53,678 nt of DNA, taken from assembly GCA_017470505.1 (NCBI GenBank), contig JAFUYO010000032.1, positions 1 to 53,678 of the forward strand, read 5' to 3'. Each line of letters opens with the position of its first letter. The first letter of the stretch is position 1. Below the pieces are notes generated by a model, which saw only the letters and a list, made by a program, of their open reading frames with translations, was not told the DNA's origin and did not search any database. This stretch comes from Butyrivibrio sp. Lineage in GTDB: Bacteria; Bacillota; Clostridia; Lachnospirales; Lachnospiraceae. A program made the translations under genes and the position numbers. Shown in pieces: positions 1 to 53,678 of the stretch.

Positions 1-1702
1 CGTTCAGGTGGTTGTAGAAACCGTTTTCCCCGTCGGGGGTCTCGAGAGTGAATCTTGCAAGTGTTCCATCGATTGAGAGCATGTCAACCTTGTCGGTGCC
101 GTCTGTGCGTATGATCGTAAACTTTGTCCCGGAGGGGAAGGCGATGTCCTTACCGCTCCCTTCGGTTGCACTCTCGTTATCCTTGGATATCAGCTCACCC
201 GTGATCTCGGCCTTGGTCTTTAAGGTGAAGTGTGAGTGCACATCAAAGTACTTATTATCGCTGGTAAGGGTCCCGTCTTCACCCAGGCGATAGGTCTTGT
301 TTGCGCTGTAGGTACTCAGAAGATCGAAGCGCTTTGAAAGGCTCATGTTGGATGAGTCTGTGAGGCATGAGGCATAATAGGTGTTTGTGCTCTCCTCGTA
401 CAGTGATCCCAAGTGGTCACAGGGAAGCATATCCTTCTGAGTGATGTTGCCATTGTCAAGGTCAAATATATAGAAGTAATCCAGATCGCTGTAGCTTGAT
501 GCGACAACTATGAAATACTGCTTACTGCCAACCTTTGTCAGATATTCCGTAAACGAAAAGAAATCATCTTCTACCGTTTCCTTGTCGATATCACTGAAAA
601 CCTCGAATGACTTGTACATGTTGAAGTCATCTTCGTAGGTAGTGAAGAAGCACCCGTAATTGTACATCTTGTTGTCATCGCCCTCTGTTGTGCGTATATC
701 CATGTACAGGGGCTGTTCGCTTATAATGGCCGAGTCATCTAAAGGCGCATAAGCTGCATCCACGAGGCCGCTGCTGTAGGGGATGAAAGCTGTTATGGTC
801 CCTGCCGCATACGGGGCGATGTCGTAGGCGTTGAAGTATACGTTTACGCCCTTATAGTCGAGAGCCCAGTAAAACCTGGAAACGACGTCGTTCTCATCAG
901 GATTCAGGTTCTCGGGTTCGTACTCGGTCTTGAGGTACTTGTCGAGTTCATCTGAGAGCCCGGTTCCCATGCCGGGATCGTTGCAAAAGAAAACGTCCTT
1001 ATCGTAATTGTTCTCAAGAGAGGAAAGAAGAGCATCCTTGAACGCCGCCTTATCGGGAACGACCTCGGGAAGAGTCAGCTCTTTTCCGGTGCGGCTGTCA
1101 AAGGTCTCAGAGGTGTACATTGCAAAGCCGTGTGCGCCTCCCGCATAGCTGTCAAGGCATGAGAGTATGCTGACGACTTCTGTATCTGCCCTTTCGATAA
1201 AAAAGTCCTGACTTAGTGTTGCTGTGTAAATAAATGGGGCGGTATCATCTGCGGCTATGGAAGCGCGGGCCTCCTTGTTGTCACTTGTAAACATATCTGC
1301 CTGGGATGAAGCGTTATCCGTCATGGTCTTTATGTAGCTGTCAATTGAAGAAGCCAGCTCCGGGTACATTTTCCGGGAATCCTCAGAGAGCTTTATGGAT
1401 TCGATGTGCCCCTGTATGATGGGCTGCTCATATTTTCCTGAACTGTCGGACTCATAGAGAAACTTTGAGTCGGAAAGAAACTTTGGCGATGTAACTTCAC
1501 CGGAATCTTCAGTAGTTTCATCAGAGGTTTCAGCTGTTTCACTAACCTCTTCGGTCTTTGTCTCAAGGGCAGAACTCTCTGTTGCAGCCCCGGCTGTGTC
1601 CGTGCCCGGACTTTCAGCGGGGGCAGGTGCCTCTGCACTTCCGCATGCTGACAGCAAAAGAGAAAGAGATGTTGCTGCAATAATTAATCCTTTTCTTTTC
1701 AT
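1..1702 (-). CDS. RsiV-like (DUF3298/DUF4163) lipoprotein, partial
   Basis: The reading frame is open from an ATG at 1702 to the left edge, so the C-terminus is missing (567 codons visible). A GGAGG site lies just upstream of the ATG. The N-terminus is a lipoprotein signal peptide ending in LLLSAC, followed by a Thr/Glu/Ser-rich linker to about residue 80. Further in, the segment GGAHGFAMYTSETFDSRTG matches the conserved core of the RsiV/DUF3298 fold (small-molecule or lysozyme-type ligand binding in RsiV). It is probably an exported surface lipoprotein. No sigma factor gene is next to it, so an anti-sigma role is not supported here. The gene is divergent from metY, with 106 bases between the two starts. 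Confidence 0.75.
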   Translation of the reverse strand, partial: MKRKGLIIAATSLSLLLSACGSAEAPAPAESPGTDTAGAATESSALETKTEEVSETAETSDETTEDSGEVTSPKFLSDSKFLYESDSSGKYEQPIIQGHIESIKLSEDSRKMYPELASSIDSYIKTMTDNASSQADMFTSDNKEARASIAADDTAPFIYTATLSQDFFIERADTEVVSILSCLDSYAGGAHGFAMYTSETFDSRTGKELTLPEVVPDKAAFKDALLSSLENNYDKDVFFCNDPGMGTGLSDELDKYLKTEYEPENLNPDENDVVSRFYWALDYKGVNVYFNAYDIAPYAAGTITAFIPYSSGLVDAAYAPLDDSAIISEQPLYMDIRTTEGDDNKMYNYGCFFTTYEDDFNMYKSFEVFSDIDKETVEDDFFSFTEYLTKVGSKQYFIVVASSYSDLDYFYIFDLDNGNITQKDMLPCDHLGSLYEESTNTYYASCLTDSSNMSLSKRFDLLSTYSANKTYRLGEDGTLTSDNKYFDVHSHFTLKTKAEITGELISKDNESATEGSGKDIAFPSGTKFTIIRTDGTDKVDMLSIDGTLARFTLETPDGENGFYNHLN

Positions 1703-1733
1703 AATAATCCTCCATTTGCATAAATATATAACA

Positions 1734-1762
1734 TTAATCTTACCATAGATTTCTGATATAAT
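1734..1762 (+). promoter_or_regulatory. Promoter of metY (extended -10)
   Basis: TTAATC at 1734-1739, a 17-base spacer and TATAAT at 1757-1762, with TG one base before the -10 (TGATATAAT). It sits 47 bases before the metY start. No S-box or T-box leader fits in the short space. Confidence 0.5.
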
Positions 1763-1808
1763 AGTCACATATTAAAAAAAACAATAACGATGGTGGGAGG
1801 AAGATAAA

Positions 1809-3086
1809 ATGGACCAGCTTAAGATGGGAACCAAATGTGTACAGGCGGGCTACACCCCAGAGAACGGGGAGCCGAGGCAGATACCGATAATACAGTCCAC
1901 AACATTTAAGTACGACACGAGCGAGGCGATGGGAAGGCTCTTTGACCTGGAGGACAGCGGATATTTTTACACCAGGCTTCAGAATCCCACCAATGACTAT
2001 GTGGCAGCCAAGATAGCTACACTCGAGGGCGGAAGCGCCGGAATGCTCACTTCATCAGGACAGGCGGCCAACTTCATGGCTCTTTTCAATATATGCGAGT
2101 GCGGAAGTCACATCGTGGCATCTTCCTCAATTTACGGAGGAACCTTCAACCTCATAGCAGTGACCATGGCAAAGATGGGAATAGAAGTAACCTTCGTTTC
2201 ACCCACAGCCTCTGACGAGGAGCTGGACGCAGCGTTTAAGGACAACACAAGGGCGATGTTCGGGGAGTCGATAGCAAACCCGGCGCTCACTGTCCTCGAT
2301 ATTGAGAAGTTTGCAGCCGCAGCCCACAGACACGGGGTGCCGCTAATCGTAGACAATACCTTCCCTACACCTGTGAACTGCAGGCCCATAGAGTGGGGAG
2401 CTGACATTGTTACGCACTCAACGACCAAGTACATGGACGGCCACGGGGCAGCAGTCGGGGGAGCAATCGTCGACTCCGGCAAATTCGACTGGATGGCACA
2501 TGCGGACAAGTTCCCGGGGCTCACGACTCCTGACGACTCCTACCACGGCATTGTATATGCCGAGAAATTCGGAAAAGAGGGAGCCTTCATCACAAAGGCG
2601 ACAGCGCAGCTGATGAGAGATTTTGGATGCATACAGGCCCCTCAGAACGCCTTTATACTAAACCTCGGCCTTGAGTCTCTTCATGTGCGTATGGCAAAGC
2701 ACGTTGAGAACGGTCAGGCAGTGGCAGAATTTTTGAAGACACAGGACAAGGTCGCAGCTGTAAACTACCCGGGACTTGAGTCGGATCCGTATCATGAGAT
2801 CGCCATGAAATACATGCCAAAGGGCGGCTGCGGTGTTGTATCCTTCGAGCTTGAGGGCGGAAGGCAGGCCGCTGAGAGCTTTATGAAAAAATTAAAGGTT
2901 GCAGCGATCGAGACCCACGTCGCAGATGCGAGAACATGCTGCCTGAACCCTGCGACGTCGACTCACAGACAGATGACGGATGAGCAGCTTAAAGAGGCGG
3001 GAATCCCTGCAGGACTCATCAGGATATCCTGCGGACTTGAGGATAAGGAGGACCTCATCGCCGATATAGCAAACGCACTTGGGTGA
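1809..3086 (+). CDS. metY: O-acetylhomoserine aminocarboxypropyltransferase (homocysteine synthase)
   Basis: PLP-dependent Cys/Met metabolism enzyme of 425 residues, full length for the family. It makes homocysteine from O-acetylhomoserine and sulfide (direct sulfhydrylation) in the cytoplasm. Visible features are the N-terminal TKCVQAGYTP segment, YTRLQNPTND (phosphate-binding region), DNTFPTP, and the PLP lysine K207 in HSTTKYMDGHG. The ATG at 1809 follows a GGGAGGAAGA site. The aldo/keto reductase gene begins 56 bases downstream, so the two may be cotranscribed. Together with cysK and metQNI some 10 kb away it gives the window a sulfur amino acid theme. Cystathionine gamma-synthase is less likely because of the roughly 425-residue length and the MetY-type N-terminus. 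Confidence 0.93.
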   Translation: MDQLKMGTKCVQAGYTPENGEPRQIPIIQSTTFKYDTSEAMGRLFDLEDSGYFYTRLQNPTNDYVAAKIATLEGGSAGMLTSSGQAANFMALFNICECGSHIVASSSIYGGTFNLIAVTMAKMGIEVTFVSPTASDEELDAAFKDNTRAMFGESIANPALTVLDIEKFAAAAHRHGVPLIVDNTFPTPVNCRPIEWGADIVTHSTTKYMDGHGAAVGGAIVDSGKFDWMAHADKFPGLTTPDDSYHGIVYAEKFGKEGAFITKATAQLMRDFGCIQAPQNAFILNLGLESLHVRMAKHVENGQAVAEFLKTQDKVAAVNYPGLESDPYHEIAMKYMPKGGCGVVSFELEGGRQAAESFMKKLKVAAIETHVADARTCCLNPATSTHRQMTDEQLKEAGIPAGLIRISCGLEDKEDLIADIANALG

Positions 3087-3142
3087 GAAACAATTAGTAT
3101 AACAGAAATGGCATATTGTTTTTGGCAGAAAGGAGATTTCAA

Positions 3143-4264
3143 ATGGCATTTTTTCCTGAGATGAAAAAGAAACTTGGTTTTGGCATGATGAGACTGCCTC
3201 AGAAGGGGGCAGATATCGACTATGAGACCGTTAATGAAATGGTCGACACCTTTATCGCGGAGGGCTTTAACTACTTTGACACGGCTCACGGCTATCACAA
3301 CGGGCTGAGCGAGGTGGCAGTTAAGAAGTGTCTCACGAGCCGCCACGACAGGTCTGAGTATCTTCTGACAGATAAGCTCACAGAGCCCTATTTTAACAGC
3401 AAAGAGGATATAAAGCCCTTCTTTGAATCACAGCTTGCGGCCTGCGGAGTAGAGTATTTTGATTTCTATCTCATGCACGCCCAGGGAAGGGGCAACTATG
3501 ACAAGTTCCGGAGGTGCGAGGCATATGAGGTTGCACAGGAGCTTAAGGCAGAGGGGAAGATAAGGCACGTAGGCCTCTCCTTCCATGACACGGCAGATTT
3601 CCTTGACAGGATTCTGACCGACCACCCTGAGGTTGAGATAGTGCAGATCCAGTTCAATTACCTCGATTACGACGACGAGGGTGTCCAGGGGAAAGAGTGC
3701 CTGGAGGTCTGCAAAAAGCACAACAAGCCGATCCTTGTCATGGAGCCCGTAAAGGGCGGAAGTCTTGTGAACCTCACAGATGAAGCCAAAAAGGTCTATG
3801 ACGAGCTCGGAGACATGAGCTATGCGTCCTACGCAATAAGGTTTGTCGCCGGCTTTGATCAGATGGCTATGGTCCTCTCAGGGATGAGCAGCCCTGAGCA
3901 GATGAAGGACAACATCTCCTATATGAAGGACTTTGAGCCCCTTAATGAAAAAGAAAAAGAGGCGGTTGAAAAGGTCACCAGGATAGTAAAGGGACTTGAC
4001 CTCATTCCGTGTACAGCGTGCCGCTACTGCGTAGAGGAAAACCACTGTCCTAAGAACATAAGGATCCCGGACCTGTTTGCCTGCTTTAATGCAAAGGGCA
4101 AATTCGGCGACTGGAACCAGGATTACTATTATCACGACGTCTATACAGTTGACGGCGGAAAAGCCGGCGACTGCATAAAGTGCGGAATGTGCGAGAACGT
4201 CTGCCCTCAGCACCTTCCTATAAGAGAGCTCCTTGAGAAGGTGTCAGCGGAGTTTGACAGATAA
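3143..4264 (+). CDS. Aldo/keto reductase with C-terminal 4Fe-4S domain
   Basis: A 373-residue protein. The ATG at 3143 is chosen because AAAGGAG lies 7-8 bases before it; a longer frame open from 3116 has no such site. The N-terminal two thirds is an aldo/keto reductase barrel (GFGMMRLPQ, FDTAHGYHNG with the catalytic Tyr, and the FYLMHAQ strand). The C-terminal part has two cysteine clusters, CTACRYCVEENHCP and CIKCGMCENVCP, typical of ferredoxin-like 4Fe-4S sites. These Fe-S aldo/keto reductases are common in anaerobes and their substrates are mostly unknown. A paralogue is at 20610-21791. It lies 56 bases after metY and ends at a strong terminator. Confidence 0.9.
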   Translation: MAFFPEMKKKLGFGMMRLPQKGADIDYETVNEMVDTFIAEGFNYFDTAHGYHNGLSEVAVKKCLTSRHDRSEYLLTDKLTEPYFNSKEDIKPFFESQLAACGVEYFDFYLMHAQGRGNYDKFRRCEAYEVAQELKAEGKIRHVGLSFHDTADFLDRILTDHPEVEIVQIQFNYLDYDDEGVQGKECLEVCKKHNKPILVMEPVKGGSLVNLTDEAKKVYDELGDMSYASYAIRFVAGFDQMAMVLSGMSSPEQMKDNISYMKDFEPLNEKEKEAVEKVTRIVKGLDLIPCTACRYCVEENHCPKNIRIPDLFACFNAKGKFGDWNQDYYYHDVYTVDGGKAGDCIKCGMCENVCPQHLPIRELLEKVSAEFDR

Positions 4265-4305
4265 GGGGTGCTGCTGCGGAGCATGTCCTGAGGTTTCGGA
4301 ACTAA

Positions 4306-4345
4306 AAAATACCGGTTCGGTGCTATTTGCCGAACCGGTATTTTT
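4306..4345. terminator. Bidirectional intrinsic terminator
   Basis: A 15-bp stem, AAAATACCGGTTCGG (4306-4320), pairs with CCGAACCGGTATTTT (4330-4344) around a 9-base loop, and is flanked by A and T runs. It lies between the convergent aldo/keto reductase and membrane protein genes. Confidence 0.9.
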
Positions 4346-4390
4346 GACATTTTCAGTCAGGAACTGCTACAGTTCTTTAGTTTTAACGGA

Positions 4391-4711
4391 TCAGTTATTG
4401 ATGAGTCTGACTTCACCGATAACGGGAAGGGGCTTGTCGCTCATCTGGAACGCTCTTACAATGCCTATGATCTCGATTACGAGAAGTGCAAGGCTTACAA
4501 CACCGATCACGATGGTCATTACGCCGTTACTATTAAAGAGATTGGAAAGGATTGAGATAACAGTGTTGCAGATGTTGAGGATAAGAGCCTGGTTGACGTG
4601 CTGACGTGTAACGTTATCGTTCTTATCTCTAAGGAAATAGGAGATAAGCCAGCCTATCCATGTGAAATAACTGATTACTGAATAAAGTCTTGTGTGTGTG
4701 TTGTTGTTCAT
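4391..4711 (-). CDS. Small DUF4870-like integral membrane protein
   Basis: A protein of 106 residues with three likely membrane segments: about 12-27 (around WIGWLISYF), about 42-60 and about 65-88 (VMTIVIGVVSLALLVIEI). A polar stretch carrying the RQHVNQAL motif sits after the first segment, as in the DUF4870 / Tic20-like family. A GAGGAGG site sits 5-6 bases before the ATG at 4711. It is transcribed towards the terminator at 4306-4345. Function is unknown. Confidence 0.75.
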   Translation of the reverse strand: MNNNTHTRLYSVISYFTWIGWLISYFLRDKNDNVTRQHVNQALILNICNTVISILSNLFNSNGVMTIVIGVVSLALLVIEIIGIVRAFQMSDKPLPVIGEVRLINN

Positions 4712-4770
4712 TTTTTCCTCCTCATGTTAAAATATCATTATCAATTGATTATACACCAAAGGAGAAAATA

Positions 4771-5307
4771 ATGCACACAGATCATGTAAAAATCGGAAAT
4801 GTGGAAAAAGATTTAGACCGCGTATACAGGATTTTTGACGAATTTGTCAAAAAAATGGGGTTCGATAAGCGCAATGAGCGCAGATTCAGACTGCTTACCG
4901 AGGAAGTACTCAGAATTGCAAAGGTGATCGTCCGTGAGGCCACACTTGATACCTGGTTTGAAGGAGAGGGGGATGAGGCGAAGATATTCTTGACGGTCGA
5001 CAACAGATTCAATGTCGACGACAGGGAGAAGATACTTTCGCTTTCATCAAGCGGAAAAAACAGCGCGGAGATGGGCTTTTTTGACAAGCTCCTTGCGATA
5101 TTTGTCGCAGATGACCCCACAGACAAGACCTGGAGTCTTCAATCGTACAGGGAAGAACTCCTTGAAAAGAGAAAGACAGATGCGTATTCACAGGAGGCGT
5201 GGGACGATCTTGAGAGGTCTGTCATCGCAGGTCTCTCGGAGAATATCGAGGTAAGTGTATACGACGAAGTCATAAAGCTTGTTGCGACCTACAAAAAGAA
5301 AGATTAA
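4771..5307 (+). CDS. Conserved protein of unknown function
   Basis: A 178-residue acidic, soluble protein with no signal peptide or membrane segment. The ATG at 4771 is chosen for the AAAGGAG site 7 bases before it; the frame is open upstream but has no site there. The early helix RRFRLLTEEVLRIAKVIVRE recalls the first helix of histidine-kinase-like ATPase domains, as in small anti-sigma or sensor-like ATPases, but no N/G1/G2 boxes can be seen, so nucleotide binding is not supported. It is a single gene between divergent DUF4870 and a terminator shared with thioredoxin. I do not recognise its role. Confidence 0.7.
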   Translation: MHTDHVKIGNVEKDLDRVYRIFDEFVKKMGFDKRNERRFRLLTEEVLRIAKVIVREATLDTWFEGEGDEAKIFLTVDNRFNVDDREKILSLSSSGKNSAEMGFFDKLLAIFVADDPTDKTWSLQSYREELLEKRKTDAYSQEAWDDLERSVIAGLSENIEVSVYDEVIKLVATYKKKD

Positions 5308-5320
5308 CATGTATGTAAAA

Positions 5321-5350
5321 AAAGACCACGGCGAATGGGCCGTGGTCTTT
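5321..5350. terminator. Bidirectional intrinsic terminator
   Basis: A perfect 12-bp stem, AAAGACCACGGC (5321-5332) with GCCGTGGTCTTT (5339-5350), and a 6-base loop. It serves the convergent gene ending at 5307 and thioredoxin ending at 5359; A residues precede the stem, giving a U tract on the minus transcript. Confidence 0.88.
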
Positions 5351-5358
5351 AGATGCAG

Positions 5359-5676
5359 TTAAAGTACCGCGTCAAGTTTCTGAGAGAGAGCATCTGCACT
5401 CATTGCGCCGGTTGAGCTATCGACAAGTTCTCCGCCTTTGAAGATGAGGAAACTCGGTATCGACATGATGTTGAATCTTGCAGCGAGCTGGTCGTTCTCA
5501 TCAGAGTTTACCTTGCCGACCTTGATTCTGCCGTCATACTTCCCAGCCATCTTCTCAACGATTGGCATCATCATCTTGCAGGGACCGCACCAGTCAGCAT
5601 AAAAATCAACCAGTACCGGGATGTCGCTCTTAATAACTTCGTTCTCAAAATTCTCTTCTGTAAATTTATATTCCAT
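5359..5676 (-). CDS. trxA: Thioredoxin
   Basis: A 105-residue protein of normal thioredoxin length. The redox motif WCGPCK has its cysteines at residues 30 and 33, and the cis-proline segment is MSIPSFLIF. It reduces protein disulfides in the cytoplasm using thioredoxin reductase; a trxB gene is at 37063. The ATG at 5676 is preferred because AAGGAG is 8 bases away; an in-frame TTG two codons earlier would sit too close to that site. It has its own promoter upstream and is separate from nadE, which ends 80 bases before it on the same strand. Confidence 0.95.
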   Translation of the reverse strand: MEYKFTEENFENEVIKSDIPVLVDFYADWCGPCKMMMPIVEKMAGKYDGRIKVGKVNSDENDQLAARFNIMSIPSFLIFKGGELVDSSTGAMSADALSQKLDAVL

Positions 5677-5724
5677 GATCAATTCTCCTTTTCATTATCA
5701 TGTGTTCTTAGTTGCTATAAATTA

Positions 5725-5753
5725 TATTTAACACAATTAAATTGAATTGTCAA
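5725..5753 (-). promoter_or_regulatory. Promoter of trxA
   Basis: On the minus strand, consensus TTGACA (5753-5748), a 17-base spacer and TAAATA (5730-5725). It lies in the short AT-rich gap between nadE and trxA. Confidence 0.6.
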
Positions 5754-5756
5754 CAC

Positions 5757-6494
5757 CTAAACTCTTTTGTACATAGGGATTGGCCTCAGCTTGTGGAGAT
5801 TTAATCTGTGCAGGCGGTCAATCTTTTCTTTTACTGCGGTATCTTCGCAGACTTTTGTCAGTACATAGTTGTCGAGCACCGCATATGTAAAGCCCAGCTT
5901 GTCCTCGTCAGACATCCCTGAGAGACCGTCTGAGGGAGTCTTGTGGATGAGCTCTCCAGGGAGGCCAAGTGCATCGCCTATCTGAAGCATCTCGCAGACC
6001 AGATAGTCTGAGCAGGGGCTGAAGTCGCCCGCCGCATCGCCGTACTTGGTGGAGTAGCCGACATAGTCCTCAGACCTGTTGCAGGTGTTGGCGACACGTC
6101 CTCCCTCGGGAAGTGACTGCGCAACTGCGTAGAGAGTTGTCATGCGAATGCGGGGAGGTGTGTTTATCCTTGCGTCTTTTGATACGGCAAGGCCTGCCTC
6201 TTCAAGGGCGCGGTACTCGCCGCATACAGCCTCGTGTATGTTTACTGTGTAGGAGCGGATCCCGAGGATCCTGGCAACCTTTTTGGAATCTGCGATATCC
6301 TTCTGCTCGCCGTCCGGCATCAGAACGCCTACAACACGATCTTTTCCAAGGGCCTTTACAAGGAGAGAAGCGACTATGGTCGAGTCCTTGCCGCCTGAGA
6401 GGCCGATCACTGCGCTTGCCTCAGGGCCGTTTTCACTAAACCAGTCCTGTATCCACTTTATGATATTCTGAGTCTCTTTGTTTGCGTCAAACAT
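5757..6494 (-). CDS. nadE: Ammonia-type NAD+ synthase
   Basis: A 245-residue N-type ATP pyrophosphatase that converts deamido-NAD to NAD. The PP-loop SGGKDS is at residues 33-38; MTTLYAVAQS and the CNRSEDYVGYSTKYGDAAGD segment (deamido-NAD and ATP contacts) are present. There is no glutaminase (nitrilase) domain, so ammonia is the likely nitrogen donor. The ATG at 6494 is preferred over an in-frame TTG at 6509, since the GGGAGGA site lies between them. The preceding gene stops 11 bases upstream, so the two NAD genes form an operon. Confidence 0.93.
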   Translation of the reverse strand: MFDANKETQNIIKWIQDWFSENGPEASAVIGLSGGKDSTIVASLLVKALGKDRVVGVLMPDGEQKDIADSKKVARILGIRSYTVNIHEAVCGEYRALEEAGLAVSKDARINTPPRIRMTTLYAVAQSLPEGGRVANTCNRSEDYVGYSTKYGDAAGDFSPCSDYLVCEMLQIGDALGLPGELIHKTPSDGLSGMSDEDKLGFTYAVLDNYVLTKVCEDTAVKEKIDRLHRLNLHKLRPIPMYKRV

Positions 6495-6505
6495 GCATTC
6501 CTCCC

Positions 6506-8233
6506 TCAAATCTCTTCGTACTGCATTCTCCAGTCTATGCAGCGCTGGAGATAATCTACATAATCAGGGTTCTTGCACATGCCCTTGCCCTCTACGTCTG
6601 AGACCTTGGCGACGTCCTGTCCGTTGCAGGCCGTGGTCTTCATGACTATGTTAAGGGCGGGGACATGGGTGTCGTTCGCGATGTAGGTTCCTATTCCGAA
6701 GGCTACCTTTGCGCGGCCCTCGAAGTGAGAGTGTATTTTGTCAGCTCTCTCGAAATCAAGGCTGTCACTGAAGAGAAGCGTCTTGGTCTTCGGGTCGATT
6801 CCAAGGGATTCATAGTGCTTTATCATCTTTTCACCCCACTCCACAGGGTCGCCGGAGTCGTGGCGGACACCGGAAAAGAGGGTGGAGTAGGTCAGCTGGA
6901 AGTCGCGCAAAAAGCAGTCCGTGGTGATGGCGTCCGTAAGCGCAGTTCCGTTCAGGATTCCGTATTCCTTAACCCAGAAGTCAAGCGCATACCAGTTGGA
7001 GTAGGCGGGATTGTGCTTGTGGTTGCCCTGTCCGACACACATGATCCACTCGTGAGCCATGGTCCCGACAGGGGCGACGCCAAGTTTTTTGGCGAGGAGA
7101 ACGTTGGAGGTCCCGACAAAAACAGAGCCGTTTAAATGCGCGTTCTTTAATTTCAGAACTGCCAGCTCCTGAGCCTCGGCAGAAAGGCGTCTACGGAGGC
7201 CAAACTCACTGAAGGCTCCGAGTTTGTATGTTCCGTCGGTTAAAAGAGCTATCTTTTTATCGAGCCTCTCCTCGAAGGAATTCATCAGATCTTCGTATTC
7301 ATAGGCCATTCTGAAGTAGACCTCATTGACAATGGCGAGAGTCGGGATCTCGTACATCGAGGTGTTGAGCCAGGTGCCGTTTGTCTCGATCGAAAGACCG
7401 CACTCCGCGTCGGTTCCTATAGTGAAATCCTCATATCTGGGGTGCCAGAGCCTCAAAAAGTCCACGTAGGATTTCTTTATCCACTTGATTCCGGATAAGT
7501 AGTTCAGCTCGTCCTCGGTGAAATTGAGGTCGCAGTAGAGGTATATCTGGCGCTTGATCTCCTCGACCATCTCTTTTGTGAACCTGACATCCGTGTTCCT
7601 GCACCTGAATGTCCAGGTCGTGGTGTAGTCAGGAAAGTTGTGATAGATTGCCTGTCCCATTGAGAACTTGTAGAGATCTGTCTCAAGCAGGCTGTCGATA
7701 ATAGGGTGCATAGGATCCTCCTCCATTTTTCCTGTTCTTTGCAGGTATTCTTCAAATACCGCGTTAATATCTTCTGCGTGGACCATAGGGTCATTCCTGA
7801 TCTCGGTCCCGCTCATCTTGACTATTGTGCGATCCACCAGATTGAAGTGGTGGGAGGGGTAGATGGGCTGCAGCTTTTCAACGTAGGACGGCTCACCTGT
7901 GTACCAGGTAAAGTCAGCTAAGTCAGGGTCTATCCCCGCCGATGAAAAGAGCTCATTCCCCCAGGCAACCCAGTTCTCGTGCGTGAAGGTCCCGTCGAGC
8001 CCTATCTTCTTGTCGTCGATAACAGCGACGACAACGCGCGGATTGTCGTGAAATATTTCTTTTACAAGCTTGATGCGCATGGTGAAGGGAAGAAAGTCCC
8101 TGCCCCGATCCTGCTGATAGCCGCAGACCGCGATTATCATGCGGTCATTTTCTGAAAGAGCCCTCTCTATCAGCGATTCGTGCCCTATGTGCATCGGGAT
8201 GAAGCAGCCGAAAACTATACCGATCTTTTCCAT
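6506..8233 (-). CDS. Fused nicotinate(nicotinamide)-nucleotide adenylyltransferase and nicotinate phosphoribosyltransferase
   Basis: A 575-residue, two-domain protein. Residues 1 to about 165 are a NadM/NadR-like adenylyltransferase: GCFIPMHIGHESLI holds the HxGH nucleotidyl-transfer motif (H15, H18) and SGTEIRNDP near residue 144 is the second ATP-binding motif. Residues from about 180 to the end are nicotinate phosphoribosyltransferase (LLETDLYKFSMGQA start, GLRRRLS, GTSNVLLAKKLG, RHDSGDP and LFSDSLDFE). Together they would turn nicotinate into NaMN and then NaAD, and nadE directly downstream finishes NAD. A GGAGA site precedes the ATG. The order of domains and the close nadE support cytoplasmic NAD salvage. 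Confidence 0.88.
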   Translation of the reverse strand: MEKIGIVFGCFIPMHIGHESLIERALSENDRMIIAVCGYQQDRGRDFLPFTMRIKLVKEIFHDNPRVVVAVIDDKKIGLDGTFTHENWVAWGNELFSSAGIDPDLADFTWYTGEPSYVEKLQPIYPSHHFNLVDRTIVKMSGTEIRNDPMVHAEDINAVFEEYLQRTGKMEEDPMHPIIDSLLETDLYKFSMGQAIYHNFPDYTTTWTFRCRNTDVRFTKEMVEEIKRQIYLYCDLNFTEDELNYLSGIKWIKKSYVDFLRLWHPRYEDFTIGTDAECGLSIETNGTWLNTSMYEIPTLAIVNEVYFRMAYEYEDLMNSFEERLDKKIALLTDGTYKLGAFSEFGLRRRLSAEAQELAVLKLKNAHLNGSVFVGTSNVLLAKKLGVAPVGTMAHEWIMCVGQGNHKHNPAYSNWYALDFWVKEYGILNGTALTDAITTDCFLRDFQLTYSTLFSGVRHDSGDPVEWGEKMIKHYESLGIDPKTKTLLFSDSLDFERADKIHSHFEGRAKVAFGIGTYIANDTHVPALNIVMKTTACNGQDVAKVSDVEGKGMCKNPDYVDYLQRCIDWRMQYEEI

Positions 8234-8249
8234 TAAAGTCTCCTTAGAA

Positions 8250-8275
8250 GCTCATAATAGTTGCTCATAATAGTT
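8250..8275. repeat. Two tandem 13-bp repeats upstream of the NAD genes
   Basis: GCTCATAATAGTT occurs twice back to back (8250-8262 and 8263-8275), 17 bases before the start of the fused NAD gene on the minus strand. It may be an operator or part of the promoter; no known NAD regulator site was recognised. Confidence 0.5.
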
Positions 8276-8365
8276 ACAAAAATGTCTAATCCATTATACC
8301 GCATATTATGGTAGAATCTATAGGTGATACACTTTTTTGATGGCAGAGGACAAGGATATTATTTT

Positions 8366-9724
8366 ATGGAAAAAACTCAGAACAGACGCGAGTATATGAC
8401 CAGGACGCCGGTGCCGAAGCTCATTTTGTCGCTCTCGGTGCCGACTATAATCAGTATGCTGGTCACGGCAATCTACAACACTGCGGACACCTTTTTTGTT
8501 GCGAGGGTATCGTCGGACCCGGCAGTGAATACCGCAGCTACGGCTTCGGTGGGATTAGTGTTCACTGTAATGGCGATAATACAGGCCTTCGGCTTTTTTT
8601 TCGGGCACGGCTCGGGAAACTATTTGTCGCGAATGTTAGGTGCGGGAAATCACAAGGAAGCAAATGAGATGGCATCGACGGGCTTTGCAATGGCTCTGAT
8701 CGTGGGAGTCATATTCGCCGTTGCCGGAAATATCTTTGTGCAGCCTATAGCGGATTTCCTGGGCGCGACGCCGACAACCATGCAGTTTACCATAGACTAT
8801 ATGAGGATAATCCTCTTTGGCGCGCCCTTCATGATGGCGCAGTTTGTCATTAACAACCAGCTCCGCTTTCAGGGGTCAGCGCTCTACGCCATGGTTGGAC
8901 TTATGTGCGGGGCTGCCATGAACATGGTTCTTGACCCACTCCTTATCCTGGTCTTTCACATGGAGGTCAGGGGAGCTGCGATCGCTACCATCATGGGACA
9001 GATAACGAGCTTTGTCGTGCTGCTCATCGGAACCAGCAGGGGCGAGAACATCAAGATGAGCATAAAAAACGTCAGGATAAACGCCCACTATATGCTTGAG
9101 CTTGTAAACGGAGGAGCACCCTCTCTTTTCAGGCAGGGGCTTGCCTCGATATCGACGCTTCTCTTAAACAGGACGGCGGGGGCGATCGGGTCAGATGCCG
9201 CAATCGCGGGCATGAGCGTAGCAGGCAGGATAATGCTGATGATGGGATCTGCCCTCATCGGCTTTGGCCAGGGCTATCAGCCTGTGTGCTCCTTTAACTA
9301 CGGAGCTGGGCTCACAAAGAGGGTTAAAGAGGGGTACATTTTCTGCGTGAAGTACTCGACGATATTCCTCATTGGAATAGGCGCCGTCTGCTTTGTATTT
9401 GCACCACAGATCATATCTCTTTTCTCAAAGGACCCTGCGGCGATCGAGGTAGGAGTTGCCGCGCTGAGGTTCATGGCAGCGGCCCAGCCTCTCTCGGGAG
9501 CGATTGTCATCAGCAACATGATGCTGCAGTCCATAGGAAAGGGGCTCAAGGCATCGATAACGGCATCAGCCAGAAACGGCATCTGCTTTATACCGCTGAT
9601 CCTGATACTTCCACAGTTTCTGGGAATCAGGGGAGTTGAGATGACACAGGCCTGCGCGGATGTGTTATCGCTCTTTATAGCAGTGCCCATGGCTCTCTCC
9701 GAGCTTAAAAATTTTAAGGACTGA
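8366..9724 (+). CDS. MATE family efflux transporter
   Basis: A 452-residue membrane protein with about twelve hydrophobic segments in two similar halves. The start TPVPKLILSLSVPTIISML and the NTADTFFV stretch are typical of the MATE/DinF branch, which expels cationic compounds by H+ or Na+ antiport. The ATG at 8366 is chosen for AAGGA about 9 bases upstream and because the family begins here; an earlier frame start at 8324 adds 14 residues without a site. It is divergent from the NAD operon and apparently a single gene. The substrate cannot be told from sequence. Confidence 0.92.
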   Translation: MEKTQNRREYMTRTPVPKLILSLSVPTIISMLVTAIYNTADTFFVARVSSDPAVNTAATASVGLVFTVMAIIQAFGFFFGHGSGNYLSRMLGAGNHKEANEMASTGFAMALIVGVIFAVAGNIFVQPIADFLGATPTTMQFTIDYMRIILFGAPFMMAQFVINNQLRFQGSALYAMVGLMCGAAMNMVLDPLLILVFHMEVRGAAIATIMGQITSFVVLLIGTSRGENIKMSIKNVRINAHYMLELVNGGAPSLFRQGLASISTLLLNRTAGAIGSDAAIAGMSVAGRIMLMMGSALIGFGQGYQPVCSFNYGAGLTKRVKEGYIFCVKYSTIFLIGIGAVCFVFAPQIISLFSKDPAAIEVGVAALRFMAAAQPLSGAIVISNMMLQSIGKGLKASITASARNGICFIPLILILPQFLGIRGVEMTQACADVLSLFIAVPMALSELKNFKD

Positions 9725-9799
9725 TATGATACGGTTGTAACTAAGTACAATAATAAATAATATTTATTATTGGATTAGCATATGGAAAAGGGGCTTATT

Positions 9800-11485
9800 A
9801 TGGGCTTTAAAGTTGGTGTAGGAAAGTCTGATTTCAGAGACATGAGAGAAGCAGGCAATTATTATGTTGATAAGACAGAGATGCTTTATGAGCTTGTTCA
9901 TGATACAGACAATGCAGTCAGTTTGTTCACAAGGCCGAGACGTTTTGGAAAAACACTCATGATGAGCATGATGGAGAATTTCTTTAACATAAGGAAGGAC
10001 AGTAAAGAGATTTTCGATGGTCTTGACATCATGGAACATTCTGAGTTCTGTGATAAATGGATGAATAAGTATCCGGTGTTGTTTATTTCTTTTAAAGATG
10101 CGGGAGCGGATGAATATAGTGTGGCATATGACAAGCTTTGTAGCACGGTAGCGGATGTATGTAAGAATTATTCTGATGTCATGAATAATGAAAAAATAAA
10201 TCCTGCCGATTTACAGATGTTTGAAAAGCTCATGTTCAGGAACGCTTCGTCTGCAGAAATACAGGTTGCGTTCAGAACCATAATGCGTATTCTTTATTCA
10301 GTATATGGGAAAAAGGTCATTCTTCTTATAGATGAATATGATGTGCCATTAGCGAAAGCAAGTGAGAAAGATTCTGCAGAGAATAGCTATTATTCAAAAA
10401 TGCCGGATGTTATAAAAGGCATTATGAGTACTGCTCTAAAGGATAATGAATACCTTCAATTTGCAGTTATAACAGGTTGCCTTCGTATCGCAAAGGAAAG
10501 TATTTTTACAGGCACTAATAACTTTGCATCATACTCTGTTCTTGATGATGGATTTTCAAAGTATTTCGGTTTTCTGGAAAAAGATGTTGATGCCATTATC
10601 ACAGCTGCCGGAAGGCAGGACAGGAAAGATGTAATCAGGCGCTGGTATAATGGATACGTATTTGGAAAAAGCTATCTGTATTGTCCATGGGATGTAATCA
10701 ATTATCTGTCGGAATTAAAGAAGGATCCGAATCTCGCACCTAAGAATTACTGGAAGAATACAAGCCACAATGGCATATTGCTTACTTTTGTAAAGAGAAC
10801 GGATTTTGATGTTTCCGATAAGTTTGAAGCGCTGTTAAATGGTGGAACAGTATCTGCTACCATAACAGATCAGCTTACATATGATACATTGCACTCTTCT
10901 GAAGACAATCTCTGGAGTGTCCTGCTTATGACAGGGTATATAACAAAAGCGGACATAGCTGAAAGTTGCAGCACAGTATCCTTAAAGATTCCAAACAAGG
11001 AGATTTCATCCATATTTGAAGATACTGTTGTAAAATTCTTTGAAGAGACCGCGGACACTGAGATTATTTCATCCCTGATAAATGCATTTTGGCAAAGTGA
11101 TGAAGTAGAAGCAACCACACTTATATCAGACCTTCTATGGAATACAATCAGCTATAATGATTATCATGAGGATTACTATCATGCCTTTCTTGCAGGCATT
11201 TTTGTAGGACGTGGATATAGTGTTGAGTCTAATAAGGAAAAGGGACTTGAAAGACCGGATATCTCTCTTAAGGATAAGAAGGGACGCAGGGCTATCATCA
11301 TAGAAGCAAAAAAATCCGACAGAGAAGCAGATTTGGATAAGGACTGCGATGAGGCAATCCAGCAGATTATTGATAAAAGATATGCCGATGGAATGTATGG
11401 ATATGAGCAGATTCTTTGTTATGGAGTAGCATTTTACCAGAAACGGGCAAAAGTGAAGAAGATGCAACAGGACGCGCTGATATAG
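9800..11485 (+). CDS. AAA-ATPase-like protein with C-terminal PD-(D/E)XK nuclease-like domain (DUF1703 type)
   Basis: A 561-residue protein. The family-typical start (GVGKSDFRDMREAGNYYVDKT) and the AAAGGGG site favour ATG 9800 over ATG 9782. The N-terminal domain has the degenerate P-loop RPRRFGKTLMMSMM (residues about 45-58) and a Walker B-like strand VILLIDEYDVPLA. The C-terminal domain has GLERPDISLKDKKGRRAIII followed by EAKK, matching a PD-(D/E)XK core. Such genes occur in many copies in anaerobes and are thought to be accessory; their function is unsettled. Base composition is visibly AT-richer than neighbours and codons differ (GAT, AAA, TTT preferred), suggesting recent transfer. Confidence 0.85.
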   Translation: MGFKVGVGKSDFRDMREAGNYYVDKTEMLYELVHDTDNAVSLFTRPRRFGKTLMMSMMENFFNIRKDSKEIFDGLDIMEHSEFCDKWMNKYPVLFISFKDAGADEYSVAYDKLCSTVADVCKNYSDVMNNEKINPADLQMFEKLMFRNASSAEIQVAFRTIMRILYSVYGKKVILLIDEYDVPLAKASEKDSAENSYYSKMPDVIKGIMSTALKDNEYLQFAVITGCLRIAKESIFTGTNNFASYSVLDDGFSKYFGFLEKDVDAIITAAGRQDRKDVIRRWYNGYVFGKSYLYCPWDVINYLSELKKDPNLAPKNYWKNTSHNGILLTFVKRTDFDVSDKFEALLNGGTVSATITDQLTYDTLHSSEDNLWSVLLMTGYITKADIAESCSTVSLKIPNKEISSIFEDTVVKFFEETADTEIISSLINAFWQSDEVEATTLISDLLWNTISYNDYHEDYYHAFLAGIFVGRGYSVESNKEKGLERPDISLKDKKGRRAIIIEAKKSDREADLDKDCDEAIQQIIDKRYADGMYGYEQILCYGVAFYQKRAKVKKMQQDALI

Positions 11486-11606
11486 AAGCTGCACAGATAA
11501 TTCAGGATGACTTATATCATGCTATAAGTTTTAGTTCATTTTACATTAGACAGTGCTGTGCTAGTATTTATTTATCAAAAAGAAAATCCGAAGGGAGACA
11601 AAAGAT

Positions 11607-12548
11607 ATGGCAAAGATTAAAGAGAGCGCACTTGAACTTATTGGTGGAACACCACTTCTTAAACTTAACGGATACAGCAAAAACGCAGGAGTAACCGGAG
11701 CAACGATTCTGGCAAAGCTCGAGTACTTAAATCCCGCAGGCTCCGTCAAGGACAGAATTGCACTCGCTATGATAGAGGACGCTGAAAAGAGCGGAAAACT
11801 AAAGCCCGGAGCTACGATAATAGAGCCTACATCGGGAAATACAGGTATAGGACTTGCGGCAGTCGCAGCATCCAAGGGCTACAGGGCAATCCTGACACTG
11901 CCCGACACGATGAGCGTTGAGAGAAGAAACCTCTTAAAGGCATACGGCGCAGAGCTCGTACTCACAGAGGGCGCAAAGGGAATGAAGGGAGCCATCGCAA
12001 AGGCTGAGGAGCTTGAGAAGGAGATAGAGGGTGCAGTTATCCTCGGGCAGTTCGTAAATCCCGCGAACCCCGCAGTTCACAAGGCGACAACGGGACCTGA
12101 GATCTGGGATCAGACCGACGGCAAGGTTGACATATTCGTAGCAGGTGTCGGCACAGGCGGAACCATCACAGGTGTCGGCGAGTACTTAAAGGAGCAGAAA
12201 CCTGACGTGAAGGTTGTGGCAGTTGAGCCCGCGACAAGCCCCGTGCTCTCAAAGGGCGAGGCAGGAGCTCACAAGATCCAGGGAATCGGCGCAGGCTTTG
12301 TTCCCGATACCCTCAACACCAAAATCTATGATGAGGTCATCGCGATTGAGAACGATGACGCCTTCGCAGAGGGCAGGAGATTTGCCGTATCTGAGGGAAT
12401 CCTCGTGGGCATCTCATCAGGAGCAGCACTCAAGGCAGCTGCTATCCTCGCATCAAGGGAAGAGAACAAGGGCAAGACTATCGTAGTGCTCCTGCCTGAC
12501 TCAGGCGACAGGTATCTCTCTACGCCTCTCTTCCAGGAGCTCAATTGA
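11607..12548 (+). CDS. cysK: Cysteine synthase A (O-acetylserine sulfhydrylase)
   Basis: A 313-residue, full-length PLP enzyme making cysteine from O-acetylserine and sulfide. The PLP lysine is K48 in [11 protein letters not shown]; the substrate loop TSGNTG is at residues 75-80; the phosphate loop GTGGTITG is near residue 180. The C-terminal [11 protein letters not shown] is typical of CysK. AAGGGAG precedes the ATG. It is followed by a terminator and then by a LysR regulator, which may control it. CysM is less likely, given the close match to CysK loops. Confidence 0.95.
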
Positions 12549-12618
12549 TATGATGTCAGGGGCAAAAGTTTTTATCTACTTTTACCCTTAATATAATAGA
12601 CATTACTCGGCAGAAATT

Positions 12619-12659
12619 ACTGCTTCAGTCCACTCATTCGCGGGCTGAGGCAGTTTTTT
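12619..12659 (+). terminator. Terminator of cysK
   Basis: ACTGCTTCAG (12619-12628) pairs with CTGAGGCAGT (12645-12654) with one G-U pair, followed by six T residues. Confidence 0.8.
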
Positions 12660-12672
12660 ATTCAATACAACC

Positions 12673-12703
12673 TTGTAAAAAATAAGCTGTGATATGGTAT
12701 AAT
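12673..12703 (+). promoter_or_regulatory. Promoter of the LysR gene (extended -10)
   Basis: TATAAT at 12698-12703 preceded by TGG (extended -10). The best -35 is TTGTAA at 12673-12678, but the spacer is 19 bases, so the extended -10 probably carries most of the weight. Confidence 0.4.
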
Positions 12704-12752
12704 TCCTTGAAAGTCTTTTTGAACTTAAAATTATCGGTAAGGAGCAGTACAG

Positions 12753-13655
12753 ATGACCATATTACAGCTTAAATACGTTATTGCAATAGATGAGGAGTGC
12801 TCGATGCGAAAGGCCGCTGACAGGCTATATGTGTCACAGCCCGGACTTTCGAGTGCCGTGAGAGAGCTTGAGAGCGAGATCGGCATTCAGATCTTCGAGA
12901 GGGTTCACAACGGAGTTGTGACCACAGCTGCAGGAGCCTCTTTTATTGCTTATGCAAGGAGCGCGGTTGAACAGTTTGAGAGGATAGAGGAGCGGTATTT
13001 AAATGCGGGGAGCGAGCGCCCGACGTTCTCAGTGTCGATGCAGCACTACACGATCGCTGTCAACGCGTTTATCGACACGGTAAAAGAGTATGACCTTCCG
13101 GAGTACCAGTATTCAATCAGGGAAACGCAGACGGGTGAAGTAATTGAGGATGTCAAGACTTTAAAGAGCGAGGTGGGTGTTATAGCGCTCAGCGATTTTA
13201 ACAAGGCGACCTTTAAGAAGATATTTGCGGATGCATCGCTGGAATTCCATGAGCTCTTTTCACGAAATACGTACGTGTATCTAAGCAAGGACCACCCTCT
13301 CGCAGACAGGCAGGAGCTCTCGCTCTCAGACCTTGAGGACTACCCCTGCATGGTGTTTGACCAGGGTGACAACACTTCATTCTATTATAGGGAAGAAGCA
13401 CTTGCCACCTACGACTACAAGAAGGTCATCAGCACCAACGAGAGGGCGACGTCCACGGAGCTGATGCTGGGGCTGAACGGCTACGCTGTCGGCGTCGCAA
13501 TGCTCGGGGACTCCCTTAACAAGTCGGACATAAAAGTGGTCAAGCTGAAGGAGGAGGAGACGCTCACCTTTGGCTACATCGTAAGGAAGGGCGCAAAGCT
13601 TAGCGAAATGGGAGAGGCTTTTATAGAAAAGTTAAAGCGGCACAAAAACGACTGA
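12753..13655 (+). CDS. LysR family transcriptional regulator, probably of sulfur amino acid genes
   Basis: A 300-residue protein with an N-terminal winged helix-turn-helix (about residues 3-60: LKYVIAIDEECSMRKAADRL, then SQPGLSSAVRELE) and a C-terminal periplasmic-binding-like effector domain. GTAAGGAG is 9 bases before the ATG. It lies between cysK and metQNI, so a CmbR/CysR-like role in cysteine or methionine supply is likely. A dyad TATAG-N10-CTATA, the general shape of a LysR site, lies downstream in the metQ leader. The effector is not known; O-acetylserine or homocysteine would be typical. Confidence 0.9.
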   Translation: MTILQLKYVIAIDEECSMRKAADRLYVSQPGLSSAVRELESEIGIQIFERVHNGVVTTAAGASFIAYARSAVEQFERIEERYLNAGSERPTFSVSMQHYTIAVNAFIDTVKEYDLPEYQYSIRETQTGEVIEDVKTLKSEVGVIALSDFNKATFKKIFADASLEFHELFSRNTYVYLSKDHPLADRQELSLSDLEDYPCMVFDQGDNTSFYYREEALATYDYKKVISTNERATSTELMLGLNGYAVGVAMLGDSLNKSDIKVVKLKEEETLTFGYIVRKGAKLSEMGEAFIEKLKRHKND

Positions 13656-13693
13656 GGAAGGATCTGTTAAGAACGGGCGAGAGGGTGATAGCC

Positions 13694-13713
13694 TATAGTT
13701 ATAGCTTTCTATA
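13694..13713. promoter_or_regulatory. Candidate LysR operator upstream of metQ
   Basis: Dyad TATAG-N10-CTATA, resembling the TATAGTT...AACTATA Met-boxes of streptococcal MetR-type regulators. It lies 74 bases before the likely metQ -35, so direct activation would need further half-sites nearer the promoter. Confidence 0.4.
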
Positions 13714-13786
13714 AGAGCTGTCTTGTTGCGCAGCGGATAAAGTGGGGATATATTGTATTATATTCAAAGGCAATCAGGATATTGTC

Positions 13787-13815
13787 TTGGATAAAAAAGT
13801 GTATTATCATACATT
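13787..13815 (+). promoter_or_regulatory. Promoter of metQNI
   Basis: TTGGAT (13787-13792), 17 bases, TACATT (13810-13815), 45 bases before the metQ ATG. The -10 region lies in a 17-base string (13805-13821) that recurs with one change before apbE (17905-17921). Confidence 0.5.
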
Positions 13816-13859
13816 AGTGTGTAAAAAAATTGAATACACACAACAAAGGAGGAAAAATT

Positions 13860-14813
13860 ATGAAAAAAAATCTATTCACAAGCCTTTTACTGGCAGGAAC
13901 ACTTTCACTTGGAATTCTTACAGGATGCGGAGAGACTGCAGCCGAGACAACAAGCGAAGCACCTGCTGAGACACCTGCAGAGACAGGCGCAGCAGAAGCT
14001 GAGACTAAAGAGAGCGCAGAGGCTGCAGAGGCAACTGCCGATGATGGTGACAAGACCATCACAGTCGGAGCAACACCCGTACCTCACGCAGAGATCCTCG
14101 ACAACATTGTAAAGGAAGTACTTGCAGAGGATGGCTGGACTTTAGAGACCGTTGTTTTCTCAGACTATGTGCTTCCCAACACATCACTTGAAGAGGGTGA
14201 GCTCGATGCAAACTACTTCCAGACTCTTGGTTACATGAACCAGCAGAACTCTGATGCAGGACTTCACCTTACAGCTGTTGCAGGTATCCACATTGAGCCC
14301 ATGGGTATCTACTCAGAGAAGTACACATCACTTGAGGAGCTTCCCGACGGCGCTTCTATCGGTATTCCCAACGACCCCGACAACGGAGAGAGAGGAATTG
14401 ACCTTCTTGTTCAAAAGGGTCTTTTAACTTCCAAGGGTGGTTTCGGAACAGACGCTAACTACACAGAGGATTCACTTACAAACGACAAAGAGGCAAATCC
14501 TCACGGATATGTGATCACACCTCTTGAGGCTGCTTCACTTCCTCTTTCACTTCCTGATCTCGATGCGGCTACTATCAACGGAAACTACGCACTTGAGGCT
14601 GGGCTTCCTTCTGAGTATCCCGCTCTTGATATCGAGGAGTTTGACGACGAGACAACTGTTAAGAGAACAAACTTCCTTGTAGTTAAGGACGGCAATCAGG
14701 ATTCCGAGAAGACACAGGCTCTTATCAAGGCTCTTCAGTCTGACAAGGTTCAGGCTTATATCGATGAGACCTACAAGGGAGCAGTTATCACATCTTTCAT
14801 TGACGCAGAGTAA
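13860..14813 (+). CDS. metQ: Methionine ABC transporter substrate-binding lipoprotein
   Basis: A 317-residue NlpA/MetQ-type lipoprotein. The signal peptide ends in LTGC (Cys about residue 24), then an Ala/Glu/Thr-rich linker runs to about residue 65. The mature domain shows the family pattern VGATPVPHAEIL, ANYFQTLGYMNQQN, PNDPDNGERGIDLL and NGNYALEAGL. It captures D/L-methionine outside the membrane and hands it to MetNI. GGAGG lies 6 bases before ATG 13860; upstream in-frame starts lack a site. The stop is 3 bases before metN, so they are translationally linked. Confidence 0.93.
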   Translation: MKKNLFTSLLLAGTLSLGILTGCGETAAETTSEAPAETPAETGAAEAETKESAEAAEATADDGDKTITVGATPVPHAEILDNIVKEVLAEDGWTLETVVFSDYVLPNTSLEEGELDANYFQTLGYMNQQNSDAGLHLTAVAGIHIEPMGIYSEKYTSLEELPDGASIGIPNDPDNGERGIDLLVQKGLLTSKGGFGTDANYTEDSLTNDKEANPHGYVITPLEAASLPLSLPDLDAATINGNYALEAGLPSEYPALDIEEFDDETTVKRTNFLVVKDGNQDSEKTQALIKALQSDKVQAYIDETYKGAVITSFIDAE

Positions 14814-14816
14814 ATC

Positions 14817-15788
14817 ATGATAAAAATAAACAACGTACAAAAAGCATTTAAAAAAACCGAGGTTCTAAAAGATGTCACCATCGAGATTGAGGATGGTGAG
14901 ATATTCGGGATAATCGGGCAGTCAGGAGCGGGGAAGTCTACGCTCCTTCGCTGCATTAATGGACTTGAATCCTACGACGGCGGCAGCATTGTCGTAGGAA
15001 ATCAGAGAGTCGATATCAAAGACAAGAAAAAGCTGAGAAACCTTCAGAAGAAAATGGGTATGATATTCCAGAGTTTCAATCTGCTGGAGCGCCTTGATGT
15101 CTATCACAATGTGGCCCTTCCCATGAAGTTCTGGGGGATTCCGATAAATACCCCTGCTGCAAAAGAAAAGATAATGAATCTCATTAAGCTCGTGGGACTC
15201 GAGGAGAAAGTGCACGCAAGGCCGCGTGAGCTCTCAGGCGGACAGAAGCAGAGAGTTGCAATTGCAAGGGCACTTGTGCTCGACCCTGAGATACTTCTGT
15301 GCGACGAGGCGACAAGCGCTCTTGACCCGGAGATCACAAAGGGGATACTCGCTCTTTTGCAGAAGATCAACAGGGAGATGGGGATAACCATAGTGGTCGT
15401 AACCCACCAGATGGAAGTCGTCAAGCAGATCTGTCAGAGAGTCGCGTTTTTAAGCCACGGAAAAGTCCTCGCAACAGGGAAACCTGAACAGCTTTTTGTC
15501 TGGCCAAAGGAGAGGGAGATAAGGGATTTCCTGAGGGAGGAGAGCGACAAGCTGCCGACGAACGGCGTGAACTTAAAGCTCTTTTTCTTCGGAGAGGGCA
15601 ACCAGAGACCCATCGTCACGCAGATGTCGCAGGAGCTGCACACGGATTTCAACATCTGCTGGGCAAAACTCGAGGATTTCAGGGAGGACGTGTACGGAAG
15701 CCTTGTCCTGAACATGAATGAGAAGGACCTTGAGAAGGCCTGCAAATTCTTAGATTCCAAGAATGTTACCTGGGAAGTTTTGAAGTGA
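14817..15788 (+). CDS. metN: Methionine ABC transporter ATP-binding protein
   Basis: A 323-residue ABC ATPase. Walker A GQSGAGKST is at residues 34-42, the Q-loop is in MIFQSFNLLERL, the signature is LSGGQKQRVAIARAL and Walker B is EILLCDEATSALDP. The last 80 residues form the NIL domain, which in MetN binds methionine and shuts transport when the amino acid is plentiful. No good ribosome binding site precedes the ATG; it starts 3 bases after metQ, so translational coupling is likely. It forms a complex with MetI and MetQ. Confidence 0.94.
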   Translation: MIKINNVQKAFKKTEVLKDVTIEIEDGEIFGIIGQSGAGKSTLLRCINGLESYDGGSIVVGNQRVDIKDKKKLRNLQKKMGMIFQSFNLLERLDVYHNVALPMKFWGIPINTPAAKEKIMNLIKLVGLEEKVHARPRELSGGQKQRVAIARALVLDPEILLCDEATSALDPEITKGILALLQKINREMGITIVVVTHQMEVVKQICQRVAFLSHGKVLATGKPEQLFVWPKEREIRDFLREESDKLPTNGVNLKLFFFGEGNQRPIVTQMSQELHTDFNICWAKLEDFREDVYGSLVLNMNEKDLEKACKFLDSKNVTWEVLK

Positions 15789-15824
15789 CGTTTTCTGAAA
15801 AAGAGTAAACAGAGCAGAAGATAA

Positions 15825-15858
15825 GGAGCTGTTTCAAAACTTATTCTTTGGCAGCTCC
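15825..15858 (+). other. Intercistronic hairpin between metN and metI
   Basis: GGAGCTG (15825-15831) pairs with CAGCTCC (15852-15858) across a 20-base loop, with no T run after it. It lies in the 94-base gap inside the operon and may affect mRNA stability or partial termination. Confidence 0.45.
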
Positions 15859-15882
15859 GAAGTTTAAGAGAGAGGAAGTCTT

Positions 15883-16545
15883 ATGTCAGGGATTTTATCA
15901 AGTGCAGGCATGACGTCTATTGTCTGGAATGCCTTTAAACAGACGCTTTACATGGTGTTCTGGTCGACGCTTTTTTCGGTGATAATCGGGTTTATACCAG
16001 CGATAATCTTAACGCTCACGGCGCCTGACGGGCTAAAGCCCAACAAGATAGCATATGAGATCCTGAGCTTTATAGTGAACGTGTTCAGGAGCTTTCCTTT
16101 TATAATCCTGCTCGTCATTCTGATACCTTTTACAAGAATGATTGTGGGGAAATCAATCGGAACAACGGCGTCGATTGTGCCGCTTACGGTGTCTGCGATT
16201 CCCTATATCGCGAGGGTGTTTGAGACGAGCCTTCGCGAGACGAATCCCGGAGTCATCGAGGCAGCAAGGAGCTTTGGGGCGTCCAATTTTCAGATCCTGA
16301 TGAGGGTGTATGTCAAGGAGTCGATTCCCAGGATGCTCAACGGCATTGTGCTGCTCGTCATCTCGCTTGTCGGGTACTCGGCGATGGCAGGAACTGTCGG
16401 AGGCGGCGGTGTCGGTGATATCGCAATCCGCTACGGCTACCAGCAGTACAAGACGGATTACCTCATTGTGTGCTCAATCATACTGATCGCATTTGTGCAG
16501 TTTATCCAGATGCTGGGCAACTATATGTACAAGAAGATGAGCTGA
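15883..16545 (+). CDS. metI: Methionine ABC transporter permease
   Basis: A 220-residue membrane protein with five likely membrane segments. It carries the permease EAA loop (EAARSFGASNFQILMRVYV) that contacts MetN, and the MetI-typical GYSAMAGTVGGGGVGDIA. AGAGGAAG precedes the ATG. It is the last gene of metQNI. A dispersed inverted repeat begins 6 bases after its stop codon. Confidence 0.94.
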   Translation: MSGILSSAGMTSIVWNAFKQTLYMVFWSTLFSVIIGFIPAIILTLTAPDGLKPNKIAYEILSFIVNVFRSFPFIILLVILIPFTRMIVGKSIGTTASIVPLTVSAIPYIARVFETSLRETNPGVIEAARSFGASNFQILMRVYVKESIPRMLNGIVLLVISLVGYSAMAGTVGGGGVGDIAIRYGYQQYKTDYLIVCSIILIAFVQFIQMLGNYMYKKMS

Positions 16546-16551
16546 CGCAGT

Positions 16552-16694
16552 AAGGAACTGTAGCGAATTAACTTAGTCATTTGACTTGTCTGCTTTCCCG
16601 ACAGCTGCGTCAAATGAATAAGTAATTCTGCTACAATTCCTAATCGGAAAATCAGGTAAGTGAAATTGTGATTTTATTCTGTAACAGTTCATAA
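16552..16694. repeat. Dispersed inverted-repeat element, copy 1 (complete unit plus a second right end)
   Basis: 16552-16643 starts with AAGGAACTGTAGCGAATTAA and ends with GCTACAATTCCTAA, with an inner inverted repeat GTCATTTGAC / GTCAAATGA. Directly after it, 16644-16694 is a solitary right-hand part (GAAAATCAGG ... TTCTGTAACAGTTC) shared with the copy at 21806-21878. No reading frame is present. The unit lies between metI and larE. Confidence 0.75.
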
Positions 16695-16788
16695 GTGTCT
16701 ATGGCATGAGTCTGCAGGCATGTTGAAACTGTTTGAATATTTGCCGGTGACTGGGAAGGCGTAGTCGTGAAGGCTAAAGGAGGACGAT

Positions 16789-17628
16789 ATGCAGGTTAGT
16801 ATGTCAGCTACAGCAGAGCAGCTTAGTAAGTACAACAGTCTTTTGTCGATTCTGTCAAACTACGGGAGAGTTGCCGTGGCGTTTTCAAGCGGCGTCGATT
16901 CCACGTTTCTTTTGTATGCGGCGCGCGCAGCGCTCTCTGACAACGTGGTTGCACTCACTGCCGCTTCGCCCGTCTTTCCTAAGAGAGAATTAAATGAGGC
17001 TATAGATTACTGCAAGCGCCTCGGAGTTGAGCACAGGCTCATCGATATTGACGAGCTTGAGATAGAAGGCTTTGCGGAGAATCCCAAAAACAGGTGCTAC
17101 ATCTGCAAGAAGAGCCTGTTTGCTGCCTTTAAGAAGGCAGCAGATGATATGGGCATCGGAGTTGTGTTAGAGGGATCGAACAGGGACGATGAGGGAGATT
17201 ACCGCCCGGGACTTTTGGCGATCAGGGAGCTTGACATCAAGAGCCCACTGCGCGAGGCTGACCTTTACAAGGATGATATCAGGGCGCTGTCTGTTCACTT
17301 TGGGCTGCCAACCTGGGACAAGCCTTCTTTTGCCTGCCTGGCAAGCCGATTCCCCTATGGCGAGATGATCAGCTACAAGAAGCTTGAGATGGTCGATAAG
17401 TCCGAGCAGCTTCTGTTGGAGCTTGGATTTAAGCAGTTTCGCGTTCGCATCCACGGAGAGGATACGTTTATCGCAAGGATCGAGGTACCTGAGGATGATA
17501 TTGAGCGCTTTATGCAGCGCGATGTCAGGACAAAGGTCAATTCTGAACTTGTCCGATTTGGATTCAGTTACGTCTCGCTTGATCTTCGCGGCTACCGCAC
17601 CGGCAGCATGAACGAGGTGCTGAGCTGA
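16789..17628 (+). CDS. larE: ATP-dependent sulfur transferase LarE-like
   Basis: A 279-residue PP-loop protein (SGVDST at residues 34-39). LarE transfers sulfur to build the nickel-pincer nucleotide of lactate racemase. Three cysteines fit a cluster-binding type: C103 and C106 in NRCYICKK and C183 in FACLASRFPYG; C183 is at the position of the sacrificial Cys of Lactobacillus LarE. AAAGGAGG sits 5 bases before the ATG. No larA, larB or larC is in the window, so the actual sulfur acceptor is open. It lies after the metI repeat element and before a long palindrome, so it is probably a single gene. Confidence 0.87.
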   Translation: MQVSMSATAEQLSKYNSLLSILSNYGRVAVAFSSGVDSTFLLYAARAALSDNVVALTAASPVFPKRELNEAIDYCKRLGVEHRLIDIDELEIEGFAENPKNRCYICKKSLFAAFKKAADDMGIGVVLEGSNRDDEGDYRPGLLAIRELDIKSPLREADLYKDDIRALSVHFGLPTWDKPSFACLASRFPYGEMISYKKLEMVDKSEQLLLELGFKQFRVRIHGEDTFIARIEVPEDDIERFMQRDVRTKVNSELVRFGFSYVSLDLRGYRTGSMNEVLS

Positions 17629-17669
17629 TACCTTTATAAAACTATTAAAGAAGTCTTTGTGCGCTTCAT

Positions 17670-17903
17670 GTTTTTCACTATATGAAGAATTTTTTTATTT
17701 TTGACCCTTTTGCCTGCAAATGGAGGGTGATTTTATTCATCGTTTTCACTATTCGAAGCTTATTTTTATTTTTGACCCCTGAAAAGAGATTTTCGGGGTC
17801 AAATTTTTTTTTGAAAAGCGATATAGTGAAAAATGAACATAAAAACAGGCCCCAAATAGGTGGAAAAGGGTCAAAAAAATAAAAATATCTGATATAGTGA
17901 AAT
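17670..17903. repeat. Nested 234-bp palindrome between larE and apbE
   Basis: Four versions of one roughly 40-base unit (TTTCACTATAT ... TTTTTGACCC) are arranged as two forward (17672-17711, 17743-17785) and two reversed (17790-17833, 17864-17902) copies. The inner pair forms a hairpin closed by CCCCTGAAAA / TTTTCGGGG; the outer pair encloses it. The region is very AT-rich. Short frames crossing it follow from the repeats and do not look like genes. Confidence 0.75.
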
Positions 17904-17997
17904 TTATCATATATTAGTGTGCTATAGTCTGCTGTTGGGACCTGCTTCAAACAGCAAAAAAGAGATGAACATCGTTGTGGAACGCGGAGGATATGTA

Positions 17998-19326
17998 TTG
18001 AGAAGAGAAATGGCCGGGAGAATGTGGTACTGTGCGTTGAAAAGAAAAGTGGCCGGGAGAATGTGGTACTGTGCGTTGAAAAGAAAAGTGGCCGGGGGAA
18101 TGCGGTACTGTGCGTTGAAAAGAAAAGTGACTGCGGGTATATGTATGACACTTTTGATGGGCTTGGTGCTTATGGGATGTGCGGCGCAGGACAAAAAGAT
18201 GTACACGTCGGGCATCTTTGCCATGGACACGATCATGGAGCTGCAGGTAGCGGGGCATGAAGAGACACTTTCGGGAGCCGAAGAAATCATAAGACATCTG
18301 GAAAAAGAACTCTCGGTTACGGATGAAAACAGTGAAATCAGCAGACTAAATATAAACGGCAGCGCAGAGCTGACACCCGATGTGGCCGGGATAATGGAGG
18401 GCGCGCTGAAGGTCTGCAGAGAGACTGACGGGGCGCTTGACATATCAATCTATCCGGTCCTGAAGGCCTGGGGCTTTACGACGGGAGAGTACAGGGTACC
18501 ATACTCTGCCGAACTTGAAGAACTGTTAAAAAAAGTTGATTATAGGAATGTTGCGATGTCGGACGCCGAAAGCGCGGGAGGGACAGATGCCGGAGAGGGA
18601 AACGCTGAAGGCAAAGAGGCAGGAGATAATAGCGAGGAAAAGAACGTCAGATATGGAGAGAACATAACAGGAACAGGGCAAAACGCTGCAGGAGATAGCA
18701 GTAAAAAGAGTCTGGAAGGATCAGAAGACAGCGTAACCACTGAAACATCTGTCTCTGCAGAGATACTCCCGGGGATGGAGGTTGACCTTGGAAGCGTCGC
18801 CAAAGGCTATGCCGGAAAAGCGGTTGCGGAATATATGAAGGAGAGAGGGGTGACATCAGCCCTGATAAACTTAGGCGGAAATGTCCAGTGCGTCGGGCGA
18901 AAGCCAAACGGAGAGAGGTGGAAGGTCGCAATAAAGAGTCCTTTTGAGGAGAGCAAGTCGGGATTGTTCGGAGTCCTTTTGGCAGAAGATACAGCCATAA
19001 TCACGTCCGGCGGTTATGAGAGGTACTTTGAGGAAAATGGTGAAGTTTACTGGCATATCCTGGATCCATCGACCGGAGAGCCGGCTAAGAACGGACTTGC
19101 ATCCGTAACTGTTGTCGGAAGTGACGGGCTTAGGTGCGACGGGCTGTCAACGGCGCTCTTTGTGATGGGGCTTGATAGAGCGATAAAGTTCTACCGCGTC
19201 AGCGATGGCTTTGACGCAATATTTATCACAGAGGGTGGCGAAGTTTATATCACGGAAGGGCTTGCCGGTGACTTTGAGCTTTCATCCGAGTACTACAACG
19301 CACCTGTGCATATTTTGTCAAAATGA
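17998..19326 (+). CDS. apbE: FAD:protein FMN transferase (ApbE family lipoprotein)
   Basis: A 442-residue protein if started at TTG 17998, which has a perfect GGAGG site 7 bases away. ApbE attaches FMN to Thr of exported flavoproteins (for example Rnf and Nqr subunits). Core motifs are FAMDTIMELQ, VDLGSVAKGYAGKAV, LINLGGNVQCVG, TSGGYERYF, HILDPSTGEPA and DGLSTALFVMG. Two oddities: residues about 3-41 are three in-frame copies of a 13-residue unit (RKVAGRMWYCALK) before the lipoprotein signal (GLVLMGC), and an acidic insert of about 70 residues sits just before the VDLGSVAKG motif. The true start could lie inside the repeats. Confidence 0.9.
   Translation: MRREMAGRMWYCALKRKVAGRMWYCALKRKVAGGMRYCALKRKVTAGICMTLLMGLVLMGCAAQDKKMYTSGIFAMDTIMELQVAGHEETLSGAEEIIRHLEKELSVTDENSEISRLNINGSAELTPDVAGIMEGALKVCRETDGALDISIYPVLKAWGFTTGEYRVPYSAELEELLKKVDYRNVAMSDAESAGGTDAGEGNAEGKEAGDNSEEKNVRYGENITGTGQNAAGDSSKKSLEGSEDSVTTETSVSAEILPGMEVDLGSVAKGYAGKAVAEYMKERGVTSALINLGGNVQCVGRKPNGERWKVAIKSPFEESKSGLFGVLLAEDTAIITSGGYERYFEENGEVYWHILDPSTGEPAKNGLASVTVVGSDGLRCDGLSTALFVMGLDRAIKFYRVSDGFDAIFITEGGEVYITEGLAGDFELSSEYYNAPVHILSK
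18004..18120 (+). repeat. Three tandem 39-bp repeats inside the apbE N-terminus
   Basis: Units at 18004-18042, 18043-18081 and 18082-18120, nearly identical, keep the reading frame (13 codons each). Each holds an ATG just after GGGAGA or GGGGGA, so each could be a secondary start. Confidence 0.9.
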
Positions 19327-19335
19327 GTTATGGCA

Positions 19336-20244
19336 TCATTTGTTTTTACCGGGAATCTGTGCGAGGATTACACCCGCAAAGATGAGCATGCATCCTGCAG
19401 CTTCCCTTCCGGTCATTGTCTGACCAAGGATGAGCCATCCAAACAAAGTGGAGAATACCGATTCAAGACTCATGATAAGGGATGCCAGTGCGGGACTTAG
19501 ATTGCGCTGACCAACGGCCTGCAAAGTGTAGCCGATTGCTGAAGAAAAGATCCCTGTGTACAGGATGGCTATCCAGGAATTGATCGATAATAGGGAAGCC
19601 CTCCAGGTGGCCGGGTCAGGGGCAAGCTCAAAGATAACAGCCGCAAACAGGGAAATAATGCCGCTTACCATGAACTGAACACAGGCAAGTGAGACGGGAT
19701 TCATTTTGGGAGCGTAGTGGTCAACGCATAGGATTTGCACTGAAAACATAAGTGCACATAAAAGCAGCATGATATCGGCGCTCGACATTTTAAGTCCTGC
19801 ATCAGCGGATGCGAAACATAGCAGGTACAGCCCTGCAATAGCCATGACAATAGCAGGCCATACAAATATTGAACATTTTTTCCCAATCAGAAGACCCAGG
19901 ATTGGCACGAGGACAATATAGCAGGCAGTGAGAAAGCCGGCTTCACCTGCAGAAGCTCCAAGGGCTATGCCAGCCTGTTGGAAAGTGGATGCCAGAAAAA
20001 GTGCAACACCGCAGATGATACCACCGAGCAGCTTTTTGGGCGGGATATGCCCCGGCATTATATTGTGTCCCTTTAAGAGAGGAAGCAGGCATAAACCACC
20101 TATGATAAATCTGATGCCGTTAAATGTAAGGGTGCCAACGGTGTTGCTTGCCAGTGATTGCGCGACAAATGCAGCTCCCCAGACGACGGACGCAAGAAGA
20201 AGCAGTAATGAACTTTTGATCTGAGAATGTGCTGTCTTTTCCAT
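19336..20244 (-). CDS. EamA/DMT family permease
   Basis: A 302-residue membrane protein with ten likely membrane helices in two EamA halves (SLLLLLASVVWGAAFVAQSL at the start; PALASLIMSLESVFSTLFGW in the second half). The family exports or imports small metabolites; the substrate cannot be read from sequence. ATG 20244 gives the usual family N-terminus; an in-frame ATG at 20298 lies inside a hairpin arm and is unlikely. No clear ribosome binding site is seen. It is convergent with apbE, with only 9 bases between the two stops. Confidence 0.87.
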   Translation of the reverse strand: MEKTAHSQIKSSLLLLLASVVWGAAFVAQSLASNTVGTLTFNGIRFIIGGLCLLPLLKGHNIMPGHIPPKKLLGGIICGVALFLASTFQQAGIALGASAGEAGFLTACYIVLVPILGLLIGKKCSIFVWPAIVMAIAGLYLLCFASADAGLKMSSADIMLLLCALMFSVQILCVDHYAPKMNPVSLACVQFMVSGIISLFAAVIFELAPDPATWRASLLSINSWIAILYTGIFSSAIGYTLQAVGQRNLSPALASLIMSLESVFSTLFGWLILGQTMTGREAAGCMLIFAGVILAQIPGKNK

Positions 20245-20284
20245 AACGAAATCAATTATATCAGAAATCGCATATATGATACCA

Positions 20285-20450
20285 GTGCAAAAAGTCATTC
20301 ACCACTCATGCCCTCATGAAAGTGGTGAAATGACTTTATTGCACGCCCCGATATGAGCAATTAGTGGGTAGGGGCCCCGCGGTTTGCGAATATCGGGGAG
20401 GATTGTGGGAGTGCGAAGCACGGAACAATCCGTAGGTATCATTTTGCACT
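20285..20450. repeat. Compound hairpin/repeat region upstream of the EamA gene
   Basis: Three stems in a row: GTGCAAAAAGTCATTCACCACT with its near-perfect complement (20285-20344); CCCCGATAT / ATATCGGGG with GGGGCCCC inside (20346-20399); and GGATTGT...GTGCGAAGCAC...ACAATCC. The region is framed by GTGCAAAA (20285) and TTTTGCAC (20450), and another GTGCAAAATGATGC lies at about 20546. It resembles a dispersed intergenic repeat and could also act as a 5' leader for the EamA gene. No protein-coding sense is seen. Confidence 0.55.
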
Positions 20451-20609
20451 ATAATCATATATAGTAAGGTATGTTTTTGGATTAAGGCTTGAAAAAAGTA
20501 AGGGGAGAGATTACAATTCTTTTATAAATTGCAATAAATAAAATTGTGCAAAATGATGCAGAATTATAAGAAACTAAAAACCCACAGGTTTTTTAAGGAG
20601 GAGAGGATT

Positions 20610-21791
20610 ATGAAATACAGAAATAACAGAAAAGGGGAGCCTATATCCATCCTTGGGTACGGGTGCATGAGATTTACAACTTCAGGCCGGAATATCGACA
20701 TGGAGAAGGCTGAGAAGGAGCTGATGGAGGCCTACAACGCCGGCGTCAATTATTTTGACACGGCTTATGTGTATTCCGGGTCAGAGGCGGCTGTCGGCGA
20801 GATATTCGAAAAGAACGGGATACGCGACAAGGTCAACATCGCAACAAAGCTGCCGCAATATCTCATCGGCAGCAGGAATGCCCTGGACAAATATTTTAAC
20901 GAGGAGCTCTCAAGGCTGCGCACAGATTACATTGATTATTATCTGATGCACCACATGACAGCCATGAATCAGTGGGACAAACTAAAAAACCTCGGGATTG
21001 AGGAGTGGATCAAACAGAAGAAGGCATCAGGCCGGATCAGGAACATCGGCTTCTCATATCACGGAAACACCGAGGATTTCATTGGAATTCTGAACGCTTA
21101 CGACTGGGATTTCTGCCAGATCCAGTACAACTATGTGGACGAGCACTCTCAGGCGGGGCTTGAAGGCGTTAAGGCCGCTGCAGCAAAGGGGATTCCGATT
21201 GTTATAATGGAGCCTCTTCGCGGAGGGAAACTTGTGAATCTCCTTCCGGACAAGGCAAAAGAGCTTATAGCTTCGCAGCCAACAGGCTACACACCTGCGG
21301 AGTACGGTCTTCGCTGGCTCTGGAATCAGCCGGAGATTACCTGCGTGTTGTCTGGCATGAACTCGATCGAGATGGTCAGAGAGAACTGCAGGATAGCGTC
21401 GGATGCTGAGGCAGGGTGCTTTACTCACGATGATTTTAAGACCATCGATAAGGTAAAAGAAATCATCAGGGAGTCGGAGCTTGTAGGCTGCACGGGGTGC
21501 AGATACTGCATGCCATGTCCGAAGGGCGTGGATATCCCTGCGCTTTTTAGGAGCTATAACATGACCGCACTTGAGAGCAAAACTGCCGCAAGATTTGAGT
21601 ATGCGCAGACAGTAGGACTCAAAAAGGATCCGGCCTTTGCAAGCCAGTGCATACAGTGCGGCAAGTGCGAGCAGCACTGCCCTCAGAACATCTCCATCAG
21701 GGAAAAGATAAAGGAAGCAGACAGGGTTGTCCGTCCGCTTCCCTATAAAGTCGGTATTAACCTTGTGAGAAAATTCATGCTGAGGAAGTAG
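20610..21791 (+). CDS. Aldo/keto reductase with C-terminal 4Fe-4S domain (paralogue)
   Basis: A 393-residue protein with AAGGAGGAGAGG before ATG 20610. The barrel shows LGYGCMRF, FDTAYVYSGSE (catalytic Tyr) and YYLMHHM; the tail carries CTGCRYCMPCP and CIQCGKCEQHCPQ, two ferredoxin-like clusters. It is related to the protein at 3143-4264 but clearly divergent. Substrate unknown; electron transfer from ferredoxin to a carbonyl substrate is a reasonable guess. A single gene, followed by a repeat element and by a convergent lipoprotein gene. Confidence 0.9.
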   Translation: MKYRNNRKGEPISILGYGCMRFTTSGRNIDMEKAEKELMEAYNAGVNYFDTAYVYSGSEAAVGEIFEKNGIRDKVNIATKLPQYLIGSRNALDKYFNEELSRLRTDYIDYYLMHHMTAMNQWDKLKNLGIEEWIKQKKASGRIRNIGFSYHGNTEDFIGILNAYDWDFCQIQYNYVDEHSQAGLEGVKAAAAKGIPIVIMEPLRGGKLVNLLPDKAKELIASQPTGYTPAEYGLRWLWNQPEITCVLSGMNSIEMVRENCRIASDAEAGCFTHDDFKTIDKVKEIIRESELVGCTGCRYCMPCPKGVDIPALFRSYNMTALESKTAARFEYAQTVGLKKDPAFASQCIQCGKCEQHCPQNISIREKIKEADRVVRPLPYKVGINLVRKFMLRK

Positions 21792-21805
21792 CATTTCGGG
21801 CTACG

Positions 21806-21878
21806 GCGAGGCTTTCTGACTCAGCATTTGGAAAATCAGGCAAGGGAAATTGTAAATTTATTCTGTAACAGTTCCTAA
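21806..21878. repeat. Dispersed inverted-repeat element, copy 2 (right part)
   Basis: CGAGGCTTTCTGACTCAGCA followed by GAAAATCAGGCAAG and the end TTCTGTAACAGTTCCTAA match the right half of the full copy at 48634-48792 and the tail of copy 1. The left end is missing. Shortly after, ACGAATTAACTGAAC (about 21885) resembles the inner left arm of the same family. Confidence 0.65.
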
Positions 21879-21926
21879 CGGTCAACGAATTAACTGAACT
21901 GCAAAACGTGTTTTGAGATACGCACA

Positions 21927-23435
21927 TCAGTTGCTGCCGGTTGCGCCCTGCATCTGGCCGTTTGCGCCCTGGCGGGGACCAAAGCCGCCCTGCATCTGTC
22001 CGTTTCCTCCCATACGTCCTCCAGAGCCGCCGGGCACCTGGCCTGATGCAGCTTCGCTATTTTGACCGGATGCGTCAGTTCCGCCCTGCATCCGGGTGCC
22101 GCTCTGGGTGCCAAAGCCTCCGTTTCCGCTAAAGCCGCCCTTCATACCGCGGCCTCCCATGCCGCCGCCCATCATGGAGGCGGTTATCTCGGTTATCTCT
22201 TCGCCGTTTACTGTGACGGTACCGCCGTTTAATTCAGCTTCCCTGTCAAAGTCAAAGGCAGAGCTTGCCGTGATGTCTATGGTTCCGCCGTTTATGTAAA
22301 TGGAGCCGTTGGCGTCAAAAGCGTCGGTGTCGCCGCTTCCCATCTTTACCGTGATATTTCCGCCGTTTACTTCTATGACAACATCTACGGAAGTGCTCTT
22401 GGAGGCTGCGTTTATACCGTCATCCGATGCGGAGATATTAATTGTGCCATCGTTTATCTGGACATATGTCGCTTCAAGCCCCTCGGAAGCTGTTATGTCA
22501 ATTGCGCCTCCGTCAATTATCAGCATTGTAGTTGCCTGCATAGCGTCACTCTCAGCGTCTATGTCAAATTCGCCGCCTTTGATATAGATATACCCGACCG
22601 AGGTATCGTCCGAGTTCTCTGAGTGAAGACCATCTTTTCCGGCATCAATGGTGAAAGTACCGTCATATATCCTGATCGAGTCGTTTGCCTCTATCGCATC
22701 GGAAGCAGCGGTTATGTTGTAGGTGCCTCCTGTGATCTTGAGGTCGTCCTTGCAGGAAATGCCGTTTCCTGTGGAAGAGATATTGAGTGTCCCGACACCA
22801 TTACATACGAGGTCATCCCTGGAGAAGATCACGGCGTCCGTGTTTGTGGTACCGTCTGCGCTGAACGTGCCTGTAACCTTAAGTGTGTTTTCGGAATCCG
22901 TTGTTGTGACAAAGACCTTGTCTGCGCTCTTTACGTAGATGGCTGGAGCGTCAGCGTTTGATATCGTCACACCGTCAAGAACTATCTGCACCTTTTCTGA
23001 GTCATCGGCGTTTACGATTATGCTTGAGTTTGTAGCGCTTCCGCTGATGACATATACTCCCTCACTTGTTATTGTGATATCTTCGCCGCTTGTGAGCGTG
23101 AGGTAAGTTGCATCTGTCAGGTCCGCCTCCTGCTCTAAATCCCTCTCAGTGAAAAGAGATGACGTATCAATGAGAGTTGATGAACTTGCAGCCGAATTTC
23201 CTGACGAGAGGTTTTCCTCTGTGGTGCTGCTCTTTGTTGTTGCAACCTCTTCTGCATCCTGAGATGCGCCGGTCCCTTCAAGGATGTTCACATATTTCTC
23301 ACCATCCGCAAAAGAACTCTCTGAGACAGCTCCTATCGGATCTGAAATCGTGTTTTTTACATCTGATGCAGAGCATCCTGTCATGATCAGCATTGCAATA
23401 ACTATCCCTGTCAGTAAAGTCTTTTTTGTTCTCAT
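21927..23435 (-). CDS. Carbohydrate-binding domain-containing lipoprotein (beta-helix, Cthe_2159/DUF4353 type)
   Basis: A 502-residue exported protein. The signal peptide ends in LIMTGC (lipobox), then a Ser/Thr-rich linker to about residue 95. Residues about 95-420 are repeated parallel beta-helix coils with patterns such as DDLKITGGTYNITAASDAIE and INDGTINISASDDGIN, as in the Cthe_2159 polysaccharide-binding family, which binds pectin-like acidic sugars and calcium. The last 80 residues are Gly/Met/Gln-rich repeats (GGNGQMQGGFGPRQ), probably disordered. GAGGAAAC precedes the ATG. It is a single gene with its own promoter region, divergent from the spermidine-synthase-like gene. Confidence 0.82.
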   Translation of the reverse strand: MRTKKTLLTGIVIAMLIMTGCSASDVKNTISDPIGAVSESSFADGEKYVNILEGTGASQDAEEVATTKSSTTEENLSSGNSAASSSTLIDTSSLFTERDLEQEADLTDATYLTLTSGEDITITSEGVYVISGSATNSSIIVNADDSEKVQIVLDGVTISNADAPAIYVKSADKVFVTTTDSENTLKVTGTFSADGTTNTDAVIFSRDDLVCNGVGTLNISSTGNGISCKDDLKITGGTYNITAASDAIEANDSIRIYDGTFTIDAGKDGLHSENSDDTSVGYIYIKGGEFDIDAESDAMQATTMLIIDGGAIDITASEGLEATYVQINDGTINISASDDGINAASKSTSVDVVIEVNGGNITVKMGSGDTDAFDANGSIYINGGTIDITASSAFDFDREAELNGGTVTVNGEEITEITASMMGGGMGGRGMKGGFSGNGGFGTQSGTRMQGGTDASGQNSEAASGQVPGGSGGRMGGNGQMQGGFGPRQGANGQMQGATGSN

Positions 23436-23592
23436 TTATGTTTCCTCACTTTCATGTGTGTATTTATCTGTTTGAATGTATTATTACATTCCCACCTAAA
23501 AGATACTTAAAAGATTTCAACCTGTTGAAAAGAGAGTTATTACATTATAAAATTGCTTGTGACACAAAAATTTACATAAGGAGCAGAAGGCA

Positions 23593-25254
23593 TTGAATAA
23601 AAAGAAAATCCTTGAAAATAAAATGTTCCTGTACCTCACGGAGTTTTTTGCGGGAATGAGCGTGATGGCGGTGGAGCTGGGAGCGAGCAGGCTCCTTGCG
23701 CCGTACTTTTCATCGTCGCAGATCGTGTGGACCATCATAATAGGAACGATCATGATCGCCATGGCTCTTGGAAATATCTACGGAGGAAGGAAAGCAGACA
23801 GGGATCCGGACCCCGGAAAGCTCTACACGAGAGTTCTCATTGCAGCCATCTGGATAGCGGCAATACCTGTTGTCGGCAAGTACATAATCCTTGCTATCTC
23901 AGCTGTGCTGATATTTACGGTTAACAGTAACTTCCTTATAATTGCTGCCTTTGCGGCATGTATGGTGGTGTTTGTGTTTCCTCTTTTCCTTTTGGGAACC
24001 GTGACGCCCTCGCTTGCCAAGTACACCACCGACTCGCTTGATGACAACGGCAGGATCATTGGAACACTTGGGGCGTTTAATACCGTGGGCAGCATCATCG
24101 GTACCTTCGTTCCGACCTTTGTGACAATACCGGCGGTTGGAACATCCATAACCTTCCTGATCTTTGCAGGGATACTCCTGGTCCTTTCTATCGTATACTT
24201 TGTAAGCCCGGGGGATGGGAATACTTCTGCACAAAAGCCTTCAGACGGGGGCAAAAAAAAGATAATAGCAGGGATACTCATCTTTATTATCTGTACGGTC
24301 TTCGGGCACAGCACGAGCTTTGCTTTCTGGGAAAATAATCTGACGTACGAGGGAGAGTCAGTCTACAACTACCTCCAGGTAAAAGAGACTGACAGCACCG
24401 TGATACTCTCGACCAACGTTCTCTTTGGCGTCCAGTCAATGCTGGTAAAAAACGGAGCGCTTACCGGGATGTACTACGACTATGCAATGGCTGCGCCGTA
24501 TATGGCGGGGATAAAGGAAAAAGAGGCTTCGGGCGATGACCTTAAGCTCCTCATCCTCGGTATGGGCTCAGGCACCTACGCAACGCAGCTGTCGAGGTAC
24601 TTTGACAATATCAATATCGAGGGCGTCGAGATTGATGATAAGATAACGGACCTCGCACACAGATATTTTGAGCTGCCAGAGGAAACAAAGGTCACAACCT
24701 ACGACGGAAGGGCATATCTTGCCGCAATAGACGGGCAGTATGACGTTATCATGGTCGATGCATATCAGGACATCACCATCCCGTTCCAGATGTCTTCGAA
24801 AGAGTTTTTTACCATGGTAAAAGAGCACCTCTCTCCCGGTGGAGTCATGGTCGTCAACATGAATATGTACAACGAGGGAGCCGGAACAGAGGATGATGCC
24901 ACGATCAACACATATCTAGCAGACACGATAAGCTCTGTGTTTGAAAACGTGATAACAGTAAAGGTGCCGGGCGCCACCAACAGAGAGCTCTTTGCGACTG
25001 ACTCAGGTGAGTTTCTAAAGCGCCTTGATAAGAACACCGGGATGGAGGAAAATGATGCGCTGCGCGCCATGATGCAGCGCGTTCAGGACACATACACAGT
25101 CTACGAGAGTACCGGGCACATCATGACAGACGACAAGGCTCCGGTTGAGCTTTTGGGAATGAGGCAGATCGACTCAATCATAAAGAACGAGGTCGAGTTC
25201 TACAGGATGATCTACAACACGAAGGGAATAAAAGGACTTCTGGAGCTTTTGTGA
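23593..25254 (+). CDS. Membrane-anchored spermidine synthase-like protein
   Basis: A 553-residue protein starting at TTG 23593, with AAGGAG about 9 bases upstream; the next in-frame ATG, 10 codons on, has no site. Residues about 10-240 hold some seven to eight membrane helices (LFLLGTVTPSLAKYTT, GAFNTVGSIIGTF). Residues about 300-500 are a Rossmann aminopropyltransferase-like domain: LLILGMGSGTYATQ (SAM loop), NIEGVEIDD (acidic cofactor residue) and VDAYQDITIPFQMSSKEFF (catalytic Asp region). True polyamine synthesis is not certain, since membrane forms often lack tested activity. No speA, speD or other polyamine gene is adjacent. Confidence 0.83.
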   Translation: MNKKKILENKMFLYLTEFFAGMSVMAVELGASRLLAPYFSSSQIVWTIIIGTIMIAMALGNIYGGRKADRDPDPGKLYTRVLIAAIWIAAIPVVGKYIILAISAVLIFTVNSNFLIIAAFAACMVVFVFPLFLLGTVTPSLAKYTTDSLDDNGRIIGTLGAFNTVGSIIGTFVPTFVTIPAVGTSITFLIFAGILLVLSIVYFVSPGDGNTSAQKPSDGGKKKIIAGILIFIICTVFGHSTSFAFWENNLTYEGESVYNYLQVKETDSTVILSTNVLFGVQSMLVKNGALTGMYYDYAMAAPYMAGIKEKEASGDDLKLLILGMGSGTYATQLSRYFDNINIEGVEIDDKITDLAHRYFELPEETKVTTYDGRAYLAAIDGQYDVIMVDAYQDITIPFQMSSKEFFTMVKEHLSPGGVMVVNMNMYNEGAGTEDDATINTYLADTISSVFENVITVKVPGATNRELFATDSGEFLKRLDKNTGMEENDALRAMMQRVQDTYTVYESTGHIMTDDKAPVELLGMRQIDSIIKNEVEFYRMIYNTKGIKGLLELL

Positions 25255-25314
25255 GATACGCGTCCTAAGAAATCCACTGAAAGAGGTACCCCTTAGAACA
25301 AAGAAGGATTGTTT

Positions 25315-25761
25315 ATGGAAAAAACTGATAACAGGTTTGCGGGTGAAATGAAGGCGTGGCTTATGATACAGGTCATCGGGCAGACGAGTGTGAACTTTTT
25401 TAATAGGAAGAAACTCGCCGGGGAGATAGCGGAACACCTTCGCGTATTTGAAAAAAACCATGCCGGGATAGATAATACATCAGGCGGTAATGAAGATAAG
25501 CTTAAGGATTTTTCCGAGTACTTCATTGACTCGTGCCTTTCATCCAAGTCCTACAAGACCGCCGTCTTCGGCGCCATCCCGATGAGCGATGCGGGAGCGG
25601 CAGTAAGGCTCCTTCAGGATATCGATGAGGTGACGAGGATCATCCCTGAGCGCTTCGGACTGTCAGAAAACGCAAAGCCTCTGCGATATTCGCTCCTTGA
25701 TGCCTATAGAAGAAAGGTTGACGGAGCGGAAAAATTCATGGATGAACTCGGAGTCAGATGA
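25315..25761 (+). CDS. Conserved protein of unknown function
   Basis: A 148-residue, helix-rich soluble protein without signal or membrane segment. ATG 25315 is preferred, since GAAGGA lies 6 bases away; a TTG at 25309 is too close to that site. The middle holds YFIDSCLSSKSYKTAVFGAI and the C-terminal part IIPERFGLSENAKPLRYSL. It starts 60 bases after the spermidine-synthase-like gene and may be cotranscribed. Its last codons are echoed by a short frame just downstream (25764-25826). I do not recognise the family. Confidence 0.65.
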   Translation: MEKTDNRFAGEMKAWLMIQVIGQTSVNFFNRKKLAGEIAEHLRVFEKNHAGIDNTSGGNEDKLKDFSEYFIDSCLSSKSYKTAVFGAIPMSDAGAAVRLLQDIDEVTRIIPERFGLSENAKPLRYSLLDAYRRKVDGAEKFMDELGVR

Positions 25762-25826
25762 TAATGCGGGCATTGTCGAGAATTTTTGACGCAGCAGATG
25801 AATTCATAGATGAACAATTTGGTTAA
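25762..25826 (+). pseudogene. Repeat-element fragment reading as a duplicated gene tail
   Basis: 25762-25800 matches the inside of the dispersed element (GCGGGCATTGTCGAG ... TGACGCAGCA). From ATG 25764 it reads 20 codons ending DAADEFIDEQFG and a stop, similar to the end of the preceding gene (DGAEKFMDELGVR and a stop). At DNA level AATTCATGGATGAACT and AATTCATAGATGAACA differ at two of 16 bases. It may be a decayed second 3' end. No ribosome binding site is seen. Confidence 0.4.
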
Positions 25827-25878
25827 TTATGAATGAGTCAGTACACTAGCGCTATCACATACATAACAGGAGAAAACC

Positions 25879-28674
25879 ATGGCAGGAAAATATCTAACCA
25901 TTGGAATACTGGCACATGTTGACGCCGGCAAGACGACACTCTCAGAAGGAATGCTGTATCTTGCCGGCGCTATTAGAAATATGGGGAGGGTTGACCACAG
26001 GGATACCTTCCTTGATACCTATGAGCTGGAGAGAAGCCGCGGGATAACCATCTTTTCCAAGCAGGCGGTCTTTGATTACGGGGATGTCACCTTTACGCTT
26101 CTTGATACGCCGGGGCACTCCGACTTTTCGCCGGAAATGGAGAGGACTCTTCAGGTCCTGGACATGGCAGTTCTCATCATAAGCGCAAGGGACGGCGTGA
26201 CAAGTCAGGCAAAGGTTCTTTTTAAGCTCCTTGAGCACTACAGGGTGCCCTTTGTCATATTTGTAAATAAGATGGACCAGCTCGTCTCAGGTTCGGGAGA
26301 GCAAGACGCCGGCGTAGATGAGGGCACCAGGAAGGAACTCATTTCAAAGATAAAGGAAGGGCTCGGAGCTCACGTCGTTGATTTTACAGAAGGAACTGAC
26401 AGACCCGATGTACAGGAGGAGCTCGCAGTCTGCGACGATGCTCTCCTCGAGGGCTTCTTTGAAGGGCATAAGATAACACGGGATGAGGTAAAAGAGCTGA
26501 TCCGCGAAAGGAAGTGTTTTCCGTGTCTTTTTGGCTCCGCGCTTAAGATGGAGGGAGTAAAAGAGCTGCTGGATCTGATCGCAGACTATTCCACCAGAGA
26601 AACTAAGGGGCGAAAAGATGCGGGATCGGGCGCACCCGTGGCAGGGAGCCCTGCTGCCGGCGCACCGAAAGGAGAAGAAGGGGAAGATACTTCATTTGGC
26701 GCGCGCGTTTTTAAGATCAGCAGGGAGGGACAACTGCGCCTGACGCACATGAAGATCACAAGCGGCTCTCTTAAGATACGGGACCGCTACGGCGATGAGA
26801 AGATAGATCAGATAAGAATATACTCAGGAGATAAATATACGGCGGTTCAGGAGGCGACAGAAGGAATGATCTGCGCTGTCACCGGGCTGTCACACACGAG
26901 AGCGGGTCAGGGCCTCGGGAATCTTGACAGCAGTGAGATATCAGAGATACTTCAGCCCATTCTCTCAGCGGCGCTCATACTTCCGGAAGAGGCGGATGTA
27001 ACTGTTGTCTACAGGCAGCTAAAGAGCCTCGAAGAGGAGGAGCCGATGCTCAGCGTCAGGCTGAACGAAGCTACGGGTGACATAGAGGTGCAGATAATGG
27101 GCGAGGTGCAGAAGGAGATACTAAAGCACCTGTTAAAGACCAGGTTCGGTCTGGAAGTTTCCTTCGGGCCGGGGCACGTGGTCTACAAGGAGACAATAGC
27201 TGAGCCGGCGGAGGGAGTCGGGCACTTTGAGCCACTGCGCCACTACGCTGAGGTTCATCTCCTCTTAGAGCCCGCAGAGCCCGGCAGCGGCATTGTGATC
27301 GACAACAGATGCAGCACGGATGTGCTCTCTCTGAACTGGCAGAGACTGATCCTGACCCACATCGCCGAGAAAAAACACGTCGGTGTTCTGACAGGATCAG
27401 AGCTCACCGATGTTAAGATAACTCTTTTAACAGGGCGCGCCCACGAAAAGCACACGGAGGGCGGTGACTTCAGACAGGCCACCTACAGGGCGATAAGGCA
27501 GGGGCTTATGCAGACGAGGAGCGTGCTGCTCGAGCCTGTATTTGACTACCGCTGTGAGCTGCCCCAGGAGTTTGTCGGGAGGGCCATGAGCGATTTTGAG
27601 AGAATGAACGGACAGGTAATGCCACCTGAGATTTCCGGAAATACGGCAATACTCACAGGGAGGGTTCCTGCGGCCTGCCTCGGGGACTATGCATCTACCC
27701 TCTCGGCCTTCACAAAGGGGGAGGGAAAGCTCTTTACAACGCTATCGGGCTATGCCCCCTGCCACAACACAAGGGAGATCCTCGATGAAAAGAAGTACGA
27801 CCCGGAGGCTGATCTGTCGAACACGCCGGACTCTGTATTCTGCTCGCACGGTGCGGGGATAGTGATCCCGTGGAATGAGGTTTCTTCGTACATGCATCTG
27901 CCTTTTGCTTACAGCAAAGGAATGGAGACAGTCGGGACGGATATGACGGACTCAATTGACATGGATGCCCTCAAAGACCTGCAGGCCAGGATAAAGAGAA
28001 ATGAGAAGAAGGAGAGATCCTTTGACGAGATAGAGAGGGAGATAAGGGCGACTGAGGGTGAGCTGAAGGACATCTTTGAGAGGACCTACGGCCCTGTAAA
28101 AAAGAGGACTGCTACGGAGACTACCGTCTACGAGGGGATGACGAAGGAGGAAAAGGAGGCCCGCCGCGACTTATCTGTTGAGCAGCAAAAGAGGGATAAG
28201 TACCAAAACGAGAAGGGGCAGGATCCTGATGAGTACAGGGAGTATCTGCTCGTTGACGGGTACAACATAATCTACGCTTCTGACTCACTTAAGGAGCTTG
28301 CCGCCCATGACCTCAAGGCTGCAAGGGATGCGCTGACCGACATGCTCATCAACTTCCAGGGCTACAGGAGGGAGAGAGTGATCCTTGTCTTTGACGCCTA
28401 CAGGGTCCACGGGGGAAAAGAACACGTCGAGGAGAAGGCAGGTCTTTTGACGGTATATACAAAGGAGGCGGAGACGGCGGATCAGTACATTGAGAAGGCT
28501 GCGCATGAAATCGGAAAAAAATACAGAGTCTATGTTGCTACCTCCGATGCCATCGAGCAGGTCATAGTAATGGGGAGCGGTGCCATAAGGCTCTCGGCGC
28601 GTGATTTTCTTGCGGAGATAGACAGAACAAGTCAGATGATAACGGACAGGATAGAGACTATAAAAAAATTATAA
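25879..28674 (+). CDS. TetM/EF-G-like ribosomal GTPase fused to a YacP/Rae1-like NYN nuclease domain
   Basis: A 931-residue protein with CAGGAG 8 bases before the ATG. Residues 1 to about 680 follow the elongation factor G / ribosomal protection layout: G1 AHVDAGKTT (12-20), the RGITI switch, G3 DTPGH (76-80), G4 NKMD (130-133), then domains II to V. A charged linker (about 680-785) leads to an NYN (PIN-like) domain: LLVDGYNIIYA with D793, VILVFDAYRV, TADQYIEKAA and VYVATSD. B. subtilis Rae1 (YacP), of this fold, cuts mRNA on the ribosome. The fusion therefore suggests a factor that enters the ribosomal A site and cleaves RNA or rescues stalled ribosomes. Tetracycline resistance is possible but not shown. 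Confidence 0.88.
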   Translation: MAGKYLTIGILAHVDAGKTTLSEGMLYLAGAIRNMGRVDHRDTFLDTYELERSRGITIFSKQAVFDYGDVTFTLLDTPGHSDFSPEMERTLQVLDMAVLIISARDGVTSQAKVLFKLLEHYRVPFVIFVNKMDQLVSGSGEQDAGVDEGTRKELISKIKEGLGAHVVDFTEGTDRPDVQEELAVCDDALLEGFFEGHKITRDEVKELIRERKCFPCLFGSALKMEGVKELLDLIADYSTRETKGRKDAGSGAPVAGSPAAGAPKGEEGEDTSFGARVFKISREGQLRLTHMKITSGSLKIRDRYGDEKIDQIRIYSGDKYTAVQEATEGMICAVTGLSHTRAGQGLGNLDSSEISEILQPILSAALILPEEADVTVVYRQLKSLEEEEPMLSVRLNEATGDIEVQIMGEVQKEILKHLLKTRFGLEVSFGPGHVVYKETIAEPAEGVGHFEPLRHYAEVHLLLEPAEPGSGIVIDNRCSTDVLSLNWQRLILTHIAEKKHVGVLTGSELTDVKITLLTGRAHEKHTEGGDFRQATYRAIRQGLMQTRSVLLEPVFDYRCELPQEFVGRAMSDFERMNGQVMPPEISGNTAILTGRVPAACLGDYASTLSAFTKGEGKLFTTLSGYAPCHNTREILDEKKYDPEADLSNTPDSVFCSHGAGIVIPWNEVSSYMHLPFAYSKGMETVGTDMTDSIDMDALKDLQARIKRNEKKERSFDEIEREIRATEGELKDIFERTYGPVKKRTATETTVYEGMTKEEKEARRDLSVEQQKRDKYQNEKGQDPDEYREYLLVDGYNIIYASDSLKELAAHDLKAARDALTDMLINFQGYRRERVILVFDAYRVHGGKEHVEEKAGLLTVYTKEAETADQYIEKAAHEIGKKYRVYVATSDAIEQVIVMGSGAIRLSARDFLAEIDRTSQMITDRIETIKKL

Positions 28675-28757
28675 AAAAACGACTAAATTTACACTTTTTA
28701 TAAGTAAAAAGATATACAATATATCTATGATTTTTGATTTTTCAAGGAGGTTAAGTC

Positions 28758-30527
28758 ATGAACAAAAAGGGTAACTCTGGAACAAAAGCGCCTCTGGGCG
28801 TATTGCTTTTAGGTGCGACAGCAGCACTGGCAATCGCTCTTATTGCGGCTATCTTAATCAGCAGCACGAGGATGAAGATGATCGAGCAGCAGGATGAGCA
28901 TGTTTACTACGATATGCTCTATACGATCAGCTCGGATCTCATCAATGCAGACAGGGATCTCTATCAGGCGATGCTGGCAGCTACTGAGAAGCTCGCATAC
29001 GGTGAGCACGTCGATGCAACGATGATTCAGGGATATGTCACTGAATACAAGGAAAATGCACAGCAGGCACTTGACGGCGTCAACAATGCGGCTGCCATCG
29101 CCCGGAATGACGACTATCTATACAATACACTAAAGGATAACGACGGAGAATCGTTTTCAACCCTGGCGAGTAACTTCCAGGCGCAGTACAACGCATGGAT
29201 GTCCAGCTATGATGTAGCGACAGGTACAGGAGACATCGAGGCGTTCGACAGGAACTTCGAGGCCACAAGAGAATACATCAGCGATATGTCAGATATCGTT
29301 GAGCAGTGGGCTGTTGCTGAGAAGAAAGCCAATGAGGATTCTACAGACAGGAGCATCCTGATAGCTGCAATCATATTCATCGTCATCGCTGTTGTTCTCG
29401 TTGGAGTAACTGTTATCATCATCATGAACATATTAAAGACACTCAAGCAGATGACGGCTGACGTAAAGAGACTGTCCGAGGGTGACTTTGTTACGAAGAT
29501 CAACGCAAACAGCTTTATTGTTGAGTTCTCCGACATCATGTTAGCTCTTGAGAGCATGAGGCACGAGCTCAGAAATGCCCTGGTGAAGGTCATCAGCCAC
29601 GCCGACAGTGTTAACACCAAGGCAGAGCTTGCCAAGGATTCAATCTCGAGCTCACAGAAGACGACCACAGATATCAGCTCCGCAGTCAACGACCTTGCGA
29701 CAGGAGCTACAGCAATGGCAGAGGATGTACAGAGCACATCTTCAGTTACAGTCAATATCGGATCATCGGTTGACAACGTTCTCGACTCTGCAAATGCAAA
29801 CCTCGAGAGAGGAAGGCACGTATACGAGGAGTCAACAAGAGTCAAGGATCAGCTCGAGCAGATCAAGGTTCAGGATCAGAAGAACGATGAGATGGCATCT
29901 CAGGTTGCAGATTCCGTCAACGAGACAGCAGCAGTTGTAGCACAGATTTCTACAGCAGCTGAGTCCATCATCTCAATCGCAAGCCAGACAAACCTCCTCG
30001 CCCTCAACGCATCAATCGAGGCTGCAAGAGCAGGAGAAGCAGGTAAGGGATTTGCGGTAGTTGCAGACAACATCAAGGATCTTGCAGGCGATACCAACAA
30101 CCTGGCCGGTGAGATAACCAACATGCTTTCAACGATCACTGATTACTCCAATAAGAATAAAGAACTCACCGAGGCCATCAAGGGTGCAATCACCAATGAG
30201 ACCACAGCTCTTGAAGAGATGAGCCTGTCCTTTGATGAGATGCTCACACTCCTTCGCGAGACAGAGGAAGGCAACAAGCAGATCGTAGAGCTCGTAGAGG
30301 GCATGAACGCAGACAAGGAGAACATCATGAACTCCGTAGAGTCACTCTCGAGTATCTCCGAGGAGAACGCAGCTTCAACCCAGGAGACAAGCGCATCCCT
30401 GATGCAGCTCGACAGCAACATGGAGTCGGTTGTTCAGCAGGCAAGAGACCTCCAGCAGATAGCAGAAGAACTCACCGCCAACGTAAAATACTTCAAGGTC
30501 GAGCTTCCTGAGGGCGGCCGCAGGTAA
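28758..30527 (+). CDS. Methyl-accepting chemotaxis protein
   Basis: A 589-residue receptor. Membrane helices lie at about 12-34 and 200-222, enclosing an extracellular sensor of about 165 mostly helical residues (four-helix-bundle type). A HAMP segment follows ([17 protein letters not shown]), then the signalling coiled coil with the conserved tip [19 protein letters not shown]. It has no C-terminal CheR-tethering pentapeptide. AAGGAGG precedes the ATG. It would signal to CheA/CheW encoded elsewhere; a CheX-like/CheY-like pair is about 4 kb downstream. It is a single gene, convergent with GH105 across a long palindrome. The ligand is unknown. Confidence 0.94.
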
Positions 30528-30579
30528 ATCCTGGCCAGGTCACTTTCGGCGGCAGTTTGTGAACAGATATGTTTGCTCA

Positions 30580-30811
30580 CTTTGACTGCGGCGTGATAGG
30601 GCCGGGAGAAACCACAAATAATATATATGTTCGCTCCTCGGTCGTTGTGATTTGCTAAAATTCAAAAACAGAAGAACACCTCATTTCATGTTATTCAGAG
30701 AAATCGGTGTTCTTCTGTTTTTTTATTTTGCAAATCATCGCCTCCTCAGCAAGCTCACATATATATCATTTGTGGCTTCTCCCTCACCTAACCATCTGCC
30801 GCAGGCCAAAG
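30580..30811. repeat. 232-bp imperfect palindrome with a central bidirectional terminator
   Basis: Arms 30580-30680 and 30706-30811 match with few changes: GGAGAAACCACAAATAATAT against the complement of ATATCATTTGTGGCTTCTCC, and GTGATTTGC near the centre. The core AAAACAGAAGAACACC (30665-30680) / GGTGTTCTTCTGTTTT (30706-30721), with T residues after it, is a strong terminator. It fills the space between the convergent chemotaxis receptor and GH105 genes. Confidence 0.8.
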
Positions 30812-30856
30812 GCAGTAAATCATATGATTGCAAAAAATATTTCCTGGCCGCGAGGG

Positions 30857-31999
30857 TCAGCCTCGGCGGAGGATTTCTGTGTAGGCGAGGATGAGGGGGG
30901 CGACGCCCTTGGCCTCGTTCTCGACAACGGGCTCTGAGAAGTAGTACTCAAGGGAGCCGTCTCTGTGGTCTTTGCCGCCGAGTCCCGCAACGAGGCAGAT
31001 GCCGCCGAGCTTCGGTGAGCCGTCCTCGTTTCTTGAGAGGTACTTCTGTGTTATGCCGTCGAAGGCCTTCATTGCGACATCCTCGAATCTCTTTGGAATA
31101 AAGCCTAGCCTTACGCCCTTTAAGAGACCGTATGCGATCAGCGCTGTTCCTGAGGTCTCGAGGTAGTTTCTCTCATCATCTTTTTTGTCAACAACCTGAT
31201 AGAACATTCCGCTCTCATCCTGGAAGGGGATGAGGGAGTCCGCAAGGTCTTTGAGCATGGTCTGAAGATATCTCATCTCGTAGTACATGGACTCGTCCAT
31301 GGCTTCTGCGGTATCTACAAGTGAAACCGTGAACCAGCCGAGGGCGCGGAGCCAGAAGTTCGGTGAGAGTCCTGTCTCTTTGTCAGCCCAGTACATCTCC
31401 CTGCTCTCGTCGTAGCCGTGGTAGTAGAGACCTGTTTTGCTGTCTTTCATGAGAGCCTCAACATTCTTGAACTGCTTGAAGGAATCAAGACAGCCCTGCA
31501 TCTTGTTGTAGCGCCGCTCGTACTCCATGTAGAAGGGCTGGGCCATGTACATTCCGTCAAGCCAGACCTGATAAGGGTAGATCTGCTTGTGCCAGAAGTT
31601 GCCCGCCTTGGTCCTGGGCATCGTCTCGAGCTGGCCTCTTGCCGTATCCATGGCCTTTCTGTATTTCTCCCTGCCTGTGAGGTCATAGAGTTTGAACAGA
31701 TTCTTGGAGGGGTTGATGTTATCGAGGTTGTACTCCTTGGGATCGTAGGTCTTGATGGAGCCGTCGTCCTGAACGAACCAGGACACAAACCTGTCCGCGA
31801 AATCAAGGTATTTGTTGTTCCCTGTCATCTCGTAGAGAGAGAGAACAGACGTTATCATGCAGCCGTCGATGTAGTTCCAGGTGTTGGGTTTGCCTGAAAG
31901 GATTTTCTCCTTGTTCCAGAAGGGGTGCTCTGCGTCTGACTTCTCAAGCAGATAGTCAACGTATTCGTCGAGCATTTTGTAGGTTTCTTCTCTTGTCAT
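30857..31999 (-). CDS. GH105 (GH88/105) unsaturated glycuronyl hydrolase
   Basis: A 380-residue cytoplasmic (alpha/alpha)6-barrel hydrolase, probably removing unsaturated galacturonate or glucuronate from oligosaccharides made by lyases on pectin-type polymers. Visible are WNYIDGCMITSVLSLYE, YQVWLDGMYMAQPFYMEY (catalytic Asp), SPNFWLRALGWF and SGTALIAYGLLKG. ATG 31999 is chosen since GGAG lies 7 bases upstream; in-frame ATG and TTG further up lack a site. A LacI-type palindrome sits just upstream, suggesting sugar control. It fits a plant-polysaccharide degrader. There is no signal peptide, so substrate must be imported first. Confidence 0.88.
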   Translation of the reverse strand: MTREETYKMLDEYVDYLLEKSDAEHPFWNKEKILSGKPNTWNYIDGCMITSVLSLYEMTGNNKYLDFADRFVSWFVQDDGSIKTYDPKEYNLDNINPSKNLFKLYDLTGREKYRKAMDTARGQLETMPRTKAGNFWHKQIYPYQVWLDGMYMAQPFYMEYERRYNKMQGCLDSFKQFKNVEALMKDSKTGLYYHGYDESREMYWADKETGLSPNFWLRALGWFTVSLVDTAEAMDESMYYEMRYLQTMLKDLADSLIPFQDESGMFYQVVDKKDDERNYLETSGTALIAYGLLKGVRLGFIPKRFEDVAMKAFDGITQKYLSRNEDGSPKLGGICLVAGLGGKDHRDGSLEYYFSEPVVENEAKGVAPLILAYTEILRRG

Positions 32000-32034
32000 T
32001 TGATTCTCCATTTCCCGATGCAAATCACGCTAAT

Positions 32035-32050
32035 ATGTAAGTGCTTACAT
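32035..32050. promoter_or_regulatory. LacI/CcpA-type operator
   Basis: ATGTAAGTGCTTACAT is a 16-base near-perfect palindrome close to the cre-like / LacI-family consensus TGTAANCGNTTACA. It lies 36 bases before the GH105 start and just upstream of the divergent aminopeptidase promoter. Confidence 0.55.
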
Positions 32051-32051
32051 T

Positions 32052-32081
32052 TTAACACATTATTTGAAAATATGGTATACT
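32052..32081 (+). promoter_or_regulatory. Promoter of the M18 aminopeptidase gene
   Basis: TTAACA (32052-32057), 18 bases, TATACT (32076-32081), about 45 bases before the start codon. Confidence 0.5.
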
Positions 32082-32125
32082 ATATTTCCGGGTTTAGGCA
32101 TAATAAAAACAGGAGAATATAACCG

Positions 32126-33391
32126 ATGGAACAGAGTATTACAGACAGGATGCTGTCGTTTATTGACAGCTCGCCGTCTGCCTTTCATGTTGCAGATAAC
32201 ATAAAAAAGGAGCTTGAAAAAGCAGGGTTCACTGAGCTTAAGGAGAGAGATAAGTGGGAACTTGGCAGCGGAAGCTATTATGTGATAAGAGGGGAATCCT
32301 CTGTCATTTCTTTCAGAATCCCAAAGAGAGATTTCAAGGGCTTTCACATAATCGCAAGCCACAGTGACTCCCCCTCTTTCAAGATAAAAGAAAACCCTGA
32401 GATGCCCGGGGGAGCCTATGTAAGGCTCGGGTCAGAGAAGTACGGAGGAATGTTATGCGCTCCGTGGTTTGACAGACCTCTCTCTGTGGCGGGAAGGCTC
32501 GTGGTATCAGGTGGTGATGAGGTAAAGAGCTTGCTTGTTGATGTTGACAGAGATCTGTGCATGCTTCCGTCTCTTGCCATTCACATGAACCGCGAGGCCA
32601 ACGATGGATACAAGTACAATGCCCAGAGGGATATGCAGCCCGTGTTCGGGGACATCTCGTCAAAAGAGAGCTTTTTTACGCTTGTTGCAGAGGCTGCCGG
32701 CGTGGAAGCAAAAGATATTTTAAGTCACGATCTCTTTTTGTACAACAGGGTGAAGCCGACTTACTGGGGGGCGAATCGTGAGTTCATCGCAAGCTCCCGT
32801 CTTGATGACCAGGAGTGCGTGTTTTTAACTCTCACAGGGCTGCTTGATGCAGAGCCTGTTGACTATGTCTCTATGCACTGCGTTTTCGACAACGAGGAGG
32901 TTGGAAGCGGAACCAGACAGGGCGCGGACTCCACCTTTTTAAAGGACACTCTGAAGAGGATAAACGAGTCGCTCTCAAGGAGCATGCAGGAGTATCACAT
33001 GGCGGTCGCGGACAGCTTCATGATATCGGCAGACAATGCACATGCGGTTCACCCGAGCTACGAGGACAAGGCGGATCCTGTGAACAGACCTGTCATGAAC
33101 GGCGGTATTGTCATAAAATACAACGCCAATCAGAAGTACACAACGGATGCCGTGTCGGCTGCGCAGTTTAAGCTTTTGTGCAAAGAGGCCGGGGTTCCCT
33201 TCCAGACCTTTACCAACAGGTCGGATATGCCGGGGGGATCGACTCTTGGCAATATTTCCACGGCTCACGTATCGCTGAATGCGGTGGACATAGGACTTGC
33301 CCAGCTGGCGATGCACTCGCCCTACGAGTCGGCAGGCGCAAGGGACCCTGAGTACCTGTCTAAAGTCAGCAGGGTCTTTTACTCAAAGTGA
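32126..33391 (+). CDS. M18 family metallo-aminopeptidase
   Basis: A 421-residue cytoplasmic peptidase that removes N-terminal residues, typically acidic ones, from peptides. Metal ligands are visible in IIASHSDSPSFK (His), SSRLDDQEC (Asp), FDNEEVGSGTRQGADS (Glu pair), MISADNAHAVHP and the C-terminal STAHVSLNAVD (His). Length is normal for the family. ACAGGAG precedes the ATG. The SseB-domain gene starts 56 bases later and may be cotranscribed. Confidence 0.92.
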   Translation: MEQSITDRMLSFIDSSPSAFHVADNIKKELEKAGFTELKERDKWELGSGSYYVIRGESSVISFRIPKRDFKGFHIIASHSDSPSFKIKENPEMPGGAYVRLGSEKYGGMLCAPWFDRPLSVAGRLVVSGGDEVKSLLVDVDRDLCMLPSLAIHMNREANDGYKYNAQRDMQPVFGDISSKESFFTLVAEAAGVEAKDILSHDLFLYNRVKPTYWGANREFIASSRLDDQECVFLTLTGLLDAEPVDYVSMHCVFDNEEVGSGTRQGADSTFLKDTLKRINESLSRSMQEYHMAVADSFMISADNAHAVHPSYEDKADPVNRPVMNGGIVIKYNANQKYTTDAVSAAQFKLLCKEAGVPFQTFTNRSDMPGGSTLGNISTAHVSLNAVDIGLAQLAMHSPYESAGARDPEYLSKVSRVFYSK

Positions 33392-33447
33392 AAAGCTATG
33401 TTGTTACCGGTCGGGAACTGAACAGTAACGTTTATTTTGGAGGAATT

Positions 33448-34725
33448 ATGGGATTATTTGATATGTTTGGAAAAAAGAATGAGAAAGAGGCCGAAGAGGA
33501 GAGAAAAAAAGAGCTTCTTTCACAGAAGCAGGAGGCCTCTGACACCGCAAGGAAGGCACACGAGGGAATGGAGTGGCCCGTGATACAGAGGATCAATCCC
33601 GTCAACATACAGGATGGAGATGCCGGTGTGATCGGGGAGACAGTGCCTGAAGAGCGCAAGGATGAGCTTGGGCAGATGATCTACGATGAGGATATACCTG
33701 CGGACAGCCTTAAGTTTTTAAACAGCCAGGAGCTTTTATTCATCCTGACAGCGCTTGAGATGTTCAACAAAAAAGCTCCTCTTCCGGGTTTTGAGACCAA
33801 TCACAGAAAGATATACAACGAGGTTCTGGGAAGGATACGTGATGCGAAGGAGCTGTATGTGCTCTACGACAAGACTTCCGGGTTTCCCTTCATAGATCAC
33901 GGCTTTGCCAATGTGTACTTTGATGAGGAGCTTGCAGGCAAGGCAGTTGACCTCTTTACAAGGCAGTTCCGTAAACTCGAGGCGAGAAAGACCGTAACGC
34001 TCAGCGAGGATACCACCAAGACGGGATTTTTTGACTTCCTGTACTACATCGGAGTGGAGAACCTGATCGTCGACAACGGTGGATACAGGGCGAGGTTTAA
34101 GAGGAGCGAGATCACGGCGGCGCCCGGTGAATGGAATAACGACAAAAAGCCAGATATGCCGATCAATCCCAAGCTCAATTTTGCCATGATCGATTTCTTT
34201 GAGGAGATGAGGTGGCCCGTCAAGTACGAGAAGAGGGATGAAGTATTAAAGGCCAAAGAGAGGCGCATGCTCACTCTCATCGGAGGGAGCAGGTTCATCG
34301 TACCCATACAGCACGACGGCCCTGCGGAGGTCATGGAGGACGGCCGCATCAAGCTGACCAAAGACAGCAGGATCAAGTTCCTTGTGATGAAGACCGGGGA
34401 TAACAAGGAGTTTATACCCGTGTTCACAGACGGCTTCTCCCTGGCAGGCTTTGGAAAGGGCAAGGAATTTGGAGTCGGAGTGTTCGGTTTTGAGGATCTT
34501 GTCCGCTTCGTTCAGGACAAGGACGGCGTAATGATCAATCCCTCGGGGCAGCAGGTTGTGCTGACCAGGGACAGGATGATGGCTCTTCACCACGCTTCGA
34601 GCCAGGCACAGGCACTTAAGAAGAAAAACAGTGCCGGGCAAAAGGCGGCCCGGTCCGCCGATGCTGCAGTTGCACAGGCTGTCAACAAGGCTGTGAAAAA
34701 AATGAATGAAGAGAAAAAGGATTAA
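33448..34725 (+). CDS. SseB-domain protein of unknown function
   Basis: A 425-residue soluble protein. ATG 33448 is preferred (TTGGAGGAA 4-8 bases upstream); an in-frame ATG 20 codons earlier overlaps the peptidase stop. The N-terminal 60 residues are highly charged (KKNEKEAEEERKKEL). Residues about 285-400 resemble the SseB N-terminal domain (FIVPIQHDG, FIPVFTDGFSLAGF, GVMINPSGQQVVLTRD). The C-terminus is Lys/Ala-rich. SseB-type domains have no settled biochemical role. It probably shares an operon with the aminopeptidase. Confidence 0.7.
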   Translation: MGLFDMFGKKNEKEAEEERKKELLSQKQEASDTARKAHEGMEWPVIQRINPVNIQDGDAGVIGETVPEERKDELGQMIYDEDIPADSLKFLNSQELLFILTALEMFNKKAPLPGFETNHRKIYNEVLGRIRDAKELYVLYDKTSGFPFIDHGFANVYFDEELAGKAVDLFTRQFRKLEARKTVTLSEDTTKTGFFDFLYYIGVENLIVDNGGYRARFKRSEITAAPGEWNNDKKPDMPINPKLNFAMIDFFEEMRWPVKYEKRDEVLKAKERRMLTLIGGSRFIVPIQHDGPAEVMEDGRIKLTKDSRIKFLVMKTGDNKEFIPVFTDGFSLAGFGKGKEFGVGVFGFEDLVRFVQDKDGVMINPSGQQVVLTRDRMMALHHASSQAQALKKKNSAGQKAARSADAAVAQAVNKAVKKMNEEKKD

Positions 34726-34812
34726 CTTGTTTATGCGCTGAAAGTGGTCTAAAATTGAATAGTAGTATAGTCTGTTTTTTTCAGGTGTACGACAGGTGAA
34801 GGAGCGGAAATT

Positions 34813-35703
34813 ATGTTGGATCGACTGATTGGGACGTTTCTTGTCGAGCAGGGGGAGCTGTCAAAAACACAGCTGATGGAAGCCTACAGGCTTCAGGAAT
34901 CAAATAGGGCCAAGCTCGGTGTAATCGCGGTGGCTGAGAAGCTCATGTCAATTGCCCAGGCTGAGCAGGTCAACACGCTCCAGACTTCGATGGACAAGCG
35001 CTTTGGTGATATCGCGATCGAAAAGGGGTATCTGTCCAAGGCTCAGGTTGAGAGACTTTTGGAGCTTCAGGGCAATTCCTATCTGGCTTTCCTTCAGGCT
35101 GTCGTTGATCTTGGATTCATGACAATGGAGAGACTTTCGGAGGTTGAGAGTGACTATCAGAAGAGGAACGGCTACACTGAGAGCGATATGGCAGCCCTCA
35201 AGACGGGGGATGTCGAGCAGGCTGTTCCGATCTTTCTTCACACGGATGATCCTGTGTTTAAGGCCATGTTTTCCATGGGTATCAAGAATATGTACAGACT
35301 CGTTGACAACCATGTATTCGTTGGCAATACATATACTGCCAGGGTTATCAAGGATGAGGTACTCAGCTATCAGAGATTCCACGGCGATCAGAGCGCTGTT
35401 GTTGCGATATCCGGCAAGTATGAGGATGTACGCAAGATGGCTGTAGCCTATACCAAGGAGGAGTTCGTTGAGACGAGGGAGGACGCGCTTGATGCGACGT
35501 GCGAGCTCATAAACTGCATCAACGGACTCTATGCTACTGAGCAGAGCAAGTCCGATGCGAAGATAGAGCTGGAGCCTCCGAATTTTAATGTGAGTTTTGC
35601 AGAGGCTACAAGCGATGAGATGGTTGTTATGCCGGTCTATATCTGCGGAGGTGAAGTCAAGTACATTATCGCTATTTCGAAGGACATTTATGTAGGCAGC
35701 TGA
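34813..35703 (+). CDS. CheX-like phosphatase with MshEN-like N-terminal repeats
   Basis: A 296-residue protein; AAGGAG lies 8 bases before the ATG. Residues about 1-105 hold two similar helical units, IGTFLVEQGELSKTQLMEAY and FGDIAIEKGYLSKAQVERLL, that resemble the MshEN module (cyclic-di-GMP binding in MshE). Residues about 150-296 look like CheX: the ExxN phosphatase motif is E231-L-I-N234 in CELINCINGLYATE, and the end is MPVYICGGEVKYIIAIS. CheX removes phosphate from CheY-type regulators. A single-domain receiver gene follows 63 bases later, and a small hairpin repeat starts at the stop codon. Confidence 0.78.
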   Translation: MLDRLIGTFLVEQGELSKTQLMEAYRLQESNRAKLGVIAVAEKLMSIAQAEQVNTLQTSMDKRFGDIAIEKGYLSKAQVERLLELQGNSYLAFLQAVVDLGFMTMERLSEVESDYQKRNGYTESDMAALKTGDVEQAVPIFLHTDDPVFKAMFSMGIKNMYRLVDNHVFVGNTYTARVIKDEVLSYQRFHGDQSAVVAISGKYEDVRKMAVAYTKEEFVETREDALDATCELINCINGLYATEQSKSDAKIELEPPNFNVSFAEATSDEMVVMPVYICGGEVKYIIAISKDIYVGS

Positions 35704-35744
35704 GGAACTGTAGCAAATTGTAAATTTATTCTGTAACAGTTCCT
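35703..35744. repeat. Dispersed inverted-repeat element, minimal copy 4
   Basis: A 42-base unit beginning AGGAACTGTAGCAAATTG and ending TTCTGTAACAGTTCCT. Its first base is the last base of the CheX-like gene's stop codon. It folds as a hairpin between that gene and the response regulator. Confidence 0.75.
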
Positions 35745-35766
35745 GAGTCAGCGACGGGAGGCCAAT

Positions 35767-36126
35767 ATGAGCAGTGTATTGATAGTGGATGATTCCAGGA
35801 CTTCAAGACGGGTACTTAAGGATATACTTACGAGGGCGGGCTATGAGATAGTCGGAGAAGCCATAAACGGCAAAGAGGGCTATGAGCAGTACGCAAGGCT
35901 GCGTCCCGATATTGTGACTATGGATATAACCATGCCGGAGATGGACGGAATTGAGTCCCTTCGCCTCATCAGAAAAGATTTTCCCGAGGCGAAAGTGGTC
36001 ATGATAACCGCAGCCGGTCAGAAGGACAAGATGATGGAGGCTGTGAAGATAGGGGCGTCAGAGTTTGTGTCCAAACCCTTTATCGAGGAGACGGTCCTTG
36101 AGGCGCTTGAACACTGTCTCAAGTAA
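35767..36126 (+). CDS. CheY-like single-domain response regulator
   Basis: A 119-residue receiver domain alone. The acidic pocket is DDS (residues 8-10), the phosphoacceptor Asp is in IVTMDITMPEMDG (residue 57), then VVMITAAGQ (Thr) and the Lys in EFVSKPF. GGGAGG precedes the ATG. It pairs with the upstream CheX-like protein, the expected phosphatase, and ends at a terminator. It probably carries signal from a CheA kinase to a motor or other output. Confidence 0.92.
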   Translation: MSSVLIVDDSRTSRRVLKDILTRAGYEIVGEAINGKEGYEQYARLRPDIVTMDITMPEMDGIESLRLIRKDFPEAKVVMITAAGQKDKMMEAVKIGASEFVSKPFIEETVLEALEHCLK

Positions 36127-36146
36127 AAGATAAAAAGGAAGGTTTT

Positions 36147-36175
36147 CCGGGGGCTTGTTTAAGTCCCCGGTTTTT
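36147..36175 (+). terminator. Terminator of the CheX/CheY pair
   Basis: CCGGGG (36147-36152) pairs with CCCCGG (36165-36170), followed by five T residues. Confidence 0.8.
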
Positions 36176-36246
36176 CGTTCAGTATCAAAAGAGATGTCAC
36201 ATACTGTTACGCGCATTGACTTTTGTATCATATTATAGGAGGAAAC

Positions 36247-36969
36247 ATGTCTGAAAAAGTGCTCATAACCGGGGCTTCAAGGGGCATAGGCAGGGAGATT
36301 GCAGTCTCTTTTGCAAAGAGGGGGGATGAACTCATCCTTACCTGCAATAAGAACATCGATATGCTAAGGGACCTTGGCGAAAGCCTCTCCAGCGAGTACG
36401 GCGTAAAATGCCGAACATATTCCTGCGATGTCTCGGACCATGAGAAGGTAAAAGAGCTCTTTTTACAGGCCGGGGATATTGACATACTCGTTAACAACGC
36501 AGGGATTGCGTGGATGGGGCTTCTTACGGATATGGATATAGATGACTGGAGGAGAGTTATCGACACCAATTTAGGAGGTCTTTTTAACACCTGCAAATAT
36601 GCAGTGCCAGTCATGGTCCGCAACAGGAAGGGCTCTATTATCAACATTTCCTCAGTGTGGGGGAGCGTTGGCGCATCCTGCGAGGTCGCCTATTCGGCTT
36701 CAAAAGGGGGAGTCAATTCTTTTACCAGGGCGCTTGCCAAGGAGCTTGCGCCGAGCAGGGTGAGAGTGAACGCAATTGCATGCGGAGTCATAGACACGGA
36801 CATGAACAGAGACCACCTGGATAGCGACGAGCTCAATGCGCTCGAGGATGAGATACCGGCAGGCAGAATGGGGAAGGCGTCTGAAGTTGCGGACCTGGTG
36901 CTCAGAATATGTGACGGGCCGGAGTATCTCACAGGCCAGGTGATAACGCTTGACGGAGGTTGGATCTGA
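36247..36969 (+). CDS. SDR family NAD(P)-dependent oxidoreductase (FabG-like)
   Basis: A 240-residue short-chain dehydrogenase. The cofactor loop is TGASRGIG (residues about 7-14), NNAGIAWMG follows, the catalytic triad is Ser in INISSVWGS with YSASK, and the end is LTGQVITLDGGWI, like 3-oxoacyl-ACP reductase. ATG 36247 has AGGAGG 5 bases away; upstream in-frame starts are poor. It stands alone, not in a fatty acid operon, so the substrate is uncertain. Confidence 0.88.
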   Translation: MSEKVLITGASRGIGREIAVSFAKRGDELILTCNKNIDMLRDLGESLSSEYGVKCRTYSCDVSDHEKVKELFLQAGDIDILVNNAGIAWMGLLTDMDIDDWRRVIDTNLGGLFNTCKYAVPVMVRNRKGSIINISSVWGSVGASCEVAYSASKGGVNSFTRALAKELAPSRVRVNAIACGVIDTDMNRDHLDSDELNALEDEIPAGRMGKASEVADLVLRICDGPEYLTGQVITLDGGWI

Positions 36970-36986
36970 AATTTCAGAAAAAACTC

Positions 36987-37014
36987 TTTACAAAAGAAAT
37001 AGATATGATAATAT
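36987..37014 (+). promoter_or_regulatory. Promoter of trxB
   Basis: TTTACA (36987-36992), 16 bases, TAATAT (37009-37014), 49 bases before the trxB start. Confidence 0.45.
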
Positions 37015-37062
37015 TAAATTGCACACAATCTAATATAAGGATTTCAAAGGAGGTTTCTATCT

Positions 37063-38001
37063 ATGTATGATCTTATCATTATCGGTTCAGGCCCTGCGGG
37101 TCTCTCAGCAGCTGTATATGCAAAGCGCGCAGGTCTCAACATGCTTGTTATAGAGAAAAATCCTGTCAGCGGAGGACAGATAATCGACACCTACGAGGTC
37201 GACAACTACTTGGGGATCCCGGGAGTGAACGGTTTTGATCTTGCGATGAAGTTCAGGGAGCACGCTGACAAGCTCGGAGCAGAGTTTGCAGACGGCACGG
37301 TAACAGGCGTTGTATGCAAGGATCCCGGATCAGATACCAAGGCTCCTGTTTATACCGTCACAACAGAAAACGGCGAGTACGAGACCCACACCATCATCCT
37401 TGCCACCGGAGCACATCATTCAAAGCTGGGAATACCGGGCGAAGAGGAGTACATAGGAAAGGGCGTTTCATACTGCGCAACCTGCGACGGAGCTTTTTAT
37501 AAAGGAAAGGTTACCGCTGTAAACGGAGGCGGAGATGTGGCTGTCGAGGACGCAATTTTCCTCTCTCGCTTCTGCAGCAAGGTGTACCTCGTTCACAGAA
37601 GAGACGAACTTCGGGCCGCCAAGGTACTGCAGGATGAGCTCTTTGCCCTCGAAAATGTCGAGGTTATCTGGGACAGCGTTGTTAAAGAGATAAAGGGAGA
37701 GGACAAGGTAACTGCCTTAAAGATAGAGAATGTCAAAAGCAGGGAGACGTCGGACCTTTCGGTAGACGGCATCTTTGTTGCGATAGGTATCCATCCGTCC
37801 ACAGATCTTTTTGCAGATATTGTAAAATGTGACGACAAGGGATATGTCCTTGCAGGTGAGGACGGCGAAACAAGTGCACCCGGGGTCTTTGTTGCGGGCG
37901 ACTCCAGAAAGAAGCGTCTGAGGCAGATAGTTACTGCTGTTGCGGACGGTGCAAACGCTGTAACCTCGGTTCAGGATTTCTTTGTCGGGAAAGAAAAGTG
38001 A
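37063..38001 (+). CDS. trxB: Thioredoxin reductase (NADPH)
   Basis: A 312-residue FAD enzyme. The FAD loop is GSGPAGLSAA (residues 8-17), the redox cysteines are C138 and C141 in CATCDG, the NAD(P) loop is GGGDVAVEDA, and the C-terminal FAD segment is GVFVAGD. It passes electrons from NADPH to thioredoxin, whose gene is at 5359-5676. AAAGGAGG precedes the ATG. The NAD(P)-binding stretch is normal, so a ferredoxin-dependent form is less likely. Confidence 0.93.
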   Translation: MYDLIIIGSGPAGLSAAVYAKRAGLNMLVIEKNPVSGGQIIDTYEVDNYLGIPGVNGFDLAMKFREHADKLGAEFADGTVTGVVCKDPGSDTKAPVYTVTTENGEYETHTIILATGAHHSKLGIPGEEEYIGKGVSYCATCDGAFYKGKVTAVNGGGDVAVEDAIFLSRFCSKVYLVHRRDELRAAKVLQDELFALENVEVIWDSVVKEIKGEDKVTALKIENVKSRETSDLSVDGIFVAIGIHPSTDLFADIVKCDDKGYVLAGEDGETSAPGVFVAGDSRKKRLRQIVTAVADGANAVTSVQDFFVGKEK

Positions 38002-38054
38002 GATGACCTCCAAAAATCAGATGCAAAAATAGGCAAAAATAGTTACGAATTAAT

Positions 38055-38083
38055 TTGACAAACAGATACTTGTAGCGTATATT
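38055..38083 (+). promoter_or_regulatory. Promoter of the NlpC/P60 gene
   Basis: Consensus TTGACA (38055-38060), 17 bases, TATATT (38078-38083), 43 bases before the start codon. Confidence 0.65.
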
Positions 38084-38126
38084 TTTAAAAGATGTAACAA
38101 ATTCGTAACAATTTTGGAGGTTGGTT

Positions 38127-39452
38127 TTGAGAAAGCATTATGTGCAGCTATCAGCAATGGCTTTAACAGCTGCAATTTCTTTTACAGGTTTAAGTATTGA
38201 TACATATGCTTCATCCAATAAAGTAACAAGTGTACTGCCTCAGGCAGGAATCACATATGCTTTGGGCAGTAATCAGGTTTCACTTTCAGGTCTTCAGGAG
38301 ACAGTTGAGAGCGAGCTCACGGAGGAAGAGGCAACTGCAAGCGTCAGCAAGACAACAGCAGAGGTTGCACTCTCAGATGAGACGGTTACAAATGTAACAC
38401 CCCTTGCTTCAACAGTTACAGACAGCATACTCGCAGATATCCAGAATGCGACAGGCGCAGTTATCAAGAACTCAGAGATAACTGAGGAAGTGGAGGAGGA
38501 GTCAGAGGAGGATTCCGAGGAAGAGCTCTTCAAGACGCTCGTTATCGCGCAGGTTCACGATTATGTAAACGTCCGTGATCTTCCCAGTGAGACGGACGGA
38601 GAGATTATCGGTAAGCTATATGACAAGTCCGTTGGTACTTTCATAGAAGAGGACAACGGCTGGTACAAAATAAAGTCAGGATCGGTCGAGGGTTATGTAA
38701 AGGCTGAGTACTGTGTGACAGGCGATGAGGCTGTCGATCTTGCAAGGGAAGTCGGCACCAGGATTGCCACAGTTACAACAACAACACTTAAGGTAAGAGG
38801 AGGCCCGAGCCTCGACGCAGAGGTACTTGGTCTCGTTCCCATAGAGGATCAGCTCGTTGTAGACGAGGAGCTCGACGGCTGGGTCAAGGTTAATATCGAG
38901 GAAGGTGACGGATATGTTTCACTCGACTATGTAAGCCTCTCGACCGAGTTCGTCAAGGCTGAGTCCAAGGCAGAAGAGGAGGCTCGTCTTGCCAAGGAGA
39001 AGGCTGCAAGAGAGGCCGCTACAAAGGCTGCCAAGTCAGGCACGTCAAAGAGCAGCACATCCGGATCAGGCTACAACTCAGCGAGCAGTTATACTACACA
39101 GTCAAGCTCTATAGGCTCGGCCGTAGCACAGTTTGCCCTTCAGTTCGTAGGTAATCCTTATGTATACGGCGGAACATCACTTACAAACGGAGCTGACTGC
39201 TCAGGATTTGTAATGAGTGTATATTCAAACTTCGGTGTAAGCCTTCCTCACTCATCAGGTGCGGACAGGAGCGTAGGCGCAGCAGTCGATGGACTTTCAA
39301 ATGCACAGCCCGGCGACATTGTATGCTATTCAGGACACGTTGCCATCTACATCGGTAACGGCCAGATTGTACATGCTTCTACTGCAAGTACCGGTATCAA
39401 GGTTTCAGACGCCGGCTACCGTTCAATCCTCGCAGTGAGAAGAATATTCTAA
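38127..39452 (+). CDS. Exported SH3/NlpC-P60 peptidoglycan hydrolase
   Basis: A 441-residue protein. TTG 38127 is chosen because GGAGG is 6 bases away; an in-frame TTG at 38121 directly abuts the site. A signal peptide (about residues 1-30, ending DTYAS) leads to an acidic linker, two bacterial SH3 domains (about 135-195 and 205-270; HDYVNVRDLPSETDGEIIG, TTTLKVRGGPSLDAEVLG), an Ala/Ser linker, and a C-terminal NlpC/P60 domain. Catalytic residues are C358 in DCSGF, H404 in GHVAIYIG and H416 in VHAS. It should cut peptide stems of the cell wall. It has its own strong promoter and a terminator. Confidence 0.92.
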   Translation: MRKHYVQLSAMALTAAISFTGLSIDTYASSNKVTSVLPQAGITYALGSNQVSLSGLQETVESELTEEEATASVSKTTAEVALSDETVTNVTPLASTVTDSILADIQNATGAVIKNSEITEEVEEESEEDSEEELFKTLVIAQVHDYVNVRDLPSETDGEIIGKLYDKSVGTFIEEDNGWYKIKSGSVEGYVKAEYCVTGDEAVDLAREVGTRIATVTTTTLKVRGGPSLDAEVLGLVPIEDQLVVDEELDGWVKVNIEEGDGYVSLDYVSLSTEFVKAESKAEEEARLAKEKAAREAATKAAKSGTSKSSTSGSGYNSASSYTTQSSSIGSAVAQFALQFVGNPYVYGGTSLTNGADCSGFVMSVYSNFGVSLPHSSGADRSVGAAVDGLSNAQPGDIVCYSGHVAIYIGNGQIVHASTASTGIKVSDAGYRSILAVRRIF

Positions 39453-39476
39453 AAATGAGACATGCATAGAAGATAT

Positions 39477-39518
39477 AAAGCGGTAATTTCAAGCTTGCTT
39501 GATAATTATCGCTTTTTA
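39477..39518 (+). terminator. Terminator of the NlpC/P60 gene
   Basis: AAAGCGGTAATT pairs with AATTATCGCTTT, with TCAAGC / GCTTGA continuing the stem inside, followed by a T-rich run. Confidence 0.75.
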
Positions 39519-39530
39519 TTTTCTGTATAT

Positions 39531-39650
39531 GGCGAATGCCATGAAACGAGGAATGCGAAGCATTCCGAGTCTGCATGTCTCGTTTTTGCTTCATATAAAC
39601 GGCGAATGCCATGAAACGGGGAATGCGAAGCGTTCCGGGTTTGCACGTCT
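39531..39650. repeat. Two direct 50-bp repeats, 70-bp period
   Basis: Units at 39531-39580 and 39601-39650 start GGCGAATGCCATGAAACG and each contains a small hairpin (GGAATGCGAAGCATTCC in the first). They differ at a few bases, some of them paired changes. The TGCGAAGC hairpin recalls GTGCGAAGCAC at about 20411. No coding sense is apparent. Confidence 0.75.
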
Positions 39651-39745
39651 AATTTATATCCCAAACGGACATTTTTCTCCGTTATGCACAGAAATGTAAA
39701 TGTCAACTCAGAAATCTTTTATTATTGTCAGACAATTTAAAAAAG

Positions 39746-39815
39746 TTATCCACAAAGAGTTTAAGTGAAAGGTCGATTTTACGACTTATACACGAAGTTA
39801 TCCACTTTATCCACA
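39746..39815 (+). other. Cluster of four DnaA-box-like sites
   Basis: Same-strand 9-mers: TTATCCACA (39746), TTATACACG (39786), TTATCCACT (39798) and TTATCCACA (39807). Two are perfect consensus boxes and the last two are directly abutting. A run of T and AT-rich sequence follows. It lies upstream of hpf. No dnaA, dnaN or rpmH gene is in the window. Confidence 0.65.
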
Positions 39816-39899
39816 TTTTTTTTTAACAACCGGTCAGTTTTGCGCAATAAAACCAACAGATATTTATTGTGCAAAATGCACAAAAAGGTGTATCTTAAA

Positions 39900-39929
39900 T
39901 TGCGCCCGTATATTAGTTAATGATATAAT
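39900..39929 (+). promoter_or_regulatory. Promoter of hpf (extended -10)
   Basis: TTGCGC (39900-39905), 18 bases, TATAAT (39924-39929) preceded by TGA, giving TGATATAAT. The leader to the start codon is about 90 bases. Confidence 0.55.
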
Positions 39930-40020
39930 GATTACATGATGCGAAGAGCCATGGGCCGTTGCTACAGGGCCGCAGGCTACAAAAAAATGCGTATTTGCGC
40001 ACAGTAAAGGGGATGATTGC

Positions 40021-40551
40021 ATGAAATTCACTATCGTAGGCAAGAACATTGATGTAACACCCGGCTTGAAGTCAGCAGTTGAGGAGAAGATCGGCAAGCT
40101 CGAGAAGTATTTCACGCCCGATACCAATGCCAATGTGACACTTAATGTGGATAAAGAGAGACACAAGATCGAGGTCACCATTCCTGTAAAGGGCAAGATC
40201 ATTCGCGCCGAGCAGGTCAGCAACGACATGTATGTTTCTATCGACCTTGTCGAGGAGGTTATTGAGAGACAGCTCAAGAAGTACAAGAGCAAACTCGTTG
40301 ACAAGCAGCAGGCAGAGGCCAGCAACTTCAAGAAGGAGTATCTTGAGACCGACTATATGGATGATGAGGACATCCGCATAGAGCGTATGAAGAAGTTTGA
40401 TCCCAAGCCGATGTATGCTGAGGATGCCTGTGTGCAGATGGAGCTCCTTGGCCACAACTTCTTTGTGTTTGTAAATGCTGAGACAGATCAGGTCAATGTA
40501 GTTTACAAGAGAAAGGGAAATACCTACGGTCTAATTGAACCGGAAATTTGA
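40021..40551 (+). CDS. hpf: Ribosome hibernation-promoting factor, long form
   Basis: A 176-residue protein. The N-terminal RaiA/HPF fold is residues about 1-100 (MKFTIVGKNIDVTPGLKSAV, DLVEEVIERQLKKYKSKL). The C-terminal 60 residues (KKFDPKPMYAEDACVQMELL, FVFVNAETDQVNVVYKRKG) form the dimer domain that joins two 70S ribosomes into inactive 100S particles. AAAGGGG precedes the ATG. It is a single gene, ending at a terminator. A DnaA-box cluster lies about 200 bases upstream. Confidence 0.95.
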   Translation: MKFTIVGKNIDVTPGLKSAVEEKIGKLEKYFTPDTNANVTLNVDKERHKIEVTIPVKGKIIRAEQVSNDMYVSIDLVEEVIERQLKKYKSKLVDKQQAEASNFKKEYLETDYMDDEDIRIERMKKFDPKPMYAEDACVQMELLGHNFFVFVNAETDQVNVVYKRKGNTYGLIEPEI

Positions 40552-40588
40552 AACCGTTAAGTAATTATCAATTTATTGACATTTTATA

Positions 40589-40616
40589 AAATAGCTCCCA
40601 AAGGGGAGCTATTTTT
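40589..40616 (+). terminator. Terminator of hpf
   Basis: AAATAGCTCCC pairs with GGGAGCTATTT across a short loop, followed by T residues. It sits directly upstream of the butyrate operon promoter. Confidence 0.88.
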
Positions 40617-40617
40617 G

Positions 40618-40646
40618 TTGCATTTGACTAGGTGGTGTGCTACAAT
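40618..40646 (+). promoter_or_regulatory. Promoter of the butyrate operon
   Basis: TTGCAT (40618-40623), a 17-base spacer, TACAAT (40641-40646), 50 bases before the thl start. Confidence 0.6.
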
Positions 40647-40696
40647 AAAGCTGTTCTGACAAAAAATTATCAATCTATTCATGGAGGTAATGCTTT

Positions 40697-41890
40697 ATGG
40701 CACAGAAAGTAGTTTTAGCAGGGGCAGTGAGAACTGCAATCGGCAAAATGGGCGGAGCACTCAGCAACACTCCCGCAGCAGAGCTTGGATCGATCGTTAT
40801 CAAGGAGGCTTTAAACCGCGCCGGCGTTAAGGCTGACCAGGTTGACGAGGTACTGATGGGGTGTGTTATCCAGGCAGGTCTTGGACAGAATGTTGCAAGA
40901 CAGGCTTCTATCAAGGCAGGTATTCCTATCGAGACACCTGCAGTTACAATCAACGTAGTTTGTGGTTCAGGACTTAACTGTGTCAATATGGCAGCTGACC
41001 TCATCAAGGCCGGTGAGGCCGATATAGTTGTAGCAGGCGGAATGGAGAACATGTCAATGGCTCCTTATGCACTTCCAAATGCGCGTTTCGGTTATCGTAT
41101 GAACAACGGAACTGTTGTGGATACAATGGTTAACGATGCTCTTACAGATGCATTCAATCACTATCACATGATGATCACAGCAGAGAATATCTGTGACAAG
41201 TGGGGACTTACAAGACAGGAACTCGATGAGTTCTCAGCTTCTTCACAGCAGAAGTGCGAGAAGGCACAGGCTTCGGGAAGGTTTGATGATGAGATTGTTC
41301 CTGTTCCCGTAAAGGTTAAGAAGGAAATGGTAGAGTTCAAGGTTGATGAGGGACCTCGTGCCGGCACAACCGTAGAGACTCTTTCAAAGCTTAAATGCTG
41401 CTCAGGTAAAGAGGGCGGCCTCGTAACAGCAGGTAACGCTTCAGGTATCAACGACGGTGCTGCTGCAATTGTTGTTATGAGCGAGGAGAAGGCTAAAGAG
41501 CTCGGCATCAAGCCTATGGCAACATGGGTTGGCGGAGCGCTCGCAGGCGTAGAGCCCGAGATCATGGGTATCGGTCCTGTCGCAGCAACCAGGAAGGTTC
41601 TCAAGAAGACAGAGCTTTCACTTGATGACATCGATCTCATCGAGGCTAACGAGGCTTTCGCTGCACAGTCAGTTGCAGTTGCCAAGGACCTTGGCTTTAA
41701 CATGAGCAAGGTAAATGTAAACGGCGGAGCAATCGCTCTCGGACACCCTGTTGGAGCATCAGGATGCCGTATTCTTGTTACACTGCTTCACGAGATGGCA
41801 AAGAGAGATGACGCCAGGAAGGGTCTTGCAACTCTCTGCATCGGCGGCGGAATGGGCTGCGCAACAATCGTAGAGAAGTGGACAGAATGA
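40697..41890 (+). CDS. thl: Acetyl-CoA C-acetyltransferase (thiolase)
   Basis: A 397-residue thiolase joining two acetyl-CoA to acetoacetyl-CoA, the first step to butyrate. Nucleophile C89 lies in [11 protein letters not shown]; the other catalytic residues are His in [10 protein letters not shown] and Cys in [14 protein letters not shown] sits 11 bases before the ATG. It is the first gene of thl-crt-hbd-bcd-etfB-etfA. A close paralogue begins at 53191. The codon set is strongly biased (GCA, CTT, ATC), as in highly expressed genes. Confidence 0.96.
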
Positions 41891-41902
41891 ACATAATTGT
41901 TT

Positions 41903-41932
41903 TAGCCTGCGACGCGAAAGCGGAGCAGGCTA
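41903..41932 (+). other. Intercistronic hairpin thl/crt
   Basis: TAGCCTGC (41903-41910) pairs with GCAGGCTA (41925-41932). Inside is a short GC/GC stem capped by GAAA, separated by a GAC/GGA internal loop. No T run follows, so it is more likely a stability or processing element than a terminator. Confidence 0.55.
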
Positions 41933-41960
41933 TTTCAACATAGAACAGGAGGATTTTAAA

Positions 41961-42755
41961 ATGAGTTTTGTTAATTGCGAAGTAAAAGACAAGATCGCAG
42001 TGATCACCATCAACAGGCCTGAGGCTTTAAATGCCCTCAACTCACAGGTGCTTGATGACCTCGACGCAGCTTTTTCGGGGCTTGACCTTGATGTTGTAAG
42101 GGCAGTTGTTCTCACAGGTGCCGGAGAGAAGTCATTTGTTGCAGGTGCTGACATCGGGGAGATGAGCACACTCACAAAGGCTGAGGGAGAGGCTTTCGGC
42201 AAGAAGGGCAACGATATCTTCCGCAAGATTGAGCAGCTGCCTGTTCCTGTTATCGCTGCTGTAAACGGCTTTGCACTGGGCGGGGGATGTGAGATCTCTA
42301 TGAGCTGTGATATCCGTATCTGCTCAGAGAACGCTATGTTCGGGCAGCCTGAGGTTGGTCTTGGTATCACACCCGGATTTGGCGGAACACAGAGGCTTGC
42401 GCGACTTATCGGCGACGGAATGGCCAAGCAGCTCATCTACACAGCCAGAAATATCAAGGCTGACGAGGCGCTCAGGATCGGACTTGTAAATGCTGTTTAT
42501 CCTCAGGAGGAGCTCCTTGCTGCAGCAGAGAAGCTGGCGGGACAGATCGCAGCAAACGCACCTATCGCTGTTCGCGCATGCAAGAAGGCAATTAATGACG
42601 GACGTCAGGTTAACATCGATGACGCGCTCGTTATTGAGGAGAAGCTCTTTGGATCATGCTTTGAGACAGCAGATCAGAGAGAGGGAATGGCTAACTTCCT
42701 CAGGAAGAAAGACGACCCGGCCAAGGTTAAGGTTGTTGATTTTAAAAATGCGTGA
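41961..42755 (+). CDS. crt: 3-hydroxybutyryl-CoA dehydratase (crotonase)
   Basis: A 264-residue enoyl-CoA hydratase that turns 3-hydroxybutyryl-CoA into crotonyl-CoA. The CoA oxyanion-hole segments are AGADIGEMS and NGFALGGGCEISMSCD (first catalytic Glu nearby in PEVGLGITPGFGGTQRL). ACAGGAGG precedes the ATG. Second gene of the butyrate operon, 70 bases after thl and 45 before hbd. Confidence 0.95.
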   Translation: MSFVNCEVKDKIAVITINRPEALNALNSQVLDDLDAAFSGLDLDVVRAVVLTGAGEKSFVAGADIGEMSTLTKAEGEAFGKKGNDIFRKIEQLPVPVIAAVNGFALGGGCEISMSCDIRICSENAMFGQPEVGLGITPGFGGTQRLARLIGDGMAKQLIYTARNIKADEALRIGLVNAVYPQEELLAAAEKLAGQIAANAPIAVRACKKAINDGRQVNIDDALVIEEKLFGSCFETADQREGMANFLRKKDDPAKVKVVDFKNA

Positions 42756-42800
42756 TAAAGCACATAATATTACTAATTATATTTAAGGAGGATTTATATC

Positions 42801-43676
42801 ATGAAAGTAGCTGTAATTGGCGCAGGTACAATGGGATCAGGCATTGCTCAGACATTTGCTCAGGCTGCGACAGTGGAGAAGGTTTATCTCTGCGACATCA
42901 AAACTGAGTTTGCCGAGGGCGGATTTGCCAAGATCAAGAAGGGACTTGACAAGCAGGTTGCCAAGGGAAAGAAGACCCAGGAGGAGGCTGATGCAATAAC
43001 AGCCAAGATCCAGACAGGTCTTAACGATATCTGCGCAGATGCAGATCTTGTTGTTGAGGCTGCTCTTGAGGTTATGGATATCAAGAAGAACCTCTTCAAG
43101 GAGCTTCAGGAAAACATCGTAAAGAATCCTGATTGTATCTTTGCTTCAAACACATCATCACTTTCAATCACGGAGATCGGATCAGGACTTGCAAAGCCCA
43201 TCATCGGAATGCATTTCTTCAATCCCGCTCCTGTTATGAAGCTGATTGAGGTTATCCAGGGAGCTAACACTCCTGACGACTATGTTGACAAGATCAAGAA
43301 GATCTCAGAGGATCTCGGCAAGACTCCCGTTCAGGTAAATGAGGCTGCCGGCTTTGTTGTAAACAGGATCCTTGTTCCTATGATCAACGAAGGAATCTTC
43401 GTATATTCAGAGGGTGTTTCAGACATCCAGGGCATCGACACAGCTATGAAGCTGGGCTGCAACCATCCTATGGGACCGCTTGAACTCGGCGATTACATCG
43501 GACTTGATATCGTTCTTGCAATCATGGACGTTCTTTACGCAGAGACAGGTGATTCCAAGTACCGCGCATGCCCTCTTCTTCGCAAGATGGTACGCGGCAA
43601 GAAGCTCGGTGTTAAGACAGGAATCGGCTTCTACAACTATGCAGACGGAAACAAGGTTCCTACAGACCGCATGTAA
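42801..43676 (+). CDS. hbd: 3-hydroxybutyryl-CoA dehydrogenase
   Basis: A 291-residue NAD(P)-dependent dehydrogenase reducing acetoacetyl-CoA to 3-hydroxybutyryl-CoA. The Rossmann loop is [11 protein letters not shown] (residues about 7-17), the substrate region ASNTSSLSI, the catalytic His in [13 protein letters not shown], and the C-terminal domain holds [23 protein letters not shown] precedes the ATG. Third gene of the butyrate operon; a complex stem-loop separates it from bcd. Confidence 0.96.
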
Positions 43677-43692
43677 CTAATTTCATATAATA

Positions 43693-43816
43693 CAGAACCA
43701 AGACTCGGAAATATGAGGTATTTCCTCGTTGCGAGTTCCTTGCCAAATAGAAATATTTAAATACGTCTATTCGAGCGGGCTCGATATCTGTATTTTAATA
43801 TTTCTGCCTGGTTCTG
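43693..43816 (+). other. Structured hbd/bcd intercistronic region
   Basis: The outer pair CAGAACCA (43693-43700) / TGGTTCTG (43809-43816) encloses two hairpins: GGAAATA / TATTTCC (43708-43726), and AGAAATATTTAAATAC (about 43749) / GTATTTTAATATTTCT (43790-43805) with TCGAGC / GCTCGA in its loop. The layout resembles a three-way junction. No T run follows; readthrough into bcd is expected. Confidence 0.6.
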
Positions 43817-43842
43817 AAAAAACAAATTTGGAGGTTTATATC

Positions 43843-45003
43843 ATGGATTTTCAGCTTGATCAGCAACATGAAATGGCGAGATCTCTTTTCAGAGAATTTG
43901 CAGAAAAAGAAGTTAAGCCACATGCAATAGACGTTGACGAGACAGAGGTTTTCCCCAGGGAGACCGTGACAAAGATGCAGAAATACGGCTTCATGGGAAT
44001 CCCGATTCCCAAGGAGTATGGCGGACAGGGCTGCGATCCTCTCACATATGTTATGTGTGTTGAGGAGCTTGCAAAGGTTTGCGGAACAACAGCAGTTATC
44101 GTTTCTGCGCACACATCTCTTTGCTGTGACCCTATCATGACATACGGCACAGAAGCGCAGAAGCAGAAATACCTCGTTCCCCTCGCAAAGGGCGAGAAGC
44201 TCGGTGCATTTGGTCTTACTGAGCCCATGGCCGGCACAGATGCCCAGGGTGTTCAGACAAAGGCAGTTCTCACAGAGGATGGCAAAGAGTGGATCTTGAA
44301 CGGATCCAAGTGCTTCATCACAAACGGTAAGGAAGCAGACATCTACATCATCATCGCTTATACAGATATCGTTGAGGACAAGAGAGGCAGAAAGCAGAAA
44401 AAGTTCTCAGCATTCATCGTTGAGAAGGACACACCCGGATTTACATTCGGAACCAAGGAGAACAAGATGGGTATACGTGGATCGTCCACATATGAGCTCA
44501 TCTTCCAGGACTGCCACATTCCTGCAGAGAACCTTTTAGGCGCTCGCGGAAAGGGCTTCCCTATCGCAATGCACACCCTTGACGGCGGACGTATCGGTAT
44601 TGCAGCTCAGGCACTCGGAATTGCAGAGGGCGCTCTCGAGCGGACTGTTGAGTATGTAAAAGAGAGAAAGCAGTTCGGTCGTTCAATCGGTCAGTTCCAG
44701 AATACACAGTTCCAGCTTGCAAATATGGCTACACAGTGTGAGGCAGCCAAGATGCTCGTTTATGCGGCAGCAGATGCCAAGAAGACAAAGGATCGCTATT
44801 CTGTTGAAGCAGCAAAGGCTAAGCTCTTTGCAGCAGAAGTTGCTATGGATGTAACTACCAAGGCTGTTCAGCTTCACGGTGGTTATGGCTACATCAGAGA
44901 GTACGAAGTAGAGAGAATGATGCGTGACGCTAAGATCACCGAGATCTACGAGGGTACATCTGAGGTTCAGAGAATGGTTATCAGTGGCGCACTGCTCGGC
45001 TGA
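43843..45003 (+). CDS. bcd: Butyryl-CoA dehydrogenase
   Basis: A 386-residue FAD acyl-CoA dehydrogenase. With EtfAB it reduces crotonyl-CoA to butyryl-CoA and can bifurcate electrons from NADH to ferredoxin. ATG 43843 has TTGGAGG 9 bases upstream and the usual family N-terminus; a longer frame runs back through the hairpin region. Motifs: GAFGLTEPMAGTDAQGV, CFITNGKEAD, RKQFGRSIGQFQNTQF, LHGGYGYIREYEVERMMRD, and the catalytic Glu in IYEGTSEVQRM. Fourth gene of the operon. Confidence 0.95.
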   Translation: MDFQLDQQHEMARSLFREFAEKEVKPHAIDVDETEVFPRETVTKMQKYGFMGIPIPKEYGGQGCDPLTYVMCVEELAKVCGTTAVIVSAHTSLCCDPIMTYGTEAQKQKYLVPLAKGEKLGAFGLTEPMAGTDAQGVQTKAVLTEDGKEWILNGSKCFITNGKEADIYIIIAYTDIVEDKRGRKQKKFSAFIVEKDTPGFTFGTKENKMGIRGSSTYELIFQDCHIPAENLLGARGKGFPIAMHTLDGGRIGIAAQALGIAEGALERTVEYVKERKQFGRSIGQFQNTQFQLANMATQCEAAKMLVYAAADAKKTKDRYSVEAAKAKLFAAEVAMDVTTKAVQLHGGYGYIREYEVERMMRDAKITEIYEGTSEVQRMVISGALLG

Positions 45004-45038
45004 TATTTACACACATTTTTGACGAAGGAGAAAATAAA

Positions 45039-45830
45039 ATGAAAGTTGTAGTTTGCATTAAGCAGGTCCCTGATACAAAGGGCGGCGTTAAGTTCAAACC
45101 CGATGGAACATTGGATAGAGGTGCAATGCTCGCAATCATGAATCCTGATGACAAAGCAGGACTTGAGGCGGCACTCAGATTAAAGGATCAGTACGGCGCA
45201 GAGGTTACGGTTCTCACAATGGGACTTCCCAAGGCTGACGCTGTACTCAGAGAAGCTCTTGCTATGGGCGCAGACAAGGCAATCCTTGTCACAGACAGAG
45301 TACTCGGCGGCGCTGATACATGGGCAACATCTTCAACTATCGCAGGCGCACTCAGAAACCTTGAGTATGATCTCATCATCACAGGCCGTCAGGCTATCGA
45401 TGGAGATACAGCTCAGGTTGGACCTCAGATCTCTGAGCATCTTGGAATCCCTGTAATTTCCTACGCAGAGGAAATCAAGGTTGACGAGGCTGCAAAGACT
45501 GTAGAAGTCAAGAGACAGTTTGAGGACAGATATCACATCGTTAAGGCTAAGCTTCCATGCCTTATCACAGCTCTTTCAGAGCTCAATGAGCCCAGATACA
45601 TGACACCCGGCGGAATCTTCGATGCGTTTGAGAAGGAAGTTACCGTTTGGGGCAGAGCTGATCTTAAGGACGTTGACGATTCTAACCTTGGTCTTAAGGG
45701 ATCACCTACACAGATCGCAAAGGCTTCAGACAAGGTAAAGAAGGGACAGGGCGAGAAGGTTGCTCCCGATTCACCTGAAGAAGCAGTTGACTACATTGTA
45801 GGCAAACTCAAAGAGAAGCACATCGTCTAA
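45039..45830 (+). CDS. etfB: Electron transfer flavoprotein beta subunit
   Basis: A 263-residue subunit; its partner is etfA and its electron acceptor Bcd. The N-terminus VVCIKQVPDTKGGVKF and the VLTMGLPKADAVLREALAMG and GRQAIDGDTAQVGPQ segments are typical. The DGDTAQVGPQ loop holds FAD in bifurcating Etf. GAAGGAG precedes the ATG, 35 bases after bcd. Confidence 0.95.
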   Translation: MKVVVCIKQVPDTKGGVKFKPDGTLDRGAMLAIMNPDDKAGLEAALRLKDQYGAEVTVLTMGLPKADAVLREALAMGADKAILVTDRVLGGADTWATSSTIAGALRNLEYDLIITGRQAIDGDTAQVGPQISEHLGIPVISYAEEIKVDEAAKTVEVKRQFEDRYHIVKAKLPCLITALSELNEPRYMTPGGIFDAFEKEVTVWGRADLKDVDDSNLGLKGSPTQIAKASDKVKKGQGEKVAPDSPEEAVDYIVGKLKEKHIV

Positions 45831-45850
45831 GTGATGCGGGAAATGAGTAG

Positions 45851-45882
45851 CCATGGTGCAGTGCATACACTTGGCAGCATGG
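45851..45882 (+). other. Intercistronic hairpin etfB/etfA
   Basis: CCATG (45851-45855) pairs with CATGG (45878-45882), with TGC/GCA and GTG/CAC continuing the stem inwards. Part of the 102-base gap between the two Etf genes; no T run follows. Confidence 0.4.
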
Positions 45883-45932
45883 TTATGAAATGACCTGACA
45901 TATATAATTTTCAAGTATAAAGGAGAAGAGTC

Positions 45933-46982
45933 ATGTCTTTAGAAGAATATAAAGGTGTATTTATATTTGCTCAGCAGGTAGACAATGAGCTTTCAGGCAT
46001 TGCGCTTGAGCTTCTGGGCAAAGCGAAGAGTCTGGCAGAAGACCTCGATGAGAAAAAAGTAACAGCTGTACTTCTTGGAAGCGGTGTCAAGGGACTTGTT
46101 GACAAGCTTGCAGAGTACGGCGCTGACAGAGTTATCGTAGTTGATGATCCTGAGCTTAAGGATTACAGAACAGAGCCTTACACACACGCTCTTGCATCTG
46201 TTATCAAAGAGTACAAGCCTGAGATCCTCCTCGTTGGTGCAACAGCCATCGGCCGTGACCTCGGCCCGAGAGTTTCATCAAGGGTTCACACAGGACTTAC
46301 AGCTGACTGTACAAGCCTTGATATAGGTGATTTCCCGCTTGAGGCCAGAGAGGGAGTTGAGCAGAAGCACAAACAGCTCCTCATGACAAGACCTGCATTC
46401 GGTGGAAACACCATTGCAACGATTGCCTGCCCTGATTTCCGTCCTCAGATGGCAACTGTTCGTCCCGGCGTTATGCAGAAGATTGATCCCATCAAGGGTG
46501 CCAAGGCAGAGGTTGTTGAGTTCAATCCCGGATTTACAGCTAACGACTGCTACACAGAGATCGTCAAGATCGTCAAGGAAACATCAGCTGTTGCAGATAT
46601 CCAGGCTGCCAAGATCCTTGTATCAGGCGGACGTGGAGTTGGCTCACCCGAGAACTTCAAGATCCTTGAGGAGCTCGCAGAGGTTCTTCACGGAACAGTT
46701 TCCTGCTCACGTGCAGTTGTAGATTCAGGCTGGAAGCCAAAGGATCTGCAGGTCGGCCAGACAGGTAAGACCGTTCGTCCTGCTCTTTATTTTGCAATCG
46801 GTATTTCAGGTGCCATCCAGCACGTTGCAGGTATGGAGGAGTCCGATATCATCATCGCGATCAACAAGGACGAGAATGCTCCTATCTTTGATGTAGCTGA
46901 CTACGGTATCGTAGGCGACCTCAACAAGGTTGTTCCCGCTCTCACCAAGAGACTTAAGGAAGAGCTCGCAGCCAAGGAGTGA
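45933..46982 (+). CDS. etfA: Electron transfer flavoprotein alpha subunit
   Basis: A 349-residue subunit. The C-terminal FAD domain shows LVSGGRGVGSPENF, AVVDSGWKPKDLQVGQTGKT, YFAIGISGAIQHVAGM and INKDENAPIFDVADYGIVGD. It pairs with EtfB to serve Bcd; a bifurcating role is inferred from the butyrate context. AAAGGAG precedes the ATG. Last gene of the operon, followed by a terminator. Confidence 0.95.
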   Translation: MSLEEYKGVFIFAQQVDNELSGIALELLGKAKSLAEDLDEKKVTAVLLGSGVKGLVDKLAEYGADRVIVVDDPELKDYRTEPYTHALASVIKEYKPEILLVGATAIGRDLGPRVSSRVHTGLTADCTSLDIGDFPLEAREGVEQKHKQLLMTRPAFGGNTIATIACPDFRPQMATVRPGVMQKIDPIKGAKAEVVEFNPGFTANDCYTEIVKIVKETSAVADIQAAKILVSGGRGVGSPENFKILEELAEVLHGTVSCSRAVVDSGWKPKDLQVGQTGKTVRPALYFAIGISGAIQHVAGMEESDIIIAINKDENAPIFDVADYGIVGDLNKVVPALTKRLKEELAAKE

Positions 46983-47027
46983 TCCTTTCAAAATCAAAAG
47001 AATATTACTTCTTGAATTATATTTCAG

Positions 47028-47050
47028 AAATCCGCATGTACTGCGGATTT
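47028..47050 (+). other. Hairpin downstream of etfA
   Basis: AAATCCGCA (47028-47036) pairs with TGCGGATTT (47042-47050) around a 5-base loop, 46 bases after the etfA stop. No long T run follows, so termination here would be partial; it may protect the mRNA 3' end. Confidence 0.5.
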
Positions 47051-47147
47051 CGTGAGAATATGATACAATAGGCAAGCAGACCCTTCGGCGAAGTCGACTT
47101 AAATGACCTGTTTGCTGCTTTCTTGAATGTTATATTCTGTCATTTTT

Positions 47148-47182
47148 GAGCCCTGTCACCATCCGGTGGCGGGGCTCTTTTC
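47148..47182 (+). terminator. Terminator of the butyrate operon
   Basis: GAGCCCTGTCACC (47148-47160) pairs with GGTGGCGGGGCTC (47165-47177) with two G-T pairs, followed by TTTTCT. Confidence 0.85.
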
Positions 47183-47822
47183 TAAATAAGATGTTCATAC
47201 CTGATTGTACGTCTGGTCGTGCATTTCTAAATATGTACTAAATATGTGCTAAATATGTTGTGGGCCAGGTGTTTACAAACTATCAATTTTTTGGTAATAT
47301 TTCATTGTTCTGTTTGGAGATAGGTTTCTCCAATCGAAAAGGATATCGCGTCTGATATCGTTTTTCACTTATGTTTTTTGATATTAAGCTGTTTTTTGGG
47401 GATATTCATGATAATTCTGTATTGGGTGTTATTTGGGGAGCGTATAATATGCGAATCATTCGCTTTTTTTTTAAGTAAAGCTTAATAGAAGTGAAAAATA
47501 CTTGAAGATTTCGCGTAATTTTTGATTACATATGAAAACAAGCGATGAAAAATCGCAAAAGTCTCGCTTTTATTTATAATAATTAGAATCCAAGTGAAAA
47601 TATAGATTTTTTTTCACCAGAAGCAAGAAAAGCGTGAAATCAAGCGAAATATTTGAGGAAGACTGAAAAAGAGGTGTAAAACAGATTATTAATAGGGCAG
47701 AGTGCCATAAGGGATACGATGTAACTCGTAGAATCTGCGAAGACGGAATATGAAACCAAAGAAGACGGAATAGAATCCGGCAAAGTCAGATATAAACATG
47801 TGTTTACAGAGGAGGAGATAAT
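47183..47822. other. Gene-free AT-rich stretch
   Basis: About 640 bases without a convincing gene. It contains GATATCG-rich dyads (about 47342-47361), GCGAATCATTCGC followed by nine T residues (47451-47472), a GCGATGAAAAATCGC hairpin (about 47542), many short GTGAAA and AAGCGA words on both strands, and GAAGACGGAATA twice (about 47739 and 47761). Composition differs sharply from the operon before it, so it may have arrived with the next gene. Confidence 0.5.
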
Positions 47823-48632
47823 TTGAATAATGATGTGATCAACGAACTCAAAAAAGAAAGAGAGCAGCTTCTCAGACTTAAGGCGGTTCTTGCAAGAAAC
47901 TTAAAGATTGCACCGGAGGGAAGTCTTAGGGTCAATTGCACGAGTGGTAGAAAACCACAGTTTTATCAATTTGTTTCCGGGGTTAATGATAGTTATAGCG
48001 GCGGTACATATTTAACAAGGGATAAAGCTGAAACTGTCAGGAAGCTCGCGCAAAAAGGGTATGACATGAAAATGTTGAAATGGGCTGAAAGGACGGAGAA
48101 GAGGCTGAAAGGGCTGATGGATTGCTATGACCACAACGAACCTGAAATAATATATAATAATCTAAGTAGCATCAAAAAGGAATTGATAGTTCCATACTTC
48201 GTGTCAGATGAGGAGTTTCTGAAGAAGTGGCTTCTTAAGTGGCGGTGTGACAGAAATAAATTTGATAAGAAGGACGATATTCGGACTGAACAGGGAGAAC
48301 TTGTCAGATCCAAGTCAGAAAAAATAATAGCTGATAAACTCTACTCAGAGGGGATACCTTATGTATATGAACCGGAGGTGGTGCTGGATGACGGGGAACG
48401 CTTATATCCTGATTTTGCGGCGCTTAATCTGAGGACACGCAAGGAATATCTGTTTGAACATTTTGGTAAGATGGATGAGACGGGATACTGTAAGAAGAAT
48501 ATCAGAAAGATAGAGGACTATGCACTTGGAGGGTATATACTTGGAGATGGACTGCTGGCTACATTTGAGACAAACGGAAATATGTTTGATACAAGGTATC
48601 TTGACGCCTTAATAAAGAAGTATTTGAAGTAG
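47823..48632 (+). CDS. Unknown protein with a PD-(D/E)XK nuclease-like C-terminal half
   Basis: A 269-residue soluble protein starting at TTG 47823, with GAGGAGG 7 bases away. Residues 1-90 are helical and charged (ELKKEREQLLRLKAVLARNL). Residues about 155-269 hold RSKSEKIIADKLYSEGIPYV, then YEPEVVLDDGERLYPDFAAL and KEYLFEHFG, which fit the acidic/PD/ExH pattern of restriction-like endonuclease folds. It is AT-rich compared with neighbours and flanked by a gene-free stretch and a repeat element, so probably acquired. I do not recognise the family; a nucleic-acid role is inference. Confidence 0.65.
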   Translation: MNNDVINELKKEREQLLRLKAVLARNLKIAPEGSLRVNCTSGRKPQFYQFVSGVNDSYSGGTYLTRDKAETVRKLAQKGYDMKMLKWAERTEKRLKGLMDCYDHNEPEIIYNNLSSIKKELIVPYFVSDEEFLKKWLLKWRCDRNKFDKKDDIRTEQGELVRSKSEKIIADKLYSEGIPYVYEPEVVLDDGERLYPDFAALNLRTRKEYLFEHFGKMDETGYCKKNIRKIEDYALGGYILGDGLLATFETNGNMFDTRYLDALIKKYLK

Positions 48633-48633
48633 T

Positions 48634-48792
48634 TAGGAACTGTAGCAGAATTAACTGAACATTTTACGCAGAATGATTTTTCAAAGGCAAGGAAGAAAAC
48701 GTAGACAATGCGGGCATTGTCGAGGCTTTCTGACGCAGCATTTGGGAAATCAGGCAAGTAAAATGTTCAAGTTATTTCGCTACAGTTCCTTA
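48634..48792. repeat. Dispersed inverted-repeat element, full-length copy 5
   Basis: A 159-base unit with TAGGAACTGTAGC and GCTACAGTTCCTTA ends; the arms continue inwards (AACTGAACATTTTAC / GTAAAATGTTCAAGTT; TGATTTTTCAAA / TTTGGGAAATCA) to a central GACAATGCGGGCATTGTC hairpin. It starts 2 bases after the preceding stop codon. No reading frame. It is the reference for the shorter copies. Confidence 0.8.
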
Positions 48793-48890
48793 AGATGCCG
48801 GGCATGATTGTGAAAGAAAGCTGCTTTAGCTGCTTGCAAAAGGTGTAATAAGGGATTACAAGAGTTTAATGAAATAAGGAGCTTTGGGTT

Positions 48891-50096
48891 ATGAAAAACA
48901 TTCTGGATTTTGAAACCGTAACACTTATTGACGATGATGATGCGATTGAGATAATTGACCAGACGCTATTGCCTGGCAGGATAGAGCTGATACGACTCCA
49001 TTCGGCAAAAGAAATATGGGATGCGATCTACCTCTTACAGGTGAGAGGGGCTCCTGCAATCGGAGTTACTGCAGGAATGGGACTGTATCTTCTGATGAAG
49101 CACTCAGAGGCGGGAAGCTATGAGGAATTCATGAAAGAGCTCAGGGAAAAGAGTGAGTACCTGAACTCATCACGTCCTACTGCTGTAAATCTGTCGTGGG
49201 CGTTAAAGAGAATGGAAACTCATGTTGATAAGTGCTATAGAGAGTATTCACATAATTCAGATGCAGAGGTAAAGGACCTTGGCGATGGATCAGACAAAGG
49301 AACGTTTACAGATACAGGATCTGTTAATTCTGAATCCGGAAAGATTCAGAAGAGTCCGGGACTAAATAAATGGGAAGGGCTGCGCATGGTTCTGACAGAC
49401 GCGATGCGAGATGAATGTCAGAAGATCAAGGATGAGGATATCGATGTCTGCCGGAGAATCGGAGAGCACGGTCTTACTCTCATAAAGGACGGATACGGGC
49501 TTCTCACACACTGCAACGCCGGTCAGCTTGCAACATGTAAGTACGGAACTGCAACAGCTCCCATGTATCTGGCCCATGAGAAGGGGATGAAGATAAGGGT
49601 TTACTGCGACGAGACGAGGCCTCTTTTGCAGGGGGCGAGGCTCACGGCATTTGAGCTTCACTCAGCAGGAATTGACACAACGCTTTTGTGCGACAATATG
49701 TCCGCATCACTTATGAAGAGCGGAGCGATAAACGCCATATTTGTCGGATGTGACAGGGTTGCGGCAAACGGGGATGCAGCCAACAAGATAGGGACAAGTG
49801 TGGTGGCAATTGTCGCAAAGCGCTACAACATCCCATTCTATGTATGTGCGCCAACGTCAACGATCGATATAAATACGCCCAGGGGTGATGACATCAACAT
49901 TGAGCAGAGGAAGGCAGAGGAAGTTACCGAAATGTGGTACAAAGAGAGAATGGCTCCTGAGAAAGTCAAGGTCTACAACCCTGCGTTTGATGTGACAGAC
50001 AGTGAGCTCATCACAGGGATTGTCACTGAGTACGGAGTGCTTCGTGCGCCATACACTGAAGCAATTAAGCAGCTGTTTGATGAGAAAAAGCGCTGA
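48891..50096 (+). CDS. mtnA: S-methyl-5-thioribose-1-phosphate isomerase
   Basis: A 401-residue enzyme converting 5-methylthioribose-1-phosphate to the ribulose form in methionine salvage. Motifs: LQVRGAPAIGVTAGMG, the catalytic Cys C208 in HCNAGQLATCKYGTA, DETRPLLQGARLTAFEL, CDNMSASLM and the catalytic Asp D288 in GCDRVAANGD. The family is usually near 345 residues; the extra length is mostly an acidic Ser/Thr/Gly-rich insert at about residues 117-155. AAGGAGC precedes the ATG. It stands alone, with no mtnK or mtnN next to it. The eIF2B-like ribose-1,5-bisphosphate isomerase is a less likely alternative. Confidence 0.88.
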   Translation: MKNILDFETVTLIDDDDAIEIIDQTLLPGRIELIRLHSAKEIWDAIYLLQVRGAPAIGVTAGMGLYLLMKHSEAGSYEEFMKELREKSEYLNSSRPTAVNLSWALKRMETHVDKCYREYSHNSDAEVKDLGDGSDKGTFTDTGSVNSESGKIQKSPGLNKWEGLRMVLTDAMRDECQKIKDEDIDVCRRIGEHGLTLIKDGYGLLTHCNAGQLATCKYGTATAPMYLAHEKGMKIRVYCDETRPLLQGARLTAFELHSAGIDTTLLCDNMSASLMKSGAINAIFVGCDRVAANGDAANKIGTSVVAIVAKRYNIPFYVCAPTSTIDINTPRGDDINIEQRKAEEVTEMWYKERMAPEKVKVYNPAFDVTDSELITGIVTEYGVLRAPYTEAIKQLFDEKKR

Positions 50097-50273
50097 AAGA
50101 ATGCGTATTAAGTCAAAAAAATGACCCCCCCAGGGGCTTGAATGTGTATATAATTGCCCTTTATACTTCTTTTGTGCAGGACCTATACGCTGTGAATGAA
50201 ATATAACCACAAGTGTATTACAGTGCAGGGATTCTGTCACATCATATTAATAAATAGTATGGGGGATAAAGAT

Positions 50274-51287
50274 ATGCATATGGCGGATGCCCTTGTGGCG
50301 CCGGCAGTTGCCGGAACAATGTATGTGCTGTCCGCATCGGCGGCAGCAGTATCAGTTAAGGAGGTCAGAAAGGAGAATGATCCCAGGAAGATACCTGTAA
50401 TGGGAGTTATGGGGGCATTTGTTTTTGCAACGCAGATGCTCAACTTCACGATTCCGGGGACGGGCTCGTCGGGGCATCTCTGCGGAGGTATGATGCTGTC
50501 GGCGCTTTTGGGGCCATACGCCGGATTCCTGACGATGATAGGGGTGCTTCTGGTGCAGTGCCTTCTGTTTGCTGACGGAGGACTGTTGGCGCTTGGATGC
50601 AATATTTGGAACATGGCCTTTTACGGGTGCTTTGTCGGAGCACTCCTCATCTGGAAACCAATCATGAAGAAGGGTGCATCAAAGGCGAAGATAATACTGG
50701 CTTCGGTTCTTGGCTGTGTCCTGACGCTGCAGCTCGGAGCATTCTCGGTTTCACTTGAGACTCTTTTGTCAGGCGTTACTGAGCTTCCATTTTCTGTATT
50801 TGTTGCTACCATGCAGCCTATCCACCTCGCAATAGGTCTCGTTGAGGGACTTATAACAGCAGCTGTTCTTGCCTTCGTGCATGAGGCAAGGCCTGAGCTT
50901 TTGTGGGGCGTAGGTGAAAAGACAAACGAAAAGGGAAAGCTCTCTTTCAGAAACACGATCATTGCACTTGCTGTTGCCGCAGCTGTTTGCGGAGGAGTGG
51001 TATCAATCTTTGCGTCGGCATTTCCTGACGGCCTTGAGTGGTCGATGGAGCAGGTTGCGGGAACAACAGAGCTCGAGGCTGAGGGCGGAGTGTACGATAC
51101 GGCAGCAGGTATACAGGAGACAACATCTCTTTTGACTGACTACGCATTTAAAAACAGCGAGTCGGCAGTGGGCACGAGCTTCTCAGGGATAGTCGGATCG
51201 CTCGTTGTTGTTGCGGTTATGGTCGGTGCAGCATTCACCTTCAGATTTTTTAACAAAAAAGAGGAAAATGCAGGCAGAGCTGCTTAA
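50274..51287 (+). CDS. cbiM: ECF transporter permease CbiM fused to a PDGLE (CbiN-like) domain
   Basis: A 337-residue membrane protein. ATG 50274 gives the MHMADAL N-terminus; in this family the second-residue His binds Co2+ or Ni2+, so this start is compelling, and GGGGG lies about 9 bases upstream. Residues 1 to about 215 have the CbiM/NikM helices (TIPGTGSSGHLCGGMMLSAL, GCNIWNMAFYGCF, MQPIHLAIGLVEGLIT). Residues about 225-337 form a PDGLE domain (FPDGLEWSM) with a helix on each side, doing the work of CbiN. Cobalt or nickel cannot be told apart. No cobalamin riboswitch is seen upstream. First gene of cbiMQO. Confidence 0.88.
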   Translation: MHMADALVAPAVAGTMYVLSASAAAVSVKEVRKENDPRKIPVMGVMGAFVFATQMLNFTIPGTGSSGHLCGGMMLSALLGPYAGFLTMIGVLLVQCLLFADGGLLALGCNIWNMAFYGCFVGALLIWKPIMKKGASKAKIILASVLGCVLTLQLGAFSVSLETLLSGVTELPFSVFVATMQPIHLAIGLVEGLITAAVLAFVHEARPELLWGVGEKTNEKGKLSFRNTIIALAVAAAVCGGVVSIFASAFPDGLEWSMEQVAGTTELEAEGGVYDTAAGIQETTSLLTDYAFKNSESAVGTSFSGIVGSLVVVAVMVGAAFTFRFFNKKEENAGRAA

Positions 51288-51330
51288 GGAACTGAGCAGA
51301 ATGACTAAGTTAATTCGCTACAGTTCCTAA
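51287..51330. repeat. Dispersed inverted-repeat element, minimal copy 6
   Basis: A 44-base unit: AAGGAACTGAGCAGAATGAC and AAGTTAATTCGCTACAGTTCCTAA (read as 16 plus 8 bases) form one hairpin. Its left end overlaps the last base of the cbiM stop codon, placing it inside the cbiMQO operon. Confidence 0.75.
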
Positions 51331-51371
51331 CTCATGATTCTGCAGACTTTTGCACATGGGCGTTTCAGGCA

Positions 51372-52163
51372 ATGAAATACATCGAGGACAACTTAAAGGA
51401 ACTTGATAAGCTACAAGATTTACAGCAGCGTTCCCACTGGATGAATCAGCTTCATCCTCTGGGGAAGCTGCTTACTTGTGTTATATATATAGCTGTCGTG
51501 GCGTCATTTCACAAGTACGCTCTCGATAAGCTGCTTCTGATGGCCTGTTTTCCGGTGTTTTCATTTGTGATAGGAGAGCTGTCATTAAAAAATGCGCTTT
51601 CAAGGATGAAACTGATTCTCCCGCTGGTTCTGTTTGTGGGGATATTCAATCCTTTTTTTGACAGAGACGTGTTGTTTATTATAGGCAGCGCCCAGGGGGC
51701 GGGGGAATCAGGGATTTTCGTCACGGGAGGCGTGATCTCGATGATATCGCTCATGTTAAAGGGGCTCTACTCGGTGCTGGCAGCCTATGTCCTCATCGCG
51801 ACCACTTCAATTGAGGATATCTGCTATGCCCTTCGTCTTTTGCACGTTCCGAGGATTGTTGTCATAGTGATACTTCTGATCTACAGGTATTTTGGACTTA
51901 TGGGAAACGAGGCGGACAGGATAATGACGGCGTACAGGCTGCGCGCACCAAAGCAAAACGGCATTGACTACAGGGCCTGGGGGACGCTTGTCGGGCAGTG
52001 GCTTCTGCGCAGCATGGACCGTGCGGGAGAGGTGTACGAGAGTATGACGCTCAGGGGCTTTAACGGGGATTTCAAGAAAGAGAGAAGGCGCCCGAGGTGG
52101 CAGGACCACGCATACATAATTGCCTGGACCTGCGTGTGTCTTTTAATAAGATTTGCGGCCTGA
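51372..52163 (+). CDS. cbiQ: ECF transporter T component CbiQ
   Basis: A 263-residue membrane protein with about five to six helices. The two coupling-helix motifs that dock the ATPase are seen as AYRLRAP and SMTLRGF. It links CbiM with CbiO. The ribosome binding site is weak, and a repeat hairpin lies between it and cbiM. N-terminal residues SHWMNQLHPLGKLLTC are typical of CbiQ. Confidence 0.9.
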   Translation: MKYIEDNLKELDKLQDLQQRSHWMNQLHPLGKLLTCVIYIAVVASFHKYALDKLLLMACFPVFSFVIGELSLKNALSRMKLILPLVLFVGIFNPFFDRDVLFIIGSAQGAGESGIFVTGGVISMISLMLKGLYSVLAAYVLIATTSIEDICYALRLLHVPRIVVIVILLIYRYFGLMGNEADRIMTAYRLRAPKQNGIDYRAWGTLVGQWLLRSMDRAGEVYESMTLRGFNGDFKKERRRPRWQDHAYIIAWTCVCLLIRFAA

Positions 52164-52271
52164 TAAAAAATGTCTTCAAAGCCGGGACTGCCGGGCTGCT
52201 TGCCGTATGAAGCGCTTTTTCGTTTTTTTAAATCCCGGTACAGGGAATGACCGGTTGATGGAAAAAATATT

Positions 52272-53033
52272 ATGCATACAGGAATAAAGGGAGAACTATT
52301 AAAAATTGAAAATCTGCATTTTTCTTACGAGAGGGGGCAGGAGGTCCTGTCGGGAATAGACCTCTCTGCCCGTGACGGTGAGAGCATAGGCATAATCGGG
52401 TCAAACGGCATCGGGAAGTCAACTCTTATGAAGCTGCTGGTCGGGCTGTACCTAAATTATGAGGGCGTTTTGGAGGTCGCGGGACATCCCGTGAGCAAAA
52501 AGAACTTAAGCCACATAAGGGAGCACGTGGGTTATGTCTTTCAGGATTCGGACAGCCAGCTTTTTTTGTCGACGGTGGAGGAGGACGTTGCCTTCGGGCC
52601 GCAGAACTACGGACTTTCTGATGAGGAAGTAAAAAGGCGCGTCGATGAGGCTCTTAAAAAAGTGCACATAGAGCCGTTAAGAAAGAAGCAGAACTACAAG
52701 CTGTCGGGTGGTGAAAAAAAGCTTGCTTCAATTGCCACAATACTCTCAATGGAGCCTGACATAATAATAATGGATGAGCCGTCGATTGCCCTTGACCCGC
52801 GAAACAGAAGAAATCTCATAACCGTCTTAAACGACATAAAAACGCTCAAGCTCATAACAAGTCACGACCTCGATTTTGTTTATGATACCTGCAACAGAGT
52901 CGTGCTTCTTGACGAGGGCAGGATAATAGCGGACGGCAGGCCGGAGGAGATACTCAGGGACAGAAAGCTTCTTGAGAGCCACGGACTTGAACTGCCTTTA
53001 GGGTTTTCGAGGACCATAATATATACTGAATAA
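52272..53033 (+). CDS. cbiO: ECF transporter ATP-binding protein CbiO
   Basis: A 253-residue ABC ATPase. Walker A GSNGIGKST (residues about 40-48), Q-loop FQDSDSQLF, signature LSGGEKKLASIATIL, Walker B IIIMDEPSIALDP and switch SHDLDF. It drives metal uptake with CbiM and CbiQ. The ATG at 52272 has only a poor ribosome site. It lies 108 bases after cbiQ and ends the transporter operon. Confidence 0.9.
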   Translation: MHTGIKGELLKIENLHFSYERGQEVLSGIDLSARDGESIGIIGSNGIGKSTLMKLLVGLYLNYEGVLEVAGHPVSKKNLSHIREHVGYVFQDSDSQLFLSTVEEDVAFGPQNYGLSDEEVKRRVDEALKKVHIEPLRKKQNYKLSGGEKKLASIATILSMEPDIIIMDEPSIALDPRNRRNLITVLNDIKTLKLITSHDLDFVYDTCNRVVLLDEGRIIADGRPEEILRDRKLLESHGLELPLGFSRTIIYTE

Positions 53034-53089
53034 CGAAATTCTTTTGGGGCTTATGCTAACAAGTAGCTAACAAGTATAATAAAATAGCG

Positions 53090-53118
53090 TTGAGCCTTGT
53101 ACATTAAGATGATAAAAT
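53090..53118 (+). promoter_or_regulatory. Promoter of the second thiolase
   Basis: TTGAGC (53090-53095), 17 bases, TAAAAT (53113-53118). Just upstream GCTAACAAGTA occurs twice in tandem (53054-53075). Confidence 0.5.
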
Positions 53119-53190
53119 AGAAGTGGTAAAATTTGCAATCAGCAGATGAGCCATTTCTTTTTTTATTATAATCGACGGAGGTATGTTTTC

Positions 53191-53678
53191 ATGGCAAGAA
53201 AAGTTGTATTGGCCGGAGCTTGCAGGACAGCTATCGGAACTATGGGAGGAGCTCTTTCAACAACTCCCGCCCCGGCACTTGGAGCAATCGTTATCAAAGA
53301 GGCGCTTAAGAGAGCCGGCGTTAAACCCGAGCAGGTCGATGAAGTATATATGGGATGTGTTATCCAGGCAGGGCTTGGGCAGAATCCCGCAAGACAGTCA
53401 GCCATAAATGCGGGCATTCCTGTAGAAGTTCCCGCAACTACGATCAATGTTCTCTGCGGATCAGGGCTTCACTGCGTTAACCTCGCTGCCAAGCTGATAG
53501 GAATGGGCGATGCGGACATCATCGTCGCAGGCGGAATGGAGAACATGTCAATGGCACCATACCTGATGCAGCAGGGCCGTTACGGATACCGCATGGGTTC
53601 GGGTGAGCTTCAGGATGCGATGATCAAGGACGCTCTCACGGATGCTTTTGGCGGATATCACATGGGCATCACGGCTGA
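53191..53678 (+). CDS. Second acetyl-CoA C-acetyltransferase (thiolase), partial
   Basis: The first 162 codons of a thiolase cut by the right edge. ATG 53191 has GGAGG 11 bases upstream, the same spacing as thl. The sequence runs collinear with Thl ([37 protein letters not shown]) without gaps and has nucleophile C89 in [11 protein letters not shown]. It has its own promoter and is not part of the butyrate operon. It may be a second acetoacetyl-CoA thiolase; what follows is outside the window. Confidence 0.93.

Follow-up and report, generated by a model that had tools for sequence, protein, structure and literature searches.

The nuclease most closely related to the C-terminal half of the gene described here is Rae1 (YacP, PF05991) of Bacillus subtilis, which acts in the ribosomal A site and whose cutting or destabilisation of mRNA is described as depending on translation (PMC12320835, PMC6613710). 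The N-terminal half finds its described counterparts in the five-domain, EF-G-like GTPases Tet(M), Tet(O) and Tet(S), with which it is expected to share binding at the A site, and in EF-G itself. The combination of the two halves has been known since 2015, when a YacP-like NYN domain was noted at the end of Tet proteins in ten clostridial species and presented as a possible new resistance mechanism (Atkinson 2015, PMC4342817).

The window analysed here, a contig of 53,678 nucleotides from Butyrivibrio sp. (JAFUYO010000032.1), encodes a protein of 931 amino acids with an architecture identical to that described in PMC4342817, and the protein is evidently a member of the same group. It shares with B. 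subtilis Rae1 the NYN domain and all four aspartates, and presumably a ribosome-dependent cleavage of mRNA, but it adds a translational GTPase in front, lies at another locus and lacks the C-terminal tail. In contrast to the 2015 interpretation, the fusion falls outside the Tet criteria that we tested and was found to replace Rae1.

Architecture of the fused gene

The gene and its parts, all on the forward strand, are the following:

25879..28674, +, whole fused gene, 931 amino acids plus stop, translated without an internal stop
25891..26589, +, GTPase (G) domain, residues 5-237, with every GTP-binding motif (Pfam GTP_EFTU, 4.4e-49)
26701..26913, +, EF-G-type domain II (weak), residues 275-345 (Pfam EF-G_D2, 6e-5; 23.5 bits, below the cut-off of 27)
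26953..27168, +, EF-G-type domain III, residues 359-430 (Pfam EFG_III, 1.8e-8)
27172..27516, +, EF-G-type domain IV, residues 432-546 (Pfam EFG_IV, 1.3e-17)
27433..27474, +, tip loop of domain IV, GRAHEKHTEGGDFR, residues 519-532, with YYSPVSTPADFR as the counterpart in Tet(M/O/S) (alignment)
27523..27771, +, EF-G-type domain V, residues 549-631 (Pfam EFG_C, 5e-16)
27772..27900, +, C-terminal GTPase extension shared with the unfused sub-family, residues 632-674 (alignments)
27901..28242, +, charged linker, residues 675-788 (alignment)
28060..28092, +, motif ELKDIFERTYG within the linker, residues 728-738 (77 of the 95 fusions show the pattern)
28246..28665, +, NYN_YacP (Rae1) nuclease domain, residues 790-929 (Pfam, 4.6e-45; 5mq8, E=4e-26)
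28255..28257, +, D793, predicted active-site aspartate (alignments and match to 5mq8/5mq9)
28393..28395, +, D839 of FDAY, predicted active-site aspartate (alignments)
28480..28482, +, D868 of TADQY, predicted active-site aspartate (alignments)
28546..28548, +, D890 of ATSD, predicted active-site aspartate (alignments)

An AGGAG-like ribosome-binding site lies ahead of the gene at approximately 25868-25872. An earlier note on this DNA had reported a single uninterrupted frame of 931 codons with GTPase motifs, EF-G-like domains, a charged linker and an NYN/Rae1 domain with intact acidic residues. Translation of the gene confirmed the frame, and its parts were recovered as well, with GTP_EFTU, EFG_III, EFG_IV and EFG_C scoring above their Pfam cut-offs and domain II below. 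The same note had raised an assembly artefact as a possible source of the fusion, which we rejected: 375 stretches of public genomes encode a relative, the best 80 of these 375 match nearly the whole protein in 80 cases out of 80 and include isolates, and the same architecture occurs in the one-contig genomes G371 and G317.

For residue-level comparisons we aligned 95 fusions, namely the 931-amino-acid protein and 94 relatives (77 from the search of public genomes and 17 from the genome surveys), these being what was left of 97 rows within the score and coverage limits once identical rows were counted a single time. The GTPase residues D15, K18, T57, D76, H80, N130, K131 and D133 are identical in 95/95 fusions, as is each of the aspartates D793, D839, D868 and D890, the first of which aligns with the aspartate of VDGYN in B. 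subtilis Rae1. All four are also identical in a joint comparison of NYN domains, 25 of them fused and 20 standalone. These alignments show the predicted GTPase site and the predicted acidic site of the NYN domain to be both complete. Domain IV is the best-conserved domain across the fusions (mean identity of 0.75 to the 931-amino-acid protein).

With 154 bits against a cut-off of 24.6, the C-terminal half belongs to the NYN_YacP family, and it matches the solved structures of B. subtilis YacP/Rae1 (PDB 5mq8 and 5mq9; E=4e-26). The Pfam match covers profile positions 1-142, and the Rae1 C-terminal tail (positions 143-166 of 166) is absent in the 931-amino-acid protein; R166P, described as a loss-of-function change of B. 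subtilis Rae1, falls in this tail region (PMC6613710). Counted from residue 787 on, the NYN part measures 130-149 residues in 46 of the 95 fusions and is longer in the other 49.

The stretch between H673 and D793 varies in length among the 95 fusions (76-148 residues, median 112; 119 in the 931-amino-acid protein) and is rich in charged residues (median 39%), with E728, L729 and I732 of the linker motif being invariant in 57 rows. Ahead of the linker, the GTPase extension offers C655 and H673 as candidate ligands for a metal, to which C628, at the C-terminal end of domain V, may be added.

The fusion and standalone Rae1 across genomes

A survey of the bacterial family found the fusion to be widespread, as a full-length frame in 163 of 200 genomes and usually in a single copy, "fused" being called there from frame length. 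One genome of that survey, G034, has a fused copy together with a second, contig-edge NYN piece of unassignable type. The surveys also brought an unforeseen result, that the fusion occurs in place of standalone Rae1. Of 243 genomes sampled from the class, scored on the five best candidates per genome, 89 have the fusion, 72 a standalone Rae1 and none was found with the two together, where 26 with both would be expected if the two were independent, although this exclusion test, like the Fisher tests, ignores the relatedness of the genomes. In G317, G371 and G404 a second, weak NYN match was seen that falls under the cut-off of the family, and it was left out of the Rae1 count. Among the 89 fused genomes, the NYN domain sits in a frame of at least 600 amino acids in 84 cases and in a shorter one of 295-451 amino acids, broken or cut by a contig edge, in five, and a match to the GTPase half is also present in all 89. 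In the source genome (84% complete), the fusion is the sole NYN_YacP match, and the near-complete congeners G190, G354 and G388 agree with this.

Gene order tells a similar story. Standalone Rae1 adjoins the genes for mini-RNase III and RlmB (as in L100), the order around this slot being cysS, mrnC, rlmB, rae1 and a sigma-factor gene. Among 29 hand-chosen genomes, an NYN domain directly behind rlmB was found in 0/16 fused versus 7/13 standalone genomes (Fisher 0.001), and the next recognised gene after rlmB was the sigma-factor gene in 15/16 fused genomes. In the source genome, cysS, mrnC, rlmB and the sigma-factor gene follow one another, with a 4-base overlap between rlmB and the sigma-factor gene, and the slot holds no Rae1. 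Yet Rae1 is also missing directly behind rlmB in 6/13 standalone genomes, so that a fusion cannot be deduced from a vacant slot by itself. The contrast also appears within genera: in g227, G249 has a standalone Rae1 in the slot, whereas G221, G317, G371 and G404 have the fusion and a slot without Rae1, and in g222 the standalone gene in the slot of G402 stands against fusions in G216 and G245. Wide gaps behind rlmB (L210, L212) contained no NYN match that could be a remnant of rae1; the gaps in G387 and G221 measure 570-630 bases and were checked for NYN alone.

Judged from gene content and gene order, it is well supported that the fusion stands in place of the standalone Rae1 gene. This replacement seems to be new, as we did not find it in the literature searched. 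It concerns most sampled genomes of a large gut and rumen family, in which Rae1 would thus be physically tied to a translational GTPase.

The GTPase clade and its unfused members

Our trees show the GTPase half to form, together with an unfused sub-family, a distinct clade apart from Tet(M/O/S) (SH-aLRT 100, and 99 with more rows), these trees being built without Tet(Q), Tet(W), OtrA and TetB(P), without the partial L159 and without the own-genome factors L003, L004 and L008; L172 was omitted for its shortness, and EFGlike_L006 was left out of the second tree for its long branch. The fusion shares with EF-G the domain order and the histidine at the tip of domain IV, but has only ~26% identity with the EF-G of its own genome and falls in its own clade. 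The unfused sub-family, found in Clostridia and for which we found no name, consists of proteins of ~640-725 amino acids that have the domain IV loops, the extension (SVFC...MH) and the clade in common with the fusion, but that terminate at the extension or at most ~15 residues beyond it, without linker and NYN domain.

The fusion has a single origin on the GTPase tree (SH-aLRT 100). Fused domains do not form one clade on an ML tree of the NYN domain alone, yet a single clade is not rejected (p-AU 0.457). The likely parents are still found apart in G185, which has a standalone Rae1 in the slot and a GTPase that is sister to all fusions (98). The tree group of unfused members (famUnf) contains four broken or contig-cut pieces of fused genes (L168, L169, L171 and L175), so that label changes in this group do not equal the number of losses.

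An intact unfused GTPase of the clade occurs in 0/89 fused genomes versus 15/154 others (p=0.001). Identity and not the tree was used to class G090, which has a stop within the frame, and G060, taken as non-clade at a match of 34%. In the family survey, the GTPase is associated significantly with standalone NYN, being absent in 20/20 NYN-less genomes and present in 8/11 genomes with a standalone NYN. A strict co-occurrence does not hold across the class, however: standalone Rae1 is present in 10/15 genomes with the unfused GTPase versus 62/139 without it (p=0.17, not significant), and 62 of the 72 standalone-Rae1 genomes showed no clade GTPase in the class survey. The GTPase is thus not obligatory for Rae1.

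Proposed A-site cleavage and alternative functions

We consider it rather probable that the fusion is the organism's Rae1, a ribosome-dependent A-site mRNA endonuclease carried on one chain with a dedicated GTPase of the EF-G/Tet type; the idea of the earlier note, in which a translational GTPase carries a ribosome-associated mRNase, is supported. The protein is probably a housekeeping factor dealing with stalled ribosomes, and we infer that entry into the A site is coupled to GTP-dependent cleavage. The GTPase body would bind ribosomes with an empty A site, and domain IV would extend to the decoding centre. Upon GTP hydrolysis, domain IV would withdraw and hand over the site to the NYN domain, which would move in on its tether of ~110 residues and cut the exposed A-site codon, leaving a non-stop complex for rescue of the tmRNA type. 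Such a sequential hand-over is likelier than joint binding, because domain IV and the Rae1 domain are expected in the same space. The natural fusion bears on the choice of stalled ribosomes by free nucleases of the Rae1 kind, and makes it a directly testable question whether GTP hydrolysis licenses mRNA cleavage in the A site. We would only tentatively extend this model to a GTPase-timed A-site mRNase whose GTPase senses the vacant A site, and to a larger picture, in which the unfused clade GTPase would be an unrecognised helper of Rae1 wherever the two have stayed separate genes, and many "tetracycline resistance" genes would be housekeeping rescue factors.

The two halves might instead work independently, as an EF-G-like factor (in translocation, recycling or ribosome splitting) and a Rae1 joined for co-expression or ribosome targeting, without GTP-driven coupling. 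The long, variable and charged linker, the retained domain IV histidine that aligns with the tip histidine of EF-G, and the many standalone-Rae1 genomes in which no clade GTPase was seen are consistent with this reading. We nevertheless hold it to be fairly unlikely, given a single fusion event that has persisted across many families while the two parents were lost, the linker motif found in most fusions, and the family-level association of the GTPase with standalone NYN.

Protection against tetracycline or other drugs, with the RNase domain adding to resistance, was suggested in PMC4342817, and TetO and TetM are indeed the top-scoring solved relatives of the GTPase half, while tet_protect is its best NCBIfam model. 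The score, however, is 402 bits against a cut-off of 775, compared to 878 for Tet(M) and 851 for Tet(O). Identity to Tet(M/O/S) is ~30%, and the C-terminal extension is another one. Loop III of domain IV reads AHEKHTEGGDFR in the fusion versus YYSPVSTPADFR in Tet proteins and thus lacks the Ser-Pro-Val of the SPVS loop, whose Pro509 is described as sitting in the drug site (PMC8161019), and loop I is likewise unlike that of Tet(M/O/S). Since alanine changes in loop III can leave Tet(M) active (PMC4750697), the loop sequence alone is no proof against a Tet function. Yet the score, the loops, the separate clade and the distribution over most of the family all speak against resistance, which we set aside as improbable. 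The TetM-like label of the earlier note is not supported in its strict sense, and neither is its proposal of an antibiotic response, the gene being a usually single-copy one in 163/200 genomes. Relatives are publicly annotated as TetM/TetW/TetO/TetS resistance proteins, including two on plasmid records, over which no predicted resistance gene is listed; should such mislabelling be general, the resistance genes of gut bacteria would be overcounted.

A nuclease of rRNA or tRNA maturation, led to pre-ribosomes by the GTPase, is quite improbable: such a role has been proposed for NYN_YacP domains (cited in PMC4342817) and would suit the mini-RNase III and rlmB neighbours of standalone Rae1, but B. 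subtilis Rae1 is described as translation-dependent and acting on mRNA. An anti-phage or self-killing factor, the self-defence of the earlier note, resembles the fusion only in outline, through the link of a nuclease to translation as in translation-blocking defence, and is very improbable for a broadly distributed, usually single-copy gene (163/200 family genomes) without a PADLOC defence-family match and with neighbours conserved in close relatives at most.

No conserved leader was visible by eye upstream of the start among 11 relatives, and no conserved operon partner emerged over 80 loci when matches anywhere in the locus were counted. Over these 80 loci, the downstream MCP was matched in 25, the upstream DUF6553 protein in 11 and ten other neighbours in 1-7.

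The fused gene and its domains

Translation of the window gives one complete, uninterrupted frame of 931 codons plus stop at 25879-28674 (+), and Pfam bears out the order of EF-G-like domains and C-terminal NYN domain described in the earlier note, with domain II scoring under the cut-off:

Residues 5-237: EF-Tu/EF-G GTPase domain (Pfam)
Residues 359-631: EF-G domains III, IV and V (Pfam)
Residues 790-929: NYN_YacP domain (Pfam, E=4.6e-45)

Among solved structures, B. subtilis YacP/Rae1 (5mq8) is a match to the NYN part as well (E=4e-26). The survey for the fusion that the earlier note had called for returned 375 stretches of public genomes encoding a relative; the best 80 of these, mostly from Butyrivibrio and other Lachnospiraceae, all match nearly the entire protein (80/80, 47-69% identity in the best segment). 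As the frame is complete and these relatives are near full-length, the fusion is not the assembly artefact considered in that note. The four aspartates singled out there as retained acidic residues (D793, D839, D868, D890) are invariant across all 95 aligned fusions and in a joint comparison of 25 fused with 20 standalone domains. Mean identity is 0.75 in domain IV versus 0.57 in the G domain. At the level of sequence, domain IV and the acidic site are both strongly conserved, which points to both ends of the fusion being in use. The linker measures 76-148 residues (median 112), and a linker motif is present in 77 of the 95 fusions. The window protein stops short of the Rae1 tail, the region of the B. 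subtilis loss-of-function change R166P (PMC6613710), and 46 of the 95 fusions are likewise short.

The fusion in place of standalone Rae1

The only NYN_YacP domain in the window's genome (84% complete) is that of the fusion, in agreement with the near-complete congeners G190, G354 and G388. Within the window's family, 180 of 200 genomes carry an NYN_YacP match. Its frame reaches 800 aa or more in 163 of them, 516-738 aa in 4 and less than 300 aa in 13; in two of the last (G086, G037) it is a fragment of a fused gene, broken or cut by a contig end, which leaves 11 with a standalone Rae1. None of the 200 combines a fused with a clear standalone copy; G034 has, besides its fused copy, a second NYN piece at a contig edge that is assignable to neither class. 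In a draw of 243 genomes from the class, the NYN_YacP frame is 600 aa or longer in 84 and, broken or at a contig edge, 295-451 aa long in 5; all 89 also have a match to the GTPase half. A further 72 genomes are standalone (frames of at most 220 aa), and 82 are without the domain. Both forms together were observed in 0 of the 243, versus 26 expected under independence with kinship ignored. Among the matches listed for 149 genomes of the phylum, there were 11 fused copies and no genome with both forms.

Since these counts ignore kinship, we looked at synteny. In genome L100 the standalone gene is flanked by rlmB and a sigma-factor gene (labelled sigH here, after its B. subtilis name), downstream of a mini-RNase III gene (mrnC). 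The B. subtilis rae1 gene shares a transcript with yacO, the rlmB homologue (PMC6613710). The window's genome shows the order cysS, mrnC, rlmB, sigma factor, the last two genes overlapping by 4 bases. Among 29 genomes that we chose (5 + 24), an NYN gene follows rlmB in 0 of 16 fused versus 7 of 13 standalone genomes (Fisher 0.001). In 15 of these 16 fused genomes, the first gene recognised after rlmB is that of the sigma factor; for the remaining one, G341, the stretch covered shows none. The gap behind rlmB spans 570-630 bases in G387 and G221, where a check for NYN only gave no match. As for the other standalone genomes, Rae1 lies 2-14 kb off on the contig of rlmB in three (G270, G314, G246) and on another contig in two (G052, G405), and in G292, without Rae1 behind rlmB, the contig ends.

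Two genera contain both states. In g227, G249 has Rae1 in this slot, and G221, G317, G371 and G404 are fused, with a slot lacking it; in g222, G402 has Rae1 in the slot, and G216 and G245 are fused. If no standalone gene was regained, these two genera and G185, a member of the window's family whose standalone Rae1 still lies behind rlmB, suggest that displacement occurred separately at least three times. We consider it very probable that the fusion replaces standalone Rae1.

Origin of the GTPase half and its relation to Tet proteins

A quick-search GTPase tree of 53 rows, with SH-aLRT support only and built without Tet(Q), Tet(W), OtrA and TetB(P), joins the fusions and an unfused sub-family (about 640-725 aa) in one clade (SH-aLRT 100), within which the fusions have a single origin (100). 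In the 63-row tree, the sister of all fusions is the unfused GTPase from G185 (98); as a standalone Rae1 still occupies the slot in G185, this genome looks like the pre-fusion state. In the NYN tree, four standalone domains from the window's family fall together with all the fused ones (98); the fused domains are not one clade there, yet a single clade is not rejected (p-AU 0.457). An unfused plasmid copy from Ligilactobacillus salivarius (L161), placed within the fused clade with 53 rows and at its base with 63, has probably lost its NYN part after transfer. Its domain IV tip is altered, ASNVHTVGGDFR.

With the five best candidates per genome scored, a second intact clade GTPase occurs in 0 of 89 fused genomes, versus a clade GTPase in 15 of 154 others; fused G260 has a contig-edge fragment of a second one. 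Across the class, standalone Rae1 accompanies the unfused clade GTPase in 10 of 15 genomes, versus 62 of 139 without it (p=0.17); this link is not significant, and many bacteria thus evidently have a working Rae1 with no such GTPase. Within the family, an unfused clade GTPase is present in 8 of the 11 standalone genomes (in G090 with an in-frame stop). The 20 family genomes lacking any NYN_YacP domain (e.g. G003, G044, G177) all lack the clade GTPase as well.

The earlier note had called the GTPase EF-G/TetM-like; the EF-G-type domains agree with this, and the TetM label in its strict sense is not supported. The fusion scores 402 bits with the tet_protect model, versus a cut-off of 775 (Tet(M) 878, Tet(O) 851). 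Fused and unfused clade members share a C-terminal extension, SVFC..G...V.W......MH, unlike that of Tet proteins. In the alignment, they keep a histidine at the position of the EF-G domain IV tip histidine, which has a functional role in EF-G. In Tet(M/O/S), the domain IV loop III that is considered to displace tetracycline (PMC4750697, PMC8161019) reads YYSPVSTPADFR; the fusion has AHEKHTEGGDFR there. As a caution, Tet(M) stays active with certain changes in this loop (PMC4750697). By the tests at hand, score, loop III and extension together speak against a Tet protein. L161 and L160, the latter on a 252-kb plasmid of Agathobacter rectalis, are annotated as TetM/TetW/TetO/TetS family resistance proteins, likely a mislabel; the same annotation listing has no predicted resistance gene over either.

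Around the extension (residues 628-673, window 27760-27897; loci L127, L128, L140-L161), C628 and C655 are invariant in all 95 fusions, and H673 is conserved in 93 of them. A comparison of 43 fused and unfused members shows all three residues in every one, and 14 of the 17 unfused members have one more Cys after these. These residues possibly form a metal site, a candidate from conservation.

The architecture itself has been known since Atkinson 2015 (PMC4342817), which described a YacP-like NYN RNase domain gained by the Tet proteins of ten clostridial species and suggested a new resistance mechanism. Our literature search, which covered the Rae1 literature in part, found no publication on what the fusion replaces. 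What is new is that the fusion is the resident Rae1 and, by these tests, no tetracycline-resistance protein.

Possible action on the ribosome and other window features

EF-G binds with its body at the factor site and domain IV in the A site. Tet proteins likewise place an EF-G-type body there, with domain IV reaching the A site (PMC8161019), where Rae1 is reported to attack mRNA (PMC12320835, PMC6613710). Domain IV and the NYN domain are not expected in the A site simultaneously, from which we infer a sequential hand-over. The fusion would dock on a ribosome whose A site is empty, GTP hydrolysis would be accompanied by withdrawal of domain IV, and the NYN domain, kept close by the linker, would then cleave. 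The missing Rae1 tail of the window protein and the non-significant class-wide link between the unfused GTPase and standalone Rae1 speak against this reading. We regard such GTP-coupled cleavage as an even prospect, and the whole explanation, a resident Rae1 working through a GTPase hand-over, as somewhat favoured.

Other features of the window are:

20277-20441 (+): Clostridiales-1 sRNA (RF01699), 133.7 bits versus a gathering score of 48
17998-18129: 39-base tandem repeat, 3.4 copies, within the frame 17917-19326
23593-25254 (+): 553-aa protein with a spermidine-synthase-like match at 318-423 only

Relatives of the 553-aa protein occur in 7 of 80 fused loci.
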